48,414 bases of DNA from Chloroflexota bacterium (GTDB lineage Bacteria > Chloroflexota > Anaerolineae > J036 > Brachytrichaceae). Below the pieces are notes generated by a model that saw only the letters and a list, made by a program, of their open reading frames with translations, had not been told where the DNA came from and ran no database searches. Where the stretch lies: contig JANXLU010000034.1 in NCBI GenBank assembly GCA_025354985.1, positions 1 through 48,414 of the forward strand. Direction: 5' to 3'. Below are positions 1 to 48,414 of this stretch, one piece after another. The position numbers and the translations under genes were made by a program. How positions within the stretch are numbered: the first letter of the stretch is position 1; each line of letters begins with the position of its first letter.

Positions 1-170
1 GGCACAGCGGGAAGGAGCAGCATGATGAGAGCAAGGCCCGGGCGATCATCGGGCAGGCCTGGCAGGGGTTTGTGATTGCAGATGTGGTGATGGTGTGGGA
101 GAGTGACATCTATCGCAATGAGCACGTGTTTGATGATGCGCTGGCCAGGGTGCGGTGGCGGGGGTTCTAG
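1..170 (+). CDS. C-terminal fragment of an unrecognised protein, cut by the window edge
   Basis: An open frame enters from the left edge (codons in phase with position 3) and ends at TAG 168-170, giving 55 visible residues. The tail holds a hydrophobic strand followed by VMVWESDI, then FDDALARVRWRGF at the C-terminus. A hydrophobic-W-E-acid motif near a C-terminus recalls Vsr/DUF559-type nucleases, but the stretch is too short to assign and I do not claim a function. The gene runs convergent to the tyrosine recombinase at 180-1085, with 9 bp between the two stop codons. The + strand here is G-rich and C-poor, as it is through the recombinase, so both may belong to the same transferred segment. 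Confidence 0.5.
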   Translation, partial: HSGKEQHDESKARAIIGQAWQGFVIADVVMVWESDIYRNEHVFDDALARVRWRGF

Positions 171-179
171 CGCCTCACC

Positions 180-1085
180 CTATTGCGCCAGTGGGTGTAG
201 GTTGGCGGCCGCCTGGATGTCGGTGGTGGACAGGTGCAGGTAACGCTGGGTGGTGTTGAGGTGCTTGTGGCCAAGGAGTTTCTGGATGTGCGGGGTGTTG
301 GCACCGTGCTGCAGGATGAGGGTGGCGTAGGTGTGGCGGAGTGAGTGGGCGGTGATGTTGACGTAGTTTAGTTTGCGGGCCACGTGGGTGAAGAAGGTGG
401 AGATAGTCATCTTGTTCATGTGGTTGGCGGGATCGTTTGAAGGAAAGAGCCAGTCGTGCGGGAGGGGCGCACGGCGCAGGAACCAACGCAGAGTTGGGAG
501 CAGGTCATCAATGGCGCGCTTACATCGCGGCACAAGGGGCACGGTGCGGGTGGCGCCATTTTTGCTGGGTGCAATGCGGAGCTCGGTGGCGGTGATGTCG
601 GCCAGCTTGAGGTTGACGACTTCGGAGATGCGCAGGCCTGCGAGGGCCATGAGGTGCCAGGCGCAGCGGTGGCGCATGTAGGTGTATTGATTGGTCACGT
701 CTGGGGTGTAGTCGAGGAGCTGGTTGAGCTGGTCGATGCTGAGGGTGTAGATGGGGATGTCGTTGAACCTAGGTGGCTGGACATCGAGGAAGGGATCTGA
801 GGTGAGGAGTTTGTGGCGGAGGCACCAGTGGGCGAACATGCGGATGACGATGATGTGGGTGTGGAGTGCATGGGGGCTTAGGTCATGGCGGGCATCGAGG
901 TAGGTGTTGACGTGGGTGTCCTGCCAGGCGGAGAGGTCGGTGAGTTCGGTGGCGCGGAGGAATGCGTTGATGCACTGGGCATATTTGGTGGTGGTGTAGT
1001 GGGATTTGTTTTGGCGGCGGAGGACGGCGAGAAATTCTGTAAGGGCGGCTTGGGGGCTGGGAGTGAGTTGCATATTGTGTTCCAC
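180..1085 (-). CDS. Tyrosine recombinase / phage-type integrase (XerC/D-like)
   Basis: This is a site-specific recombinase of the tyrosine family, which exchanges DNA strands through a 3'-phosphotyrosine. Numbered from GTG 1085 (301 aa), residues 10-100 form the core-binding SAM-like domain. The catalytic set is complete: R152 in LAGLRISEV, K175 in SKNG, H247 and R250 in HSLRHTY, H273 in LLGHKH and nucleophile Y282 in QRYLHL. ATG 1073 is an equally plausible start, as neither has a clear Shine-Dalgarno. A TAGAAT box on the minus strand at 1110-1115 may be its -10. Length and motifs fit a functional enzyme. Whether it is XerC/D, an integron-like integrase or an island integrase cannot be told from sequence alone; its isolation beside a truncated gene and its skewed composition favour a mobile-element integrase. 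Confidence 0.92.
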   Translation of the reverse strand: MEHNMQLTPSPQAALTEFLAVLRRQNKSHYTTTKYAQCINAFLRATELTDLSAWQDTHVNTYLDARHDLSPHALHTHIIVIRMFAHWCLRHKLLTSDPFLDVQPPRFNDIPIYTLSIDQLNQLLDYTPDVTNQYTYMRHRCAWHLMALAGLRISEVVNLKLADITATELRIAPSKNGATRTVPLVPRCKRAIDDLLPTLRWFLRRAPLPHDWLFPSNDPANHMNKMTISTFFTHVARKLNYVNITAHSLRHTYATLILQHGANTPHIQKLLGHKHLNTTQRYLHLSTTDIQAAANLHPLAQ

Positions 1086-1134
1086 GCACTGATGCGCGGG
1101 GTAACATATATTCTACCTTGGAGCAGCCTTGGTT

Positions 1135-1156
1135 GGCGGGTGAAAACCACCCCGCC
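1135..1156. repeat. Short GC-rich inverted repeat between the integrase and the CoA-binding gene
   Basis: GGCGGGTG and CACCCCGCC can form an 8-bp stem with one bulged C and an A-rich loop. There is no T-run on either side, so it is not a canonical terminator. It lies in the 110-bp divergent intergenic region and could be an operator, a recombinase accessory site or nothing. Confidence 0.3.
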
Positions 1157-1181
1157 GCTCATTTCATCAACGGCCCGCAGT

Positions 1182-1187
1182 GATAAT
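1182..1187 (+). promoter_or_regulatory. -10 box GATAAT for the CoA-binding protein gene
   Basis: GATAAT preceded by T lies 8 nt upstream of ATG 1196. This spacing puts the transcription start at or within 1-3 nt of the start codon. No convincing -35 is visible. Confidence 0.5.
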
Positions 1188-1195
1188 CTTGGGAA

Positions 1196-1720
1196 ATGGC
1201 AAAGCTAGTAGAGACCGCTGCGGAACGACTTGAGATACTCAACCGATACAAGAACATCGCCGTCGTCGGGCTCAGCGCGAATCCGTTTCGCCCAAGCCAT
1301 TTTGCCGCGATTTACATGTTGAGCTATGGCTACAACATCATCCCAATAAATCCGCGTGAGACCGAAATTCTGGGACGGACATGCTATCCATCACTTACGG
1401 AGGCACACGCCGCCTTGCCAGGGCGGATTGAGATCGTGGACGTTTTTCGCAATTCCAAAGATGTGCCGCCATTGGTGGCCGAAGCGGCAAAAATCGGGGC
1501 GCGCGTGCTGTGGCTGCAGTTGGGTGTCATAAACGACGAAGCGGCGCGTGCTGCGGTGGCTTTGGGTTTGGACGTGGTGATGGATCGCTGCGTCAAGATT
1601 GAGCATGCCCGGTTTTTTGGCGGGTTGAACCTGATTGGGTTGAACACCGGTGTGATTACATCGCGTCGCGCGCCGGATGCATATAAGCCCGTGGTTCCAC
1701 CAGCCCCGATCGGCGCCTAA
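1196..1720 (+). CDS. CoA-binding domain protein (YccU-like, Rossmann fold)
   Basis: The 174-aa protein is a single CoA_binding_2 domain, a Rossmann-type fold related to the CoA-binding half of succinyl-CoA synthetase alpha. Recognisable segments are the nucleotide-binding turn VVGLSANPFRPSH at about residues 24-36, the YGYNIIPINPRE strand at about 44-55, the conserved IVDVFRN segment near 80, LWLQLGV near 105 and the VMDRCVKIEHAR segment near 129. Members of this family bind CoA, but their cellular role is unknown. It is monocistronic: the stop overlaps the stop of the convergent permease gene by 4 bp. The start is supported by a -10 box 8 nt upstream. Confidence 0.9.
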   Translation: MAKLVETAAERLEILNRYKNIAVVGLSANPFRPSHFAAIYMLSYGYNIIPINPRETEILGRTCYPSLTEAHAALPGRIEIVDVFRNSKDVPPLVAEAAKIGARVLWLQLGVINDEAARAAVALGLDVVMDRCVKIEHARFFGGLNLIGLNTGVITSRRAPDAYKPVVPPAPIGA

Positions 1721-2505
1721 GCTGTAAAGGCCCGGTAGAGCAACCACACCGTGGCCACGCAGCCAAATACGATCACAAATCCACGGACATAGGGCTGCGG
1801 AATCCGTTTTGCCATTCGTCCCATCAAGTAGCCGCCGGCAAGCGCACCCACCGCGCCCACAAGACCGTAGGCCACGTTGATGCTGTTGGCCGCAAAGAAC
1901 CGGATGACGGCCGTTGTATTGATTGCGGCGGCAAGCACGTTTTTAAGCGCGTTCATTTTGCGCAAATCAGTCATGCCGATGATGCCCATCAGCGAAAGCA
2001 TCAGGATGCCCATCCCCGCACCAAAGTAACCGCCATAGAACGCAATACAAAATTGCACGAGGACGCCGATGCCATACCCGGAACGGCTGATTTCCCCGCT
2101 TGGCGTGGTGTTGTTTTTGCCCAATGTGCGGGCCCATGCATTGATTGGTTTTGAAAAGGCAAAGACGATGGTTGCCATCAGTACCAGGAAGGGCACGATC
2201 TTTTTAAACGTATCGCCATTCGAGGTGGCGAGCACCGTGGCCCCCGCCAGGCTGCCAAGGATCGCGGGAATCAAAAAGGTGGCCAGGCGCCTTAATTGTG
2301 GTTTCAGTTCCTCACGAAACGTATACGCTCCGCCAAGCGAACCAGGTATCAGCGCAAACGCATTGGTGGCGTTTGCAACCGTGGCCGGCAGACCGGCCCA
2401 GACAAACCCCGGAAAACTGATGGCTGTGCCTCCACCGGCAAGTGCGTTCACGCCACCTGCGCAAAATGTGGCGACGAGCACCACCAAGACTGAAGTTATA
2501 TCCAT
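1717..2505 (-). CDS. TauE/SafE family membrane permease (sulfite/anion exporter-like)
   Basis: This is an integral membrane protein of the TauE/SafE (DUF81) family, whose members export or import small sulfur-containing anions such as sulfite, sulfoacetate or thiosulfate. From ATG 2505 it has 262 aa, typical of the family, with about eight hydrophobic helices. The N-terminal family signature, GGVNALAGGGTAISFPG, covers about residues 17-33, and the second half repeats the pattern as FYGGYFGAGMGILMLSL. GTG 2532 would add nine residues that do not resemble the family, so ATG 2505 is preferred. It lies about 87 bp behind the M29 peptidase on the same strand and may be co-transcribed. No sulfur-metabolism gene is adjacent, so the substrate is unknown. 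Confidence 0.85.
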   Translation of the reverse strand: MDITSVLVVLVATFCAGGVNALAGGGTAISFPGFVWAGLPATVANATNAFALIPGSLGGAYTFREELKPQLRRLATFLIPAILGSLAGATVLATSNGDTFKKIVPFLVLMATIVFAFSKPINAWARTLGKNNTTPSGEISRSGYGIGVLVQFCIAFYGGYFGAGMGILMLSLMGIIGMTDLRKMNALKNVLAAAINTTAVIRFFAANSINVAYGLVGAVGALAGGYLMGRMAKRIPQPYVRGFVIVFGCVATVWLLYRAFTA

Positions 2506-2592
2506 AATGCGGTCAGCAAAGCTGGCCACCACACTGGGCGGGGACCAATCACGCTGTTGTGAAGCATTTTTTTTGGCTGAGCAGTTGGTTGA

Positions 2593-3702
2593 TTAAATTA
2601 GGAACTGACCGTTTTTGTAAAAAACGTCTCCGTCAGCCGCGATTTCCGCATCTTCCATTCCGGTGATCATGTCCCAATGCACAGCGCTTTTGTTTACGCT
2701 CCCGGTGTCGGGGTAACCCATGCCGACCGCCAGGTGGATCGTGCCGCCGATCTTTTCATCAAACAAAATATCCTTGCTGAATTTTTTGATACCGTAGTTG
2801 TCGCCAATTGCAAACTCACCCAGCGAACGTGCACCAACGTCAGTGTCCAGGGTCTTAATCAAAAACTCCTCATTTTTACTGGCGCTGGCTTTTACAACAC
2901 GTCCTTTCTCCCACCAGAGCTGTACCCCGCTAACTTCCCTGCTTAAATAGATGGCCGGGTAGCTGTAGCGAATCCAGCCCTCAACCGAATCTTCAACCGG
3001 GCCGGTGTAGACCTCGCCATCCGGGAAATTTCGCAGCCCGCAGCTGTTTTTCCATTTGCGCCCGTCGATGCTCATGGTGAGGTCGACATTTGCGCCGCGC
3101 ACGTGGAGTTGCTTTTTGGTTTGCAAGTAGTCCACATAAACCTGCTGCTTGATGCCCAGTGCTTTCCACTTTGAAACGGGATCGGCATCGTTTAACAGAC
3201 ACGCGTCAAATACGAACTCTTCGTATTCGGTTAGGCTCATATCGGCTTCCATGGCATAGGCATTGGTGGGGTAGCGACAGACCACCCAGCGATAGGTGCC
3301 TTCCGCGCTGCGTGACATTCGCCGGGCTGTGATCGGTCCCATGGCGGTTTGTACCCGAGTAACGCTGGCGCTGTTGACATTGGCCAATCGCCGGGTGTTT
3401 AGATCGGCCCCGATGCGCACGTAGGCGTCAAAGCCGTGTTCATCGACTGACAGGCGGTCCACCGGGGAAACCTCGTCCAACTGGTGGCCGCTTGCAGTGG
3501 CAAAAAAGACTTCCTGTGCACCCGGTAGATCGGCCCGCAGATGCGCGTTGCCCCCGGCCTTCAGCACCTCGCGATAAATTTCGAGCATGAGTGGCTCCGC
3601 AACCGGGCTGCTGCCCCAGACATACACCCATTGCTTTGGTTTTACGGCCAGCGAATAGTTGACCAGCACCGACGCCATTTTGTTAAGCCTAGAATCGATC
3701 AT
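2593..3702 (-). CDS. M29-family aminopeptidase (aminopeptidase T / AmpS-like)
   Basis: This is a cytoplasmic metallo-aminopeptidase of family M29, which removes N-terminal residues using a two-metal centre. From ATG 3702 the product is 369 aa, the usual size. The N-terminus ([19 protein letters not shown]) matches the family opening. The C-terminal half keeps the metal-ligand region: [14 protein letters not shown] near residues 220-233, the segment ending in [11 protein letters not shown], the [18 protein letters not shown] stretch and the SAVHWDMI motif near 344-351. A longer reading to GTG 3813 would run into rex. ATG 3702 is fixed by a TACAAT -10 box exactly 6 nt upstream, implying a leaderless mRNA. 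The gene is divergent from rex. Confidence 0.9.
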
Positions 3703-3708
3703 CAAAAG

Positions 3709-3714
3709 ATTGTA
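3709..3714 (-). promoter_or_regulatory. -10 box TACAAT for the M29 aminopeptidase (leaderless)
   Basis: TACAAT on the minus strand ends 6 nt before ATG 3702, so transcription should start at the A of the start codon. The overlapping + strand reads TGTAAT (3711-3716) and could serve rex in the other direction. Confidence 0.6.
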
Positions 3715-3740
3715 ATGCCGAATTTCGCGCATGGAAACGC

Positions 3741-4442
3741 ATGGCGCCGTGGTTGGACGCTTACTGGGCGATCCTTGTGTTAGCATCCGCCAAAGCTCTG
3801 AAAAATCACTCAAATGCGTCTGGCGGTAAACCGCATCCGGCGCCCGATATTGTTATTGGGCGGCTGCCCGTGTATTTGCGCACGTTGAACGGCATGCTGG
3901 CCGGCGGACATGAATTTACCAACAGCCGCGAATTGGCCCTGGCCTTGGGGTTGAGCGGCGCACAAATCCGTAAGGACTTCTCGCTGTTTGGTGGGTTTGG
4001 AAAGCAGGGCACCGGCTACAACGTGTCCAAGTTGGTTCACCAGTTGCAGGAAATTTTGAAGTTGGATCGGGATTGGCCGGTGGTGTTGATTGGCGCCGGG
4101 CATATCGGCAGCGCCATTGCAAATTACACCGGGTTCGCCCATCGCGGCTTTCGAATAGTGGCGGTTTTTGATGCCGCCCCCGCTCGCGTGGGCCAGCCCG
4201 TGGGGGCGCATGTTGTTCAAGCCATGGCAACCCTGGCGGATGCCGTGCGGATGCACGGGGTACACTTGGCCTTGATCGCCGTGCCTGCGGATGCGGCGCA
4301 GGCCGTGGCCGACCAGGTGCTGGCAGCGGGTGTGCGCGCGATCTTAAATTACGCGCCGATCACGCTGAACGTGCCCGACGATGTGCGGGTTGAATATATT
4401 GATCCCGTATTGCACCTTCAAAAGCTGACGTTTTATTTGTAA
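3741..4442 (+). CDS. rex: Redox-sensing transcriptional repressor Rex
   Basis: Rex represses fermentation and respiration genes when NADH is low and leaves DNA when it binds NADH. The N-terminal winged helix contains [12 protein letters not shown], the helix-turn-helix [19 protein letters not shown] and the family signature [15 protein letters not shown]. The Rossmann domain has the dinucleotide loop GAGHIGSAI, and the C-terminus [14 protein letters not shown] is typical. From ATG 3741 the protein has 233 aa. Rex proteins are usually near 210-220 aa, and GTG 3777 would give 221 aa, so the first twelve residues may not be translated. The stop overlaps hisA by one base, so rex leads a rex-hisA-hisF operon, an uncommon pairing. 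No clear Rex operator is visible at its own promoter. Confidence 0.95.
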
Positions 4443-5200
4443 TGTTTACGGTTTATCCCGCCATTGATCTACGTCATGGGGTCGTGGTCCGATTGGTTCA
4501 AGGCGATCCAAATCGGCAGACGACCTATGCCACCGACCCGGTTGTTGTTGCCCGCCGCTGGCATTCCGAAGGCGCGGCTTGGATTCACGTCATTAACTTG
4601 GACGGTTCGTTCGGCGACGAGGCGGGTGCCGCGGCCAACCGGGCCGCGCTGCGGGTGATTTGCGATCTTGGGGTGGCCCATGTTCAGACCGGTGGCGGCA
4701 TGCGCACGATTGACGATGTGCGCGCGGCGTTTGCCGCAGGCGCGGCGCGTGTGGTCATTGGAACCGCCGCGGTAGAGGATCCGCGCGTGGTGGAGCAGGC
4801 GTTGGATGAGTTTGGGGCGGAGGCCATTTGTGTGGGGCTGGATTCAAAGGATGGCATGATCGTCACCCGGGGATGGCAACATGACACAAAAATCATGGCC
4901 AGCGAGCTCGGGCTGCGCATGAAGGAAATGGGCGTCAAACATGCCTTGTATACCGAGGTCGGGCGGGATGGCCTGTTAAAAGGCGCCGCGGCCGAGCTCA
5001 CCGGCGCCCTGGCGCAGCTGACTGGTCTGCAGGTGATTGCATCGGGCGGCGTGGGCAGCCTGGCTGATATCAATGAGTTGCTGCTCTATCATCGCTTTGG
5101 CGTGAGTGGTGTGGTCACCGGCAAGGCGCTCTACGAAGGCAGGCTGGCGCTGGCCGATGCGCTGGCAGCGGCCAATGCCATGGATTCCAGCCCAGCCTGA
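4442..5200 (+). CDS. hisA: HisA, phosphoribosylformimino-5-aminoimidazole carboxamide ribotide isomerase
   Basis: HisA catalyses the Amadori rearrangement of ProFAR to PRFAR, the fourth step of histidine synthesis. The 252-aa (beta/alpha)8 barrel carries the catalytic aspartates D9 (YPAIDL) and the second one at D134 (VGLDSKDG). The phosphate-binding loops are VQTGGGMRT near 81 and VIASGGVGS near 197. The TEVGRDG segment near residue 170 corresponds to the usual T-D-x-x-R-D-G. It overlaps rex by 1 nt upstream and hisF by TGATG downstream, implying translational coupling. The related enzyme PriA is confined to Actinobacteria and is not indicated by the other genes here. Confidence 0.95.
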
Positions 5201-5952
5201 TGTTGGCCAAACGCGTCATTCCCTGTTTTGATGTGGCCAATGGCCGTGTGGTCAAGGGCGTAAATTTTGTAAACTTGCGGGATGCCGGCGACCCGGTGGA
5301 GCAGGCGGGTATTTATAACGACGAGCGCGCCGATGAATTGGTGTTTCTCGACATTATGGCCTCGCACGAGGGGCGCGGCACCACCGTGGAGATGGCCCGT
5401 CGCGTGGCGGACAATGTCTTTATCCCGTTCACCATAGGTGGCGGCGTACGCGCCACTGAAGACTTCCGGACGCTGCTACTTGCGGGTGCGGACAAGTGCG
5501 CGATAAATAGCGCAGCCGTGCGCACGCCGCAGCTGATCAACGAAGCCGCATGGCGCTTTGGCGCGCAGTGCGTCGTGGTGGCCATTGATGCCCGCAAGGA
5601 CGGCGACAGTTGGCAGGTATACCTCAATGGCGGTCGTGTGCCGGCCGAGATTGATGCCGTTGAATGGGCGCGCGAATGCGAGCAGCGTGGTGCGGGTGAG
5701 ATTCTGTTGACCAGTATGGATACCGATGGCACCCAGACTGGCTTTGACCTGCCCATGCTGCGGGCCATAAGTGGTGCAGTAAATATTCCCGTCATCGCCT
5801 CGGGAGGCGCGGGCACACTGCATCACTTCTACGAAGCCATCGACGCGGGTGCCAGCGCCGTGCTCGCGGCCAGCGTCTTTCATTACAAGACCTTTACCGT
5901 TGGCGACGTTAAACGATATTTGGCGGGCAAGGGTGTGGCGGTCAGGTTGTAA
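5200..5952 (+). CDS. hisF: HisF, imidazole glycerol phosphate synthase cyclase subunit
   Basis: HisF uses ammonia delivered by HisH to turn PRFAR into imidazole glycerol phosphate and AICAR, linking histidine and purine synthesis. The 250-aa barrel has the standard [12 protein letters not shown] opening with catalytic D11, and D130 in VVAIDARKD. Phosphate loops are FTIGGGVR near 78-85 and VIASGGAG near 200. The [14 protein letters not shown] segment is the family's loop 1. The ATG overlaps the hisA stop (TGATG). HisH, its glutaminase partner, is not in the window; hisIE lies 10 kb away on the other strand, so the histidine genes are scattered. Confidence 0.97.
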
Positions 5953-6009
5953 ACATCCAAATGCCCCCTGAGTCAAATGCAACGCGCGCCACGTCCACGC
6001 TCGCCCTAG

Positions 6010-6627
6010 TTAGGCACCTGCCGGCATCTGTCCCGGTCTCACCTTGCCGTCAAGAACACACGTTGCATACCCGTCGAGGATTTTGTCGACAGTTTCCTCG
6101 ACAGTCAGGGCGCTGCTATCAATAACCTGCCATCGGTTGTGGTCCCAGTCATGCGATGCAAACTCGTCATGCAGGCGTGTGATGACGTAGGTGAGCACCG
6201 AGGTGTCAAAATCCTTGTTAATGCGCTGCTGATTTCGTGCAAGTGCAACCTCAAGACTGGGGAGCAGCAACACGCATCGCAGGGCCAACCCGACCAGCTC
6301 CGGCACAAAAATGTCGTCAACGTCATGACCGGGTGGGATCACATCGTCAATGGCGACGGCAAAGTTTGCCAGCGCATACAAGCGTGCCAGCTGCGCGGCC
6401 CCGCGCCGCGCCAGCGCAAACTGCCGACCGGTCTCGGGTGTCCAGCGCGGCACCGGATGCGCAATACCGGAGACCACCATGGACCGCACGTCATCAACCG
6501 GGATGTGCAGGCCAAGCGGGTGCCGTTGCAGCAGTGCCTTGCATACGGTGCTCTTGCCACTGCCGGGCGCGCCGGTGATCAGATAAATGGGCTGCCTGAT
6601 TAGCTGGTGCAAAATGCCGCAAGCCAA
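6010..6627 (-). CDS. P-loop NTPase of the AAA_33 / zeta-like kinase type
   Basis: A small ATP-binding protein with an exact Walker A (ITGAPGSGKSTVCKAL, about residues 17-32), an acidic segment IPVDDVRSMVV just after it, and a Walker B-like AVAIDDVIPPG at about 90-100. This layout resembles the AAA_33 and chloramphenicol-phosphotransferase/zeta kinase group, which phosphorylate small molecules or nucleotides; the substrate is unknown. The frame opens at TTG 6627 (205 aa), inside the end of the M42 peptidase gene, with another TTG at 6612 (200 aa). Neither has a clear ribosome-binding site, and coupling to the upstream stop at 6600 is likely. It is the last gene of the adh-M42-kinase operon and faces hisF. 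Confidence 0.75.
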   Translation of the reverse strand: MACGILHQLIRQPIYLITGAPGSGKSTVCKALLQRHPLGLHIPVDDVRSMVVSGIAHPVPRWTPETGRQFALARRGAAQLARLYALANFAVAIDDVIPPGHDVDDIFVPELVGLALRCVLLLPSLEVALARNQQRINKDFDTSVLTYVITRLHDEFASHDWDHNRWQVIDSSALTVEETVDKILDGYATCVLDGKVRPGQMPAGA

Positions 6628-7640
6628 TCCACCATGCGCTCAATATCGCGCAGGTCGCCCATCTCAAACGGGCTGTGTGTGTAACGCGCCGGGAACACGA
6701 TCATTGCTGAGGGCACGTCCGCCTGGGTCAGCGCCCGACCATCGCTCCCAAATGAACCAAACACCGCGTGCTGAATCGGGATGTGATTGCGCGCAGCACA
6801 GTCCTCAAGCGCCGTGGTTAGTGCATGATCGTAATGAATCAGCGCGTCCTTGTGAATAAGACCTGGTCCGGCGCCTAGCACCAGCGGCATCTGCAGCGCA
6901 GAAACCGAGGGAATGTCGCCCGCGTTGCCAATCTCCACAATAATCGCCGCGTCAAACTGTTCGCGTGCCGCCAGCGCATATGCGCCGATGGTGCCGATCT
7001 CCTCCTGCACCGTGGCCGCGAGCGTCACCTCCCAGGTAAAGGCGTCTGGCGTCACTCTTCGCAGCAACTCGGTCATAACGGCAAGCGGCACGCGGTCATC
7101 CAGAGCTTTCCCGAGAACCTTGTCGCCCCACTGCACCGTTTCAGCGTCCCAAATCAGACGCGTGCCGGGTGTCACACCCCGCGTAATCAGTTCATCGCGC
7201 TTCAACCCGGCGTCCACCCAGAAATCATTCCACGTGAGCTCCTTTAGGTCCGGCAGCGCGGAACTGGCCAGATGCCCGACCGCGGACGCGATCACACCCG
7301 GTATGATGCCGCTGCGCGCCAATATCTTTACCCGGGAGCCAATCGTAAAGGCATTGCGTAAATCGGTGGTGCGGCTCCATCCCTGACCATTGGCCAGAAA
7401 CAAGAACCCGTTGGGGTCAATCGCGCGCACGAGATAACACAGCTCATCGGCATGCGCTGCGATCAGCAGCTTCTTCGCGCCGGGTTTGCTTTCCGGGATG
7501 CGAGCAAGCACATTGCCCACCCGGGTGCGTTCGGTGCGCGCGCCCAGCCCGCGCCATAGCGCCTCGATGTGGTCGAGCACGAGCGCTTCCTGACCGACTG
7601 GGCCGGCCAGTTCGGTGAGTTCCTTGATAAGTGCAAACAT
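6600..7640 (-). CDS. M42-family aminopeptidase (FrvX/glutamyl aminopeptidase-like)
   Basis: This is a cytoplasmic di-metal aminopeptidase of family M42, which typically forms tetrahedral dodecamers that trim short peptides. The 346-aa product keeps the metal and catalytic residues: H and D in IAAHADELCYLV near residue 62, the bridging aspartate in GKALDDRVP near 180, the general-base pair in VQEEIGTIGA near 213-222, an acidic ligand in IIVEIGNAGD near 236 and the last histidine in FPARYTHSPFEMGD near 320. The acidic ligand is E where many members have D. It starts 15 nt behind the adh stop, so the two are co-transcribed. The window has an M29 and an M42 enzyme, pointing to active peptide turnover. 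Confidence 0.92.
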   Translation of the reverse strand: MFALIKELTELAGPVGQEALVLDHIEALWRGLGARTERTRVGNVLARIPESKPGAKKLLIAAHADELCYLVRAIDPNGFLFLANGQGWSRTTDLRNAFTIGSRVKILARSGIIPGVIASAVGHLASSALPDLKELTWNDFWVDAGLKRDELITRGVTPGTRLIWDAETVQWGDKVLGKALDDRVPLAVMTELLRRVTPDAFTWEVTLAATVQEEIGTIGAYALAAREQFDAAIIVEIGNAGDIPSVSALQMPLVLGAGPGLIHKDALIHYDHALTTALEDCAARNHIPIQHAVFGSFGSDGRALTQADVPSAMIVFPARYTHSPFEMGDLRDIERMVDWLAAFCTS

Positions 7641-7655
7641 GCTGTCGCTAAGAAT

Positions 7656-8747
7656 TTACTCCATCATGATGACCGAGCGCAACGTCTCGCCGCGTTTCAT
7701 GGCCTCAAAAGCGTCTTCCACCTCGGTTAGCTTGATCTTCTGGGTCACAATCTCATCAAGTTTCAGCCGGCCCTGCGAGTACCAATTTGCAAGCATTGGG
7801 AAGTCCCGGGTTGGCAGACAGTCACCATACCAACTAACGCGCAGGCTGCCACCATTGTCAAAGAACCGTTGAAGAGGCAGTTCAAGGGTGGTCCCTGGTC
7901 CGGGCACGCCGATAAATACGCAGGTGCCCGCCAAATCCCGGCACCACAGCGCCTGATCCAGCGTCATGGCCGAACCTACGGCTTCAAATGAATAATTTAC
8001 GCCATGCCCGCCCGTGAGTGCCTTGATGGCCGCCACGGGATCGCCTGCGCGGGCATCTACCGTATGCGTGGCGCCCATTTCCTTTGCCCAGGCCAGCTTG
8101 CGCGGATCAATATCCACGGCAATAATCGTGGTGGCCCCGGCCAGGCGCGCGCCTTGGATAACGCTGTCACCCACGCCGCCGCAACCAAATACCGCTGCGC
8201 TGGTTCCGGGTTGCACATCCGCGGCATACATGGCCGCACCCACACCGGTCATAACGCCGCAACCAATCAACGACATTTGCGCGGTTGGCAGATCGCTGGA
8301 TACCTTGATGCACTGGCCGGCGTGCACCAGCGTGTGCGTGCAAAACGTGCCGATGCCAAGCACCGGGTTTAGCACGGCGCCCTGCATGTCGCGCATGCGC
8401 TTCTCAGCGTTCAGGCTGGCGCAGCAAAAATTGGGCTTTCCTGCATGACAAAACCGGCACTTGCCACAGGGCGCGCGCCAGGCCATGATCACGTGGTCAC
8501 CTTTCTGCACATGCTCAACCCCGGCTCCAACTTTTTCGATCACCCCGTGGCCTTCGTGACCAAGCAGGAACGGAAAACCGTTCGTGCCAAATACGCCGTT
8601 CTTGACGCTAAGATCGGTATGACACACACCGCTTGATAGCACCTTGACCAGCACCTCGTTTGGACCGGGATCGTCTATCGTGAAGTCTTCGAGTGTTGAC
8701 GGAGTATTTGGGATTCGCGAGAGTACGCCTTGGGCTTTGGTGGACAT
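7656..8747 (-). CDS. Zinc-dependent alcohol dehydrogenase, class III / thiol-dependent formaldehyde dehydrogenase-like
   Basis: A 363-aa medium-chain dehydrogenase. Catalytic zinc ligands are C42 (GVCHTD), H64 (LGHEG) and C163 (GCGVMTG); structural zinc ligands are C94, C97, C100 and C108. The NAD-binding loop is FGCGGVGDS near residue 190, followed by D at the end of beta-2 (IIAVDIDPRKL), indicating NAD rather than NADP. The pattern matches class III enzymes and mycothiol- or glutathione-dependent formaldehyde dehydrogenases, so oxidation of hydroxymethyl-thiols or primary alcohols is plausible but unproven. It leads an operon with the M42 peptidase and P-loop kinase. A TACAAT box 6 nt upstream of ATG 8747 predicts leaderless transcription. 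Confidence 0.92.
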   Translation of the reverse strand: MSTKAQGVLSRIPNTPSTLEDFTIDDPGPNEVLVKVLSSGVCHTDLSVKNGVFGTNGFPFLLGHEGHGVIEKVGAGVEHVQKGDHVIMAWRAPCGKCRFCHAGKPNFCCASLNAEKRMRDMQGAVLNPVLGIGTFCTHTLVHAGQCIKVSSDLPTAQMSLIGCGVMTGVGAAMYAADVQPGTSAAVFGCGGVGDSVIQGARLAGATTIIAVDIDPRKLAWAKEMGATHTVDARAGDPVAAIKALTGGHGVNYSFEAVGSAMTLDQALWCRDLAGTCVFIGVPGPGTTLELPLQRFFDNGGSLRVSWYGDCLPTRDFPMLANWYSQGRLKLDEIVTQKIKLTEVEDAFEAMKRGETLRSVIMME

Positions 8748-8753
8748 GTGCAG

Positions 8754-8759
8754 ATTGTA
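8754..8759 (-). promoter_or_regulatory. -10 box TACAAT for the alcohol dehydrogenase operon (leaderless)
   Basis: TACAAT on the minus strand ends exactly 6 nt before ATG 8747, placing the transcription start at the start codon. Confidence 0.65.
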
Positions 8760-8762
8760 TGC

Positions 8763-8790
8763 ATATCTCTAAAGAATGGTTTGGAGATAT
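8763..8790. promoter_or_regulatory. Inverted repeat upstream of the adh -10 box, candidate regulator site
   Basis: ATATCTC (8763-8769) and GAGATAT (8784-8790) are perfect 7-bp arms 14 nt apart, centred about 18 bp upstream of the adh -10 box, in the -35 region. No -35 consensus is visible, so an activator or repressor could bind here. Between this site and the ABC gene end (8791-8867) I see only a short TTGACA/TGTCAA palindrome at 8841-8855. Confidence 0.35.
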
Positions 8791-8867
8791 CAATCAGATT
8801 GCGGGAGTTCACTTTTTCAAATACGCCACGGTGAGTCGGATTGACACTTTGTCAAGCGGATTCGGAA

Positions 8868-9587
8868 TCAGGCGGAGGCCAGAATCGGGGCGTTTACAAC
8901 CGCGTTTGCGATGCGCCCATCTTTTAGCTCCAGCACTTGATCGGCATATTCGAGCGCGAGCGGATCGTGACTGCTCATGAGCAGGGTCAGGTTTTGCTCT
9001 GCAACCAACCGGCGTAGCAGCCCCAAAATTTCCCGGCTGGTGTTGGTGTCCAGCTCGGCGGTTGGCTCGTCGGCAATCAGTAGTTTGGGCTGGTTTGCGA
9101 TTGCCCGTGCAATGGCTACGCGCTGTTGTTGACCACCGCTCATCTCGTGGGGTCGGTGATCCATCCATTTGGCCAGGCCCACCATGTTCAATACTTGCAT
9201 TGTGCGCTGACGGCGTTTGCCCAGTCCGCTGAGGCGCATGGGAAGCTCAATATTTTCGTAGGCGGAGAGCATGGGCATTAGCGCAAACGATTGGAACGCA
9301 AACCCAACCGTCGTGCGCCGCCACTCGGTCAACTGGGCGTCGTTCAGATGTTGCAGGTCTTTGCCAAAGCACCATACTTCGCCGCTGGTGGCGCGATCCA
9401 ACCCGCCCACACAATTCAAAAGCGTGGTCTTGCCGCTGCCACTTTTGCCCTTCACCCCGATCCAGGTGCCGGTGCGAATTTCAAGGTCAATACCTTTTAG
9501 TGCATGCACATCACCCGCCTGCGTTTTGTAGGTGCGCACCAGCTGTGAGGTGTGAATGGCGTAATCGGAATCGATGGAATTGCTCAC
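8868..9587 (-). CDS. ABC transporter ATP-binding protein (LolD/MacB/FtsE type)
   Basis: This is the ATPase subunit of a MacB/LolD-family transporter, the group that works with FtsX-like permeases in lipoprotein transport, antibiotic export or cell-envelope processes. Motifs in order are Walker A GKSGSGKTT, Q-loop FAFQSFALMP, signature MSGGQQQR, Walker B LLIADEPTAELD and the H-loop SSHD. The frame extends to GTG 9647, inside the preceding gene, but GTG 9587 gives 239 aa, the normal size for this family, and is preferred; translation is probably coupled to the gene upstream. No permease is encoded next to it. The pair with the ATPase at 9634-10500 may serve a permease elsewhere. Confidence 0.88.
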   Translation of the reverse strand: MSNSIDSDYAIHTSQLVRTYKTQAGDVHALKGIDLEIRTGTWIGVKGKSGSGKTTLLNCVGGLDRATSGEVWCFGKDLQHLNDAQLTEWRRTTVGFAFQSFALMPMLSAYENIELPMRLSGLGKRRQRTMQVLNMVGLAKWMDHRPHEMSGGQQQRVAIARAIANQPKLLIADEPTAELDTNTSREILGLLRRLVAEQNLTLLMSSHDPLALEYADQVLELKDGRIANAVVNAPILASA

Positions 9588-9633
9588 AATAAATTTTCTG
9601 CGCGATATAGACGGAACTTCGTTCCACGAAGCC

Positions 9634-10500
9634 CTAGTTGCCGCCACTCGGGCGGATTAAAAGTCCCTCCGGGGTTTCTTCGATACTTGCTTCCTTGGAA
9701 AAACCATATTTTTCACGCAGCAACTTGTTGATCTGTAGCCGACCCGTGCTGTCCAACATTACTCGGGACGCATGACCGGTCTCCACGCGCGTCTCGGTGG
9801 CAACCTTGCCGTCTTGAATTCCGATTACCCGGCGAACCTGCTTGGCAATGTCGCGGTCATGGCTGACGATGATGGTGGTAACACCAAGACGGCTGTTGAT
9901 CTCGCGAAAGGCTTCGTATATTTTGGACGCGGTGTCGGCATCAAGCTCGCCGGTAGGCTCATCGGCGAGCAATAGCTCAGGCGAGTTGGCCAGCGCCACG
10001 GCGATGGCCACGCGCTGCTGTTCCCCACCGCTCAGCGCAACCATGTGATGATCTTTCCGGTGACCAAGGTGCACGGTGTCAAGCAGTTCCAAGGCACGCC
10101 GCTTGGTCATGCGCGGCGAGAAACCAAGGAGCTGCATCGGCAGCTCTACATTTTGCACGGCGCTGAGGTATGGCACGAGGTTGCGCGCCCCTTGCTGCCA
10201 CACAAACCCAACCGCCGTTCGCCGATAGGTGTCCAGCTCGGTGTCGGTCATTGTCAAAAGGTTGCGCTTGTTCACCCGAATCTTTCCGGCGCTTGGTCGA
10301 TCCAGGCCACCGAGCACGTTCATCAGGGTGCTCTTGCCGCTTCCGCTGCTGCCCACGATGGCCATCAGCTCACCCTTTTCCACGCGCAAATCCAACCCTT
10401 GCAAAGCAACCACTTCAAGATCGGCCACCTTGTGGATTTTTACAAGGTTCTCACTCAAAATGAACGGTTCGTCGTCGGGCGAAGGGGTGACATCTGACAC
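9634..10500 (-). CDS. ABC transporter ATP-binding protein (MacB/LolD type) with C-terminal AbrB-like extension
   Basis: A 288-aa ATPase with Walker A GSSGSGKST, Q-loop FVWQQGARN, signature LSGGEQQR, Walker B LLLADEPTGELD and H-loop VSHD. It is about 50 residues longer than LolD. The extra tail (about 244-288: MLDSTGRLQINKLLREKYGF, then EETPEGLLIRP) reads like a SpoVT/AbrB swapped-hairpin domain, whose family pattern is a D-x-x-G-R-hydrophobic-x-I-P-x-x-hydrophobic-R strand, then an acidic hairpin ending in LRP. Here I-N replaces I-P. Such tails may mediate dimerisation or DNA binding; the role here is unknown. GTG 10500 is supported by TAAAAT 6 nt upstream. Confidence 0.88.
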   Translation of the reverse strand: MSDVTPSPDDEPFILSENLVKIHKVADLEVVALQGLDLRVEKGELMAIVGSSGSGKSTLMNVLGGLDRPSAGKIRVNKRNLLTMTDTELDTYRRTAVGFVWQQGARNLVPYLSAVQNVELPMQLLGFSPRMTKRRALELLDTVHLGHRKDHHMVALSGGEQQRVAIAVALANSPELLLADEPTGELDADTASKIYEAFREINSRLGVTTIIVSHDRDIAKQVRRVIGIQDGKVATETRVETGHASRVMLDSTGRLQINKLLREKYGFSKEASIEETPEGLLIRPSGGN

Positions 10501-10506
10501 AAAATG

Positions 10507-10512
10507 ATTTTA
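10507..10512 (-). promoter_or_regulatory. -10 box TAAAAT for the two-ATPase operon (leaderless)
   Basis: TAAAAT on the minus strand lies exactly 6 nt upstream of GTG 10500, the spacing seen at several other operon starts in this window. Confidence 0.55.
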
Positions 10513-10543
10513 CTGTGGTCGCGGCTCCGATATGAGTAACACC

Positions 10544-10552
10544 TGATAAAAT
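10544..10552 (+). promoter_or_regulatory. Extended -10 promoter (TGATAAAAT) for the candidate structured RNA
   Basis: TGA followed by TAAAAT matches an extended -10 (TGN plus hexamer at 10547-10552). The predicted start, about 10558-10560, falls right at the 5' strand of the closing stem of the RNA described next. Confidence 0.5.
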
Positions 10553-10558
10553 TCGATG

Positions 10559-10703
10559 TTACCGTCCACGAAGACGATTTACCCGCACGCGGCCTGGATG
10601 CTGAATGGTTGGCTGCGTGACGCACGCTGGCAGTTTTTGGTCGGGTGTGATCTGGGACGGTGCATAACGGGAGCTGCGCTTTGCGCGCGGCTTCCGTTTT
10701 TTT
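10559..10703 (+). ncRNA. Candidate structured small RNA or gltB leader RNA of about 145 nt
   Basis: In the 276-bp gap between the ABC operon and gltB the + strand has a promoter, a foldable body and an intrinsic terminator in register. Closing stem P1 pairs ACCGTCC (10561-10567) with GGACGGT (10655-10661). P2 pairs GAT and ACCCG (10576-10578, 10581-10585) with CGGGT and ATC (10642-10646, 10650-10652). P3 is a 9-bp helix, CACGCGGCC (10586-10594) with GGCTGCGTG (10611-10619), containing one G-U pair. A second CACGC at 10623-10627 can compete for GCGTG (10615-10619), so two folds are possible. It is not a tRNA (no T-arm sequence), SRP RNA or T-box that I recognise. It is either an independent sRNA (6S-like in outline, but short) or an attenuator for gltB. 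Confidence 0.55.
10668..10703 (+). terminator. Intrinsic terminator in the gltB upstream region
   Basis: CGGGAGCTGCGC (10668-10679) pairs over 12 consecutive positions, with two G-U pairs, with GCGCGGCTTCCG (10685-10696) around a 5-nt loop. Seven T residues follow at 10697-10703. It lies 74 nt upstream of the gltB start, so it ends the candidate RNA rather than a protein-coding transcript. Confidence 0.8.
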
Positions 10704-10760
10704 GTCAAATTTACAAAAGTATTCGGCCTCTGAATTCAGCTTGGGGGATGGTGTAGTCGA

Positions 10761-10766
10761 TACAAT
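10761..10766 (+). promoter_or_regulatory. -10 box TACAAT for gltB
   Basis: TACAAT lies 10 nt upstream of ATG 10777, downstream of the terminator at 10668-10703. This gives gltB its own nearly leaderless transcript (leader of about 4 nt). Confidence 0.5.
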
Positions 10767-10776
10767 ATCATTAGAA

Positions 10777-13700
10777 ATGAACAACGGCGAGCAGTCTGAT
10801 CAACAAAAAACGTCACCGGGTTGGGGGAACTATCCAACCAACCTGTCACTGTATGACAAACGTTTTGAGCACGATGCCTGTGGCATTGGGTTCCTGGCCG
10901 ACCTTAGTGGCAGAGCCACCCACAAGGTGCTGGATGATGGTCTGCGATCTCTTGAGCGGTTGTCTCATCGTGGCGCGCTGGATGCCGATGGCAAGAGTGG
11001 AGATGGCGCCGGCGTGCTCACGACAATTCCAAATACGCTGATGAACCGCGAGCTGGAGCGGCAGGGGCAACGTGCCCAACGCCCGGGCGATTTGGCGGTC
11101 GGCATGCTCTTTCTGCCCAAACATGCCCAGGCAAATGCCCGCGCGCGGGTAATCATCGATGATGTTCTGGCCAAAAAGGGATTTGAGGTGCTGGCATGGC
11201 GCACTGTGGTTCATGAGCCAAACGTGCTTGGAATGCGCGCCTCCGGCGCCCTGCCGGATATCCAGCAGGTGTTGGTGTCACGCCCGGCGCATGTCATCAG
11301 TGATCTGGATTTTGATCAGCAGCTCTACTTGGTGCGCCGTATGGTCGAGAATCAAGTCATCGCAGAATCGTCCGCGGTGCCGGAGCTCGGCCAGACTTAC
11401 ATATCCTCTTTTTCCTGCCGCACCATTGTCTACAAGGCGCTGGTGGCCAGCATTCATCTGCGCCGGTTCTATATAGACCTGCAGGACCCGGAATACAAGT
11501 GCAGCATCATTGTGTTTCACCAGCGTTACAGCACCAATACGTTCCCATCCTGGGATAAGTGCCAGCCGTTTCGCTACATGTGTCATAACGGTGAAATCAA
11601 CACGATCGACGGCAACGTCGCCTGGATGACGGCGCGAGAAGCACACCTGGAAAGTCCAATTTGGGGCGCGGACATCGAGCACCTCAAACCAATCTGCAAT
11701 ACCGAAAGCAGCGACAGCGGGCGGTTCGACAATGCGCTTGAACTTTTGGTGCTAGGCGGGCGGGATATTCGTCACGCCATGAAGATGATGGTGCCGCAGG
11801 CATGGGAGAAAGATCCGGATATGCCAAACGCCGCGCGTGGATTCTTTCGCTACCATGCGAGCTTGATGGAGCCCTGGGACGGCCCGGCATCGCTGGTGTG
11901 GACGGATGGGGTGCTGGTCGGCCTGCAGCTTGATCGAAATGGTCTGCGCCCGGCGCGCTATATTCACACGCGCGATGGCATGTTGTATGCGGGCAGCGAA
12001 GTTGGCGCGTATGATGTTGAACCGGGCAACATTCTTGCCACGGGCAAAGTCTCACCCGGGCAAATGCTGTGTGGTGACACGGCCACACGCAAGGTCATGC
12101 TAAACGACGAAATTTTGCGGTTGTTGTCCGGGCGCAAGCCATACCGCGATATGGCGTCCCGGCAGCGCATTCGCCTGGAAGATCACGCCGATATCAAGAT
12201 GGAACAGCCCGCAGTTAACGGCGAGGCGTTGTCAATTCAACAGGCGGCACGCGGATGGACGAGCGAGGAAGTGACGGTCATTATCAAAACCATGTTCGAA
12301 GACGGGGCCGAGCCCGTCGGTAGCATGGGCGATGACACGCCCCACGCCGTGCTCAGTGCCAAGCCCCGACCACTTTATAACTATTTCAAGCAACGCTTTG
12401 CCGAGGTGACAAATCCACCGATCGATCATTTGCGTGAGGATCAGGTAATGGGTTTGCGCGTGCTTATCGGTGGGCGCGGAAACATCCTGGATGAGCGCGA
12501 AGAACATGCACATCTGGTTCGGCTCAAGAGTCCGATCCTCCGCAACGAGGAACTAAAGGCCATTCAACAGCTGGATGATCCGGCATTTCGCAGCGCAATC
12601 ATCGACTGTACTTTTGAAACGGGCCCGGTTGCCCCACGCGGCCAAAAATCCCGCCTGGAGATGGCGGTTCGCGACGTGTGTGTCAGGTGCGAAGCGGAGG
12701 TGCGCTCTGGCGCAAGCATCCTGATAGTGAGTGATCGACAGGTCGGGCTCACCCGTGCGGCAATCCCAATGTTACTCGTGGTTGGTGCCGTGCACCATCA
12801 CCTGATGCGCGTCGGTTTACGGTGGAAATGCAGCCTCATTTGTGAAACCGGAGAGGCGCGCGAAACGCATCATATGGCGTTGTTGGTTGGCTATGGCGCC
12901 AGCGCAATCAACCCATACCTGGCATTGGATACCGCCCGTGAACATGTGCAACGGGGCAAAGTGCGTGACAAGACTCTGGATGAAAATGCCGTGGTAAACA
13001 ACTACGTAAAGGCGTGTGAAAAAGGATTGCTCAAAATTATGAGCAAAATGGGCATCGCTTGTGTGGATGCCTACATGGGCGGCCAGATTTTTGAAGCGGT
13101 GGGGTTGGGGGCGGATTTGATTCAAACGGCATTTGTCGGCACCCCCTCGCGCGTCGGCGGAATTGGATTTCCCGAACTTGAGCACGAGGTGATGTCCTGG
13201 CACGCCGCGGCATGGAATCAAAAATCGGACGCGGAAGGAGATTTTTCGCCCACCCGCCCGGCCTCAGGTGTGCACAAGCTGGATCACCCGGGGTTCTATA
13301 AGGAGCGCGTCGGCGGCGAGACCCATGGATACAGCACAAGGGCCGTTCACGCATTGCAACGTGCAGTCCGCCTGCAGGGACTATTTGAATACGACGGCGA
13401 ACGGGAGTTGGTGACGGGTATTGCTCGCACCATGGTCAAAACTTTTCATCTTAGCGGGAACTTTGACGAGGGATTCAAACTGTATCGCGAATTTGCCGAT
13501 TTGTATGGTGACCCGCATCACGCCATTGAGCCGCGTGATTTGTTGACGATCAAAAGTGACCGTGATCCAATTTCAATAGATGAGGTCGAGCCAATAGCTT
13601 CAATTTTGAAGCGGTTTTCCTCTGCGGCGATGTCTCTCGGCGCGCTGTCACCCGAGGCGCATGAGAACCTTGCCATTGCCATGACCCGATTGGGTGCGCT

Positions 13701-15528
13701 CAGCAACAGTGGTGAAGGCGGCGAGGAGAGCAAGCGTTATACCGACGAACGCAATTCCGGGATCAAGCAGGTGGCCAGTGGGCGTTTCGGTGTTACGCCC
13801 AGCTATTTGATGAGCGCGAGCGAGCTGCAAATAAAAATGGCCCAGGGAAGCAAGCCCGGCGAGGGCGGGCAGATACCCGGTCACAAGGTTACCGAGCTGA
13901 TTGCAAAGGTGCGGCACACGGTGCCGGGTGTGGCCCTGATATCACCGCCTCCACATCACGATATTTACAGCATCGAAGACCTGAGCCAGCTTATTTATGA
14001 TCTTAAGCAGATCAACCCTGCGGCGAAGATCAGCGTAAAGTTGGTGGCCCAGGCTGGTGTTGGCACCATTGCCGCCGGTGTCGCCAAGGGGCAGGCTGAC
14101 ATCATTGTGATTAGTGGCCATAGCGGCGGCACCGGCGCTTCTCCACTCAGCTCGATCAAGAACGCCGGAATGCCGTGGGAGTTGGGCGTGGCAGAAACAC
14201 AACAGACGCTGCTTGGCAACAATCTTCGTGGTCGGGTAAAGGTGCGCACCGACGGGGGCATACGTACAGGTCGCGAAGTCATGATTGCCGGGCTGCTCGG
14301 CGCCGACGAAATGAGCTTCGGCACCACCACGCTCATTGCCGAGGGGTGCATTATGGCGCGGGTTTGTCACCTCAACACCTGCCCGGTGGGCATTACCACC
14401 CAAAAACCTGAACTCAGAACCAAGTTTGAGGGCAAGCCGGAGCACGTCATGGCCTATTTGCTCTACGTGGCCCGGGATGTTCGCGAACATCTGGCCCGCA
14501 TGGGATACAAGACGTTTGACGAAATTGTCGGTCGCGGTGACCTGCTGACGCAAATCTGCACCGAGCACCACCCCGATGGTTTCGGATCGCACGTGGATGA
14601 CGACGGCGACCCGGCGCAAACCAAGGCGTCGTTGGTGATGCTCAAGACCTTGATCTCATTGCCCTACGCCGATCGCGCACTACATTACGCGGCGGAGCGC
14701 GGCCTGGAAGTCCGCAATGCGCTAAACGATCAAATTGTGAACGACGCGGCCCCCGCAATTGATGAGGGCTGGCAGGTGCGATTGCATTATTCGATCCGCA
14801 ACATGGATCGCAGTATTGGTGCACGCCTGAGCGGGGCCATCACATCCAAATATCATGACGCGGGTCTTGCCAAGGGCACTATTGAAATGGACTTTCGCGG
14901 ATACGCCGGGCAAAGCTTTGGTGCTTTTACCACCAACGGCATGGGCTTGCACCTCATCGGAGCCGCCAACGACTATGTTGGCAAGGGGATGACCGGCGGA
15001 GAAATTTCAATTCGACCGTTTCCGGAGGTGACCTACGACTGGAGCGCCAACCACGCGCTAGGCAATACGGCGCTCTATGGCGCCACGGGTGGCGCTCTAT
15101 TTGCTGCTGGCAAGGCCGGAGAACGTTTTGCGGTTCGCAACAGCGGCTGCTGTGCCGTTGTGGAAGGCGTGGGCGAAAATGCGTTGGAATACATGACTGG
15201 TGGCGTGGTGGTCGTGCTTGGGGGCACCGGGCGAAATTTTGCGGCGGGCATGACCGGTGGGATGGCCTTTGTTTATGACGAAGATGGTACATTCCTGAAC
15301 CGGGTTAACCCCGAACTCGTCGATGTTGACCGCGTGACCAATCCCGGCATGAAAAAACTGGTCAAGAACCTGGTGCGTCGCCACTATGAACTGACGAACA
15401 GCCCCAAAGCGCGCGACCTGCTGCGCAACTGGGAGGAAACATTGCTTTCGTTCCGCCGGATCCTGCCCAAGGATCAGGTGGCGGCCATCGAGTCCAAGAA
15501 CGAATTTGGCGACTACCAGACCACCTAA
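10777..15528 (+). CDS. gltB: Glutamate synthase large subunit (GOGAT)
   Basis: GltB takes the amide nitrogen of glutamine and, on its FMN domain, reductively aminates 2-oxoglutarate to glutamate. From ATG 10777 it has 1583 aa. A short propeptide precedes the N-terminal nucleophile, C35 in DACGIGF, of the class II glutaminase domain (about 35-430). The FMN barrel carries LSPEAHENLAIAMTRLG and the GEGGEESKRY loop, and the 3Fe-4S cluster cysteines are spaced C-x5-C-x4-C in CIMARVCHLNTCPVG. The C-terminal part is the beta-helix with GALFAAGKAGERFAVRNSG. An upstream in-frame start (10660) would run through the terminator and is rejected. No gltD follows, so the enzyme may be ferredoxin-dependent or use a distant small subunit. 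Confidence 0.96.
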   Translation: MNNGEQSDQQKTSPGWGNYPTNLSLYDKRFEHDACGIGFLADLSGRATHKVLDDGLRSLERLSHRGALDADGKSGDGAGVLTTIPNTLMNRELERQGQRAQRPGDLAVGMLFLPKHAQANARARVIIDDVLAKKGFEVLAWRTVVHEPNVLGMRASGALPDIQQVLVSRPAHVISDLDFDQQLYLVRRMVENQVIAESSAVPELGQTYISSFSCRTIVYKALVASIHLRRFYIDLQDPEYKCSIIVFHQRYSTNTFPSWDKCQPFRYMCHNGEINTIDGNVAWMTAREAHLESPIWGADIEHLKPICNTESSDSGRFDNALELLVLGGRDIRHAMKMMVPQAWEKDPDMPNAARGFFRYHASLMEPWDGPASLVWTDGVLVGLQLDRNGLRPARYIHTRDGMLYAGSEVGAYDVEPGNILATGKVSPGQMLCGDTATRKVMLNDEILRLLSGRKPYRDMASRQRIRLEDHADIKMEQPAVNGEALSIQQAARGWTSEEVTVIIKTMFEDGAEPVGSMGDDTPHAVLSAKPRPLYNYFKQRFAEVTNPPIDHLREDQVMGLRVLIGGRGNILDEREEHAHLVRLKSPILRNEELKAIQQLDDPAFRSAIIDCTFETGPVAPRGQKSRLEMAVRDVCVRCEAEVRSGASILIVSDRQVGLTRAAIPMLLVVGAVHHHLMRVGLRWKCSLICETGEARETHHMALLVGYGASAINPYLALDTAREHVQRGKVRDKTLDENAVVNNYVKACEKGLLKIMSKMGIACVDAYMGGQIFEAVGLGADLIQTAFVGTPSRVGGIGFPELEHEVMSWHAAAWNQKSDAEGDFSPTRPASGVHKLDHPGFYKERVGGETHGYSTRAVHALQRAVRLQGLFEYDGERELVTGIARTMVKTFHLSGNFDEGFKLYREFADLYGDPHHAIEPRDLLTIKSDRDPISIDEVEPIASILKRFSSAAMSLGALSPEAHENLAIAMTRLGALSNSGEGGEESKRYTDERNSGIKQVASGRFGVTPSYLMSASELQIKMAQGSKPGEGGQIPGHKVTELIAKVRHTVPGVALISPPPHHDIYSIEDLSQLIYDLKQINPAAKISVKLVAQAGVGTIAAGVAKGQADIIVISGHSGGTGASPLSSIKNAGMPWELGVAETQQTLLGNNLRGRVKVRTDGGIRTGREVMIAGLLGADEMSFGTTTLIAEGCIMARVCHLNTCPVGITTQKPELRTKFEGKPEHVMAYLLYVARDVREHLARMGYKTFDEIVGRGDLLTQICTEHHPDGFGSHVDDDGDPAQTKASLVMLKTLISLPYADRALHYAAERGLEVRNALNDQIVNDAAPAIDEGWQVRLHYSIRNMDRSIGARLSGAITSKYHDAGLAKGTIEMDFRGYAGQSFGAFTTNGMGLHLIGAANDYVGKGMTGGEISIRPFPEVTYDWSANHALGNTALYGATGGALFAAGKAGERFAVRNSGCCAVVEGVGENALEYMTGGVVVVLGGTGRNFAAGMTGGMAFVYDEDGTFLNRVNPELVDVDRVTNPGMKKLVKNLVRRHYELTNSPKARDLLRNWEETLLSFRRILPKDQVAAIESKNEFGDYQTT

Positions 15529-15539
15529 TGGATGCTCAC

Positions 15540-16154
15540 CTACTTCTGGTGTCGCTCGCGCAACCGCGTTAACACCGTGCGCAGAGCAACCGATCGCTCG
15601 CGCAGCAGCACCAGAAGGTGAAACAACAGATCGGCGCTTTCATCAATCAGCCGGTCATCAGTTTGCGCCACGCCGGCCATGGCCGTTTCGAGCCCTTCCT
15701 CTCCCACCTTTTGTGCAATCTTATGCCGGCCCTTTTTGAACAAGCTGGCCGTATAGCTGCCCTCGGGCGGGTTTGCCTGACGCGCGGCGATGACACCATC
15801 CAACTCATCCAGAAACCCTGCGGCGGGTGGCGCAAACGAAATGCCGGTCTGATCGATATCTGTAAAGAAGCAACTTTCATTGCCGGTGTGGCAGGTCGGG
15901 CCCTTGGGATCGGCACGGATCAAAATCGCATCACCATCACAATCGAGGCGCAGTTCGCGCAGTTTGAGGACGTGACCACTGGTTTCACCTTTGCGCCACA
16001 ATTGGTTGCGGCTTCGGCTAAAAAAAGTGACATCACCAGTCTCGCGGGTCAGCCTCAGACTTTCGGAATTCATCCATCCCAGCATCAACACCCGCCCGGA
16101 CACCGCGTCCTGCACAACCGCGGGAATCAGTCCGCGCTCATCAAACTTCAGCAT
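15540..16154 (-). CDS. hisIE: HisIE, bifunctional phosphoribosyl-AMP cyclohydrolase / phosphoribosyl-ATP pyrophosphatase
   Basis: HisIE performs steps 2 and 3 of histidine synthesis. From ATG 16154 the fusion has 204 aa, the usual length. The HisI half (about 1-110) includes MLGWMNSESLRLT, the SRSRNQLWRKGETSGH segment, and zinc and magnesium ligands in LDCDGDAILI and CHTGNESCF. The HisE half (about 115-204) has SYTASLFKKGRHKIAQKVGEE and a VLLRERS helix near the end. A longer reading to GTG 16205 crosses the tsaD start. ATG 16154 is preferred because TATGAT lies 7 nt upstream. It is divergent from tsaD, and its 3' end lies 11 bp from that of gltB. Confidence 0.95.
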   Translation of the reverse strand: MLKFDERGLIPAVVQDAVSGRVLMLGWMNSESLRLTRETGDVTFFSRSRNQLWRKGETSGHVLKLRELRLDCDGDAILIRADPKGPTCHTGNESCFFTDIDQTGISFAPPAAGFLDELDGVIAARQANPPEGSYTASLFKKGRHKIAQKVGEEGLETAMAGVAQTDDRLIDESADLLFHLLVLLRERSVALRTVLTRLRERHQK

Positions 16155-16161
16155 GGGCATC

Positions 16162-16167
16162 ATCATA
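16162..16167 (-). promoter_or_regulatory. -10 box TATGAT for hisIE (leaderless)
   Basis: TATGAT on the minus strand is 7 nt upstream of ATG 16154. It lies 14 bp from the tsaD -10 box on the opposite strand, so the two promoters are back to back. Confidence 0.55.
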
Positions 16168-16181
16168 CCGGTGTCGCCGGT

Positions 16182-16187
16182 TAAAAT
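16182..16187 (+). promoter_or_regulatory. -10 box TAAAAT for the tsaD-gatB-mce-selB operon (leaderless)
   Basis: TAAAAT is followed by exactly 6 nt and then GTG 16194. This decides the tsaD start against TTG 16188, which would directly abut the -10 box. Confidence 0.6.
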
Positions 16188-16193
16188 TTGTCT

Positions 16194-17309
16194 GTGGCCG
16201 AGCACACGCGCATATTAGCAATCGAAACCAGCTGTGATGAGACCGCTGCCGCGGTCATAGATGACGGGCGGTTTATCCGCTCAAACATTATTAGCAGTCA
16301 GATCGACTTGCATCAACAATATGGTGGCGTGTTTCCCGAGATGGCCTCGCGCGCACATGTGGAACAAATTGTCCCGGTTATACGCGCGGCTATGACCGAG
16401 GCAGGCGCCACCTGGGGTGGTCTCACTGCCATCGCGGTGACCAAGGGGCCGGGCTTGCCGGGTTCACTGGTTGTGGGCGTGAATGCCGCCAAGGGACTTT
16501 GTCTTGGCACCGGCTTGCCGCTTATCGGCGTGAATCATTTGGAGGGCCACATCTACAGTCATTGGCTCGAGCCTTCGATCAACAACTGGCAGCTCGCCTC
16601 GGTTGCCGCGGCAACCGATCGACAATTGCAATCTACAACCGGACTTTTCCCAATTATGGTGTTGATCGTTTCCGGCGGTCACACCGAATTGGTGCTTATG
16701 ACCGGGCATGGCGCGTATGAACTCGTGGGTCACACGGTCGACGACGCCGCGGGCGAAGCCTTTGACAAGGTCGCCCGGATGCTGCAGTTGGGCTATCCGG
16801 GCGGCCCGGAAATAAGCCGCGTGGCGCGCGGTGGCGACGGTGCGCGGTTTGTATTCTCGCGACCCCGCGTGCACGGCACGCGCGGTGCCCGAACGGATGC
16901 CTACGACGGTCAGTTTGATTTTTCATTTAGTGGCGCCAAGACCGCCGCGCTCAATGTGATCAACCAAAACGGTGGCACAACCGCCGATGGTAAGCTGAGC
17001 GTGCGCGTGCCGGTTGCCGACGTGGCAGCCAGTTTTGAGCGGTGCGTGGTCTCATGGCTGGTTGAGGCCACCCAGCGCGCTGTGCGTCAGTTCAAGGCAA
17101 ACGCGGTGCTGGTGGGTGGAGGTGTCAGCGCCAATCGCGTTTTGCGTGAAGCAATGACCGAAGCTTTTCCGGCGCTACCGGTCTCATTTCCACCCGTTGC
17201 ACTATGCACCGACAATGCGGCCATGATTGGCGCTGCCGCGCACTTTGCCTATATCCGCGGACTACGTGATGACCTGGGTATGGATGTTGTTCCAGATCTA
17301 AAAATATGA
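16194..17309 (+). CDS. tsaD: TsaD, tRNA N6-threonylcarbamoyladenosine transferase
   Basis: TsaD transfers the threonylcarbamoyl group to A37 of tRNAs that read ANN codons, working with TsaB and TsaE. From GTG 16194 it has 371 aa. The ASKHA fold opens with ILAIETSCDETAAAV. Metal-binding histidines lie in GVNHLEGHIYSHW, a phosphate loop in MVLIVSGGHTELV, then DDAAGEAFDKVARMLQLGYPGGP, and the acidic site ALCTDNAAMIGAAA closes the C-terminal domain. The stop overlaps gatB by ATGA. It heads a four-gene translation-linked operon ending in selB. Confidence 0.96.
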   Translation: MAEHTRILAIETSCDETAAAVIDDGRFIRSNIISSQIDLHQQYGGVFPEMASRAHVEQIVPVIRAAMTEAGATWGGLTAIAVTKGPGLPGSLVVGVNAAKGLCLGTGLPLIGVNHLEGHIYSHWLEPSINNWQLASVAAATDRQLQSTTGLFPIMVLIVSGGHTELVLMTGHGAYELVGHTVDDAAGEAFDKVARMLQLGYPGGPEISRVARGGDGARFVFSRPRVHGTRGARTDAYDGQFDFSFSGAKTAALNVINQNGGTTADGKLSVRVPVADVAASFERCVVSWLVEATQRAVRQFKANAVLVGGGVSANRVLREAMTEAFPALPVSFPPVALCTDNAAMIGAAAHFAYIRGLRDDLGMDVVPDLKI

Positions 17310-18769
17310 CCTATGAACTCGTAATCGGCATGGAGACGCACATCGAGCTGGATACCGACAGCAAGATGTTTTGCACGTGCTCGGCAAACTTCTTTGGCAA
17401 GGAGCCAAACATAAATACGTGCCCAACCTGTCTGGGCTTGCCCGGTGCGCTCCCAACCATCAACAAACGGGCGGTTGAGTTTGTTATCAAGCTGGGTTTG
17501 GCGCTCCATTGCGATATCAACACGCATACGTTTTGGGAGCGCAAGAGCTACTGGTATCCGGATTTGCCCAAGGGCTATCAAATAACCCAATATCAATACC
17601 CCACGGCTCAGCATGGTTATCTGGATGTGGACGTGCGTGACCTGACCAACGGCTGGAGCGACCAAAGTTATCGCAAACGCATCCGAATTCGACGCGCCCA
17701 CCTCGAAGAGGACGTCGGAAAGCTCAGCCATGTTGGGAATAGCAGTTACGTTGACTACAACCGTGGTGGTGTGCCGCTTGTGGAGATCGTGACCGAACCG
17801 GACATAACTACGCCTGATGAAGCCCTTGCCTACCTGGGTGCGCTGCAATCCATCGTGCGCTATTTGGGGATTTCTACCGGTGACATGGAGAAAGGGGCCA
17901 TGCGCTGCGAACCAAATATCAGCGTTCGACGTGCAGGCACACAGGACCTAAACACGAAGGTGGAAGTAAAGAATCTTAATTCGTTTCGCGTTGTACGGGA
18001 CGCGACGGCCTATGAGTGGAAACGACAAGTGGGGGTGCTTGAACGCGGCGAAAAGATTCGTCAGGTGACCATGGGGTGGGATGAGGTGTTGCAAAAAACC
18101 GTGGTGCAGCGGGACAAGGAGGACGCTCATGATTATCGGTATTTCCCCGAACCTGATCTGCCGCCCTTGGTGGTGGATGAAACCTGGTTAAACCAGGCGC
18201 GCACTCAGGTGCCCGAGCTGGCTCTTGCCCGTCAGGATCGTTACCGGGAACTTCTTGGTATCAGCGCCTACGATGCGCATGTCCTCACTCAGGACCGCGC
18301 CATGGCAGAATATTTTGAGGCTGCGGTCGGCGCTCACATGGAACACGCAAAGGGAATTTGCAATATGATGACTGGAGAGCTATTCCGGCTGATGCGTGCA
18401 AATATGCTTGAGCTCGCGAATGTCCGAGTGAAACCCGGTCAAATAAGCCAGCTGGTTGGGTTGACGACAGCCAATCGCATATCCAGCACGGCGGCCAAAA
18501 CGGTTTTTGAGGAAATGTTTGCAACCGGGGCTGACCCGGAATCCATCGTTGAAGCGCGCGGGCTTGCACAGGTCAGCGATGAATCGGCGTTGCGTGCCTT
18601 GGTGGTGGGTGTTTTGGACGCGAATCCGGATCCGGTAAAGAATTACCTTTCGGGCAATGTAAAGCTGCTGCAGTTTTTGGTTGGTCAAACCATGAAGGCC
18701 AGCGCCGGTAAGGGCAACCCCGGGATGATTCGCGAACTGGTGACCGCCGAGCTGGAGAAACGACGATGA
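17306..18769 (+). CDS. gatB: Aspartyl/glutamyl-tRNA(Asn/Gln) amidotransferase subunit B
   Basis: GatB is the tRNA-binding kinase subunit of GatCAB, which converts Glu-tRNA(Gln) and Asp-tRNA(Asn) to the amidated forms using ammonia from GatA. The 487-aa product has the family opening IGMETHIELDTDSKMFCTC with zinc-binding cysteines in FCTCSAN and TCPTCLGLPG. It continues with the KSYWYPDLPKGYQITQYQYP core and YRKRIRIRRAHLEEDVGK, and ends in a YqeY-like tail with NPGMIRELVTAELEKR. gatA and gatC are not in the window. It overlaps tsaD by 4 nt and the following gene by 4 nt. Confidence 0.97.
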   Translation: MTYELVIGMETHIELDTDSKMFCTCSANFFGKEPNINTCPTCLGLPGALPTINKRAVEFVIKLGLALHCDINTHTFWERKSYWYPDLPKGYQITQYQYPTAQHGYLDVDVRDLTNGWSDQSYRKRIRIRRAHLEEDVGKLSHVGNSSYVDYNRGGVPLVEIVTEPDITTPDEALAYLGALQSIVRYLGISTGDMEKGAMRCEPNISVRRAGTQDLNTKVEVKNLNSFRVVRDATAYEWKRQVGVLERGEKIRQVTMGWDEVLQKTVVQRDKEDAHDYRYFPEPDLPPLVVDETWLNQARTQVPELALARQDRYRELLGISAYDAHVLTQDRAMAEYFEAAVGAHMEHAKGICNMMTGELFRLMRANMLELANVRVKPGQISQLVGLTTANRISSTAAKTVFEEMFATGADPESIVEARGLAQVSDESALRALVVGVLDANPDPVKNYLSGNVKLLQFLVGQTMKASAGKGNPGMIRELVTAELEKRR

Positions 18770-19188
18770 TGCCCAAAGTCACGCTGCATCACATCGCGCT
18801 GATGGTTGCGGATTTGGACGCCGCCATCGCGTTCTATCGGGATGCGCTGGGTATCGCGCTGGAAGGTGCGCATGATGTGGACGCCGAGGGTGTTCGGGTG
18901 GCATTTCTTCCGTTACACGGGGACTATGCAAATCGTCCACCCGCCATCGAGCTAGTCCAACCAACACGGCTGGATACCGGCGTAGCCAAATGGATGGCCA
19001 CGCACGGACAGGGAATGCATCACATCTGCGTGCAGGTTGATGATATTGATGCAGCCATGAAACGCGCCTCGGAGCATGGCGCCACGTTTACGAGTGCTGA
19101 GCCGGGTCGCAAATCAGATGGCACGCGCTATGTATTCATTCATCCCAAAACCGCGTTTGGTGCGTTGATAGAGTTGGTTCAAACCTGA
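18766..19188 (+). CDS. mce: Methylmalonyl-CoA epimerase-like VOC-family protein
   Basis: A 140-aa glyoxalase-fold protein with the metal pattern of methylmalonyl-CoA epimerase: H in LHHIALMVADL, E in AIELVQPT, H in GMHHICVQVDDI and E in ALIELVQT at the C-terminus. The enzyme interconverts (R)- and (S)-methylmalonyl-CoA in propionate metabolism. No mutase or carboxylase is adjacent, so the assignment rests on sequence pattern; another VOC lyase is possible. Its ATG overlaps the gatB stop (ATGA), with a second ATG immediately after, and its stop overlaps the selB start (TGATG). It is an odd metabolic insert in an otherwise tRNA and translation operon. Confidence 0.8.
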   Translation: MMPKVTLHHIALMVADLDAAIAFYRDALGIALEGAHDVDAEGVRVAFLPLHGDYANRPPAIELVQPTRLDTGVAKWMATHGQGMHHICVQVDDIDAAMKRASEHGATFTSAEPGRKSDGTRYVFIHPKTAFGALIELVQT

Positions 19189-21098
19189 TGCGGCATTACA
19201 CGATTGCCACGGCCGGGCACGTTGATCACGGAAAGAGTACACTGGTACGGGCATTGACTGGAATAAATCCAGACCGCCTTGCCGAAGAGCAACGGCGCGA
19301 GATGACGATCGATCTGGGCTTTGCTTATATGGCACTACCCGGGAAGAACCCCGCGGACAAGGATATTGTGGGCATTATCGATGTGCCGGGGCACATCGAC
19401 TTTATTGAGAACATGCTCGCGGGCGTCGGTGGAATCGATGCCGCGATGCTCGTTATCGCCGCGGATGAGGGCCCAATGCCACAGACGCGAGAGCATCTCG
19501 CGATTTTGGATTTACTCCATGTCTCGCGGGGGATCGTTGCTCTGACCAAGATCGATCTGGCGCCCGATCCGGACTGGGTGCCGCTCATCACCGAGGATGT
19601 GCGCGCACTGTTGGCTCGCACACCGCTGCGAGATGCTCCTATTGTCCCGGTTAGCGCACGCAACAGGACCAACTTGGACACAATGGTCGCGGCACTACAA
19701 TCCGTGCTACTAACATTGCCGGCGCTTGCCGTTGATGGTCGACCCCGGCTGGCGATTGATCGTTCGTTCACCATCGCCGGGTTCGGCACGGTCGTCACTG
19801 GCACTCTGGCCGGTGGATCGTTGCATGTGGGTGACGAGGTTGAAATATTTCCGGCGGCTTTGGGAGCGCGTGTGCGTGGGTTGCAGACACATGGAAAAAA
19901 TCAGGAGCGTGCCCAATCAGGGAGCCGGGTGGCGGTCAACCTCACAGGCGTCTCGGTGGATCAGGCTCGGCGGGGTTGTGTTTTGGCAGCGCCCGGCTCC
20001 ATGCGGGCCACCACCTTGATTGATGTGCAGGTGGAACTGCGCGATTACATGGCGACCGGGCGCAAATCGTCGGTGGTCACGTTGCGGCACAACCAGCAGG
20101 TCAAGCTGTTTCTGGGTGCGGCTGAATCTCTGGCGACCGTAAAATTGTTGGACGGCAATGAGGTTCAGCCGGGCACAACCGCCTGGGTGCAGTTTGAGAT
20201 GGCATCGCCGATCGCTTGCGCGCGGGGTGACCGGTTTATTGTGCGTCTGCCATCGCCAAGCATTACGCTCGGCGGTGGTCAGGTGGTGGATCCAAATCCG
20301 AGCTTACGCTACCGACGCAGGGCCGGGCATGTGGACGCGGTTGTGACCGAGCGTCTGGATGCCGTGCTTAGAGGCACGCCCGCGGACCGCTTGCGCGCGG
20401 CACTCCACCAGGAAGCCTTTATAGCCAAAAGTAATCTCACCGACAAACTCGGTTTTAGTGATGCTGAGACGGACGAAGCGCTTGCCAATATCCGTGACGA
20501 CACGAGTGTGCACGAGATATTGGGCTTTGTTGCGCTTACCACCACGTGGGAAACACGGAATTCTCAATCCATTCAATGGTTGACATCCTTTCACCGCGCC
20601 CAACCGCTTGTTGAGGGCATGCCGCGTGATACGCTCCGCAGCAGGATCGGGCTAAGCCCGGGTGAGTTTGCCGCCCTGATCAAATTTTCAGCGGACCTCG
20701 TGGCGGAGGGTGACTACGTGCGTCTCGCAACCCACGCAGTGGCATTTAGCTTGGATCAGAGCGGGGCCGTGACCCATTTGATTCAGGCCATGCGCGCGAC
20801 CCCTTGGGCAACGCCACCCGTCAAGGACTGTGTCGCGCAGGTGAGTCAGCCTGTGTTTGACGTGTTGATACGACGGCGTCAATTGATTCAGACCGGGACC
20901 GATGTGGTTTTTCTTCCAGAAACCTATGACGCTGCGGTCCGGAGCATTCGCGAGGTGATTGGCGAAAATGGCCGGATTACAGCCGCCGGTGTTCGGGACG
21001 CATTTGGCACGTCCCGGAAATACGCGTTGGCGCTGCTCGAACACCTTGACGCTGTAGGAATCACCAGGCGCGTGGGAGATGCCCGGGTGCTCAAATAA
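19188..21098 (+). CDS. selB: SelB, selenocysteine-specific elongation factor
   Basis: SelB carries Sec-tRNA to the ribosome at UGA codons marked by a SECIS hairpin. The 636-aa protein starts with the GTPase motifs GHVDHGKST (G1), DRLAEEQRREMTIDLGFAY (the switch I pattern typical of SelB), DVPGHIDF (G3) and LTKIDL (G4, T in place of the usual N). EF-Tu-like domains 2 and 3 follow (about 175-350), including SFTIAGFGTVVTGTLAGG. A long C-terminal region (about 370-636) fits the four winged helices that bind SECIS RNA. It implies that the cell makes selenoproteins; a strong candidate lies at 30276-30854. selA, selC and selD are not in the window. Start and stop are compatible with coupling to the gene before. 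Confidence 0.96.
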   Translation: MRHYTIATAGHVDHGKSTLVRALTGINPDRLAEEQRREMTIDLGFAYMALPGKNPADKDIVGIIDVPGHIDFIENMLAGVGGIDAAMLVIAADEGPMPQTREHLAILDLLHVSRGIVALTKIDLAPDPDWVPLITEDVRALLARTPLRDAPIVPVSARNRTNLDTMVAALQSVLLTLPALAVDGRPRLAIDRSFTIAGFGTVVTGTLAGGSLHVGDEVEIFPAALGARVRGLQTHGKNQERAQSGSRVAVNLTGVSVDQARRGCVLAAPGSMRATTLIDVQVELRDYMATGRKSSVVTLRHNQQVKLFLGAAESLATVKLLDGNEVQPGTTAWVQFEMASPIACARGDRFIVRLPSPSITLGGGQVVDPNPSLRYRRRAGHVDAVVTERLDAVLRGTPADRLRAALHQEAFIAKSNLTDKLGFSDAETDEALANIRDDTSVHEILGFVALTTTWETRNSQSIQWLTSFHRAQPLVEGMPRDTLRSRIGLSPGEFAALIKFSADLVAEGDYVRLATHAVAFSLDQSGAVTHLIQAMRATPWATPPVKDCVAQVSQPVFDVLIRRRQLIQTGTDVVFLPETYDAAVRSIREVIGENGRITAAGVRDAFGTSRKYALALLEHLDAVGITRRVGDARVLK

Positions 21099-21106
21099 GT
21101 ACGGAA

Positions 21107-21112
21107 TACAAT
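21107..21112 (+). promoter_or_regulatory. -10 box TACAAT for the M16-M16-acpS operon
   Basis: TACAAT lies 11 nt upstream of GTG 21124, predicting a leader of about 5 nt. Confidence 0.5.
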
Positions 21113-21123
21113 CGTCTTTGTCT

Positions 21124-22410
21124 GTGAAAAAATCAAAACCTATCAAAGTCCGTCTGGCAAACGGCCTCACCATTCTCCTAAAAGAAATGCATGCGGCTCC
21201 GGTGACCACGCTTAACGTCTGGTATCGGGTGGGCAGCCGTAACGAACATCCGGGCATCACTGGAATTTCACATTGGGTGGAACACATGATGTTCAAGGGC
21301 ACCCCATCGTTTAATGAAGCCGAGATGGATCGCTTGATTACCCGGGAGGGTGGCCAGCGCAACGCCTTTACCTGGATTGACTTCACGTGTTACTACGAGA
21401 CCATGCCGGCCGACAAGATTGACCTTGCCATTGAGATAGAGGCGGATCGCATGGTCAATACGCAATTTAGGAAGCGCGAGGTTGAGAGCGAACGCACCGT
21501 CATCATCAATGAGCGCCAGATGTATGAAAACGGCCCAAGCTTTCGGCTTTCCGAAGAGGTGCAGGCGGCAGCCTTCAAGGTGCACCCGTATGGTCATGAA
21601 GTCATAGGTCACGAATGTGATTTGCACAGTATGACCCGCGATGCTCTGGCTGCCCATTACGCCACTTATTATTCGCCGGCCAACGCCGTGATATGTGTCG
21701 CCGGTGCATTTGACGCCGCTGACATGCTGGCCAAACTTCGGCGGGCCTTTGGCAAACATAAGGCTGGTCCAAAGGCGCCACCTGTAACGGCAGTGGAGCC
21801 GGTTCAGAAAGGCGAGCGCCGCGTAACGGTACGGGGTGAGGGCAGTACAAACTATTTGACAATGGCGTTTGCAGCGCCACCAGCCACGCACGCTGATTTC
21901 TTTGCGTTGGTTGCGTTGGATTCAGTCTTGTGTGGCGCCAGCGGATTGAGTTTCTTCGGTGGCGGAACCAGCAATCGCAGCTCGCGGTTAAGCAAAGCAC
22001 TGGTTGATACCGGATTGAGCGCGGATATTGGAGGCGGGGTGGCGCCAACCATTGATGCGCATCTTTATTCACTTAGCGCGACCGTCATGCCCGGCAAGAC
22101 CGTTTCCGAGGTGGAGACCACGCTGTGGGATCAGATTGAATTGGTGAAAAAGTCAGGCATAACCCGGTCCGAATTGGACAAAGCCATCAAGCAAACCCGG
22201 GCGCAGTTTGCGTTTGGTACTGAAACCGTCACCAATCAGGCATTTTGGCTGGGGTTTTGTGAAATGTTTGCCGATTACACCTGGTTTGACAAATACATGC
22301 CGCACTTGCAACGGGTCACCCTGGCGGATGTGCAACGCGTGGCCAACCAAATCTTGAACCGGGATCATGTTACGGTTGGTTTGTATGTTGCGGAGGCCAA
22401 TCATGGTTAA
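21124..22410 (+). CDS. M16-family zinc peptidase, catalytic subunit
   Basis: A pitrilysin/processing-peptidase-like (M16) protein of 428 aa from GTG 21124. The inverted zinc motif HXXEH is intact: H50, E53 and H54 in SHWVEHMMF. The distal ligand is E129 in VIINER, 75 residues on, the usual spacing. The second half-domain lies at about 210-428. Bacterial M16B enzymes often work as a pair in which one subunit has the zinc site and the other contributes substrate-binding residues; the next gene fits that second role. Natural substrates are unknown. A longer frame to 21079 overlaps the selB end and the promoter, so GTG 21124, with TACAAT 11 nt upstream, is preferred. Confidence 0.92.
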   Translation: MKKSKPIKVRLANGLTILLKEMHAAPVTTLNVWYRVGSRNEHPGITGISHWVEHMMFKGTPSFNEAEMDRLITREGGQRNAFTWIDFTCYYETMPADKIDLAIEIEADRMVNTQFRKREVESERTVIINERQMYENGPSFRLSEEVQAAAFKVHPYGHEVIGHECDLHSMTRDALAAHYATYYSPANAVICVAGAFDAADMLAKLRRAFGKHKAGPKAPPVTAVEPVQKGERRVTVRGEGSTNYLTMAFAAPPATHADFFALVALDSVLCGASGLSFFGGGTSNRSSRLSKALVDTGLSADIGGGVAPTIDAHLYSLSATVMPGKTVSEVETTLWDQIELVKKSGITRSELDKAIKQTRAQFAFGTETVTNQAFWLGFCEMFADYTWFDKYMPHLQRVTLADVQRVANQILNRDHVTVGLYVAEANHG

Positions 22411-23686
22411 GCGGCCGGTGGATGCCTCGCTCCCAAATGAGAAGAATATTGCCCAGTTTGCGCTTGCAAACGGCATTCGGGTCCTGGTATATGAAAATCA
22501 TGCCAGCCCGGCCGTCGTTATCAGCGGCTATTTGATAAGTGGCACGCGTGATGAACACGGATTTGGCCCGGGGAAACTCGGTCTGGCTAGTTTTACCAGT
22601 GACTGCCTGATGCGTGGGACAAGCCGCTATACCTACGACCAAATCTTTGAAACAACCGAAGCCATTGGTGCAAGCGCATCGATCGGCGCTGCCATGCATA
22701 CAACCGGCTTTGGGGCAAAGAGCCTGAGCGAGGATGCCCCCCTGATGGTCGAGATTCTGGCGCAGGCAATTCGGCAGCCGGTGTTTCCGTCTGACGAAGT
22801 TGAGAAGGAGCGCGCGGAGTGGCTAAATGACCTTGAAGAGCGCACCAACAGCACCAACGCGATGTGCGGCCTGGCGTTTGGTCGTCTGTGTTACCCCGAA
22901 GGACATCCTTATCACTACAGCGCAGATGGTGAGATGGCCACGGCCAGATCCATTACGTTGGACGATGTGCGGCAGTTTCACGCGAGCACTTATGCGCCCC
23001 AAGGTATGGTGGTGGTGGTGTGTGGCGCCATCACCCCAAAAGCCGTGCGGGAACTGATGCAAGCAAACTTTGGCGATTGGTCCGCCACGCGGATCGCGCG
23101 TGCCGAACTGCCACTCGTTACAAAAACCCCGGGCATTCAGCGCGAGCACATTACGATGCCGGGAAAAAGCCAGACCACGGTGCAATGGGGACACGCGGCG
23201 TTGCCCCGCACACATCCGGATTGGATGGCTTGTGCATTGATGAACAGTGTGCTGGGGCAATTTGGGATGTACGGTCGAATGGGTGAAAGTGTGCGCAAGG
23301 AAGAAGGGCTGGTGTATTACATTGGCACGCGCTTTGAAGGTGGTCCCGGGCCGGGCGCCTGGAGTTGCTACGCCGGCACCAATCCATCCACGGTCGATCG
23401 TGTATTGGAACTAAGCCGGGCGGAAACCAAACGGATGCAGCAACGAGGTGTGACGATCACCGAGTTGGATGATAACAAGCGATACTTTACGGGAAGCCTG
23501 CCGCTGGCGCTGGAAACCAACGAGGGGATAGCGGGGCAGATCAACAATATGGTTCGATACGACCTGGGTCTAAACTATTTGCTGGCATATCCCGATTTGG
23601 TGGCCGCGGTTACACGCAAGGATTTGCAGCGCGTGGCGCAAACATGGTTGGATGTGGATAACTTTGTGTGCGTGTCGGCCGGATGA
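22403..23686 (+). CDS. M16-family peptidase-like protein, non-catalytic partner
   Basis: A 427-aa M16-fold protein that lacks HXXEH: the equivalent position reads LASFTSDCLMRGT. It keeps the C-terminal R/Y-type substrate-binding segment FGMYGRMGESVRKEEGLVYY. This is the known arrangement of heterodimeric M16B proteases, where the inactive subunit completes the chamber. Its ATG overlaps the stop of the catalytic gene by 8 nt. GGAGG at 22392-22396, 6 nt before ATG 22403, is a clear Shine-Dalgarno, in contrast to the leaderless first gene. The stop overlaps acpS by ATGA. Confidence 0.9.
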   Translation: MVKRPVDASLPNEKNIAQFALANGIRVLVYENHASPAVVISGYLISGTRDEHGFGPGKLGLASFTSDCLMRGTSRYTYDQIFETTEAIGASASIGAAMHTTGFGAKSLSEDAPLMVEILAQAIRQPVFPSDEVEKERAEWLNDLEERTNSTNAMCGLAFGRLCYPEGHPYHYSADGEMATARSITLDDVRQFHASTYAPQGMVVVVCGAITPKAVRELMQANFGDWSATRIARAELPLVTKTPGIQREHITMPGKSQTTVQWGHAALPRTHPDWMACALMNSVLGQFGMYGRMGESVRKEEGLVYYIGTRFEGGPGPGAWSCYAGTNPSTVDRVLELSRAETKRMQQRGVTITELDDNKRYFTGSLPLALETNEGIAGQINNMVRYDLGLNYLLAYPDLVAAVTRKDLQRVAQTWLDVDNFVCVSAG

Positions 23687-24057
23687 TCGCCACCGGAACC
23701 GACATTCTGCACATCCCCCGGATGCAGCGCGCGCTTGAGCATCATGGCGATGCCTTCCTGCGGCGGGTCTTTACCCCGGCGGAGATCGCCTATTGTCTCG
23801 GTCGGGTGCAGCCGTTGGCGGTTCGGTTCGCAGCGAAGGAAGCCGCCAGCAAGGCGCTCGGCGTGGGGATGCGCGTCATGAGCGAGCACGGCATCGGATG
23901 GTTCGAGGTCGAAGTGCTGAACGACGAGAAAGGGCGCCCAGTGTTGTATTTACATGGCCGGGCGGCCGAAATTTCACGCGAACTTGGCTGGCATGAATGG
24001 TCGGTCAGCCTTGCACATGAGCGCGATTATGCGATTGCAATCGTTGTTGCTCAGTGA
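23683..24057 (+). CDS. acpS: AcpS, holo-[acyl-carrier-protein] synthase
   Basis: AcpS transfers 4'-phosphopantetheine from CoA to the serine of acyl carrier protein, activating fatty-acid synthesis. From ATG 23683 it has 124 aa, typical length. Magnesium ligands are D7 in GTDILHI and E53 in RFAAKEAASKALG. The rest matches the family, including FTPAEIAYC and the C-terminal SLAHERDYAIAIV. It overlaps the preceding M16 stop (ATGA). The 51 bp to the convergent kinase gene (24058-24108) contain no visible terminator. Confidence 0.95.
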   Translation: MIATGTDILHIPRMQRALEHHGDAFLRRVFTPAEIAYCLGRVQPLAVRFAAKEAASKALGVGMRVMSEHGIGWFEVEVLNDEKGRPVLYLHGRAAEISRELGWHEWSVSLAHERDYAIAIVVAQ

Positions 24058-24108
24058 CCGGGTCAAATGCTTCACCGCAATCACTCGTATGTGAATCCCC
24101 TCATAGTG

Positions 24109-26127
24109 TTACAAGCTGGCCAGCACGGCGTCTACACACACGCGAAACCCAATATTTCCCTGCCGGTTGGCGGGTTCGGAGTCCGATCGATTTGCGCAGC
24201 GCATGTCAAAATCCGCATCGAACCAGGAGCCGCCGCGAAACACCCGATGGCTGGCATCACGGGCCGGGTCATCGCGACCATCGGCAGGATCGTATGGGTA
24301 AGGCTCATACTTGCTAAGTGTCCACTCCGCGACATTCCCAGCCATATCGTCCAGTCCATACGGGCTTGAACCGCCAATGCCATATTTGCCCACGGGTGTT
24401 GTGTCGTTCTCTGCAAGGAGCATGTTTGCATGGGTATCGTCGGGAGGCGCCGCCCCCCATGGATAGATCCGCCCATCCGTGCCTCGCGCGGCTTTTTCCC
24501 ACTGGGCCTCGTTTGGCAGGGTGAAGGCCACCCCGGTAACACGCTGCGCCCATTCGCAAAATGTCATGCAGTCTCCCCAGCTTACATGCGTGACCGGGTG
24601 AGTTTGCTTGCCCACCACGGTGCTGCCGGGCCCAACCGGTGACGCCCAGTTGGCGCCGGCTATCTCCCGATACGTTGTGCCGTCATAGCTGTAACTGCTG
24701 CCATCCCGCTCTGCCTGCGTCTTATAGCTGGTCGCTTTGACAAACGCTGCAAACTGTGCCACGGTAACCTCGGTTCGACCAATGACAAATTCGGCCAGCT
24801 GGACCTTTTGGATGGGCTTTTCGTCGTCCTTTTCAACGCCCCCCATCGTAAACTCACCGGCGGGAATTCGGATCAATTCGATTTCCAATCCCGCACCCGC
24901 CCCGGGTAACGTGACGATCGCCCGATCACTTCCGGCCTTGCGCACAGGTGCGATTGGTGCAACGGCCACCGCAGATGCGGGCGTGTTGGTTGGATCCGGG
25001 CGCGGAGGATTGGTGGGCGGCGCACCAGCGGTTGGTGTGGCTACCGTCGTGGATTGGCGCGTGACTTCCGCGCTGATTTGCGTCGCCGGAATCGTCGAGC
25101 CGGCTGGTCGAATGTCCGCAGTCCCACTCGGCACGCGCAACTGCTGGTTGATCACGAGCCCGATTCCGGCCAGTCCAAGCGCCCCGGCTCCCACTATGAC
25201 CACCCGGCGGCCAATATTCGGCGCCTGTTTGTCGGGTTGGTATACGAGTGTTGGCAACGCGGGAGCCGCCGGCTTCTTTGCGCCAATTGGGTTTGGTTTG
25301 CCTTCCGTTGACAGCGCCTCTTCAACCGCGGCACCAAATGCGGCTGCGCTGGCAAACCGGTTTTCTGGAAGTTTTTCGAGAGCAGTGAGTATGGCGGCTT
25401 CAAGATTTGGTGACAAGCTTGCGTTTAGCGCCCTGGGTTTGGGAGGCGGCTTGGTAATTTGTTGGAGCGCGACGGCGTTCCAACTGTCGCCGGTAAACGG
25501 TTGTTGCCCGGTGGCCAATTGAAACAAAATAATGCCAAGTGCGTAAACATCCGTGCGCCCATCCACGGCGCCGCCGTTGCACTGTTCCGGTGCCATGTAG
25601 TGGGCACTTCCCATTAATGTGCCGACGCGGGACAGCCGCGTACTCGCGTCCTGGATGCTGACAATCCCGAAATCGCACACTTTGCAGTTTCCGGCGGCGT
25701 CCAGGAGTATGTTTTCGGGCTTGAGATCGCGATGCACAATATGCTGTGAATTCGCATACTGCACGGCTCCCGTGATCTGCGACATGATTCTGCGAATGTC
25801 CCCGGTCGACATTTGACCTTGTCGCATTTTGTCCCCTAATGTCCCATGCGTGAGCAATGGCATGACCATATAGAGAACGCCGTCGCTTTCACCGTAGTCA
25901 TACACATCTATGATGTTTGCGTGCTTTAGCGACGACAATACTTCGGCCTCGCGCTTAAACCGTTGAATCAGCGACCCATCCTCCGATGCGTCGCTCAACA
26001 TGACCTTAAACGCCACTTCGCGACCATTGGACTGTTGGCGGGCGCGATAAATGGCCCCCATGCCACCTTTTGCCAGGGGCATTTCGATTTTGTATCCGGC
26101 AATAATTTGTCCGGTGAGGCTTGCCAT
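24109..26127 (-). CDS. Membrane Ser/Thr protein kinase fused to a formylglycine-enzyme-like (SUMF1) domain
   Basis: From ATG 26127 the product has 672 aa. Residues about 10-270 form a Hanks-type kinase: glycine loop LAKGGMGAIY, VAFKVM lysine, catalytic HRDLKPEN, metal-binding CDFG and MAPEQ. A linker and one transmembrane helix (VVIVGAGALGLAGIGLVI, near 315) follow, then a P/T-rich stretch. The last 240 residues are an FGE-sulfatase fold (PAGEFTMGG, VTHVSWGDCMTFCEWA, NEAQWEKAARG, YGLDDMAGNVAEW, FRGGSW, NIGFRV). The two catalytic cysteines of true formylglycine-generating enzymes are not evident near the C-terminus, so the domain is probably a sensor or ligand binder. The kinase is cytoplasmic and the FGE domain outside. 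It is divergent from prfB. Confidence 0.9.
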   Translation of the reverse strand: MASLTGQIIAGYKIEMPLAKGGMGAIYRARQQSNGREVAFKVMLSDASEDGSLIQRFKREAEVLSSLKHANIIDVYDYGESDGVLYMVMPLLTHGTLGDKMRQGQMSTGDIRRIMSQITGAVQYANSQHIVHRDLKPENILLDAAGNCKVCDFGIVSIQDASTRLSRVGTLMGSAHYMAPEQCNGGAVDGRTDVYALGIILFQLATGQQPFTGDSWNAVALQQITKPPPKPRALNASLSPNLEAAILTALEKLPENRFASAAAFGAAVEEALSTEGKPNPIGAKKPAAPALPTLVYQPDKQAPNIGRRVVIVGAGALGLAGIGLVINQQLRVPSGTADIRPAGSTIPATQISAEVTRQSTTVATPTAGAPPTNPPRPDPTNTPASAVAVAPIAPVRKAGSDRAIVTLPGAGAGLEIELIRIPAGEFTMGGVEKDDEKPIQKVQLAEFVIGRTEVTVAQFAAFVKATSYKTQAERDGSSYSYDGTTYREIAGANWASPVGPGSTVVGKQTHPVTHVSWGDCMTFCEWAQRVTGVAFTLPNEAQWEKAARGTDGRIYPWGAAPPDDTHANMLLAENDTTPVGKYGIGGSSPYGLDDMAGNVAEWTLSKYEPYPYDPADGRDDPARDASHRVFRGGSWFDADFDMRCANRSDSEPANRQGNIGFRVCVDAVLASL

Positions 26128-26135
26128 GGTCTTCG

Positions 26136-26141
26136 ATGGTA
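26136..26141 (-). promoter_or_regulatory. Possible -10 box TACCAT for the kinase gene
   Basis: TACCAT on the minus strand lies 8 nt upstream of ATG 26127. It is weaker than the other boxes but at the same position relative to the start. Confidence 0.3.
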
Positions 26142-26202
26142 CCGCACCGGATTTTGCGGGTTGGGCTACTGCGCTCAGTATCCATGCCGCGTGCTTGCCT
26201 GC

Positions 26203-26208
26203 TACAAT
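26203..26208 (+). promoter_or_regulatory. Extended -10 (TGC plus TACAAT) for prfB
   Basis: TGC followed by TACAAT gives an extended -10. It is 28 nt upstream of ATG 26237, so this mRNA should have a real 5' leader of about 20 nt. Confidence 0.55.
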
Positions 26209-26236
26209 CCACGCCCGCCTGTTTTCGGCGGATACC

Positions 26237-27347
26237 ATGCTTGAATCCCTCATCGCCACAAAAGAGACCCTCGCGGCTGCCGAAGAACGACTGGCAGCTT
26301 TGCGTGGGCGTCTTTGACATAGCCGCAAAAGAGAAACGCGCTGTCGAGCTGGAGGCCACCAGCACGGATGCCAATCTTTGGAGTGATCCGCAACGTGCGC
26401 AAGGCGTTATGCGTGAGCTGTCCCAGCTAAAGCAAATAGTGGGAGATTTTTCCGCACTCGTGCGGCGCATTGATGATACGCGCGCCCTGGTCGACCTCGC
26501 CGAGGAGGCAAACGATCAATCCACCGCCAACGAAGCGGACATCGAGTGTTTGGCCATCAGCAAGGATTTGGTCAACGTGGAGCGCGAGCTCATGTTCAGC
26601 GGCGCCCACGATCGAAGTGATGCGATTCTCACCGTGCAAACCGGTTCCGGTGGGATGGACGCCCAGGACTGGGCGGAAATGCTCTACCGGATGTATCTGC
26701 GTTGGGCCGAATCGCATGACTTTAAGGTCAGTGAAATTGACTTTACCGCTGGTGAAGGTGCGGGTATCAAGAGCGCCACAATTGGCATCAAGGGCGACAA
26801 GGTTTTTGGGTTTTTGCGCGGTGAACGGGGCACACATCGTTTGGTGCGGTTCTCACCCTTTAATGCGGGCAACACCCGTGAGACCAGTTTTGCGCGTGTG
26901 GAAGTGTATCCAGACCTGCAGGATACGGAAATTGATATTGAGATCAACATGGCCGATCTTGAAATCGAGACCCACCGATCACGCGGCGCGGGTGGGCAAA
27001 ATGTGCAGAAGAACGAAAGCGCCATCCGTATCAAGCATCTCCCAACCGGGTTGGTGGTGACCTGTCAGGATCAGCGCAGCCAGACTCAAAATCGTGAACG
27101 GGCGCTGTCCATCCTCAAGAGCCGCCTGCAAGATCTTGATGACCAGAAGCGCGACAACGAGCTGCGCAAACTCAAAGGCGAGCAATTGGATGCCGACTTT
27201 GGCAGCCAGATTCGCAACTACGTGTTGCAGCCGTATCAATTGGTTAAGGACTTGCGCACCGATGTTGAGCGGACCGACCCGGCAAACGTGCTGAATGGCG
27301 ATCTGGACATTTTTATGGAGACCTACCTCAAGCATTTCTCCCGTTAG
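26237..27347 (+). CDS. prfB: Peptide chain release factor 2, expressed through a programmed +1 frameshift
   Basis: RF2 ends translation at UGA and UAA. The gene is split: frame 0 runs from ATG 26237 for 26 codons to an in-frame UGA at 26315-26317, and after a +1 shift the protein continues as DIAAKEKRAVELEA to TAG 27345-27347, for 369 aa in total. The slip site CTT TGA C is preceded by GTGGG at the position of the internal Shine-Dalgarno in E. coli prfB. The stop-recognition tripeptide SPF (RFSPFNAGNTRET) and the hydrolysis motif GGQ (RGAGGQNVQKNES) are both present, identifying RF2. The shift is autoregulatory: low RF2 lets the ribosome slip past UGA. RF2 here must also compete with selenocysteine insertion at UGA. 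Confidence 0.96.
26303..26318 (+). other. Programmed +1 ribosomal frameshift site of prfB
   Basis: GTGGGCGTCTTTGAC spans the stimulator, spacer CGT, slippery CTT and the UGA stop followed by C, the classic RF2 recoding layout. The peptidyl-tRNA moves from CUU to UUU and decoding resumes at GAC. Confidence 0.9.
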
Positions 27348-27376
27348 GCCGCTCTCAAGTCTCGGACATAGTCGTA

Positions 27377-28027
27377 ATGAAGATCCTGGCCGTGAGCGAT
27401 GAGGTGGTGGATTGGCTGTATAGCCCGGCCATCGCATCGCGTTGTGCCGGGGTCGAAATGGTCATCAGTTGCGGCGACCTGCCCATTTGGTATCTTGAGT
27501 TTATCTCTTCGGCGCTTAATGTGCCGTGCCTGCTCGTCAAGGGTAACCACGACAAAAACGAAATTGGCGAAAACGGCGTTGTGCGAACCGACGCGCCGGG
27601 TTGGGTCAATTTGGATCGAAAACGCATTCATGAAAACGGGTTGACACTGGCTGGTCTGCAGGGGTGCATGCGCTACACCCTGGATGTTCCCTTTCAATAC
27701 GAGGATCAGGAACAGCGATTGCGTGCATATACATTGGCGCCCGCCATGTTGCTCCCAAGACTGGTTCAGGGGCGCGGACTGGATATCCTGGTGACGCACT
27801 CCCCGGCGCATGGCATTCACGATGGCACCGATCGTGCGCACATTGGTTTCAGCGCGTTCAATTGGCTGATCGCGAATTTTCGCCCGCGCTTGATGGTGCA
27901 CGGTCATCAGCATCGCAATTACGGACCAAAATCCAGCGGTATAACCAAGGTGGACAAGACGCTGATTGTCAATGTTCATCCATATCGGTTTATCACGCTA
28001 AACGAACTCGAAATAGATATTGCCTAG
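27377..28027 (+). CDS. Calcineurin-like metallophosphoesterase
   Basis: A 216-aa metallophosphoesterase. The metal motifs run in order: SDEVVD near residue 7 (D kept, the usual following H absent), CGDLP near 33, GNHDKN near 55, THSPAHGIHD near 137 and HGHQH near 176. The H-bearing motif blocks III-V are intact, but the D-x-H block I is altered, as in some family branches. The substrate cannot be inferred. It starts 29 bp after prfB on the same strand and may be co-transcribed; a weak CATAGT 4 nt upstream of the ATG is the only possible local -10. Confidence 0.85.
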   Translation: MKILAVSDEVVDWLYSPAIASRCAGVEMVISCGDLPIWYLEFISSALNVPCLLVKGNHDKNEIGENGVVRTDAPGWVNLDRKRIHENGLTLAGLQGCMRYTLDVPFQYEDQEQRLRAYTLAPAMLLPRLVQGRGLDILVTHSPAHGIHDGTDRAHIGFSAFNWLIANFRPRLMVHGHQHRNYGPKSSGITKVDKTLIVNVHPYRFITLNELEIDIA

Positions 28028-28054
28028 TGGGTTGCCCGCAGCGTGCAATTCAGC

Positions 28055-28060
28055 TATCAT
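28055..28060 (+). promoter_or_regulatory. -10 box TATCAT for the FAD oxidoreductase gene (leaderless)
   Basis: TATCAT is 7 nt upstream of GTG 28068. Confidence 0.45.
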
Positions 28061-28067
28061 CGTATCC

Positions 28068-29276
28068 GTGAAAACTGCGGATATCACCATTGTTGGCGCT
28101 GGAATCATCGGATTGGCTACCGCCTATGCCCTGACGAACCGATTCCCGGCGTGCTCACTCGCAATTTTAGAAAAGGAAGACAACGTGGCCCGCCACCAGA
28201 CGGGAAACAACAGTGGCGTTTTGCACGCCGGGTTGTACTACAAACCGGGGTCATTGCGCGCAACGCTGTGTGGTGTTGGCAAGCGCCGTATGCAGGAATT
28301 CTGCGAAGAGCACCACATCGTCTACGAACTGTGCGGCAAGGTGATCGTGGCGTATACCGACGATGAGCTTCCCCGTTTGCGAACTATTCTTGAACGCGGC
28401 ATTGCCAATGGCGTTCCCGGTGTACGCTGGATCAACCAGGCGGAATTGCGCGAGATCGAGCCATACGCCGCCGGCATCGCCGCCGTACATTCACCCCAAA
28501 CAGGGATTGTTGATTACAAGGCGGTTTGTGTCAGGCTCCGGCAATTGTTGGAAGCACGCGGAGTGCAGTTTGGCTTTCTCGAACGTGTGGACAAAGTCGA
28601 GCGAGGTTCCGGAGGATTGGCGATTCACACTCCGGCTGCGACACATGTTTCCAAACATGTGATCACCTGCGGTGGTTTGTATGCCGATCGCCTGGCTCGG
28701 CTCATGGGCGCCGCGCAGGATGTACAGATTGTTCCTTTTCGGGGTGAGTATTACTTTCTTAAGCCGGAGCGGCAGCATCTTGTGCGCGGATTGATCTATC
28801 CCGTACCTGACCCAAGCTTTCCATTTCTGGGCGTGCATTTCACCAAGACCACCCATGGAAAAGTCGAGGCCGGCCCAAATGCGGTGTTTGCGCTTGCACG
28901 CGAAGGCTATTCATGGGGCAAAGTAAACGTGGGCGATCTCGCCGAAGCATTGGGTTTTGTTGGTTTTCAAAAGCTTGCCGGTAAATTTTGGCGCACCGGG
29001 CTGATGGAAATACGCCGGTCTTTGAGCAAAGATCTGTTTGTCCAGGCGCTGCAGCGCCTCGTTCCCGAATTGCGCTCGGCGGATGTGGAACGCGGTGGCG
29101 CCGGCGTCCGCGCCCAGTCAATTGCCAGCACCGGCACGCTGGTTGATGATTTTTCGTTTATCGAAATGCAGGATGCACTGCATGTGATCAACGCCCCGTC
29201 GCCGGCGGCAACCGCCAGTCTAGCCATTGGTGATCACATTGTGGATCGCGCTTCAGCGCTCTTCTCGCTGAGGTAG
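28068..29276 (+). CDS. lhgO: FAD-dependent oxidoreductase, L-2-hydroxyglutarate oxidase-like (LhgO)
   Basis: A 402-aa DAO-fold flavoenzyme from GTG 28068. The FAD-binding motif GAGIIGLATAYAL sits at the N-terminus, followed by EKE at the end of beta-2 and the family segment HQTGNNSGVLHAGLYYKPGS. Later blocks are VPFRGEYYFL, LGVHFTKT and PNAVFALAREGY, with the terminal FAD contact NAPSPAATASLAIG. The pattern matches L-2-hydroxyglutarate dehydrogenase/oxidase, which returns L-2-hydroxyglutarate to 2-oxoglutarate. A longer start at 28020 is less likely. A D-2-hydroxyacid dehydrogenase lies convergent just downstream. The 37 bp between them hold no clear terminator. Confidence 0.88.
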   Translation: MKTADITIVGAGIIGLATAYALTNRFPACSLAILEKEDNVARHQTGNNSGVLHAGLYYKPGSLRATLCGVGKRRMQEFCEEHHIVYELCGKVIVAYTDDELPRLRTILERGIANGVPGVRWINQAELREIEPYAAGIAAVHSPQTGIVDYKAVCVRLRQLLEARGVQFGFLERVDKVERGSGGLAIHTPAATHVSKHVITCGGLYADRLARLMGAAQDVQIVPFRGEYYFLKPERQHLVRGLIYPVPDPSFPFLGVHFTKTTHGKVEAGPNAVFALAREGYSWGKVNVGDLAEALGFVGFQKLAGKFWRTGLMEIRRSLSKDLFVQALQRLVPELRSADVERGGAGVRAQSIASTGTLVDDFSFIEMQDALHVINAPSPAATASLAIGDHIVDRASALFSLR

Positions 29277-29313
29277 TCCGATGTGTGCCGGATGTGCGTC
29301 TCATACCGGCCCA

Positions 29314-30279
29314 CTATTTCGATGGGTTCACCACGTTGATTGGATTGCCTGATGCATAAGCAACGACTTGATCAAAAATATCGGTGAACTGCAGCTCGTA
29401 TTCATCTCTCGTAACATAGCCGATGTGTGGTGTGGCCACAACGTTTGGAAGCAATAGCAAGGGGTCCGTTGAATCCCTCAGGGGTTCTTCTTCAAATACG
29501 TCTACGGCAGCCATCCCCGGACGCCCATGTTTGAGCGCCGCGACCAGTGCGCCGGGCGATATTAGACCGGCCCGGCTGGTGTTTACCAGTACTGCGGTTG
29601 GTTTCATTCGTGCAAGATCGTCGCCGGTAATCATGCCGCGCGTAGCAGCCACCAAGCGAACGTGCAGCGAAAGCACGTCCGAGGTTTCAAAGAACTCGGC
29701 CTTGCTTTGTGTCACCAGATAACCGTCCGCCAGCGCCTGTTCACGTGATGGCTCGCGTGCCCAAATTTGCACCTTCATGCCAAATGCCCGGCCGTAACCT
29801 GCGATGGCGCGACCAATCCTGCCATATCCAAAAATCCCCAGTGTTTTTCCGCGAAGCGTTGTGCCAATGCCAAGCTGCCAATTGCCGGCTCTGAGGGATG
29901 CCATTTGTTGCGGGATCTGGCGCATTGCAGACAGGATCAGTCCCCAGGTGAGTTCAGCGGTCGCGTAAGAAGGCGTATCAGCGTGTAGATTTGAGCAGAC
30001 GACAATGCCGTGGGTTGTGCAACTGTTAATGTCAATGTGCGGGAATACACTTCGTTGGCTGATCAACTTGAGTTTTGGCAGCCGCTCAATTAGCGCGGCA
30101 CGAATCGCCGTTCGTTCGCGGATCAGCACCAGCGCCTCGGTATCCTTTAGCCGGTCCGCCAATACCTCCACATCCTGCACATGATCATTCCAAATGGTCA
30201 CCTTGTGTCCAACCAGTTTCTGGAAGCAATCGAGTGTTCGCAATGTGTCAAAGTAATCGTCGAGGATTGTTACATTCAT
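29314..30279 (-). CDS. D-2-hydroxyacid dehydrogenase (phosphoglycerate dehydrogenase-like)
   Basis: A 321-aa NAD-dependent D-2-hydroxyacid dehydrogenase. The coenzyme loop is [15 protein letters not shown] near residue 148-162. The catalytic triad is R in NTSRAGLI, E in DVFEEEPL and H in ATPHIGYV, all intact. The substrate-binding N-terminal half is less conserved. The natural substrate is not evident; related enzymes reduce 2-oxoacids or oxidise phosphoglycerate or phosphite. The ATG overlaps the stop of the selenoprotein gene (ATGA), so the two are translationally coupled and probably serve one process. Confidence 0.9.
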
Positions 30280-30854
30280 TCTGCATCTTTTGGTAATGCA
30301 TAGGCATCCGTGACAACACCTAATCCGTCTGCCACCCGGTTGACATACGCGAAATATGCCGTTACCTGATTGATATCCAATATATCGCGGTCTGTAAAAC
30401 CAACGATACGCAGTGCAACCACGTCCGTTTCCACCATTTCTCCGGGCGTCCGAGTCAACTTTACAGCGTAGTGGAGCATTGCGCGTTGGCGCGGTGTCAC
30501 CTCGGCAGAGGCGTAATCACGTTTGAGATCCTCAGCCAGCTTTGTGTTTTTGGTTAAGCGAACCAGACCGGCCGCGTGGTGGCTTGTTCAGTAAAAGCAC
30601 TTGTTGATGGCCGATATTGCGACACCGATCATTTCGCGCTCCGGGCGGGTAATCGCGGATCGACCATACATCACCGTGCGATATAAATCGACGTGAGCTC
30701 GCAGCGTTTCCGGGTGCAGGCTGTGCACCTTCAGAATGTTATCGACGCCATGATGTTCCTTGTCCCATTCCTTCTCGTATAACTCGTTCAACAAGCCATC
30801 GGCTTTGTCTTCGGGAATAACGTCTATCCAGGCACTTCGTTTTGGTGAATCCAT
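30276..30854 (-). CDS. Probable selenoprotein: peroxidase-related AhpD/CMD-like protein with a CxxU motif
   Basis: Read through one in-frame UGA (30588-30590), this is a single 192-aa protein. It matches the uncharacterised peroxidase-related branch of the carboxymuconolactone decarboxylase/AhpD superfamily: [18 protein letters not shown] before the active site, [15 protein letters not shown] after it, then [16 protein letters not shown] and [11 protein letters not shown]. The active site reads [16 protein letters not shown], so C86 and residue 89 form the family's CxxC with UGA in the second cysteine position, H92/H93 next to it. No other damage is seen, and the 3' end still overlaps the next gene by ATGA. 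selB lies in this window and a SECIS-like hairpin follows. The simplest reading is selenocysteine (U89) in a thiol peroxidase-like enzyme. A TGC-to-TGA nonsense error is the alternative. Confidence 0.85.
30560..30590 (-). promoter_or_regulatory. UGA(Sec) codon and SECIS-like hairpin
   Basis: After the UGA at 30588-30590, nucleotides 12-18 (CGCGGCC) can pair with nucleotides 24-29 (GGUUCG) around the loop GGUCU at 19-23: C-G, G-C, one bulged C, two G-U pairs, then two C-G pairs. In E. coli fdhF the GGUC loop also starts 19 nt after the UGA and a bulged base interrupts the stem. Here the bulge is C rather than U and 4 bp separate it from the loop instead of 3. Lower down, AAGC and GCUU could extend the stem. 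Confidence 0.65.
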
Positions 30855-30863
30855 GATCGGAAT

Positions 30864-30916
30864 GCATTATCGCTAACGAACCCGGTGACTCTCCCCGGAT
30901 TCGTTAGCGATAATGC
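30864..30916. repeat. 17-bp perfect inverted repeat carrying -10 boxes on both strands
   Basis: Left arm GCATTATCGCTAACGAA (30864-30880) and right arm TTCGTTAGCGATAATGC (30900-30916) are perfectly complementary. Four further base pairs (CCGG with CCGG) are possible inside the 19-nt spacer. Each arm carries GATAAT: the left arm on the minus strand (30866-30871), 11 nt upstream of the selenoprotein ATG 30854, and the right arm on the + strand, pointing at the SDR remnant. It may be a regulator operator or the end of a vanished element. Confidence 0.7.
30866..30871 (-). promoter_or_regulatory. -10 box GATAAT for the selenoprotein operon
   Basis: GATAAT on the minus strand, 11 nt upstream of ATG 30854 and inside the left arm of the inverted repeat, so a protein binding the repeat would block transcription. 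Confidence 0.5.
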
Positions 30917-30957
30917 CGTTTCGTGGTCCTCGATTCGCCGAACACTTCTCACTTTGA

Positions 30958-31173
30958 GATTGGGCTGGAGTGATGTACGTTAACGTCCTTCCGGTATTCG
31001 TGTTCTGTCAGACCCTTGGTCGGCAAATGCTCGCGCAAAAGCGCGGCAAGATCATCAACGTCGCGTTATTGTTGAGCGTTCAGGATGTCCTGATGGTGCC
31101 GGCCCACGCCGCGGCCAAACACGCCATGGCTGGCTGGCGCACTAATCGCGTTATGACACGCCCAGTTCTTTGA
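30958..31173 (+). pseudogene. Remnant of a short-chain dehydrogenase (KduD-like)
   Basis: From 30958 the frame reads DWAGVMYVNVLPVFVFCQTL and then GRQMLAQKRGKIINVALLLS, the central block of classical SDRs (normally W-x-x-V-x-x-V-N-L, then G-x-x-M and GKIINIASLLS). It continues VPAHAAAKHAMAG, where the catalytic Y-x-x-x-K would be; Y is replaced by H (AHAAAK). The Rossmann N-terminus is missing (a stop at 30955 precedes) and the frame loses similarity after about 31130 and ends at 31173. This is about a quarter of a normal SDR and cannot be functional. The best match in memory is 2-deoxy-D-gluconate 3-dehydrogenase. Confidence 0.75.
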
Positions 31174-31363
31174 GTGCATCCCGCATAATCATCAGGCGGG
31201 AGTGCACGCTAGCCTGATGCGCCGCAGTTTTTAGCATTTCAAGTGCGAGCTTTTTGTTGTCCATGCGCTTGAGCATTTCAATTTCCGGTTGCTTCATCAC
31301 CAGCCGGAGTTCGTCTTCGAGCCCAAGAATTTGAATGATTCGTGCCGCGTCTTCAATAGCCAT
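31151..31363 (-). CDS. Small hypothetical protein (70 aa)
   Basis: From ATG 31363 the product is a 70-residue, charged, helix-rich protein with MAIEDAARIIQILGLEDELR at the N-terminus and no cysteine or membrane segment. I do not recognise the family. The frame extends to 31477, but that would overlap the start of the divergent isomerase. A TACAAT box on the minus strand at 31406-31411 would give a 35-nt leader containing the 6-bp inverted repeat GTGGTT/AACCAC (31375-31390), a possible operator or leader hairpin. Its 3' end overlaps the SDR remnant. Confidence 0.5.
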   Translation of the reverse strand: MAIEDAARIIQILGLEDELRLVMKQPEIEMLKRMDNKKLALEMLKTAAHQASVHSRLMIMRDALKELGVS

Positions 31364-31423
31364 GGTTATTCCGTGTGGTTTATCAACCACGATCCTCAAA
31401 AACCGATTGTATCCAAACCTATG

Positions 31424-31429
31424 GATAAT
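31424..31429 (+). promoter_or_regulatory. -10 box GATAAT for the isomerase-BtpA operon (leaderless)
   Basis: GATAAT lies 5 nt upstream of ATG 31435, the tightest spacing in the window. Transcription would begin at or next to the A of the start codon. Confidence 0.55.
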
Positions 31430-31434
31430 GCGAC

Positions 31435-32199
31435 ATGCGAAAAATTGGATTGCAACTCTATACTGTTCGAGAGTCACTCGTCAAAAACGCCGCCGAGACG
31501 CTGCACCAGGTGGCTCGTGCCGGATATTCCGGCGTGGAATTGTTTCAGCATTCTGGCGCCGCCGCCCCGGCCCTGCTGTTCCCCCATCTTGGCGCGCTTG
31601 GGCTGAAGGTCATTGGTGGGCACGTTACCATGGACACCGTGGCGGATTGGCAGACCATGACCAAAACAGCCGCAGAGTACGCCAAAAACGGCGCCAAGCA
31701 TCTTGCGCTGGCCTGGGTGGCGCCGGAACTTCGAGGTGGTGTGGCTGCCTGGACCAGCATCGCCCATACGTGCAACGAAGCCGGCAAAATCGCCAGGGAG
31801 CATGGATTGACGTTCTCATATCACAATCATGACTTTGAATTTACGAAGGTCGAGGATGGGCGCACGGGTCACCAGGTGCTCATGGATGAATCCGACCCGG
31901 CGCTGGTAAAGGCTGAGCTCGATCTATTTTGGGTGCAAAAGGCGGGCTTGGATGTGGTTGAGGTGCTCAAGCATCTTGGTAGCCGCGTTTCGGTCGTTCA
32001 TGTGAAAGACATGACCGGCGATGAAAAACACACCTTTGAGATCGTTGGCGATGGCATCATGGATTTTGACAAGATACTTCCGGTTGCCGAGCAGTTGGGC
32101 GCAGATTGGTTTATCGTTGAGCAGGACCTCTGTCCAAAGGGTGAAATTGAGAGCATTCGTGCTTCACACGAAAACATAGTCAAGCGACACTGGAACTAG
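31435..32199 (+). CDS. Sugar phosphate isomerase/epimerase family protein (xylose isomerase-like TIM barrel)
   Basis: A 254-aa AP-endonuclease-2/xylose-isomerase-like barrel. Characteristic blocks are IGLQLYTVRESL at the N-terminus, GYSGVELFQ near 31-39, YHNHDFEF near 130-137 and the metal-binding strands AELDLFWVQKAG, VVHVKDM (near 190) and WFIVEQD (near 228), each carrying an acidic or histidine ligand. The family isomerises or epimerises sugars and inositol derivatives; the substrate is not clear. The BtpA-like gene starts directly after its stop codon, so the two form an operon. Confidence 0.88.
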   Translation: MRKIGLQLYTVRESLVKNAAETLHQVARAGYSGVELFQHSGAAAPALLFPHLGALGLKVIGGHVTMDTVADWQTMTKTAAEYAKNGAKHLALAWVAPELRGGVAAWTSIAHTCNEAGKIAREHGLTFSYHNHDFEFTKVEDGRTGHQVLMDESDPALVKAELDLFWVQKAGLDVVEVLKHLGSRVSVVHVKDMTGDEKHTFEIVGDGIMDFDKILPVAEQLGADWFIVEQDLCPKGEIESIRASHENIVKRHWN

Positions 32200-33000
32200 A
32201 TGCCAACGCCGCCCCCCATCATCGCCGCAATCCACACATTGCCGTCGGTTGTGTCGCACAGAAAAGATTGCTATAGCACCGACCAGATCGTGCGGCACGC
32301 GGTTATGCATGCGCAGGTGGCGTTTGACGCGGGTGTGCGGGCTTGGTATGTGCAGGATACGCGGGATACGCCGCCGGGCCCGACCGTGTTGCCCGAGACG
32401 GTCGCATTGATGACCCTCGTGGGGGCGGCGTTGCGCAGGCGGTTCCCCGGGGTGCTCCAGGGAATAAGCCTGATGGGGCACGGTGCGCGGGCCCCGCTCG
32501 CGATAGCGCATGCAGTGGGCGCCCAGTTTGTGCGTTTGAAAGTGTACGTGGGCGCCATGATGAAGATGGAGGGCCTGCTCACAGGTTGTGCATACGATGC
32601 GCTTGAGACGCGCCGGTCACTGGGCGCCGGAGACATTCAAATCTTTGCAGACATCTATGACCGGGTTGGCGAGCCGGTGGCGCCATTGCCGCTGGCCGAA
32701 GCGTGCCGTCAGGCCGTGGAGTTTGGTCACGCCGATGGATTGGTGATCACCGGCAAGAGCGTCGATCACACGATGGCCATGCTGGATGAGGCAAAAGCCG
32801 CCGCGCAAGGAGCACCTCTCTTGGTTGGGGGTGGCGCCACGGTGGACAACGCCGCTGCATTTCTGGCCAGGGCACAACATTTGGTGGTTCATGGCGCGTT
32901 TGCCGCCCATAAGCCATATGTGATGGTGGACGACTTGCCGCTGGAGTGGGACGGCACGAAGATCGCGGCAATGGTGGTTGCGGCAGGGGATCGCGCATAG
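32200..33000 (+). CDS. BtpA/SgcQ-family TIM-barrel protein
   Basis: A 266-aa protein of the BtpA family, originally linked to photosystem I biogenesis in cyanobacteria and found in many non-photosynthetic bacteria next to sugar genes (SgcQ). Recognisable parts are IAAIHTLPS at the start, the GLLTGCAYDALETRRSLGA segment, IQIFADIYDRVGEPVAPLPL near 147-166 (normally ADVxxKH), HADGLVITG near 178 and LVGGGATVDNAAAFL near 208. The ATG follows the isomerase TAG with no gap, and a joint carbohydrate-related role is plausible. The true activity of the family is unknown. Confidence 0.82.
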   Translation: MPTPPPIIAAIHTLPSVVSHRKDCYSTDQIVRHAVMHAQVAFDAGVRAWYVQDTRDTPPGPTVLPETVALMTLVGAALRRRFPGVLQGISLMGHGARAPLAIAHAVGAQFVRLKVYVGAMMKMEGLLTGCAYDALETRRSLGAGDIQIFADIYDRVGEPVAPLPLAEACRQAVEFGHADGLVITGKSVDHTMAMLDEAKAAAQGAPLLVGGGATVDNAAAFLARAQHLVVHGAFAAHKPYVMVDDLPLEWDGTKIAAMVVAAGDRA

Positions 33001-33013
33001 GCGAACCGCCTGA

Positions 33014-33019
33014 GATAAT
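33014..33019 (+). promoter_or_regulatory. -10 box GATAAT (extended, TGA) for scpA
   Basis: TGA plus GATAAT lies 14 nt upstream of ATG 33034. An earlier in-frame TTG at 33019 overlaps the box and cannot be the start of a transcript made from it. Confidence 0.5.
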
Positions 33020-33033
33020 TGCCTCCGAACCAC

Positions 33034-33924
33034 ATGCCCGAAGATGAAGACGTGACGCCCGACGACGCACCACAGGAAAGTGAGACCATCGCGACGGAGC
33101 TGCATCAGGGAACCGTGCAGGCCTTTACGTTGCACCTGCCCGAGTTTGAGGGGCCGCTCGATGTGCTGCTGAGGTTGATCGAGGAGCAGCAACTGGAGAT
33201 CACCGCCATCAGCGTGGCCTCGGTGGCGGATCAGTTTATCGCGCACCTAAACAACCTGGTGGCGCGCGACCCGCACACCATGAGTAACTTTGTTCAGGTG
33301 GCGGCGCGCCTGATATTGCTCAAAAGCCGGGCATTGCTGCCTCAGGTACAGAATCAGCTTGAGCTGCAGATCAGCGAGACCGATGAAGAGGATTTGGTGG
33401 CGCAGCTCAAGGCTTATCAACTGTATAAGCGGGCGGCGCAGCAGTTGCACAGGCGCGAGCAGCTAAATCTGCACAGCTATCCGGTTTCACCACCACCCAT
33501 CAGCAAACCGACCAGCCGCACACTGCCATTGGACAACGTCACGATCGACGTGCTGGCGCGGGCGATGCAGCGGGTGGTGGATCGACTGTTGCCGCCGCCA
33601 AACGCGGACTACATGGTCAGCCGGCTTCCCTTTACCGTGCACGATTGCATCGACCGGATTCGCGATCGCGTTCGGATCAACAATCGGGTGGCATTTACCG
33701 AAATACTGTTTGGTGTGGACACACGGCAGGAAGTCGTCATCATGTTGCTGGCACTGCTTGAGCTGCTTAAACGCTTCGCCGTCCGCGCCTCACAGGACGC
33801 GATGTTTGGCGAGATTTATATCGAAGCCGAGACCGAGCACATGTTGCAGGAAGCCATCCCCTTGGAGGAACAATTGTTTGTCGGCGTCGAGAATGCGGAG
33901 TCACGCGAACGTGGGCCAGAATGA
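33034..33924 (+). CDS. scpA: ScpA, segregation and condensation protein A (kleisin)
   Basis: ScpA bridges the SMC dimer with ScpB in the bacterial condensin. From ATG 33034 it has 296 aa. An acidic tail (about 1-25) precedes the kleisin N-terminal domain with the hallmark LPEFEGPLDVLLRLIEEQQLEI, then VASVADQFIAHL, FVQVAARLILLKSRALLP, QLKAYQLYKRAAQQL and a proline-rich linker. The C-terminal winged helix contains VAFTEILFGVDTRQEVVIMLLALLELLK. scpB and smc are not in the window. The stop overlaps the exchanger gene by ATGA. Confidence 0.94.
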   Translation: MPEDEDVTPDDAPQESETIATELHQGTVQAFTLHLPEFEGPLDVLLRLIEEQQLEITAISVASVADQFIAHLNNLVARDPHTMSNFVQVAARLILLKSRALLPQVQNQLELQISETDEEDLVAQLKAYQLYKRAAQQLHRREQLNLHSYPVSPPPISKPTSRTLPLDNVTIDVLARAMQRVVDRLLPPPNADYMVSRLPFTVHDCIDRIRDRVRINNRVAFTEILFGVDTRQEVVIMLLALLELLKRFAVRASQDAMFGEIYIEAETEHMLQEAIPLEEQLFVGVENAESRERGPE

Positions 33925-35027
33925 AAGACTGCATGAAAGACGTCATGAAGGTGGTTGCCGGGCCGTTGAACCTGCTGCTCATATTTATTCCGGTGGCGTT
34001 GGCGGCCGAATTATTGCATTGGTCGCCCGCGGTTATTTTTGTCACGGCGGCTCTCGCAGTGGTGCCGCTAAGCGGCATTTTGGGTGACGCAACGGAAGAG
34101 CTGTCCGTGCGTGCTGGCGAGCGTGCCGGGGCACTGATCAACGCCACGCTGGGCAACGCGGCCGAGCTGATCATCACCGTGCTGGCGCTGCGTGAAGGCC
34201 TGTTTGAACTGGTTCGGGCCAGCATCGTGGGCAGCATCATTGGGAATCTTCTGCTCGTGTGCGGTGCGAGCTTGTTGCTTGGCGGGTTAAAAAATGGGAC
34301 CCAGAAATTTAACAAGAGCGATGCCAGCATGAACGCCACGCTTATGCTGGTCGCGGCAGTGGTGCTGGCGGTGCCATCGCTATTCGCGGTGGCGATTGAG
34401 CCCAATCACGCAAACGTTTCCTCGCTCAGCCTGATCACGGCGGGGGTGATCATCGTTCTGTATATATTGAACTTGATTTATGGGTTTCAGAACAACCCGA
34501 CGGCCACCGCGCACGCCGACCCGGGGCAGATTCCCGTGACCCACACCCCTCGATTGTCCACCCGAACGGCGCTGCTTGTGCTGGGGATCACGACAGTGTT
34601 GATCGCGGCGATGTCCGAGATTTTAGTCGGCGCGGTGGAGCCGATGGTGAGCCAGATTGGCATCAGCGAGTTTTTTGTAGGCATCATTCTGGTGCCGATT
34701 ATTGGGAACGTGGCCGAGCACGTGGTGGCGGTGGATGTGGCGCTCAAAAACAAAATGGACCTGGCCATGGGGATCGCAGTGGGATCAAGCCTGCAGATTG
34801 CGCTGTTTGTAGCGCCGTTGCTGGTTTTCATAAGCACGTTGTTTGGCAACGTGCTTCCGCTTGAGTTCAATTCCTTTGAACTGGTCGCCCTGATCGTAAC
34901 CAGTATTGTGAGCGCGCAAGTTTCGTCCGACGGCGAGACCAACTGGCTGGAGGGCGCACTGCTGCTTGGACTGTACGCGATTCTCGCCGTGGCGTTTTTC
35001 TTTCTGCCTGTGGCGCTGGTGAAATAA
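33921..35027 (+). CDS. Calcium/proton antiporter (CaCA family, CAX/ChaA type)
   Basis: A 368-aa integral membrane exchanger that uses the proton gradient to expel calcium or related cations. The two inverted repeats each carry the ion-binding signature: INATLGNAAELIITVLAL near residue 75 and LVPIIGNVAEHVVAVDVAL near 255. About eleven hydrophobic helices are visible, with a polar loop at about 190-215. It follows scpA with a 4-nt overlap, and the transcript should end at the palindromic terminator just after the stop. Confidence 0.93.
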   Translation: MKDCMKDVMKVVAGPLNLLLIFIPVALAAELLHWSPAVIFVTAALAVVPLSGILGDATEELSVRAGERAGALINATLGNAAELIITVLALREGLFELVRASIVGSIIGNLLLVCGASLLLGGLKNGTQKFNKSDASMNATLMLVAAVVLAVPSLFAVAIEPNHANVSSLSLITAGVIIVLYILNLIYGFQNNPTATAHADPGQIPVTHTPRLSTRTALLVLGITTVLIAAMSEILVGAVEPMVSQIGISEFFVGIILVPIIGNVAEHVVAVDVALKNKMDLAMGIAVGSSLQIALFVAPLLVFISTLFGNVLPLEFNSFELVALIVTSIVSAQVSSDGETNWLEGALLLGLYAILAVAFFFLPVALVK

Positions 35028-35029
35028 GA

Positions 35030-35071
35030 AAAAAATAGTGTGTGTGGCCATGGCCACACACACTATTTTTT
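35030..35071. terminator. Perfect 42-bp palindrome, bidirectional intrinsic terminator
   Basis: A 21-bp inverted repeat with no spacer, centred at CCATGG (35050/35051), has A-run and T-run ends. On either strand it gives a GC-rich stem followed by U6. It separates the converging cation exchanger and ABC exporter genes. Confidence 0.93.
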
Positions 35072-35080
35072 AGCTGTGGT

Positions 35081-36916
35081 TCAAGCCGCTACCGGGACAT
35101 TCCACTCCACGACTTGGCGGAACTGGCGGCGATAGAGATCGGCATACAGACCATTTTGGGCGAGCAGCACGTCATGTTTGCCCCGCTCGACAATTTCACC
35201 ATCTTTTAAAACGAGCACGAGATCCGCATCCCGGATGGTGCTGAGCCGGTGGGCGATGACGAAGCTCGTGCGGCCCTTTAGCAGCCGGTTGAGCGCCTTC
35301 TGAATCAGGCTCTCGGTGTACGTATCCACGCTGCTCGTTGCCTCGTCCAGAATCAGGATGCGCGGATTGGCCAACACCGCGCGGGCGATTCCAAGGAGCT
35401 GGCGTTGCCCCTGGGACAAACCGCCACCGCGTTCTCCAAGCACGGTCTTATATCCCGCCTTCAGGCGGGCAATAAACTCATGCGCATCGGCCGCTTGAGC
35501 TGCGGCCTCTACCTCGGCATCGGTTGCTGCCAGCCGGCCATAGCGGATGTTGTCGGCGATCGTGCCGGCAAACAGAAAGCTGTCTTGTGGCACAGAGCCG
35601 GTTTGGGCACGCAGGCTGTCCCGGGTATAGCCGCGCACATCGCGTCCATCAATGGATATTGTGCCGGTGGTGGGTTCATAGAAACGGCTGAGCAAATTGA
35701 TGATGGTGGTCTTGCCCGCGCCGGTTGGGCCCACGATCGCCACGGTTTGACCGGGCTCGACCGAAAAGGTCACATGCTTGAGAATGGGCTTCGCCGGATC
35801 GTAGGCAAAGGAGACATCATCAAACTTTACCGTTCCCTGGACGGGCGGGAGCTGCGCCGTGGTGCTGGCATCCACTTCGTTGGGTCCGTCAACAAGGTCA
35901 AAGATGCGCTCGGCGCCGGCCAGCGAGGATTGCGCCTGGGTATAGACCGTGCTGAGCTGTTGCAGCGGACGGAACATGGTTTGCACATAGGCCAGAAAGG
36001 CGACCACCGTCCCGATGCCAAATTGCCCCTGTACAACCAACAACCCACCCACACCGGCGACAATCGCAATTGCCACCACGCTGAGCACATCTACCAAGGG
36101 CGCAAAGGCGCTTGTAATCAGGGTGGCTGCCATGTTGGCGTTGCGATTGGCGGCGTTGCGATCTGCAAAGCGACGTTGGTTCTCACCGGTTCGGTTAAAG
36201 GCCTGCGCCACTTTTACGCCGGCGATTTCCTCCTGCAGCTCACTGCTGACGTTTCCAATCGTGACCCGGGTTTTGCGATAGGCTTTGCGGGCCTGAGCGC
36301 TAAAGTAATTGGTCGTGATAATCAGCACCGGGATGACGGTAAAACTCAATATCGCAAGCAACCAGCTTTGGATGAGCATGGCGATGAGCACGCCCACCAG
36401 CGCGAACAATCCACCCAGCACCTGGGCCAACCCCTGGCTGAGGAATTGATTGATCGTATCGGTGTCGTTGACAAGGCGGCTCATGAGATCACCCACCGGG
36501 TTTTTGTCAAAATAGCTGATGGGCAAACGCTGCACCTTGGCGAAAATATCACGGCGCAATGCCAGCAGCGTCTTTTGCGTGACCACGCTCATGGCCACGA
36601 TCTGGTAGCGCCCGGTCAGGAACGAAGCGATGAATATCACCAGCACGATCGCCATGTTGCGCACGACGCCGGCGGTGTTGGCCGCAATGTCACCGCCCGG
36701 CTTTATATATTGATCGATGGTTCGCCCGATAATGAAGGGCCAAAGTGCCTGGGTGATGGCATTGCCAATGATCAGAGCAAATACGATCAACAGTTCGCGC
36801 TTGTATGGGCTGATATACGCCCACAATCGGCTGAGCGCAACATTTGTGTTTTTCGGTTTTTCGGCCTCGATCGTCATGGCCTGCTGGATCGAGCCGGGAG
36901 GGCCGCTGCGGTTCAT
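35081..36916 (-). CDS. ABC exporter, catalytically canonical half of a heterodimeric multidrug transporter
   Basis: A 611-aa half-transporter: six transmembrane helices in about residues 40-335, ATPase domain about 360-600. Walker A is GPTGAGKTT, signature LSQGQRQLLGIARA (Q for the second G of LSGGQ), Walker B ILILDEATSSVD with the catalytic glutamate, and the H-loop IAHRLST. With the upstream gene it should form a heterodimer like BmrCD, LmrCD or TM287/288, exporting drugs or lipids. The start has a strong Shine-Dalgarno (AAAGGAG) and overlaps the partner's stop by 4 nt. It is the last gene of the marR-ABC-ABC operon, ending at the palindromic terminator. Confidence 0.93.
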   Translation of the reverse strand: MNRSGPPGSIQQAMTIEAEKPKNTNVALSRLWAYISPYKRELLIVFALIIGNAITQALWPFIIGRTIDQYIKPGGDIAANTAGVVRNMAIVLVIFIASFLTGRYQIVAMSVVTQKTLLALRRDIFAKVQRLPISYFDKNPVGDLMSRLVNDTDTINQFLSQGLAQVLGGLFALVGVLIAMLIQSWLLAILSFTVIPVLIITTNYFSAQARKAYRKTRVTIGNVSSELQEEIAGVKVAQAFNRTGENQRRFADRNAANRNANMAATLITSAFAPLVDVLSVVAIAIVAGVGGLLVVQGQFGIGTVVAFLAYVQTMFRPLQQLSTVYTQAQSSLAGAERIFDLVDGPNEVDASTTAQLPPVQGTVKFDDVSFAYDPAKPILKHVTFSVEPGQTVAIVGPTGAGKTTIINLLSRFYEPTTGTISIDGRDVRGYTRDSLRAQTGSVPQDSFLFAGTIADNIRYGRLAATDAEVEAAAQAADAHEFIARLKAGYKTVLGERGGGLSQGQRQLLGIARAVLANPRILILDEATSSVDTYTESLIQKALNRLLKGRTSFVIAHRLSTIRDADLVLVLKDGEIVERGKHDVLLAQNGLYADLYRRQFRQVVEWNVPVAA

Positions 36917-38757
36917 ATTGATTTCTCCTTTAGTGAAGGTGTTAACAGTGCCATTGGAGCCTGTTGAGTCTGCGGGGTTTGCGGAACGGATGAACTTGTC
37001 GGAATTACAACGGGGGCGGGTGGTTGCGAATCAGAGGCCCGCAGTTGGGAATCCAAAATCTCGCCATAGAGGTTGCTCGTGCGCAACAAGTCTTCATGCC
37101 GTCCCTGGCCAACCAGCTGGCCGTTGTCCAGCAACAGGATCAGATCGGCGTTCCGGACGGTGCTGATTCGCTGAGCGATGACAAAACTGGTGCGCCCTTT
37201 CATCAGCTCGTCCAGCGCCTGCTGAATTTGATACTCGGTTTCCGCGTCGACGCTTGAAGTGCTGTCGTCAAAAATCAAGATGCTGGGTTTGAGCAGTAGT
37301 GTGCGGGCAATGGCGATACGCTGCTTCTGACCACCGCTGAGTCCCACGCCGCGCTCGCCCACCAGGGTTTTGTAACCCTCGGGCATGGCCATGATGAAAT
37401 CATGCGCCTGGGCGGCCTGCGCGGCGGCGATCACCTCTTCGTCGGTGGCGTCCTGCTTGCCATAGGCGATGTTGGCGCGAATGCTCCCGCTAAACAAGAT
37501 GGTGTCCTGGAGCACAATACCAATGGCCGCACGGAGCGAATCCAGCGTCACATCGCGCACATCCACGCCATCGATCAGCACCTGACCGGACTTGGCATCG
37601 TAAAAGCGGGGAATCATGTTGATGATCGAGCTCTTGCCCGAGCCGGTTCGGCCCAGAATGGCCACTGATGTTCCGGGCTCGGCGACAAAGTTCACATCGC
37701 TCAGTGTGTTGCGATCGGCGCCCGCAAACTTGAACGTGATGTGCTTGAACTCCACGCGCCCCTGTACAGTCGGCAAGGCCTTGGCACCCGGTTTGTCACG
37801 CACCTCGTTTTCGGTATCCAGCACCTCAAAAATGCGGGTGGCGCTGACCTGCGCGCGCGAGATGCTGGCCGACAAAAAGCCAAACGCAAACACCGGTTGC
37901 AACAAGGCAAACAGATATTGATTAAATGCCACCAGGATTCCCAGGCTGAGGGTGTCGTTGATGACCTTGATGCCGCCCACCAGGATCACGGCCATTGTGG
38001 CGATATTGACCACCAGAAACATGGCTGGAAAGCTGATCGAAATTCGTTTGGATGCCTCGACGTTCACATCCGCCAGTTGTTTGTTTTCCTCGCCGTAGCG
38101 CTGGGTTTCATGGGTCTCGCGCGCAAAGGCCCGTACCACCCGGATGCCGGCCAGGTTCTCCTGCAACACCGTGTTCAGCTTGCCAAGCACAACTTGGGAG
38201 CGGGCGAACAACGGTTGCACCCGGGCAATAAAGAATCCAAGGATGAAGAAGATGATCGGAATGGCCGCGAGCTCGATGAGTGCCAGCTGCCAGTTCAACG
38301 TCACCAGGATGACAGCGGCGGCAATCAGCACGATCATGCTGCCGATCAACTGGAGCAGACCGCCCCCTATAAACTGCCTGAGCACATCCACGTCACTGGT
38401 GACGCGGGTCATCAGCTGACCAGTTTGTTGCTGGTCGTGATAGCTGGCGCTGAGCGTGGTGAGCTTGTTAAAAATTTGATTGCGCAGGTCAAAGGCCACG
38501 TTTTGAGAAATTTGCTCGGCCAGATACGTCTGCGCAAACGAGAACAGCGCACGCACCAGCGCAGCTCCCAGCAACAGCGCCACGCCGTAGCCGATCACAT
38601 CCAGCGCCTTTGGGGTGATGCCGGAATCGACGATATAGCCCTGAATGCGCGGGCTGACCAGTGACAGCACGTTGACAAGCACCATCGATACAAAGGCGCC
38701 GATGGTGATCCATAGTTGTGGTTTTAGATACGAGAGGGAACGGATGAGTGATTTCAT
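36913..38757 (-). CDS. ABC exporter, degenerate-site half of a heterodimeric multidrug transporter
   Basis: A 614-aa half-transporter with six N-terminal transmembrane helices and an ATPase domain at about 345-580. Walker A is GRTGSGKSS and the signature LSGGQKQRIAIART is intact. Walker B reads ILIFDDSTSSVD, so the catalytic glutamate is replaced by aspartate; the H-loop is IAQRIST, with Q in place of H. Both changes mark the degenerate ATP site seen in one subunit of heterodimeric exporters. The C-terminal 40 residues are a Pro/Gln/Ser-rich tail. ATG 38757 begins 2 nt after the marR stop codon, so translation is coupled. Confidence 0.93.
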   Translation of the reverse strand: MKSLIRSLSYLKPQLWITIGAFVSMVLVNVLSLVSPRIQGYIVDSGITPKALDVIGYGVALLLGAALVRALFSFAQTYLAEQISQNVAFDLRNQIFNKLTTLSASYHDQQQTGQLMTRVTSDVDVLRQFIGGGLLQLIGSMIVLIAAAVILVTLNWQLALIELAAIPIIFFILGFFIARVQPLFARSQVVLGKLNTVLQENLAGIRVVRAFARETHETQRYGEENKQLADVNVEASKRISISFPAMFLVVNIATMAVILVGGIKVINDTLSLGILVAFNQYLFALLQPVFAFGFLSASISRAQVSATRIFEVLDTENEVRDKPGAKALPTVQGRVEFKHITFKFAGADRNTLSDVNFVAEPGTSVAILGRTGSGKSSIINMIPRFYDAKSGQVLIDGVDVRDVTLDSLRAAIGIVLQDTILFSGSIRANIAYGKQDATDEEVIAAAQAAQAHDFIMAMPEGYKTLVGERGVGLSGGQKQRIAIARTLLLKPSILIFDDSTSSVDAETEYQIQQALDELMKGRTSFVIAQRISTVRNADLILLLDNGQLVGQGRHEDLLRTSNLYGEILDSQLRASDSQPPAPVVIPTSSSVPQTPQTQQAPMALLTPSLKEKSI

Positions 38758-38759
38758 GT

Positions 38760-39272
38760 CTATTTTCGATGCGCGGTTGGGTGTATGTGTGATTTGGGGT
38801 GGCTTGCGTGGCAGGTGCTAAAGACGCGCTGGAGCGCCTCAAAGGATTGCTCGGTGGCTATGCGCTCTGCGGGCGTGAGCCCAACAAGCACGGTGGCAAT
38901 GGCGTGGGTCATGCGTTCGCCTGCCTCGGCGAACTCGGCGTGCCCGGCTGGCGTGAGGTTTAGCACCACTTGACGCCGGTCAGTCGGGTTTTCGGTGCGC
39001 TCGACCCATCCCCGCTGAACCAATACATCAATGGAGCGCGAAAGGGTGGGTGCGGAGACGTGCCGACGGCCGATCAGGTCTTTGTAGGTGCAGGCGCCGT
39101 TTTGCAGTGCATGCAGGAGCATGTGATGATGCATGCGCTCCGGGTCGGCGGATGCACCGTCGGTGCTGGTCATGCGCAGCGCATGACCGATTGCCGGAAC
39201 CACCATGAGCAGACGCACGGCCAGCGCATACGTGGATGGTTCGGCTCTGGTTTTATTGTTGGCACTAATCAT
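38760..39272 (-). CDS. MarR-family transcriptional regulator, likely repressor of the ABC exporter operon
   Basis: A 170-aa winged-helix regulator. The recognition region is CTYKDLIGRRHVSAPTLSRSIDVLVQRGWVER, followed by the wing ENPTDRRQVVLNLTPAG typical of MarR proteins (D-R-R motif). MarR proteins release DNA when they bind drugs or oxidants, which fits its position as the first gene of an operon with two multidrug ABC exporter subunits. A 15-bp palindrome overlaps its own start codon, implying autoregulation. The DNA region 39273-39347 holds its promoter and the end of the convergent polysaccharide cluster. Confidence 0.93.
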   Translation of the reverse strand: MISANNKTRAEPSTYALAVRLLMVVPAIGHALRMTSTDGASADPERMHHHMLLHALQNGACTYKDLIGRRHVSAPTLSRSIDVLVQRGWVERTENPTDRRQVVLNLTPAGHAEFAEAGERMTHAIATVLVGLTPAERIATEQSFEALQRVFSTCHASHPKSHIHPTAHRK

Positions 39273-39285
39273 TAGCAGTGCTAAT
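39271..39285. promoter_or_regulatory. Candidate MarR operator overlapping the marR start
   Basis: ATTAGCAGTGCTAAT is a perfect 7-bp inverted repeat with a single central base. It covers the marR start codon and touches the TATAAT -10 box, the placement expected for autorepression. Confidence 0.65.
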
Positions 39286-39289
39286 TATA
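39284..39289 (-). promoter_or_regulatory. -10 box TATAAT for the marR-ABC-ABC operon
   Basis: A consensus TATAAT on the minus strand, 11 nt upstream of ATG 39272, partly overlapping the inverted repeat. Confidence 0.7.
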
Positions 39290-39347
39290 TTTGGTTGTGT
39301 GAAGAACTACTTAACGGTTGTGCTGGCCGTTTGGTCAGGGCGACGTG

Positions 39348-40472
39348 TCAGCCGGCGGCGACAGCTTCATACACGGCCGCGAGACGGTCGATCATCAATT
39401 CCCTGGTGAAATTCGTTCGCACGCGCTGGCGTGCGGCGGAGCCAAAGCGGGCGCGCAACGCGGAATCGGAGTGCAGCCGCAGCGCTGCAGCCGCGAGTTC
39501 GCCGGGCGCCTGGGGTGGCACGACCAAGCCGGTCACTTCGTGCTGGTTGATCCAGGACGTCGCGGTGCCCACTTCGGTCGACAGAATGGGCAGGCCGCAC
39601 GCCATGGCTTCCAGGATTGCGATGCCAAAGGCCTCGGCGCGCGAGTTGGCGGGGATGGCGTAGCAGTCACCGGCGGAGTAGAACGCCGTCAGGTCAGCCG
39701 CGCTCACATCACCGGCAAAGATCACCCGGTTTGCCACCCCCAGCTGCTGCGCCAGTGCTTGCCAGTCGGCCAGCATGGGGCCGAGCCCGCCAATGAGCGC
39801 GACGCAATCATCGGGTAGTGCGGGCAGGGCGCGAATCAGGTCATCCAGACCCTTGTAATACCGCAGGCGCCCCAGGCTCAGTAGGACGAACTTGTCAGAC
39901 ACCTTGAATTTTTCGCGTACGCGCAGCCGACCTTCAGGGTCTGGTGCGAACATTGCGGGGTCTATGCCAAAAGGAATGGCGGTGCACTTGCCGGCATACG
40001 GCGAGATCCATGGTGACGTGTGCATGTAGGCATCACTCGTGGGAATTATGTGGTCAGCACGTGCCACGACGCGTCGCAGCAACGGCCCGTATATCCGCAG
40101 CAACGATTTTTGGCGAACCACATCGCTGTGCCAGTGGAGCACCGTGTACCGGGCTTTGCCACCCCACATGTTCAGCGCTTCGCCCGGCGGAAACGGCACA
40201 TGTACATGGGCGATATCCGCCCCCTGGGTGAGGCGGGCGAGCCATGCCGGCATGGCCAGGCTGAGTGGAGTGGATTGAACACTAATCTGTCGGCCAGTCC
40301 GAATGACATGCACGCCATTTTCGATGTTTTCAGTGGTGTGCGCATCCAGCGCAGTCACCAACACCGAAACGTCATGACCCCGCGCTGCAAACGCTTCGGC
40401 GAACCATTGAACGCAATTCTCGATACCGCCCAAAACGGGTGGATAGTCCTTATAGATGTGAACAATGTACAT
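39348..40472 (-). CDS. Glycosyltransferase family 4 protein
   Basis: A GT-B fold retaining glycosyltransferase of 374 aa that adds a sugar from a nucleotide donor to a polysaccharide or lipid-linked acceptor. The N-terminal domain begins IVHIYKDYPPVLGGIENCV, the typical opening of GT4 with the G-G-x-E loop. The C-terminal Glycos_transf_1 domain has LLSLGRLRYYKGLDDLIRAL and the donor-site E-x7-E motif in SRAEAFGIAILEAMACGLPIL. The donor and acceptor are unknown. It is the last gene of a leftward series with the GT at 40479, 6 nt upstream. Confidence 0.93.
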   Translation of the reverse strand: MYIVHIYKDYPPVLGGIENCVQWFAEAFAARGHDVSVLVTALDAHTTENIENGVHVIRTGRQISVQSTPLSLAMPAWLARLTQGADIAHVHVPFPPGEALNMWGGKARYTVLHWHSDVVRQKSLLRIYGPLLRRVVARADHIIPTSDAYMHTSPWISPYAGKCTAIPFGIDPAMFAPDPEGRLRVREKFKVSDKFVLLSLGRLRYYKGLDDLIRALPALPDDCVALIGGLGPMLADWQALAQQLGVANRVIFAGDVSAADLTAFYSAGDCYAIPANSRAEAFGIAILEAMACGLPILSTEVGTATSWINQHEVTGLVVPPQAPGELAAAALRLHSDSALRARFGSAARQRVRTNFTRELMIDRLAAVYEAVAAG

Positions 40473-40478
40473 AACTGG

Positions 40479-41603
40479 TCAACGTGCAATACTGCGATAA
40501 GCGGCGACAGTTTCGCACGCGCATCGCCGCCAGGAAAACGTTGCCGCCTGTGCAAGGCTTCGCGCGCGCAGCTCGGTTGTCTTGCTGGCATCACCCAGAA
40601 TGGTAGTACAGGCGTGCGCAATTTCTCCCGGTTGTGTGGCGTCAAACATGACCGCTGCCGTCCCCACCACCTCGGGCAATGACGACGCATTTGAGCATAC
40701 CACGGGCGCTCCACACGCCATCGCTTCGAGCGGCGTTAGGCCAAAGCCTTCATACAGGGATGGATAAACGAACAGCGCACAGGCTGAATATAGGGCGGGC
40801 AGATCCGTTTCAGGCACGTCGCCAACGACATGCACCAAGCCTTCGACCCCAAGCTGCCTTGCGCGAGCGCTCGCTTGTGGAAACCGCGGGTCGTTTGGCC
40901 CGGCGATAACCAGGGGAGTGACCGCTCCGCCTCTGGCAAGCTCAGCCCAGGCGCCAACCAGTTTATCCAGGTTCTTATGTGGCTTGTTGCTGGCCAGATA
41001 CAACGCAAAACGCTCTGGCAGCTGCAGTCTTGCGCGCAGCGTCTGTTGCGCATCCTCTGATTGCGGAACAAAGGTGGCATCAGCGGCCAGTGGTGTGACG
41101 TGGGTGCGCCCGCGCATGCGTGGAAAATATTTTGCCAAATCGCTGGCGGCGCTTTGCGAGATCGTCAGGAATGCATCCGAGCGGTTTACTGCGAGCTGAT
41201 GCATCAGGCGGATGATGAGACGGGCGCGTGCAGAGGGGATGTAGCCGGGATAGACAAATGAGATCGCATCATAAATGGTCGTGACGCTTGGGCCGGAAGT
41301 ACGCAGTGGCCGCACATAGTAGGTGAAGTGGGTTAGCTGGCTTTGGCCGCTTGGCGCCGCGGGCACCAGCAGGTTTTTGATGCTGAATACAGGGACCCTG
41401 CACTCCTGCCAGGTGATTCGTTTGTCCTGAATCCTATTCCGATACTCCGGGTAGCGCGTGTTCATTCGCGTCGGATCGTGCAGTACCGTGACTGCATCCT
41501 GCTCATCCAACGCATGCGGCAGTTCGGACAGCAAGTTCACCGCATAGCGCCCGATGCCGGGGAAGTGATCCTGGATGACGCGGGCGTCGAAGAGGAGATT
41601 CAC
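40479..41603 (-). CDS. Glycosyltransferase family 4 protein
   Basis: A GT4 enzyme of 374 aa from GTG 41603. Beginning there gives VNLLFDARVIQDHFPGIGRY, the usual N-terminus of mannosyltransferase-like GT4 proteins. The frame stays open to TTG 41693 and includes ATG 41624, but these add unrelated residues. The donor domain has FALYLASNKPHKNLDKLV, then YEGFGLTPLEAMACGAPVV with the E-x7-E motif and a SLPEVVGTAAVMF tail. A 35-aa leaderless reading frame (41608-41715) ends 4 nt before GTG 41603 and may couple translation. Confidence 0.9.
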   Translation of the reverse strand: MNLLFDARVIQDHFPGIGRYAVNLLSELPHALDEQDAVTVLHDPTRMNTRYPEYRNRIQDKRITWQECRVPVFSIKNLLVPAAPSGQSQLTHFTYYVRPLRTSGPSVTTIYDAISFVYPGYIPSARARLIIRLMHQLAVNRSDAFLTISQSAASDLAKYFPRMRGRTHVTPLAADATFVPQSEDAQQTLRARLQLPERFALYLASNKPHKNLDKLVGAWAELARGGAVTPLVIAGPNDPRFPQASARARQLGVEGLVHVVGDVPETDLPALYSACALFVYPSLYEGFGLTPLEAMACGAPVVCSNASSLPEVVGTAAVMFDATQPGEIAHACTTILGDASKTTELRARSLAQAATFSWRRCACETVAAYRSIAR

Positions 41604-41607
41604 CCCG

Positions 41608-41715
41608 TTACCGTGCGCCCGCATGCCAGTTTGGTTGTCGCAAGCCGCCAACCAACTCCAACGCAATTCCAGCTTCTTCGGCACGTGGTGCAAGGCGGAG
41701 CCGGTTTGGTTTCAT
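41608..41715 (-). CDS. Possible 35-aa leader peptide upstream of a glycosyltransferase
   Basis: ATG 41715 is 6 nt downstream of a TACAAT box and opens a 35-codon frame (MKPNRLRLAPRAEEAGIALE...) ending in TAA at 41608-41610. The GTG of the glycosyltransferase begins 4 nt after it. I do not recognise the peptide. Its value lies in the promoter position, which makes it the first translated frame of the predicted leaderless mRNA. Confidence 0.4.
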   Translation of the reverse strand: MKPNRLRLAPRAEEAGIALELVGGLRQPNWHAGAR

Positions 41716-41721
41716 ATCAGA

Positions 41722-41727
41722 ATTGTA
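41722..41727 (-). promoter_or_regulatory. -10 box TACAAT before the leader frame of the GT operon (leaderless)
   Basis: TACAAT on the minus strand, exactly 6 nt upstream of ATG 41715, between the methyltransferase stop and the glycosyltransferase gene. Confidence 0.5.
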
Positions 41728-41746
41728 ATTGTCAGGATACACAAGG

Positions 41747-42484
41747 TTATCCGGAAAAGAACTCGGACTGGTAATGACGGCTGTGCAGCACATCCGTAAA
41801 GGTGCCCGGCTTTATGGTCCGACTGGCCAGCACAAACATCCCAACTGCCATATCGGGCAGAATTCGTGCCAGTGGTCTGGCGAGCGACTCCGGGAAGGGA
41901 TAGAAATTGCTTCCGGCGACCTGCGCAACGTTGAAATATCCATCGGTTTGCAAAAACGAGCGCAGTTCACCCGGGACAAACCCACGGACGTGCGGGCCCA
42001 AAAGTGTTATACAACTAGGTTGACGACCCAGGGCCAGCAACACGCGATTATGTAGTGAGGCAAGATTCGGCACACCGACGATAAACCCGCCGCCCGGCTT
42101 TAGCACGCGGGACACCTCGCCAATGATCCAGAAAATTTGTTTTGTGTGCTCAAGGATTTGGTTGGCGATGACCAGATCAAACATTGGATCCGGATAAGGG
42201 AGTGGCGCCTGCTCAATATTCAGCGATTCGATCTGCACCCCGAGGGCGCGGGCCTGCTCCACAGACGGGAGATGGGATTCAACGCCGTGGAGATTGGTCA
42301 GCTGGCCTGGATATTGAGCGGCAGCCAGCGTCAGATCGGTGGCCTGGCCACCACAGCCAATGTCGAGGATGTTGACCGATCGTGCGGGACAATTCTTCGC
42401 GCTAACGGCGGCAAATTTAGAAATCAGGTCGCGACCGAAATTCAGGTGGCCTGTGTTGGTCTTTAGCGCGCGGAGGGCATTCAT
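41747..42484 (-). CDS. SAM-dependent class I methyltransferase
   Basis: A 245-aa methyltransferase with motif I NILDIGCGGQATDL near residue 38, an acidic motif LHGVESHLPS at the end of beta-2, FDLVIANQILEH near 102 (motif IV) and RVLKPGGGFIVGVPN (motif VI). The arrangement fits Methyltransf_11-type enzymes that modify small molecules or sugars. In this cluster it may methylate a polysaccharide residue. GATAAA on the minus strand at 42496-42501 is 11 nt upstream of the ATG and may be its -10. Confidence 0.88.
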   Translation of the reverse strand: MNALRALKTNTGHLNFGRDLISKFAAVSAKNCPARSVNILDIGCGGQATDLTLAAAQYPGQLTNLHGVESHLPSVEQARALGVQIESLNIEQAPLPYPDPMFDLVIANQILEHTKQIFWIIGEVSRVLKPGGGFIVGVPNLASLHNRVLLALGRQPSCITLLGPHVRGFVPGELRSFLQTDGYFNVAQVAGSNFYPFPESLARPLARILPDMAVGMFVLASRTIKPGTFTDVLHSRHYQSEFFSG

Positions 42485-42511
42485 ACCGGCTGTAGTTTAT
42501 CTGACTCAAGA

Positions 42512-42517
42512 TACAAT
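42512..42517 (+). promoter_or_regulatory. -10 box TACAAT for the truncated nucleotidyltransferase frame
   Basis: TACAAT, 7 nt upstream of ATG 42525, in the divergent region between two methyltransferase genes; it could also drive the + strand methyltransferase at 42700. Confidence 0.5.
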
Positions 42518-42524
42518 TTATGCG

Positions 42525-42656
42525 ATGGTCACGCAAACGCACGACGATGTTATGCACCAAATCGGTATTCGCCGACTGGGTCTTTTTGGCTCTTTTGCAA
42601 AAGGCGCACAACATGCCGACAGCGACGAGGTCCAGTTTGTCTCACTTGCCGACTGA
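42525..42656 (+). CDS. Truncated MntA-like nucleotidyltransferase (43 aa)
   Basis: The frame MVTQTHDDVMHQIGIRRLGL... contains LGLFGSFAKGAQHADSD, the active-site motif of minimal nucleotidyltransferases (G-S-x-A-K/R-G-x(4,5)-S-D, normally S-D-x-D). The second catalytic aspartate is missing (SDEVQ) and the protein stops about 50 residues short of a complete domain (usually around 95-100 aa). No HEPN partner follows. It is most likely the remnant of a MNT/HEPN toxin-antitoxin pair, though its promoter position is intact. In the DNA to 42699 I see no further coding continuation. Confidence 0.55.
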   Translation: MVTQTHDDVMHQIGIRRLGLFGSFAKGAQHADSDEVQFVSLAD

Positions 42657-42699
42657 CTACCTGCAGCTCGACAAATGCGATATCCCGACACCATAGCAA

Positions 42700-43944
42700 A
42701 TGAAGACACGATTCACATGCCGCGTATGTAGTGGTGCGCTGGAGCCAATTCTGGATTTGGGTGAACATTTTGTTTCTGACTTTCCCAAGCCGGGCGAGGC
42801 GCCCGCAAACAAGGTGCCTCTCGATTTGGTGCTGTGCAAACGCTGCCGATTGCTACAGCTGCGCCACACCGTCGATCCAAATGAGCTGTATCGAAACTAT
42901 TGGTACAAGAGCGGGACCAATCAGACCATGCGCGCCGCGTTGGCAGACCTGGCCAACAACGCGGAAACGCTGATTCATTTGCATGAAGGTGACCTGGTGC
43001 TGGACATCGGATGCAATGACGGCACGCTCCTAAACTCCTACCGAACAGGCGGCATCATCAAGGCGGGGATTGACCCGAGCAATGTGGCCGCCCAGGCGAG
43101 ACCACTCGTCGATAAACTGGCCATTGACTTTTTTAGCGCCGAGACCTATGCGCGCGTCGTTGGCCCGGAAAAGGCGAAAATTGTGACCAGCATCGCCATG
43201 TTCTACGATCTGGAAGATCCGAATCGTTTCGTGGCGGATGTGAAGCAGGTGATGGAGCCCAACGGTCTCTGGATCATCCAGATGAGCTACCTGCCGCTCA
43301 TGCTAAAGACAAACGAATTCGGCAATATTTGTCACGAGCACCTGGCGTACTACGCGTTGCAGTCGCTTGAATATTTGCTGCAGCTTCATGACTTTGAAAT
43401 TGTCGACGTGGAGTTGAACGACATAAACGGCGGCAGCTTGCGGGCCTACATTCGCAACAAATCAGCACCGGTGGAAGGCTTTGGGGACGGCACGTATCGA
43501 GAGCTGGCGGCTGGTCGGGTGCGGGCGATGCGTGAGGATGAAATCAAACTGGGGTTGGCAAATCGGCGGGTGTATGACGAGTTTGCGGTCCGGGTGGAGC
43601 GGATAAAGCAAGACACCGTGCAGTATGTGCGCACGGCCGTTGCCGCAGGCCAGCGGGTATACATATACGGCGCTTCAACGAAGGGTAATACCGTGCTGCA
43701 ATACTTCGGGTTGGACCACACCTTGATTACCGCTGCGGCGGAGCGAAACCCGGATAAATGGGGTCGGGTTACCGTGGGCACGAATATTCCGATAATTAGT
43801 GAAGTCGATGCCCGGGCTGCCAAACCCGATTATTTCCTGGTGTTGCCCTGGCACTTTCTTCAGGAATTTATGGCACGCGAGCATGAGTACTTGTACGGAG
43901 GCGGGCGCTTTATTGTGCCTTTTCCGTACTTTACTTTGATTTAG
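42700..43944 (+). CDS. Zinc-binding class I methyltransferase, sugar C-methyltransferase type
   Basis: A 414-aa protein with the three-part layout of NDP-hexose C-methyltransferases: an N-terminal zinc-binding domain with C7, C10, C46 and C49, a SAM domain with motif LVLDIGCNDGTLLNSY and the DPSN acidic end, and a C-terminal Rossmann-like domain with IYGASTKGNTVLQYFGLD. FGNICHEHLAYYAL carries the conserved H-E-H of this family. Such enzymes add methyl groups to deoxysugars, which suits a polysaccharide cluster. It overlaps the convergent GT2 gene by 4 bp. A weak GATATC at 42679-42684 is the only local -10 candidate. Confidence 0.92.
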   Translation: MKTRFTCRVCSGALEPILDLGEHFVSDFPKPGEAPANKVPLDLVLCKRCRLLQLRHTVDPNELYRNYWYKSGTNQTMRAALADLANNAETLIHLHEGDLVLDIGCNDGTLLNSYRTGGIIKAGIDPSNVAAQARPLVDKLAIDFFSAETYARVVGPEKAKIVTSIAMFYDLEDPNRFVADVKQVMEPNGLWIIQMSYLPLMLKTNEFGNICHEHLAYYALQSLEYLLQLHDFEIVDVELNDINGGSLRAYIRNKSAPVEGFGDGTYRELAAGRVRAMREDEIKLGLANRRVYDEFAVRVERIKQDTVQYVRTAVAAGQRVYIYGASTKGNTVLQYFGLDHTLITAAAERNPDKWGRVTVGTNIPIISEVDARAAKPDYFLVLPWHFLQEFMAREHEYLYGGGRFIVPFPYFTLI

Positions 43945-44756
43945 ACTTTAGACGCGCGCATGAGCGCTTGATAGGGCGCAAGCAGCAACCCCAGCAGGCT
44001 TGCCGCGGTTGTTCCGTAGTGTTTGCGATAAAAGTAGACGAGGCTCTCGTAGTACCGTTGGTTGGCGGAGCCTCGATTGGGCATGCTCGCGCCGCCAAGG
44101 TGAGTGACTTGTAGCACGGGGTCGTAAACGATTCGCCAACCGGCATGACGGATGCGCAGGCAAAGGTCGTTATCCTCAAAGTAAAGGAAGATATTTTCGT
44201 CGAACAATCCGACTTTCTTGAGTGCGCCGTATCTGATCGCAATGCATGCAGCAGACGCCCAATCCACATCGCGAGCGGCAGTCGCGTTCCAGTCATGTGG
44301 CGGACCTCGACGTAAAAGTGCTCGCAACCCACGGCGAACCAAATATCCAAGCGTCGGATCACTGCCGAAGGCAAACGCCTGGCCCTGGCCACCTTGTGTG
44401 ACAAGTAGCGGCGAAAGCGCGCCGATGTCGTCGTCGGCAATGAGTCGCGCCACCAAATTCCTAAGCGTGGTCGGATCGGTTATTACATCACTGTTCAGCA
44501 GAATGACAGTTTCGCTGGTCACCGTGCGAAGTGCCAGGTTATTGCCGGCGCCAAAGCCTCGATTGTGCTCGGATCGCATAACCGTGACCAGCGGAAACGC
44601 AGCACGGACGGCATCGGCGGTTCCGTCCGTCGATGCGTTGTCAACCACCACGATACGCCATTCGTCGTCGCCAAGCACATTCTGGATTTGGATTAGGCAA
44701 GAGAGTGTGAGTTCTCGCGTGTTGTAGGAGACGATGACGATGGTGCAGGATGTCAT
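43941..44756 (-). CDS. Glycosyltransferase family 2 (rhamnosyltransferase-like)
   Basis: A 271-aa GT-A fold enzyme. The nucleotide-binding start TIVIVSYNTRELTLSCL, VVDNASTDGT and the acidic motif LLNSDVITD at about 96-104 (in place of the D-x-D metal site) are present, followed by the acceptor-side WASAACIAIRYGALKKVGLFDENIFLYFEDNDLCLR. This pattern is typical of rhamnosyl- and related transferases of O-antigen-like polymers. The gene is 11 nt behind the methyltransferase at 44768-45685 and runs in the same direction as the other leftward cluster genes. Confidence 0.93.
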   Translation of the reverse strand: MTSCTIVIVSYNTRELTLSCLIQIQNVLGDDEWRIVVVDNASTDGTADAVRAAFPLVTVMRSEHNRGFGAGNNLALRTVTSETVILLNSDVITDPTTLRNLVARLIADDDIGALSPLLVTQGGQGQAFAFGSDPTLGYLVRRGLRALLRRGPPHDWNATAARDVDWASAACIAIRYGALKKVGLFDENIFLYFEDNDLCLRIRHAGWRIVYDPVLQVTHLGGASMPNRGSANQRYYESLVYFYRKHYGTTAASLLGLLLAPYQALMRASKV

Positions 44757-44767
44757 TTCAGCTGGTT

Positions 44768-45685
44768 CTAATTTGGCGTCATTGGACGCATGGCCTGCGC
44801 TTCGATGGTGCTGTAAACGTCATCGTTGGGGTGTGCCAGCTTTTGCCAGATCCATGCAGCCGCACGTACCGCTCGCCAGGTTGCCAGGGACAGTTTCCAG
44901 TAGCGCGATTGACCGTTCACCAGGCCAGTACGGAGCGATGTTGTCAGGCGATCAAGCCATGGCGGCAGTCGCGGGGCCGGCCCAATACCGCGCACTAAAA
45001 TGTTGGTAAAACCGGCCCGGTGCAACAGTTCGGTCAGGGTCGCGCTTGTGAAATAGACCAAGTGGGAGGGGGGTCTGAAAACCGTCCAGGACTGTGGATC
45101 GGTTAGGGCACGCCAGTTGGCGTTATTTGGTGTTGAAAGCATGATGACACCCCCGGGCCTTATGCGGTTGAATAGCCGACGAAGCTGAACCAGGGGATCC
45201 GGCAAATGCTCGATCACCTCCCAAAGCGTTAGAGCATCCAAGTTTTGATCCGGGCATTCATCGATCGACGCGCATATATTGATTTTTAGGCTGGCCATTG
45301 CTTCGCTGCGCATATCGGCTGAAAGTTCCACACCCGAAATGGTCCAGCCATGATCCTTTGCTACTTCCAGAAAATATCCGGCTGCACAGCCGAAATCAAG
45401 AATTCGCCCCCTACCCGGCAATGCACGTTCAATCTCTGCAATGCGCCGTTGAAAAAGTGGCACCAGCACCTTTTTCATGTCAGAATAGTTTGCGTAGCCT
45501 TGGGATTCCTCCCCTGCAAAATATGCCGGATTTTGATAATGCCCGGCAAGTGCCGCCACAGAGGGCATTGGATCAACATAAATCATCGCACACGTTGGAC
45601 ATTTCACCAACCGAAAAGGTGCTTTATCCAGAAACGGAGTGGCGGGTAGGTGGCCACATACTGGGCATGGTTGATTAAAACTCAT
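44768..45685 (-). CDS. SAM-dependent methyltransferase with N-terminal zinc ribbon
   Basis: A 305-aa protein. A rubredoxin-like knuckle opens it (C7, C10, C29, C32: CPVC and CPTC), followed by a Methyltransf_23 domain with RILDFGCAAGYFLEVAKDHG and motif LTLWEVIEHLPDP at about 163-175. The final 60 residues are basic and probably bind the acceptor. These proteins occur in polysaccharide clusters as sugar methyltransferases or scaffolds. The 25 nt between it and the upstream glycosyltransferase stop show no Shine-Dalgarno. It belongs to the same leftward operon. Confidence 0.9.
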   Translation of the reverse strand: MSFNQPCPVCGHLPATPFLDKAPFRLVKCPTCAMIYVDPMPSVAALAGHYQNPAYFAGEESQGYANYSDMKKVLVPLFQRRIAEIERALPGRGRILDFGCAAGYFLEVAKDHGWTISGVELSADMRSEAMASLKINICASIDECPDQNLDALTLWEVIEHLPDPLVQLRRLFNRIRPGGVIMLSTPNNANWRALTDPQSWTVFRPPSHLVYFTSATLTELLHRAGFTNILVRGIGPAPRLPPWLDRLTTSLRTGLVNGQSRYWKLSLATWRAVRAAAWIWQKLAHPNDDVYSTIEAQAMRPMTPN

Positions 45686-45710
45686 GAAAAGAGTTGTGCG
45701 ACAAAAATTT

Positions 45711-46865
45711 TCATACCGTAGAGTGAGAACTTGCCAAGTTCAACCAACATTTCACGTTTTTTTGTGCGACCTCGTCAATGGTGAAGCGCTGCATGGCCCG
45801 ATCATGCCCAGCCGAGGCAAAATGCTTGCGCGTTGCCGGCTCTTTTGCCAGCCTTTCTAGTATGGTTGCCAATGCGGCCGCATTCCCTTCACTAAAGATG
45901 CACTCGGGTTGGCCAATCACCTCCGGAATTGCACCAGAATTGCTGCCCACAACTACGCGCTGGCATAGCATGGCCTCGGCTAAGACGCGGCCAAATTGTT
46001 CCTTCCAATTGGCCGTCGTAAGCGACGGTAATGCAAGCACATCCAGCGCATTCATAAAATCCGGGATGGCGTTATTTGGCACTGAACCAACGAAATGACA
46101 CCGATTTGCCAACCCAAGCTCGTGTGCCAATGTCTTTAGTGAAGATTCCATTTCGCCAGTCCCTGCGATAAGCAGTGTAGTTTGGGTTTTCATCTGGCCG
46201 GCCGCTTGAAGCAGCGTGTCAACTGATTTTTCGGGCGATAGACGCCCTACGAACCCCATAACAAAATCATTTGCGCTAATTCCATAGCTCGCTCGGATTT
46301 CCGCGGCGCGCGCCGGATCAGCTGATTTGAACAATGCCGGGTCAATGCCAATCATTGGTGAGACATCGGTTGTGCCCACGTAACCCTGCCTGATAAGCAC
46401 GCTGACTGCTTCTTCGCTGGCACAGGTGATGTGTTGTGCGTTACGCAGGGTGAAGCGGCACACTGCCAGGACGGGCGGACTGCGCTTGCGCAATAAATTT
46501 TGCCAGGAATACATGACAAGCGGGATGCCGGGTGCGAAGATATTTCGCGCAAGTGCCACTTGGGCGGCAATTAACCCCTCCTGCTCGTGCTCGCAGTGGA
46601 TGATGTCGGGCTTGACCGAACCCACTTGGAGACCAAATGATTCATATAACTGCCGATGCGCATCTCCCAAATGACCAAGTTGGCGCAATTTGAATTTCAA
46701 AATTTGATAGCCGCGCTGTCCATTCGCCGAAATGCGTCTGCCTTCGGGTATGTTTACGTGGTCAGGTATCACGCAAAAGAGATCGATGGCTTGGTCGTTC
46801 GCAATGATGTCGACCTTGCGTTGAAACTCGGGTCGGTCATAGGTGCAAACGAACAGAACACGCAT
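45711..46865 (-). CDS. Glycosyltransferase family 4 protein
   Basis: A 384-aa GT4 enzyme. The N-terminal domain opens MRVLFVCTYDRPEFQRKVD and contains IIHCEHEQEG near 89-98. The donor domain has FVMGFVGRLSPEKSVDTLL near 207-225 and the terminal E-x7-E-like segment QFGRVLAEAMLCQRVVVGSNSG. It lies 3 bp downstream of the CgeB-like gene and is co-transcribed with it. Its sugar is unknown. Confidence 0.92.
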   Translation of the reverse strand: MRVLFVCTYDRPEFQRKVDIIANDQAIDLFCVIPDHVNIPEGRRISANGQRGYQILKFKLRQLGHLGDAHRQLYESFGLQVGSVKPDIIHCEHEQEGLIAAQVALARNIFAPGIPLVMYSWQNLLRKRSPPVLAVCRFTLRNAQHITCASEEAVSVLIRQGYVGTTDVSPMIGIDPALFKSADPARAAEIRASYGISANDFVMGFVGRLSPEKSVDTLLQAAGQMKTQTTLLIAGTGEMESSLKTLAHELGLANRCHFVGSVPNNAIPDFMNALDVLALPSLTTANWKEQFGRVLAEAMLCQRVVVGSNSGAIPEVIGQPECIFSEGNAAALATILERLAKEPATRKHFASAGHDRAMQRFTIDEVAQKNVKCWLNLASSHSTV

Positions 46866-46868
46866 AAC

Positions 46869-47933
46869 TTATCGGATCACGCGACGCGTCAGGCCGGGAA
46901 GTGCATGCTGTGCCTTGCGGATTGGCGAGAGACCGGCTTGCCTGGCATCATCAAACAATGCATCCAACATGTGCAAATGCGTGTAGATGGTGCGTCGGGC
47001 TGATAGCTTGTCCGCCGGTCCCGCCGTCCGCATGGGTGCGATCCGACCGGCAGTGCCGATCTGCGCAAGCATTTGCTCGGCCCTATGGGGATACAAGTGC
47101 TGCGCCAGCGTACGCGCCTGGCCGGCACCTGCCACCAATATACGCCTGGCATCATCAGCCAGATAGGTTTCAATCTTGCGAATCAAGTCCGCGTCGTCCT
47201 GGAAGGTGGCGACTTCGGAGATCGGGTCAAAAAGCTCGCCCAATCCGTTGTCGGTTTGATCCGTAAGCATCATCGCCCCGCAGGCCGTGCCTTCAAACAA
47301 GCGCATGGTGATGTCGCCCGCAATGCTGGTATTGAATACGATTTTCGACTGGCTGTAGACCAGCCCGACCTCTTCCGGTGTGTAGGAACGATTAAGATTG
47401 TTCGTTGAGAATCGCTCGGCAATAAGCGTTAGCCTGCGTGCCCGTCCGCTTTGCACGTGTTCCCGAATCATGTTGCCGACAAAGCCCACGTCGTAGATAC
47501 GCTCAACGTTGTGGTCGTAGTGCACGTCTGGCGCGGCGGCCAGTGGCAGCCAAAAAACCTGCCTGTGACCGACCACATCCCGGTAACGTTGCACTGCATT
47601 CTTCTGGGCGACAAAGACTACATCGAAGAATCTTGCCACCTGTTCGCGCCAGTGACCCAGATGCACATCCACAAGGTAACACGCGGTGGGCAAATCCAGT
47701 AATTCGATATCGCGGGGGAAGTATCGTCCGGCCGGGTCGATCCAGATGAACAGGTCGGGTCGGGGATTTAGTGATTTGCAGATTTCGAGAATTGAGGTCG
47801 TCTCGCCGTAGCCCGGGCGAGACTCGGTGGCCAGGCCTACATACGTGACCGCGTGGCCTTGTGTCGTGAAGGCGCGGTGGACGTGATAACCCAGGGCGGT
47901 TTCGAACCAACGGTAGCCAAGGGCGATGTTCAT
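46869..47933 (-). CDS. CgeB-like glycosyltransferase
   Basis: A 354-aa GT-B-like protein with a short N-terminal domain (IALGYRWFETALGYHVHRA) and a DUF3880/Glyco_trans_1_2 arrangement. Blocks include IWIDPAGRYF, the YDVGFVGNMI segment typical of CgeB (normally V-F-V-G), IVFNTSIAGDITMRLFEGTACGAMMLTD and ARRILVAGAGQART. It is named after CgeB of Bacillus spore maturation, but here it probably acts on surface polysaccharide. The start overlaps the stop of the preceding gene (ATGA). Confidence 0.85.
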   Translation of the reverse strand: MNIALGYRWFETALGYHVHRAFTTQGHAVTYVGLATESRPGYGETTSILEICKSLNPRPDLFIWIDPAGRYFPRDIELLDLPTACYLVDVHLGHWREQVARFFDVVFVAQKNAVQRYRDVVGHRQVFWLPLAAAPDVHYDHNVERIYDVGFVGNMIREHVQSGRARRLTLIAERFSTNNLNRSYTPEEVGLVYSQSKIVFNTSIAGDITMRLFEGTACGAMMLTDQTDNGLGELFDPISEVATFQDDADLIRKIETYLADDARRILVAGAGQARTLAQHLYPHRAEQMLAQIGTAGRIAPMRTAGPADKLSARRTIYTHLHMLDALFDDARQAGLSPIRKAQHALPGLTRRVIR

Positions 47934-48414
47934 GACTGGGTCGCGGCTGGGCTTGACATGACCACCTGTTCAAGCACACCGCCAAATCCTTGTTCGCAGT
48001 GAAACTTAACATACTGTGCAGTCATGTCATGAAATTTTTCCCGCACATCTGGCGCAGCCGATAATGCGAGTAGACGTTGAATCTTGTCAGGCTGATTCCA
48101 GTCAAATACAAGGCTATCAAGACCAAACCTTTGGCATTCATAAGCCATCCAAGTATCCGCAGTTACTACGGCCATTTTGCCACCTACTACTGCTTCGGTG
48201 AATATTCCCGAAGTTCGTTCGCCGTATACGTGCGGTTGATAGGGTAGTAGTACGATATCCGCCGCCGCCATGCAGGCCCAGTAATCGGCATAAGGCAGGA
48301 CACTCGCCAGTGGAATCATGTTTTTGCCCCAGACCACCGTCGCAGCTTCTGAAAGGGCCACTTTGCACGGCGGGTCATCCAGAGCAACGAGTTCCTGACA
48401 TAGTTGTTGAATTT
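47930..48414 (-). CDS. Glycosyltransferase (GT4 type), N-terminus beyond the window edge
   Basis: The frame is open from the right edge to TGA at 47930-47932, giving about 160 C-terminal residues. The block IPLASVLPYADYWACMAAADIVLLPYQPHVYGERTSGIFTEAVVGGKM is the donor-site half of a GT-B enzyme, with YQPHVYGERTSGIFTEAV corresponding to the E-x7-E region. The first residues visible (IQQLCQELVALDDPPCKV) carry no start, so any start lies outside the window. It is the first visible gene of the polysaccharide operon. Confidence 0.75.
   Translation of the reverse strand, partial: IQQLCQELVALDDPPCKVALSEAATVVWGKNMIPLASVLPYADYWACMAAADIVLLPYQPHVYGERTSGIFTEAVVGGKMAVVTADTWMAYECQRFGLDSLVFDWNQPDKIQRLLALSAAPDVREKFHDMTAQYVKFHCEQGFGGVLEQVVMSSPAATQS

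Follow-up and report, generated by a model that had tools for sequence, protein, structure and literature searches.

A terminator-ending gltB leader and a hexaloop element common to gltB, glnA and amtB in a family of Chloroflexota

Introduction

The RNA targets of ANTAR proteins, such as those of EutV at eutP, NasR at nasF and AmiR at amiE, are hexaloop hairpins closed by a C-G pair, with A at loop position 1 (A1) and an essential G at position 4 (G4), set two in tandem so that the second overlaps a terminator (Ramesh et al. 2012, PMC3369931). A1 is required in the EutV and NasR targets, and ANTAR targets mostly regulate nitrogen genes; among the reported examples are some that precede glutamate and glutamine synthases (PMC3369931). 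Chloroflexota are not named in that text. Among the ANTAR targets of Actinobacteria, the linker between hairpins ranges from 2 to 25 nt (PMC8164766). Among the papers searched, we found none that deals with nitrogen leaders in Chloroflexota of the kind described below. CsrA sites also place GGA in a hexaloop.

Here, we analyse a window of 48,414 nt, the whole stretch taken from contig JANXLU010000034.1 of a Chloroflexota bacterium, together with a sample of 28 genomes of its family in eight genera. An initial annotation of the window had proposed a structured RNA upstream of gltB, with its own promoter and terminator, and had read it as an sRNA, possibly 6S-like or nitrogen-related, or as a leader attenuator.

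Results

The strings on which that annotation was built, TGATAAAAT (10544–10552), ACCGTCC (10561–10567), GGACGGT (10655–10661) and the arms GCGTG (10615–10619) and CACGC (10623–10627) of a competing hairpin, were all found in place, and the terminator stem plus T7 is present at 10666–10703. The RNA is indeed structured: 10559–10705 folds at an MFE of −66.6 kcal/mol against a shuffle mean of −52.6 ± 3.8 (z −3.7), and 0/200 shuffles folded as well. Two hexaloop hairpins at 10563–10576 and 10590–10603, here called P1 and P2, had been overlooked. The features of the locus are as follows.

10544..10552, + strand: leader promoter, extended -10 element TGATAAAAT, seen in the sequence; conserved as CCTGATAAAAT upstream of gltB in genus-mates G001–G003
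10559..10705, + strand: gltB 5' leader RNA, its start placed from the -10 element; folding z −3.7 and terminator-ending leaders at the homologous position in relatives
10561–10567 with 10655–10661, + strand: closing stem, ACCGUCC with GGACGGU; excludes P1; pair probabilities 0.975–1.0 in the full leader
10586..10619, + strand: 9-bp helix, CACGCGGCC with GGCUGCGUG; excludes P2; in MFE and centroid structures
10563..10576, + strand: hexaloop hairpin P1, CGUC[CACGAA]GACG, loop 10567–10572, of class C-N-N-G-A-N closed by C-G
10590..10603, + strand: hexaloop hairpin P2, CGGC[CUGGAU]GCUG, loop 10594–10599, of the same loop class; 13-nt linker from P1
10666..10703, + strand: intrinsic terminator, 14-bp stem and seven T, from the fold and from terminators at the equivalent place in relatives
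10777..15528, + strand: gltB, the gene under regulation, encoding the large subunit of glutamate synthase (Pfam GATase_2, Glu_syn_central, Glu_synthase, GXGXG)

The gltB product thus holds all four large-subunit domains, and its gene starts 73 nt after the terminator end. The initial annotation had also given gltB a promoter of its own, TACAAT at 10761–10766. We find this promoter weak: its -35 (TTGGGG) is poor, the spacer is 14 nt by eye, none of the inspected relatives showed a counterpart, and transcription from it would begin some 4 nt ahead of the gltB ATG (10777). The recognisable promoter in the inspected relatives lies upstream of the leader, as TGATAAAAT in three genus-mates and as TTGACA-N16/17-TATGCT or similar in most other genera.

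How far is this arrangement kept? The nearest named relative by GltB is the Chloroflexi MAG REEB501 (JAGWYZ010000082.1; best segment 70% identical). Within the family, a strong terminator precedes gltB in 17 of the 25 loci with readable upstream DNA (window included), and relatives have the order promoter, 110–220 nt of structured sequence and intrinsic terminator shortly before the gene. No obvious terminator was seen in the g8 loci, in some g7 and g2 loci and in G005 (family f1, genus g3), whose leader also has no clear P1 stem; G007 does have a terminator, but its T-run is interrupted. By DNA Blast against 60 relatives, the window leader gave only short chance matches, and thus the position of the leader is kept while its sequence drifts. 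It is well supported that the RNA upstream of gltB is a 5' leader ending in an intrinsic terminator rather than a 6S-like or free-standing sRNA, and 10559–10705 is very probably a cis-acting gltB leader. Termination there may release a short RNA.

Genus g6 has a 22-nt block near the leader 5' end that hardly varies; it occurs at gltB and nowhere else in those genomes. We rejected this block as a regulon motif: away from gltB it matched once (G001, with 3 mismatches), as often as expected from the reversed-pattern control.

Outside the hexaloop, sequence is hardly conserved in the leaders. We scanned them for C-G-closed hexaloop hairpins and compared all 64 loop classes, a fair measure because several examples had been spotted by eye before the scan. 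The class C1-N-N-G4-A5-N was found in the gltB leaders of 7/10 lineages. Over 1000 shuffles, the best of the 64 classes reached 5 lineages once and 4 ten times, and C-N-N-G-A-N itself never more than 3. As a control, 174 kb of DNA from these and related genomes gave the class at 0.21 per kb, and there it ranked 15th of 65. The element thus has G at loop position 4, with C at position 1 and A at position 5; canonical A1-G4 loops stayed at background level. The hexaloop stem varies by compensating changes (A2), with 97.5% of cells paired and a covariation of 0.86 versus 0.21 in shuffles, a count that illustrates rather than proves covariation because the hairpins were picked for pairing. Two hexaloops in one leader, as in the window, were seen in 0/2000 shuffles (one in 40/2000); some g7 and g4 leaders also carry two and most others a single one. 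P2 is not conserved at its place in the genus-mates.

The same loop class lies upstream of glnA in 17/34 rows, not all of them independent because a few glnA loci were entered twice (next best class, 3), and upstream of amtB in 16/28 loci (next best class, 4). The amtB hairpins vary freely at loop positions 2 and 3 and mostly agree at 1, 4 and 5, and the window genome's own amtB (L260) has GUGC[CAUGAU]GCAC; no terminator overlapping the hexaloop hairpin was seen in the amtB regions. A more stringent pattern, GTCACCNNGANGTGAY, matched 22 times across the 28 genomes. Twelve of these matches stand immediately before glnA, and only they overlap a strong terminator, as in G008, GUCAC[CAGGAC]GUGACGUUCC...GGAACGUCACGUCCU. 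Because the terminator 5' arm consists of the loop bases and the hairpin 3' arm, hairpin and terminator are mutually exclusive at glnA. The glnA leaders illustrate the switch more clearly than the window leader does. The window genome's glnA of this type begins at a contig end, and its leader lies outside the count. We dropped the idea that the glnA hairpin-terminator element spreads beyond the family, as no strict-pattern match in other genomes of the class had an overlapping terminator. Together, these loci make it likely that the window leader belongs to a hexaloop-marked nitrogen regulon of gltB, glnA and amtB.

The glnA leaders concerned (L193–L197, L201, L203–L205, L211–L213, near position 1500) are about 70–100 nt long and come from six genera. 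Their layout is promoter, about 25–80 nt of RNA, GUCAC[CNNGAN]GUGAY overlapping a 12–16 bp terminator, and glnA. In the amtB regions (L241, L242, L246, L250, L253, L260 and others), the hexaloop hairpin lies about 280–340 nt upstream of the Amt domain, and in many of them a perfect AGGAGGUGA, with no obvious gene, stands about 40–80 nt before it.

At gltB, the hexaloop hairpins do not overlap the terminator and lie far upstream of it. In the predicted structure of the window leader, P1 competes with the closing stem: in partial transcripts with ends at 10600 and 10625, P1 is predicted to be the first to form, and the closing stem would later take its place. Constrained folds show that P1 and P2 can coexist with the window terminator. 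The complementarity of upstream strands to this terminator was not above that of shuffles. An antiterminator strand general to gltB leaders was rejected, with complementarity no better than shuffles in most; in genus g6, the terminator-complementary strand falls at one conserved place.

Which protein could read the hexaloop? Exactly one ANTAR protein is encoded in 26/28 family genomes. That of the window genome (G000:C66) has 193 aa with receiver and ANTAR domains and is a response regulator. In G005, the glnA leader with hexaloop and terminator is present and no ANTAR gene was detected, at a genome completeness of 92%. CsrA was found in 0/28 family genomes, with control genomes positive, and we therefore rejected a CsrA-regulated leader; the loops CAGGAC and CUGGAU do hold GGA in a C-G-closed hexaloop as CsrA/RsmA sites do, whereas most gltB and amtB loops are without GGA.

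Discussion

The element resembles the EutV, NasR and AmiR targets in its C-G-closed hexaloops, its G4, its nitrogen genes and the presence of a genomic ANTAR response regulator (PMC3369931). Moreover, the glnA hairpin overlaps and excludes an intrinsic terminator, so that at glnA the element works like an ANTAR target. It differs from these targets in C1, in A5, in its frequent single hairpins and in the distance between gltB hairpins and terminator. With the Actinobacterial targets, the window leader shares two hexaloops and a 13-nt linker within their published range, and loop positions are relaxed there too, whereas A1/G4 is still the consensus in Actinobacteria and the targets are mostly non-nitrogen genes (PMC8164766). 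An ANTAR protein is the leading candidate because the published targets match in form and gene set, because ANTAR is near-universal in the family and because CsrA is absent, and on this comparison we lean towards it as the putative reader of the hexaloops. Because of the C1 loop, the background level of A1-G4, the single hairpins and G005, the element falls outside the strict class of canonical ANTAR targets; it is best read as a variant ANTAR-type nitrogen regulon.

What could the mechanism be? By default, RNA polymerase would halt at the terminator 10666–10703. A putative binder, most likely the response regulator G000:C66, would grip the C-N-N-G-A-N hexaloops in the nascent leader, and binding would favour read-through into gltB, coordinated with glnA and amtB in a single regulon of nitrogen assimilation. 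Trapping of P1 and P2 would block the closing stem and the 9-bp helix, keeping the leader from its terminating fold, and GGCUGCGUG, once freed, could compete with the terminator 3' arm. The computations show the leader with its terminator, the hexaloop upstream of gltB, glnA and amtB, and the exclusion between hairpin and terminator at glnA; the role of ANTAR as binder, a rise in expression upon binding and the averting of the terminating fold by P1/P2 trapping are inferences. As a whole, the explanation that we favour, with guarded confidence, is a gltB leader that acts as an attenuator, probably worked by ANTAR and in step with glnA and amtB.

Thus, one short RNA element precedes the genes for the uptake of ammonium (amtB) and its fixation into glutamine (glnA) and glutamate (gltB), a concrete candidate regulon in bacteria whose RNA regulation is little known. 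Should ANTAR be the reader, its loop code would extend beyond the A1-G4 rule of published searches, which would have missed such sites; if it is not, a different antiterminator awaits discovery. We tentatively suggest that C-[C-N-N-G-A-N]-G may be a new hexaloop code for glnA, gltB and amtB in this family, read either by an ANTAR of altered specificity acting on single hairpins or by an undescribed antiterminator.

The same regulon and attenuation could depend on a non-ANTAR RNA-binding protein, perhaps of an undescribed family. C1 in place of A1, the frequency of single hairpins and the glnA site of G005 all point that way; against it, ANTAR is near-universal and single-copy in the family, no alternative candidate was identified and CsrA is absent, which leaves such a protein a rather unlikely reader. 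Alternatively, the leaders could be protein-independent attenuators or riboswitches that sense a nitrogen metabolite directly, with the hexaloop as part of the fold. The long structured gltB leaders and the nearly invariant 5' block of genus g6 would suit a riboswitch. However, only about 25 nt of RNA precede the glnA hexaloop hairpin, too little for an aptamer, and sequence outside the loop is not conserved. Rfam was of no help to this reading either: its cis-regulatory families gave only sub-threshold chance matches, confined to the terminator, and none in the relatives' gltB, glnA and amtB loci, and the glutamine riboswitch, which the initial annotation had named for an Rfam search, matched neither the window nor those loci. 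We consider direct metabolite sensing improbable.

The part of the initial interpretation that stands is the nitrogen-related leader or attenuator, since the family retains a leader with a terminal terminator at gltB, and this leader has its hexaloop in common with those of glnA and amtB. The part that finds no support is the free-standing small RNA, 6S-like or other, that would sit upstream of gltB by chance while gltB uses its own promoter. The RNA does have a promoter and terminator, and the weak TACAAT at 10761 would fit; the closing stem and the discrete, short terminated RNA also recall 6S RNA (RF00013). Unlike 6S RNA, neither the window nor the genome gave a covariance-model match (RF00013, genome-wide at E ≤ 1), and no Rfam family reached its gathering score in the window; we therefore rejected a 6S identity, and this genome either lacks a 6S RNA or has one that has diverged beyond the reach of the model. 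In addition, no downstream promoter was seen in relatives, and leader and terminator remain at gltB across genera without sequence conservation, a conservation tied to the downstream gene, so that a chance sRNA is highly improbable. Finally, leader-peptide attenuation, in which translation of the 66-codon frame 10556–10753 or its counterpart in relatives would set the fold through ribosome position, is the remotest reading: frames do begin near the leader 5' end in the window and genus g6, but frames across the leader are not conserved, with no Pfam match, tblastn matches at chance level, premature ends of the frame in L036 and L041, a missing ATG in L045 and L056, and no run of glutamate or glutamine codons.

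In the g6 leaders L036–L043, a frame reading MNATK(L/R)FI begins at leader position 20; it runs for 41–48 codons in 6/8 of them, is shortened in two and probably arises as a side effect of the conservation of the RNA. The TTGACA-N16-TATGCT promoter of the same genus (L036–L045), which lies about 340 nt before gltB, includes a strongly conserved ATCGCGTATGCT. This conservation exceeds promoter needs, and ATCGCGTATGCT may be a transcription-factor site overlapping the g6 promoter.
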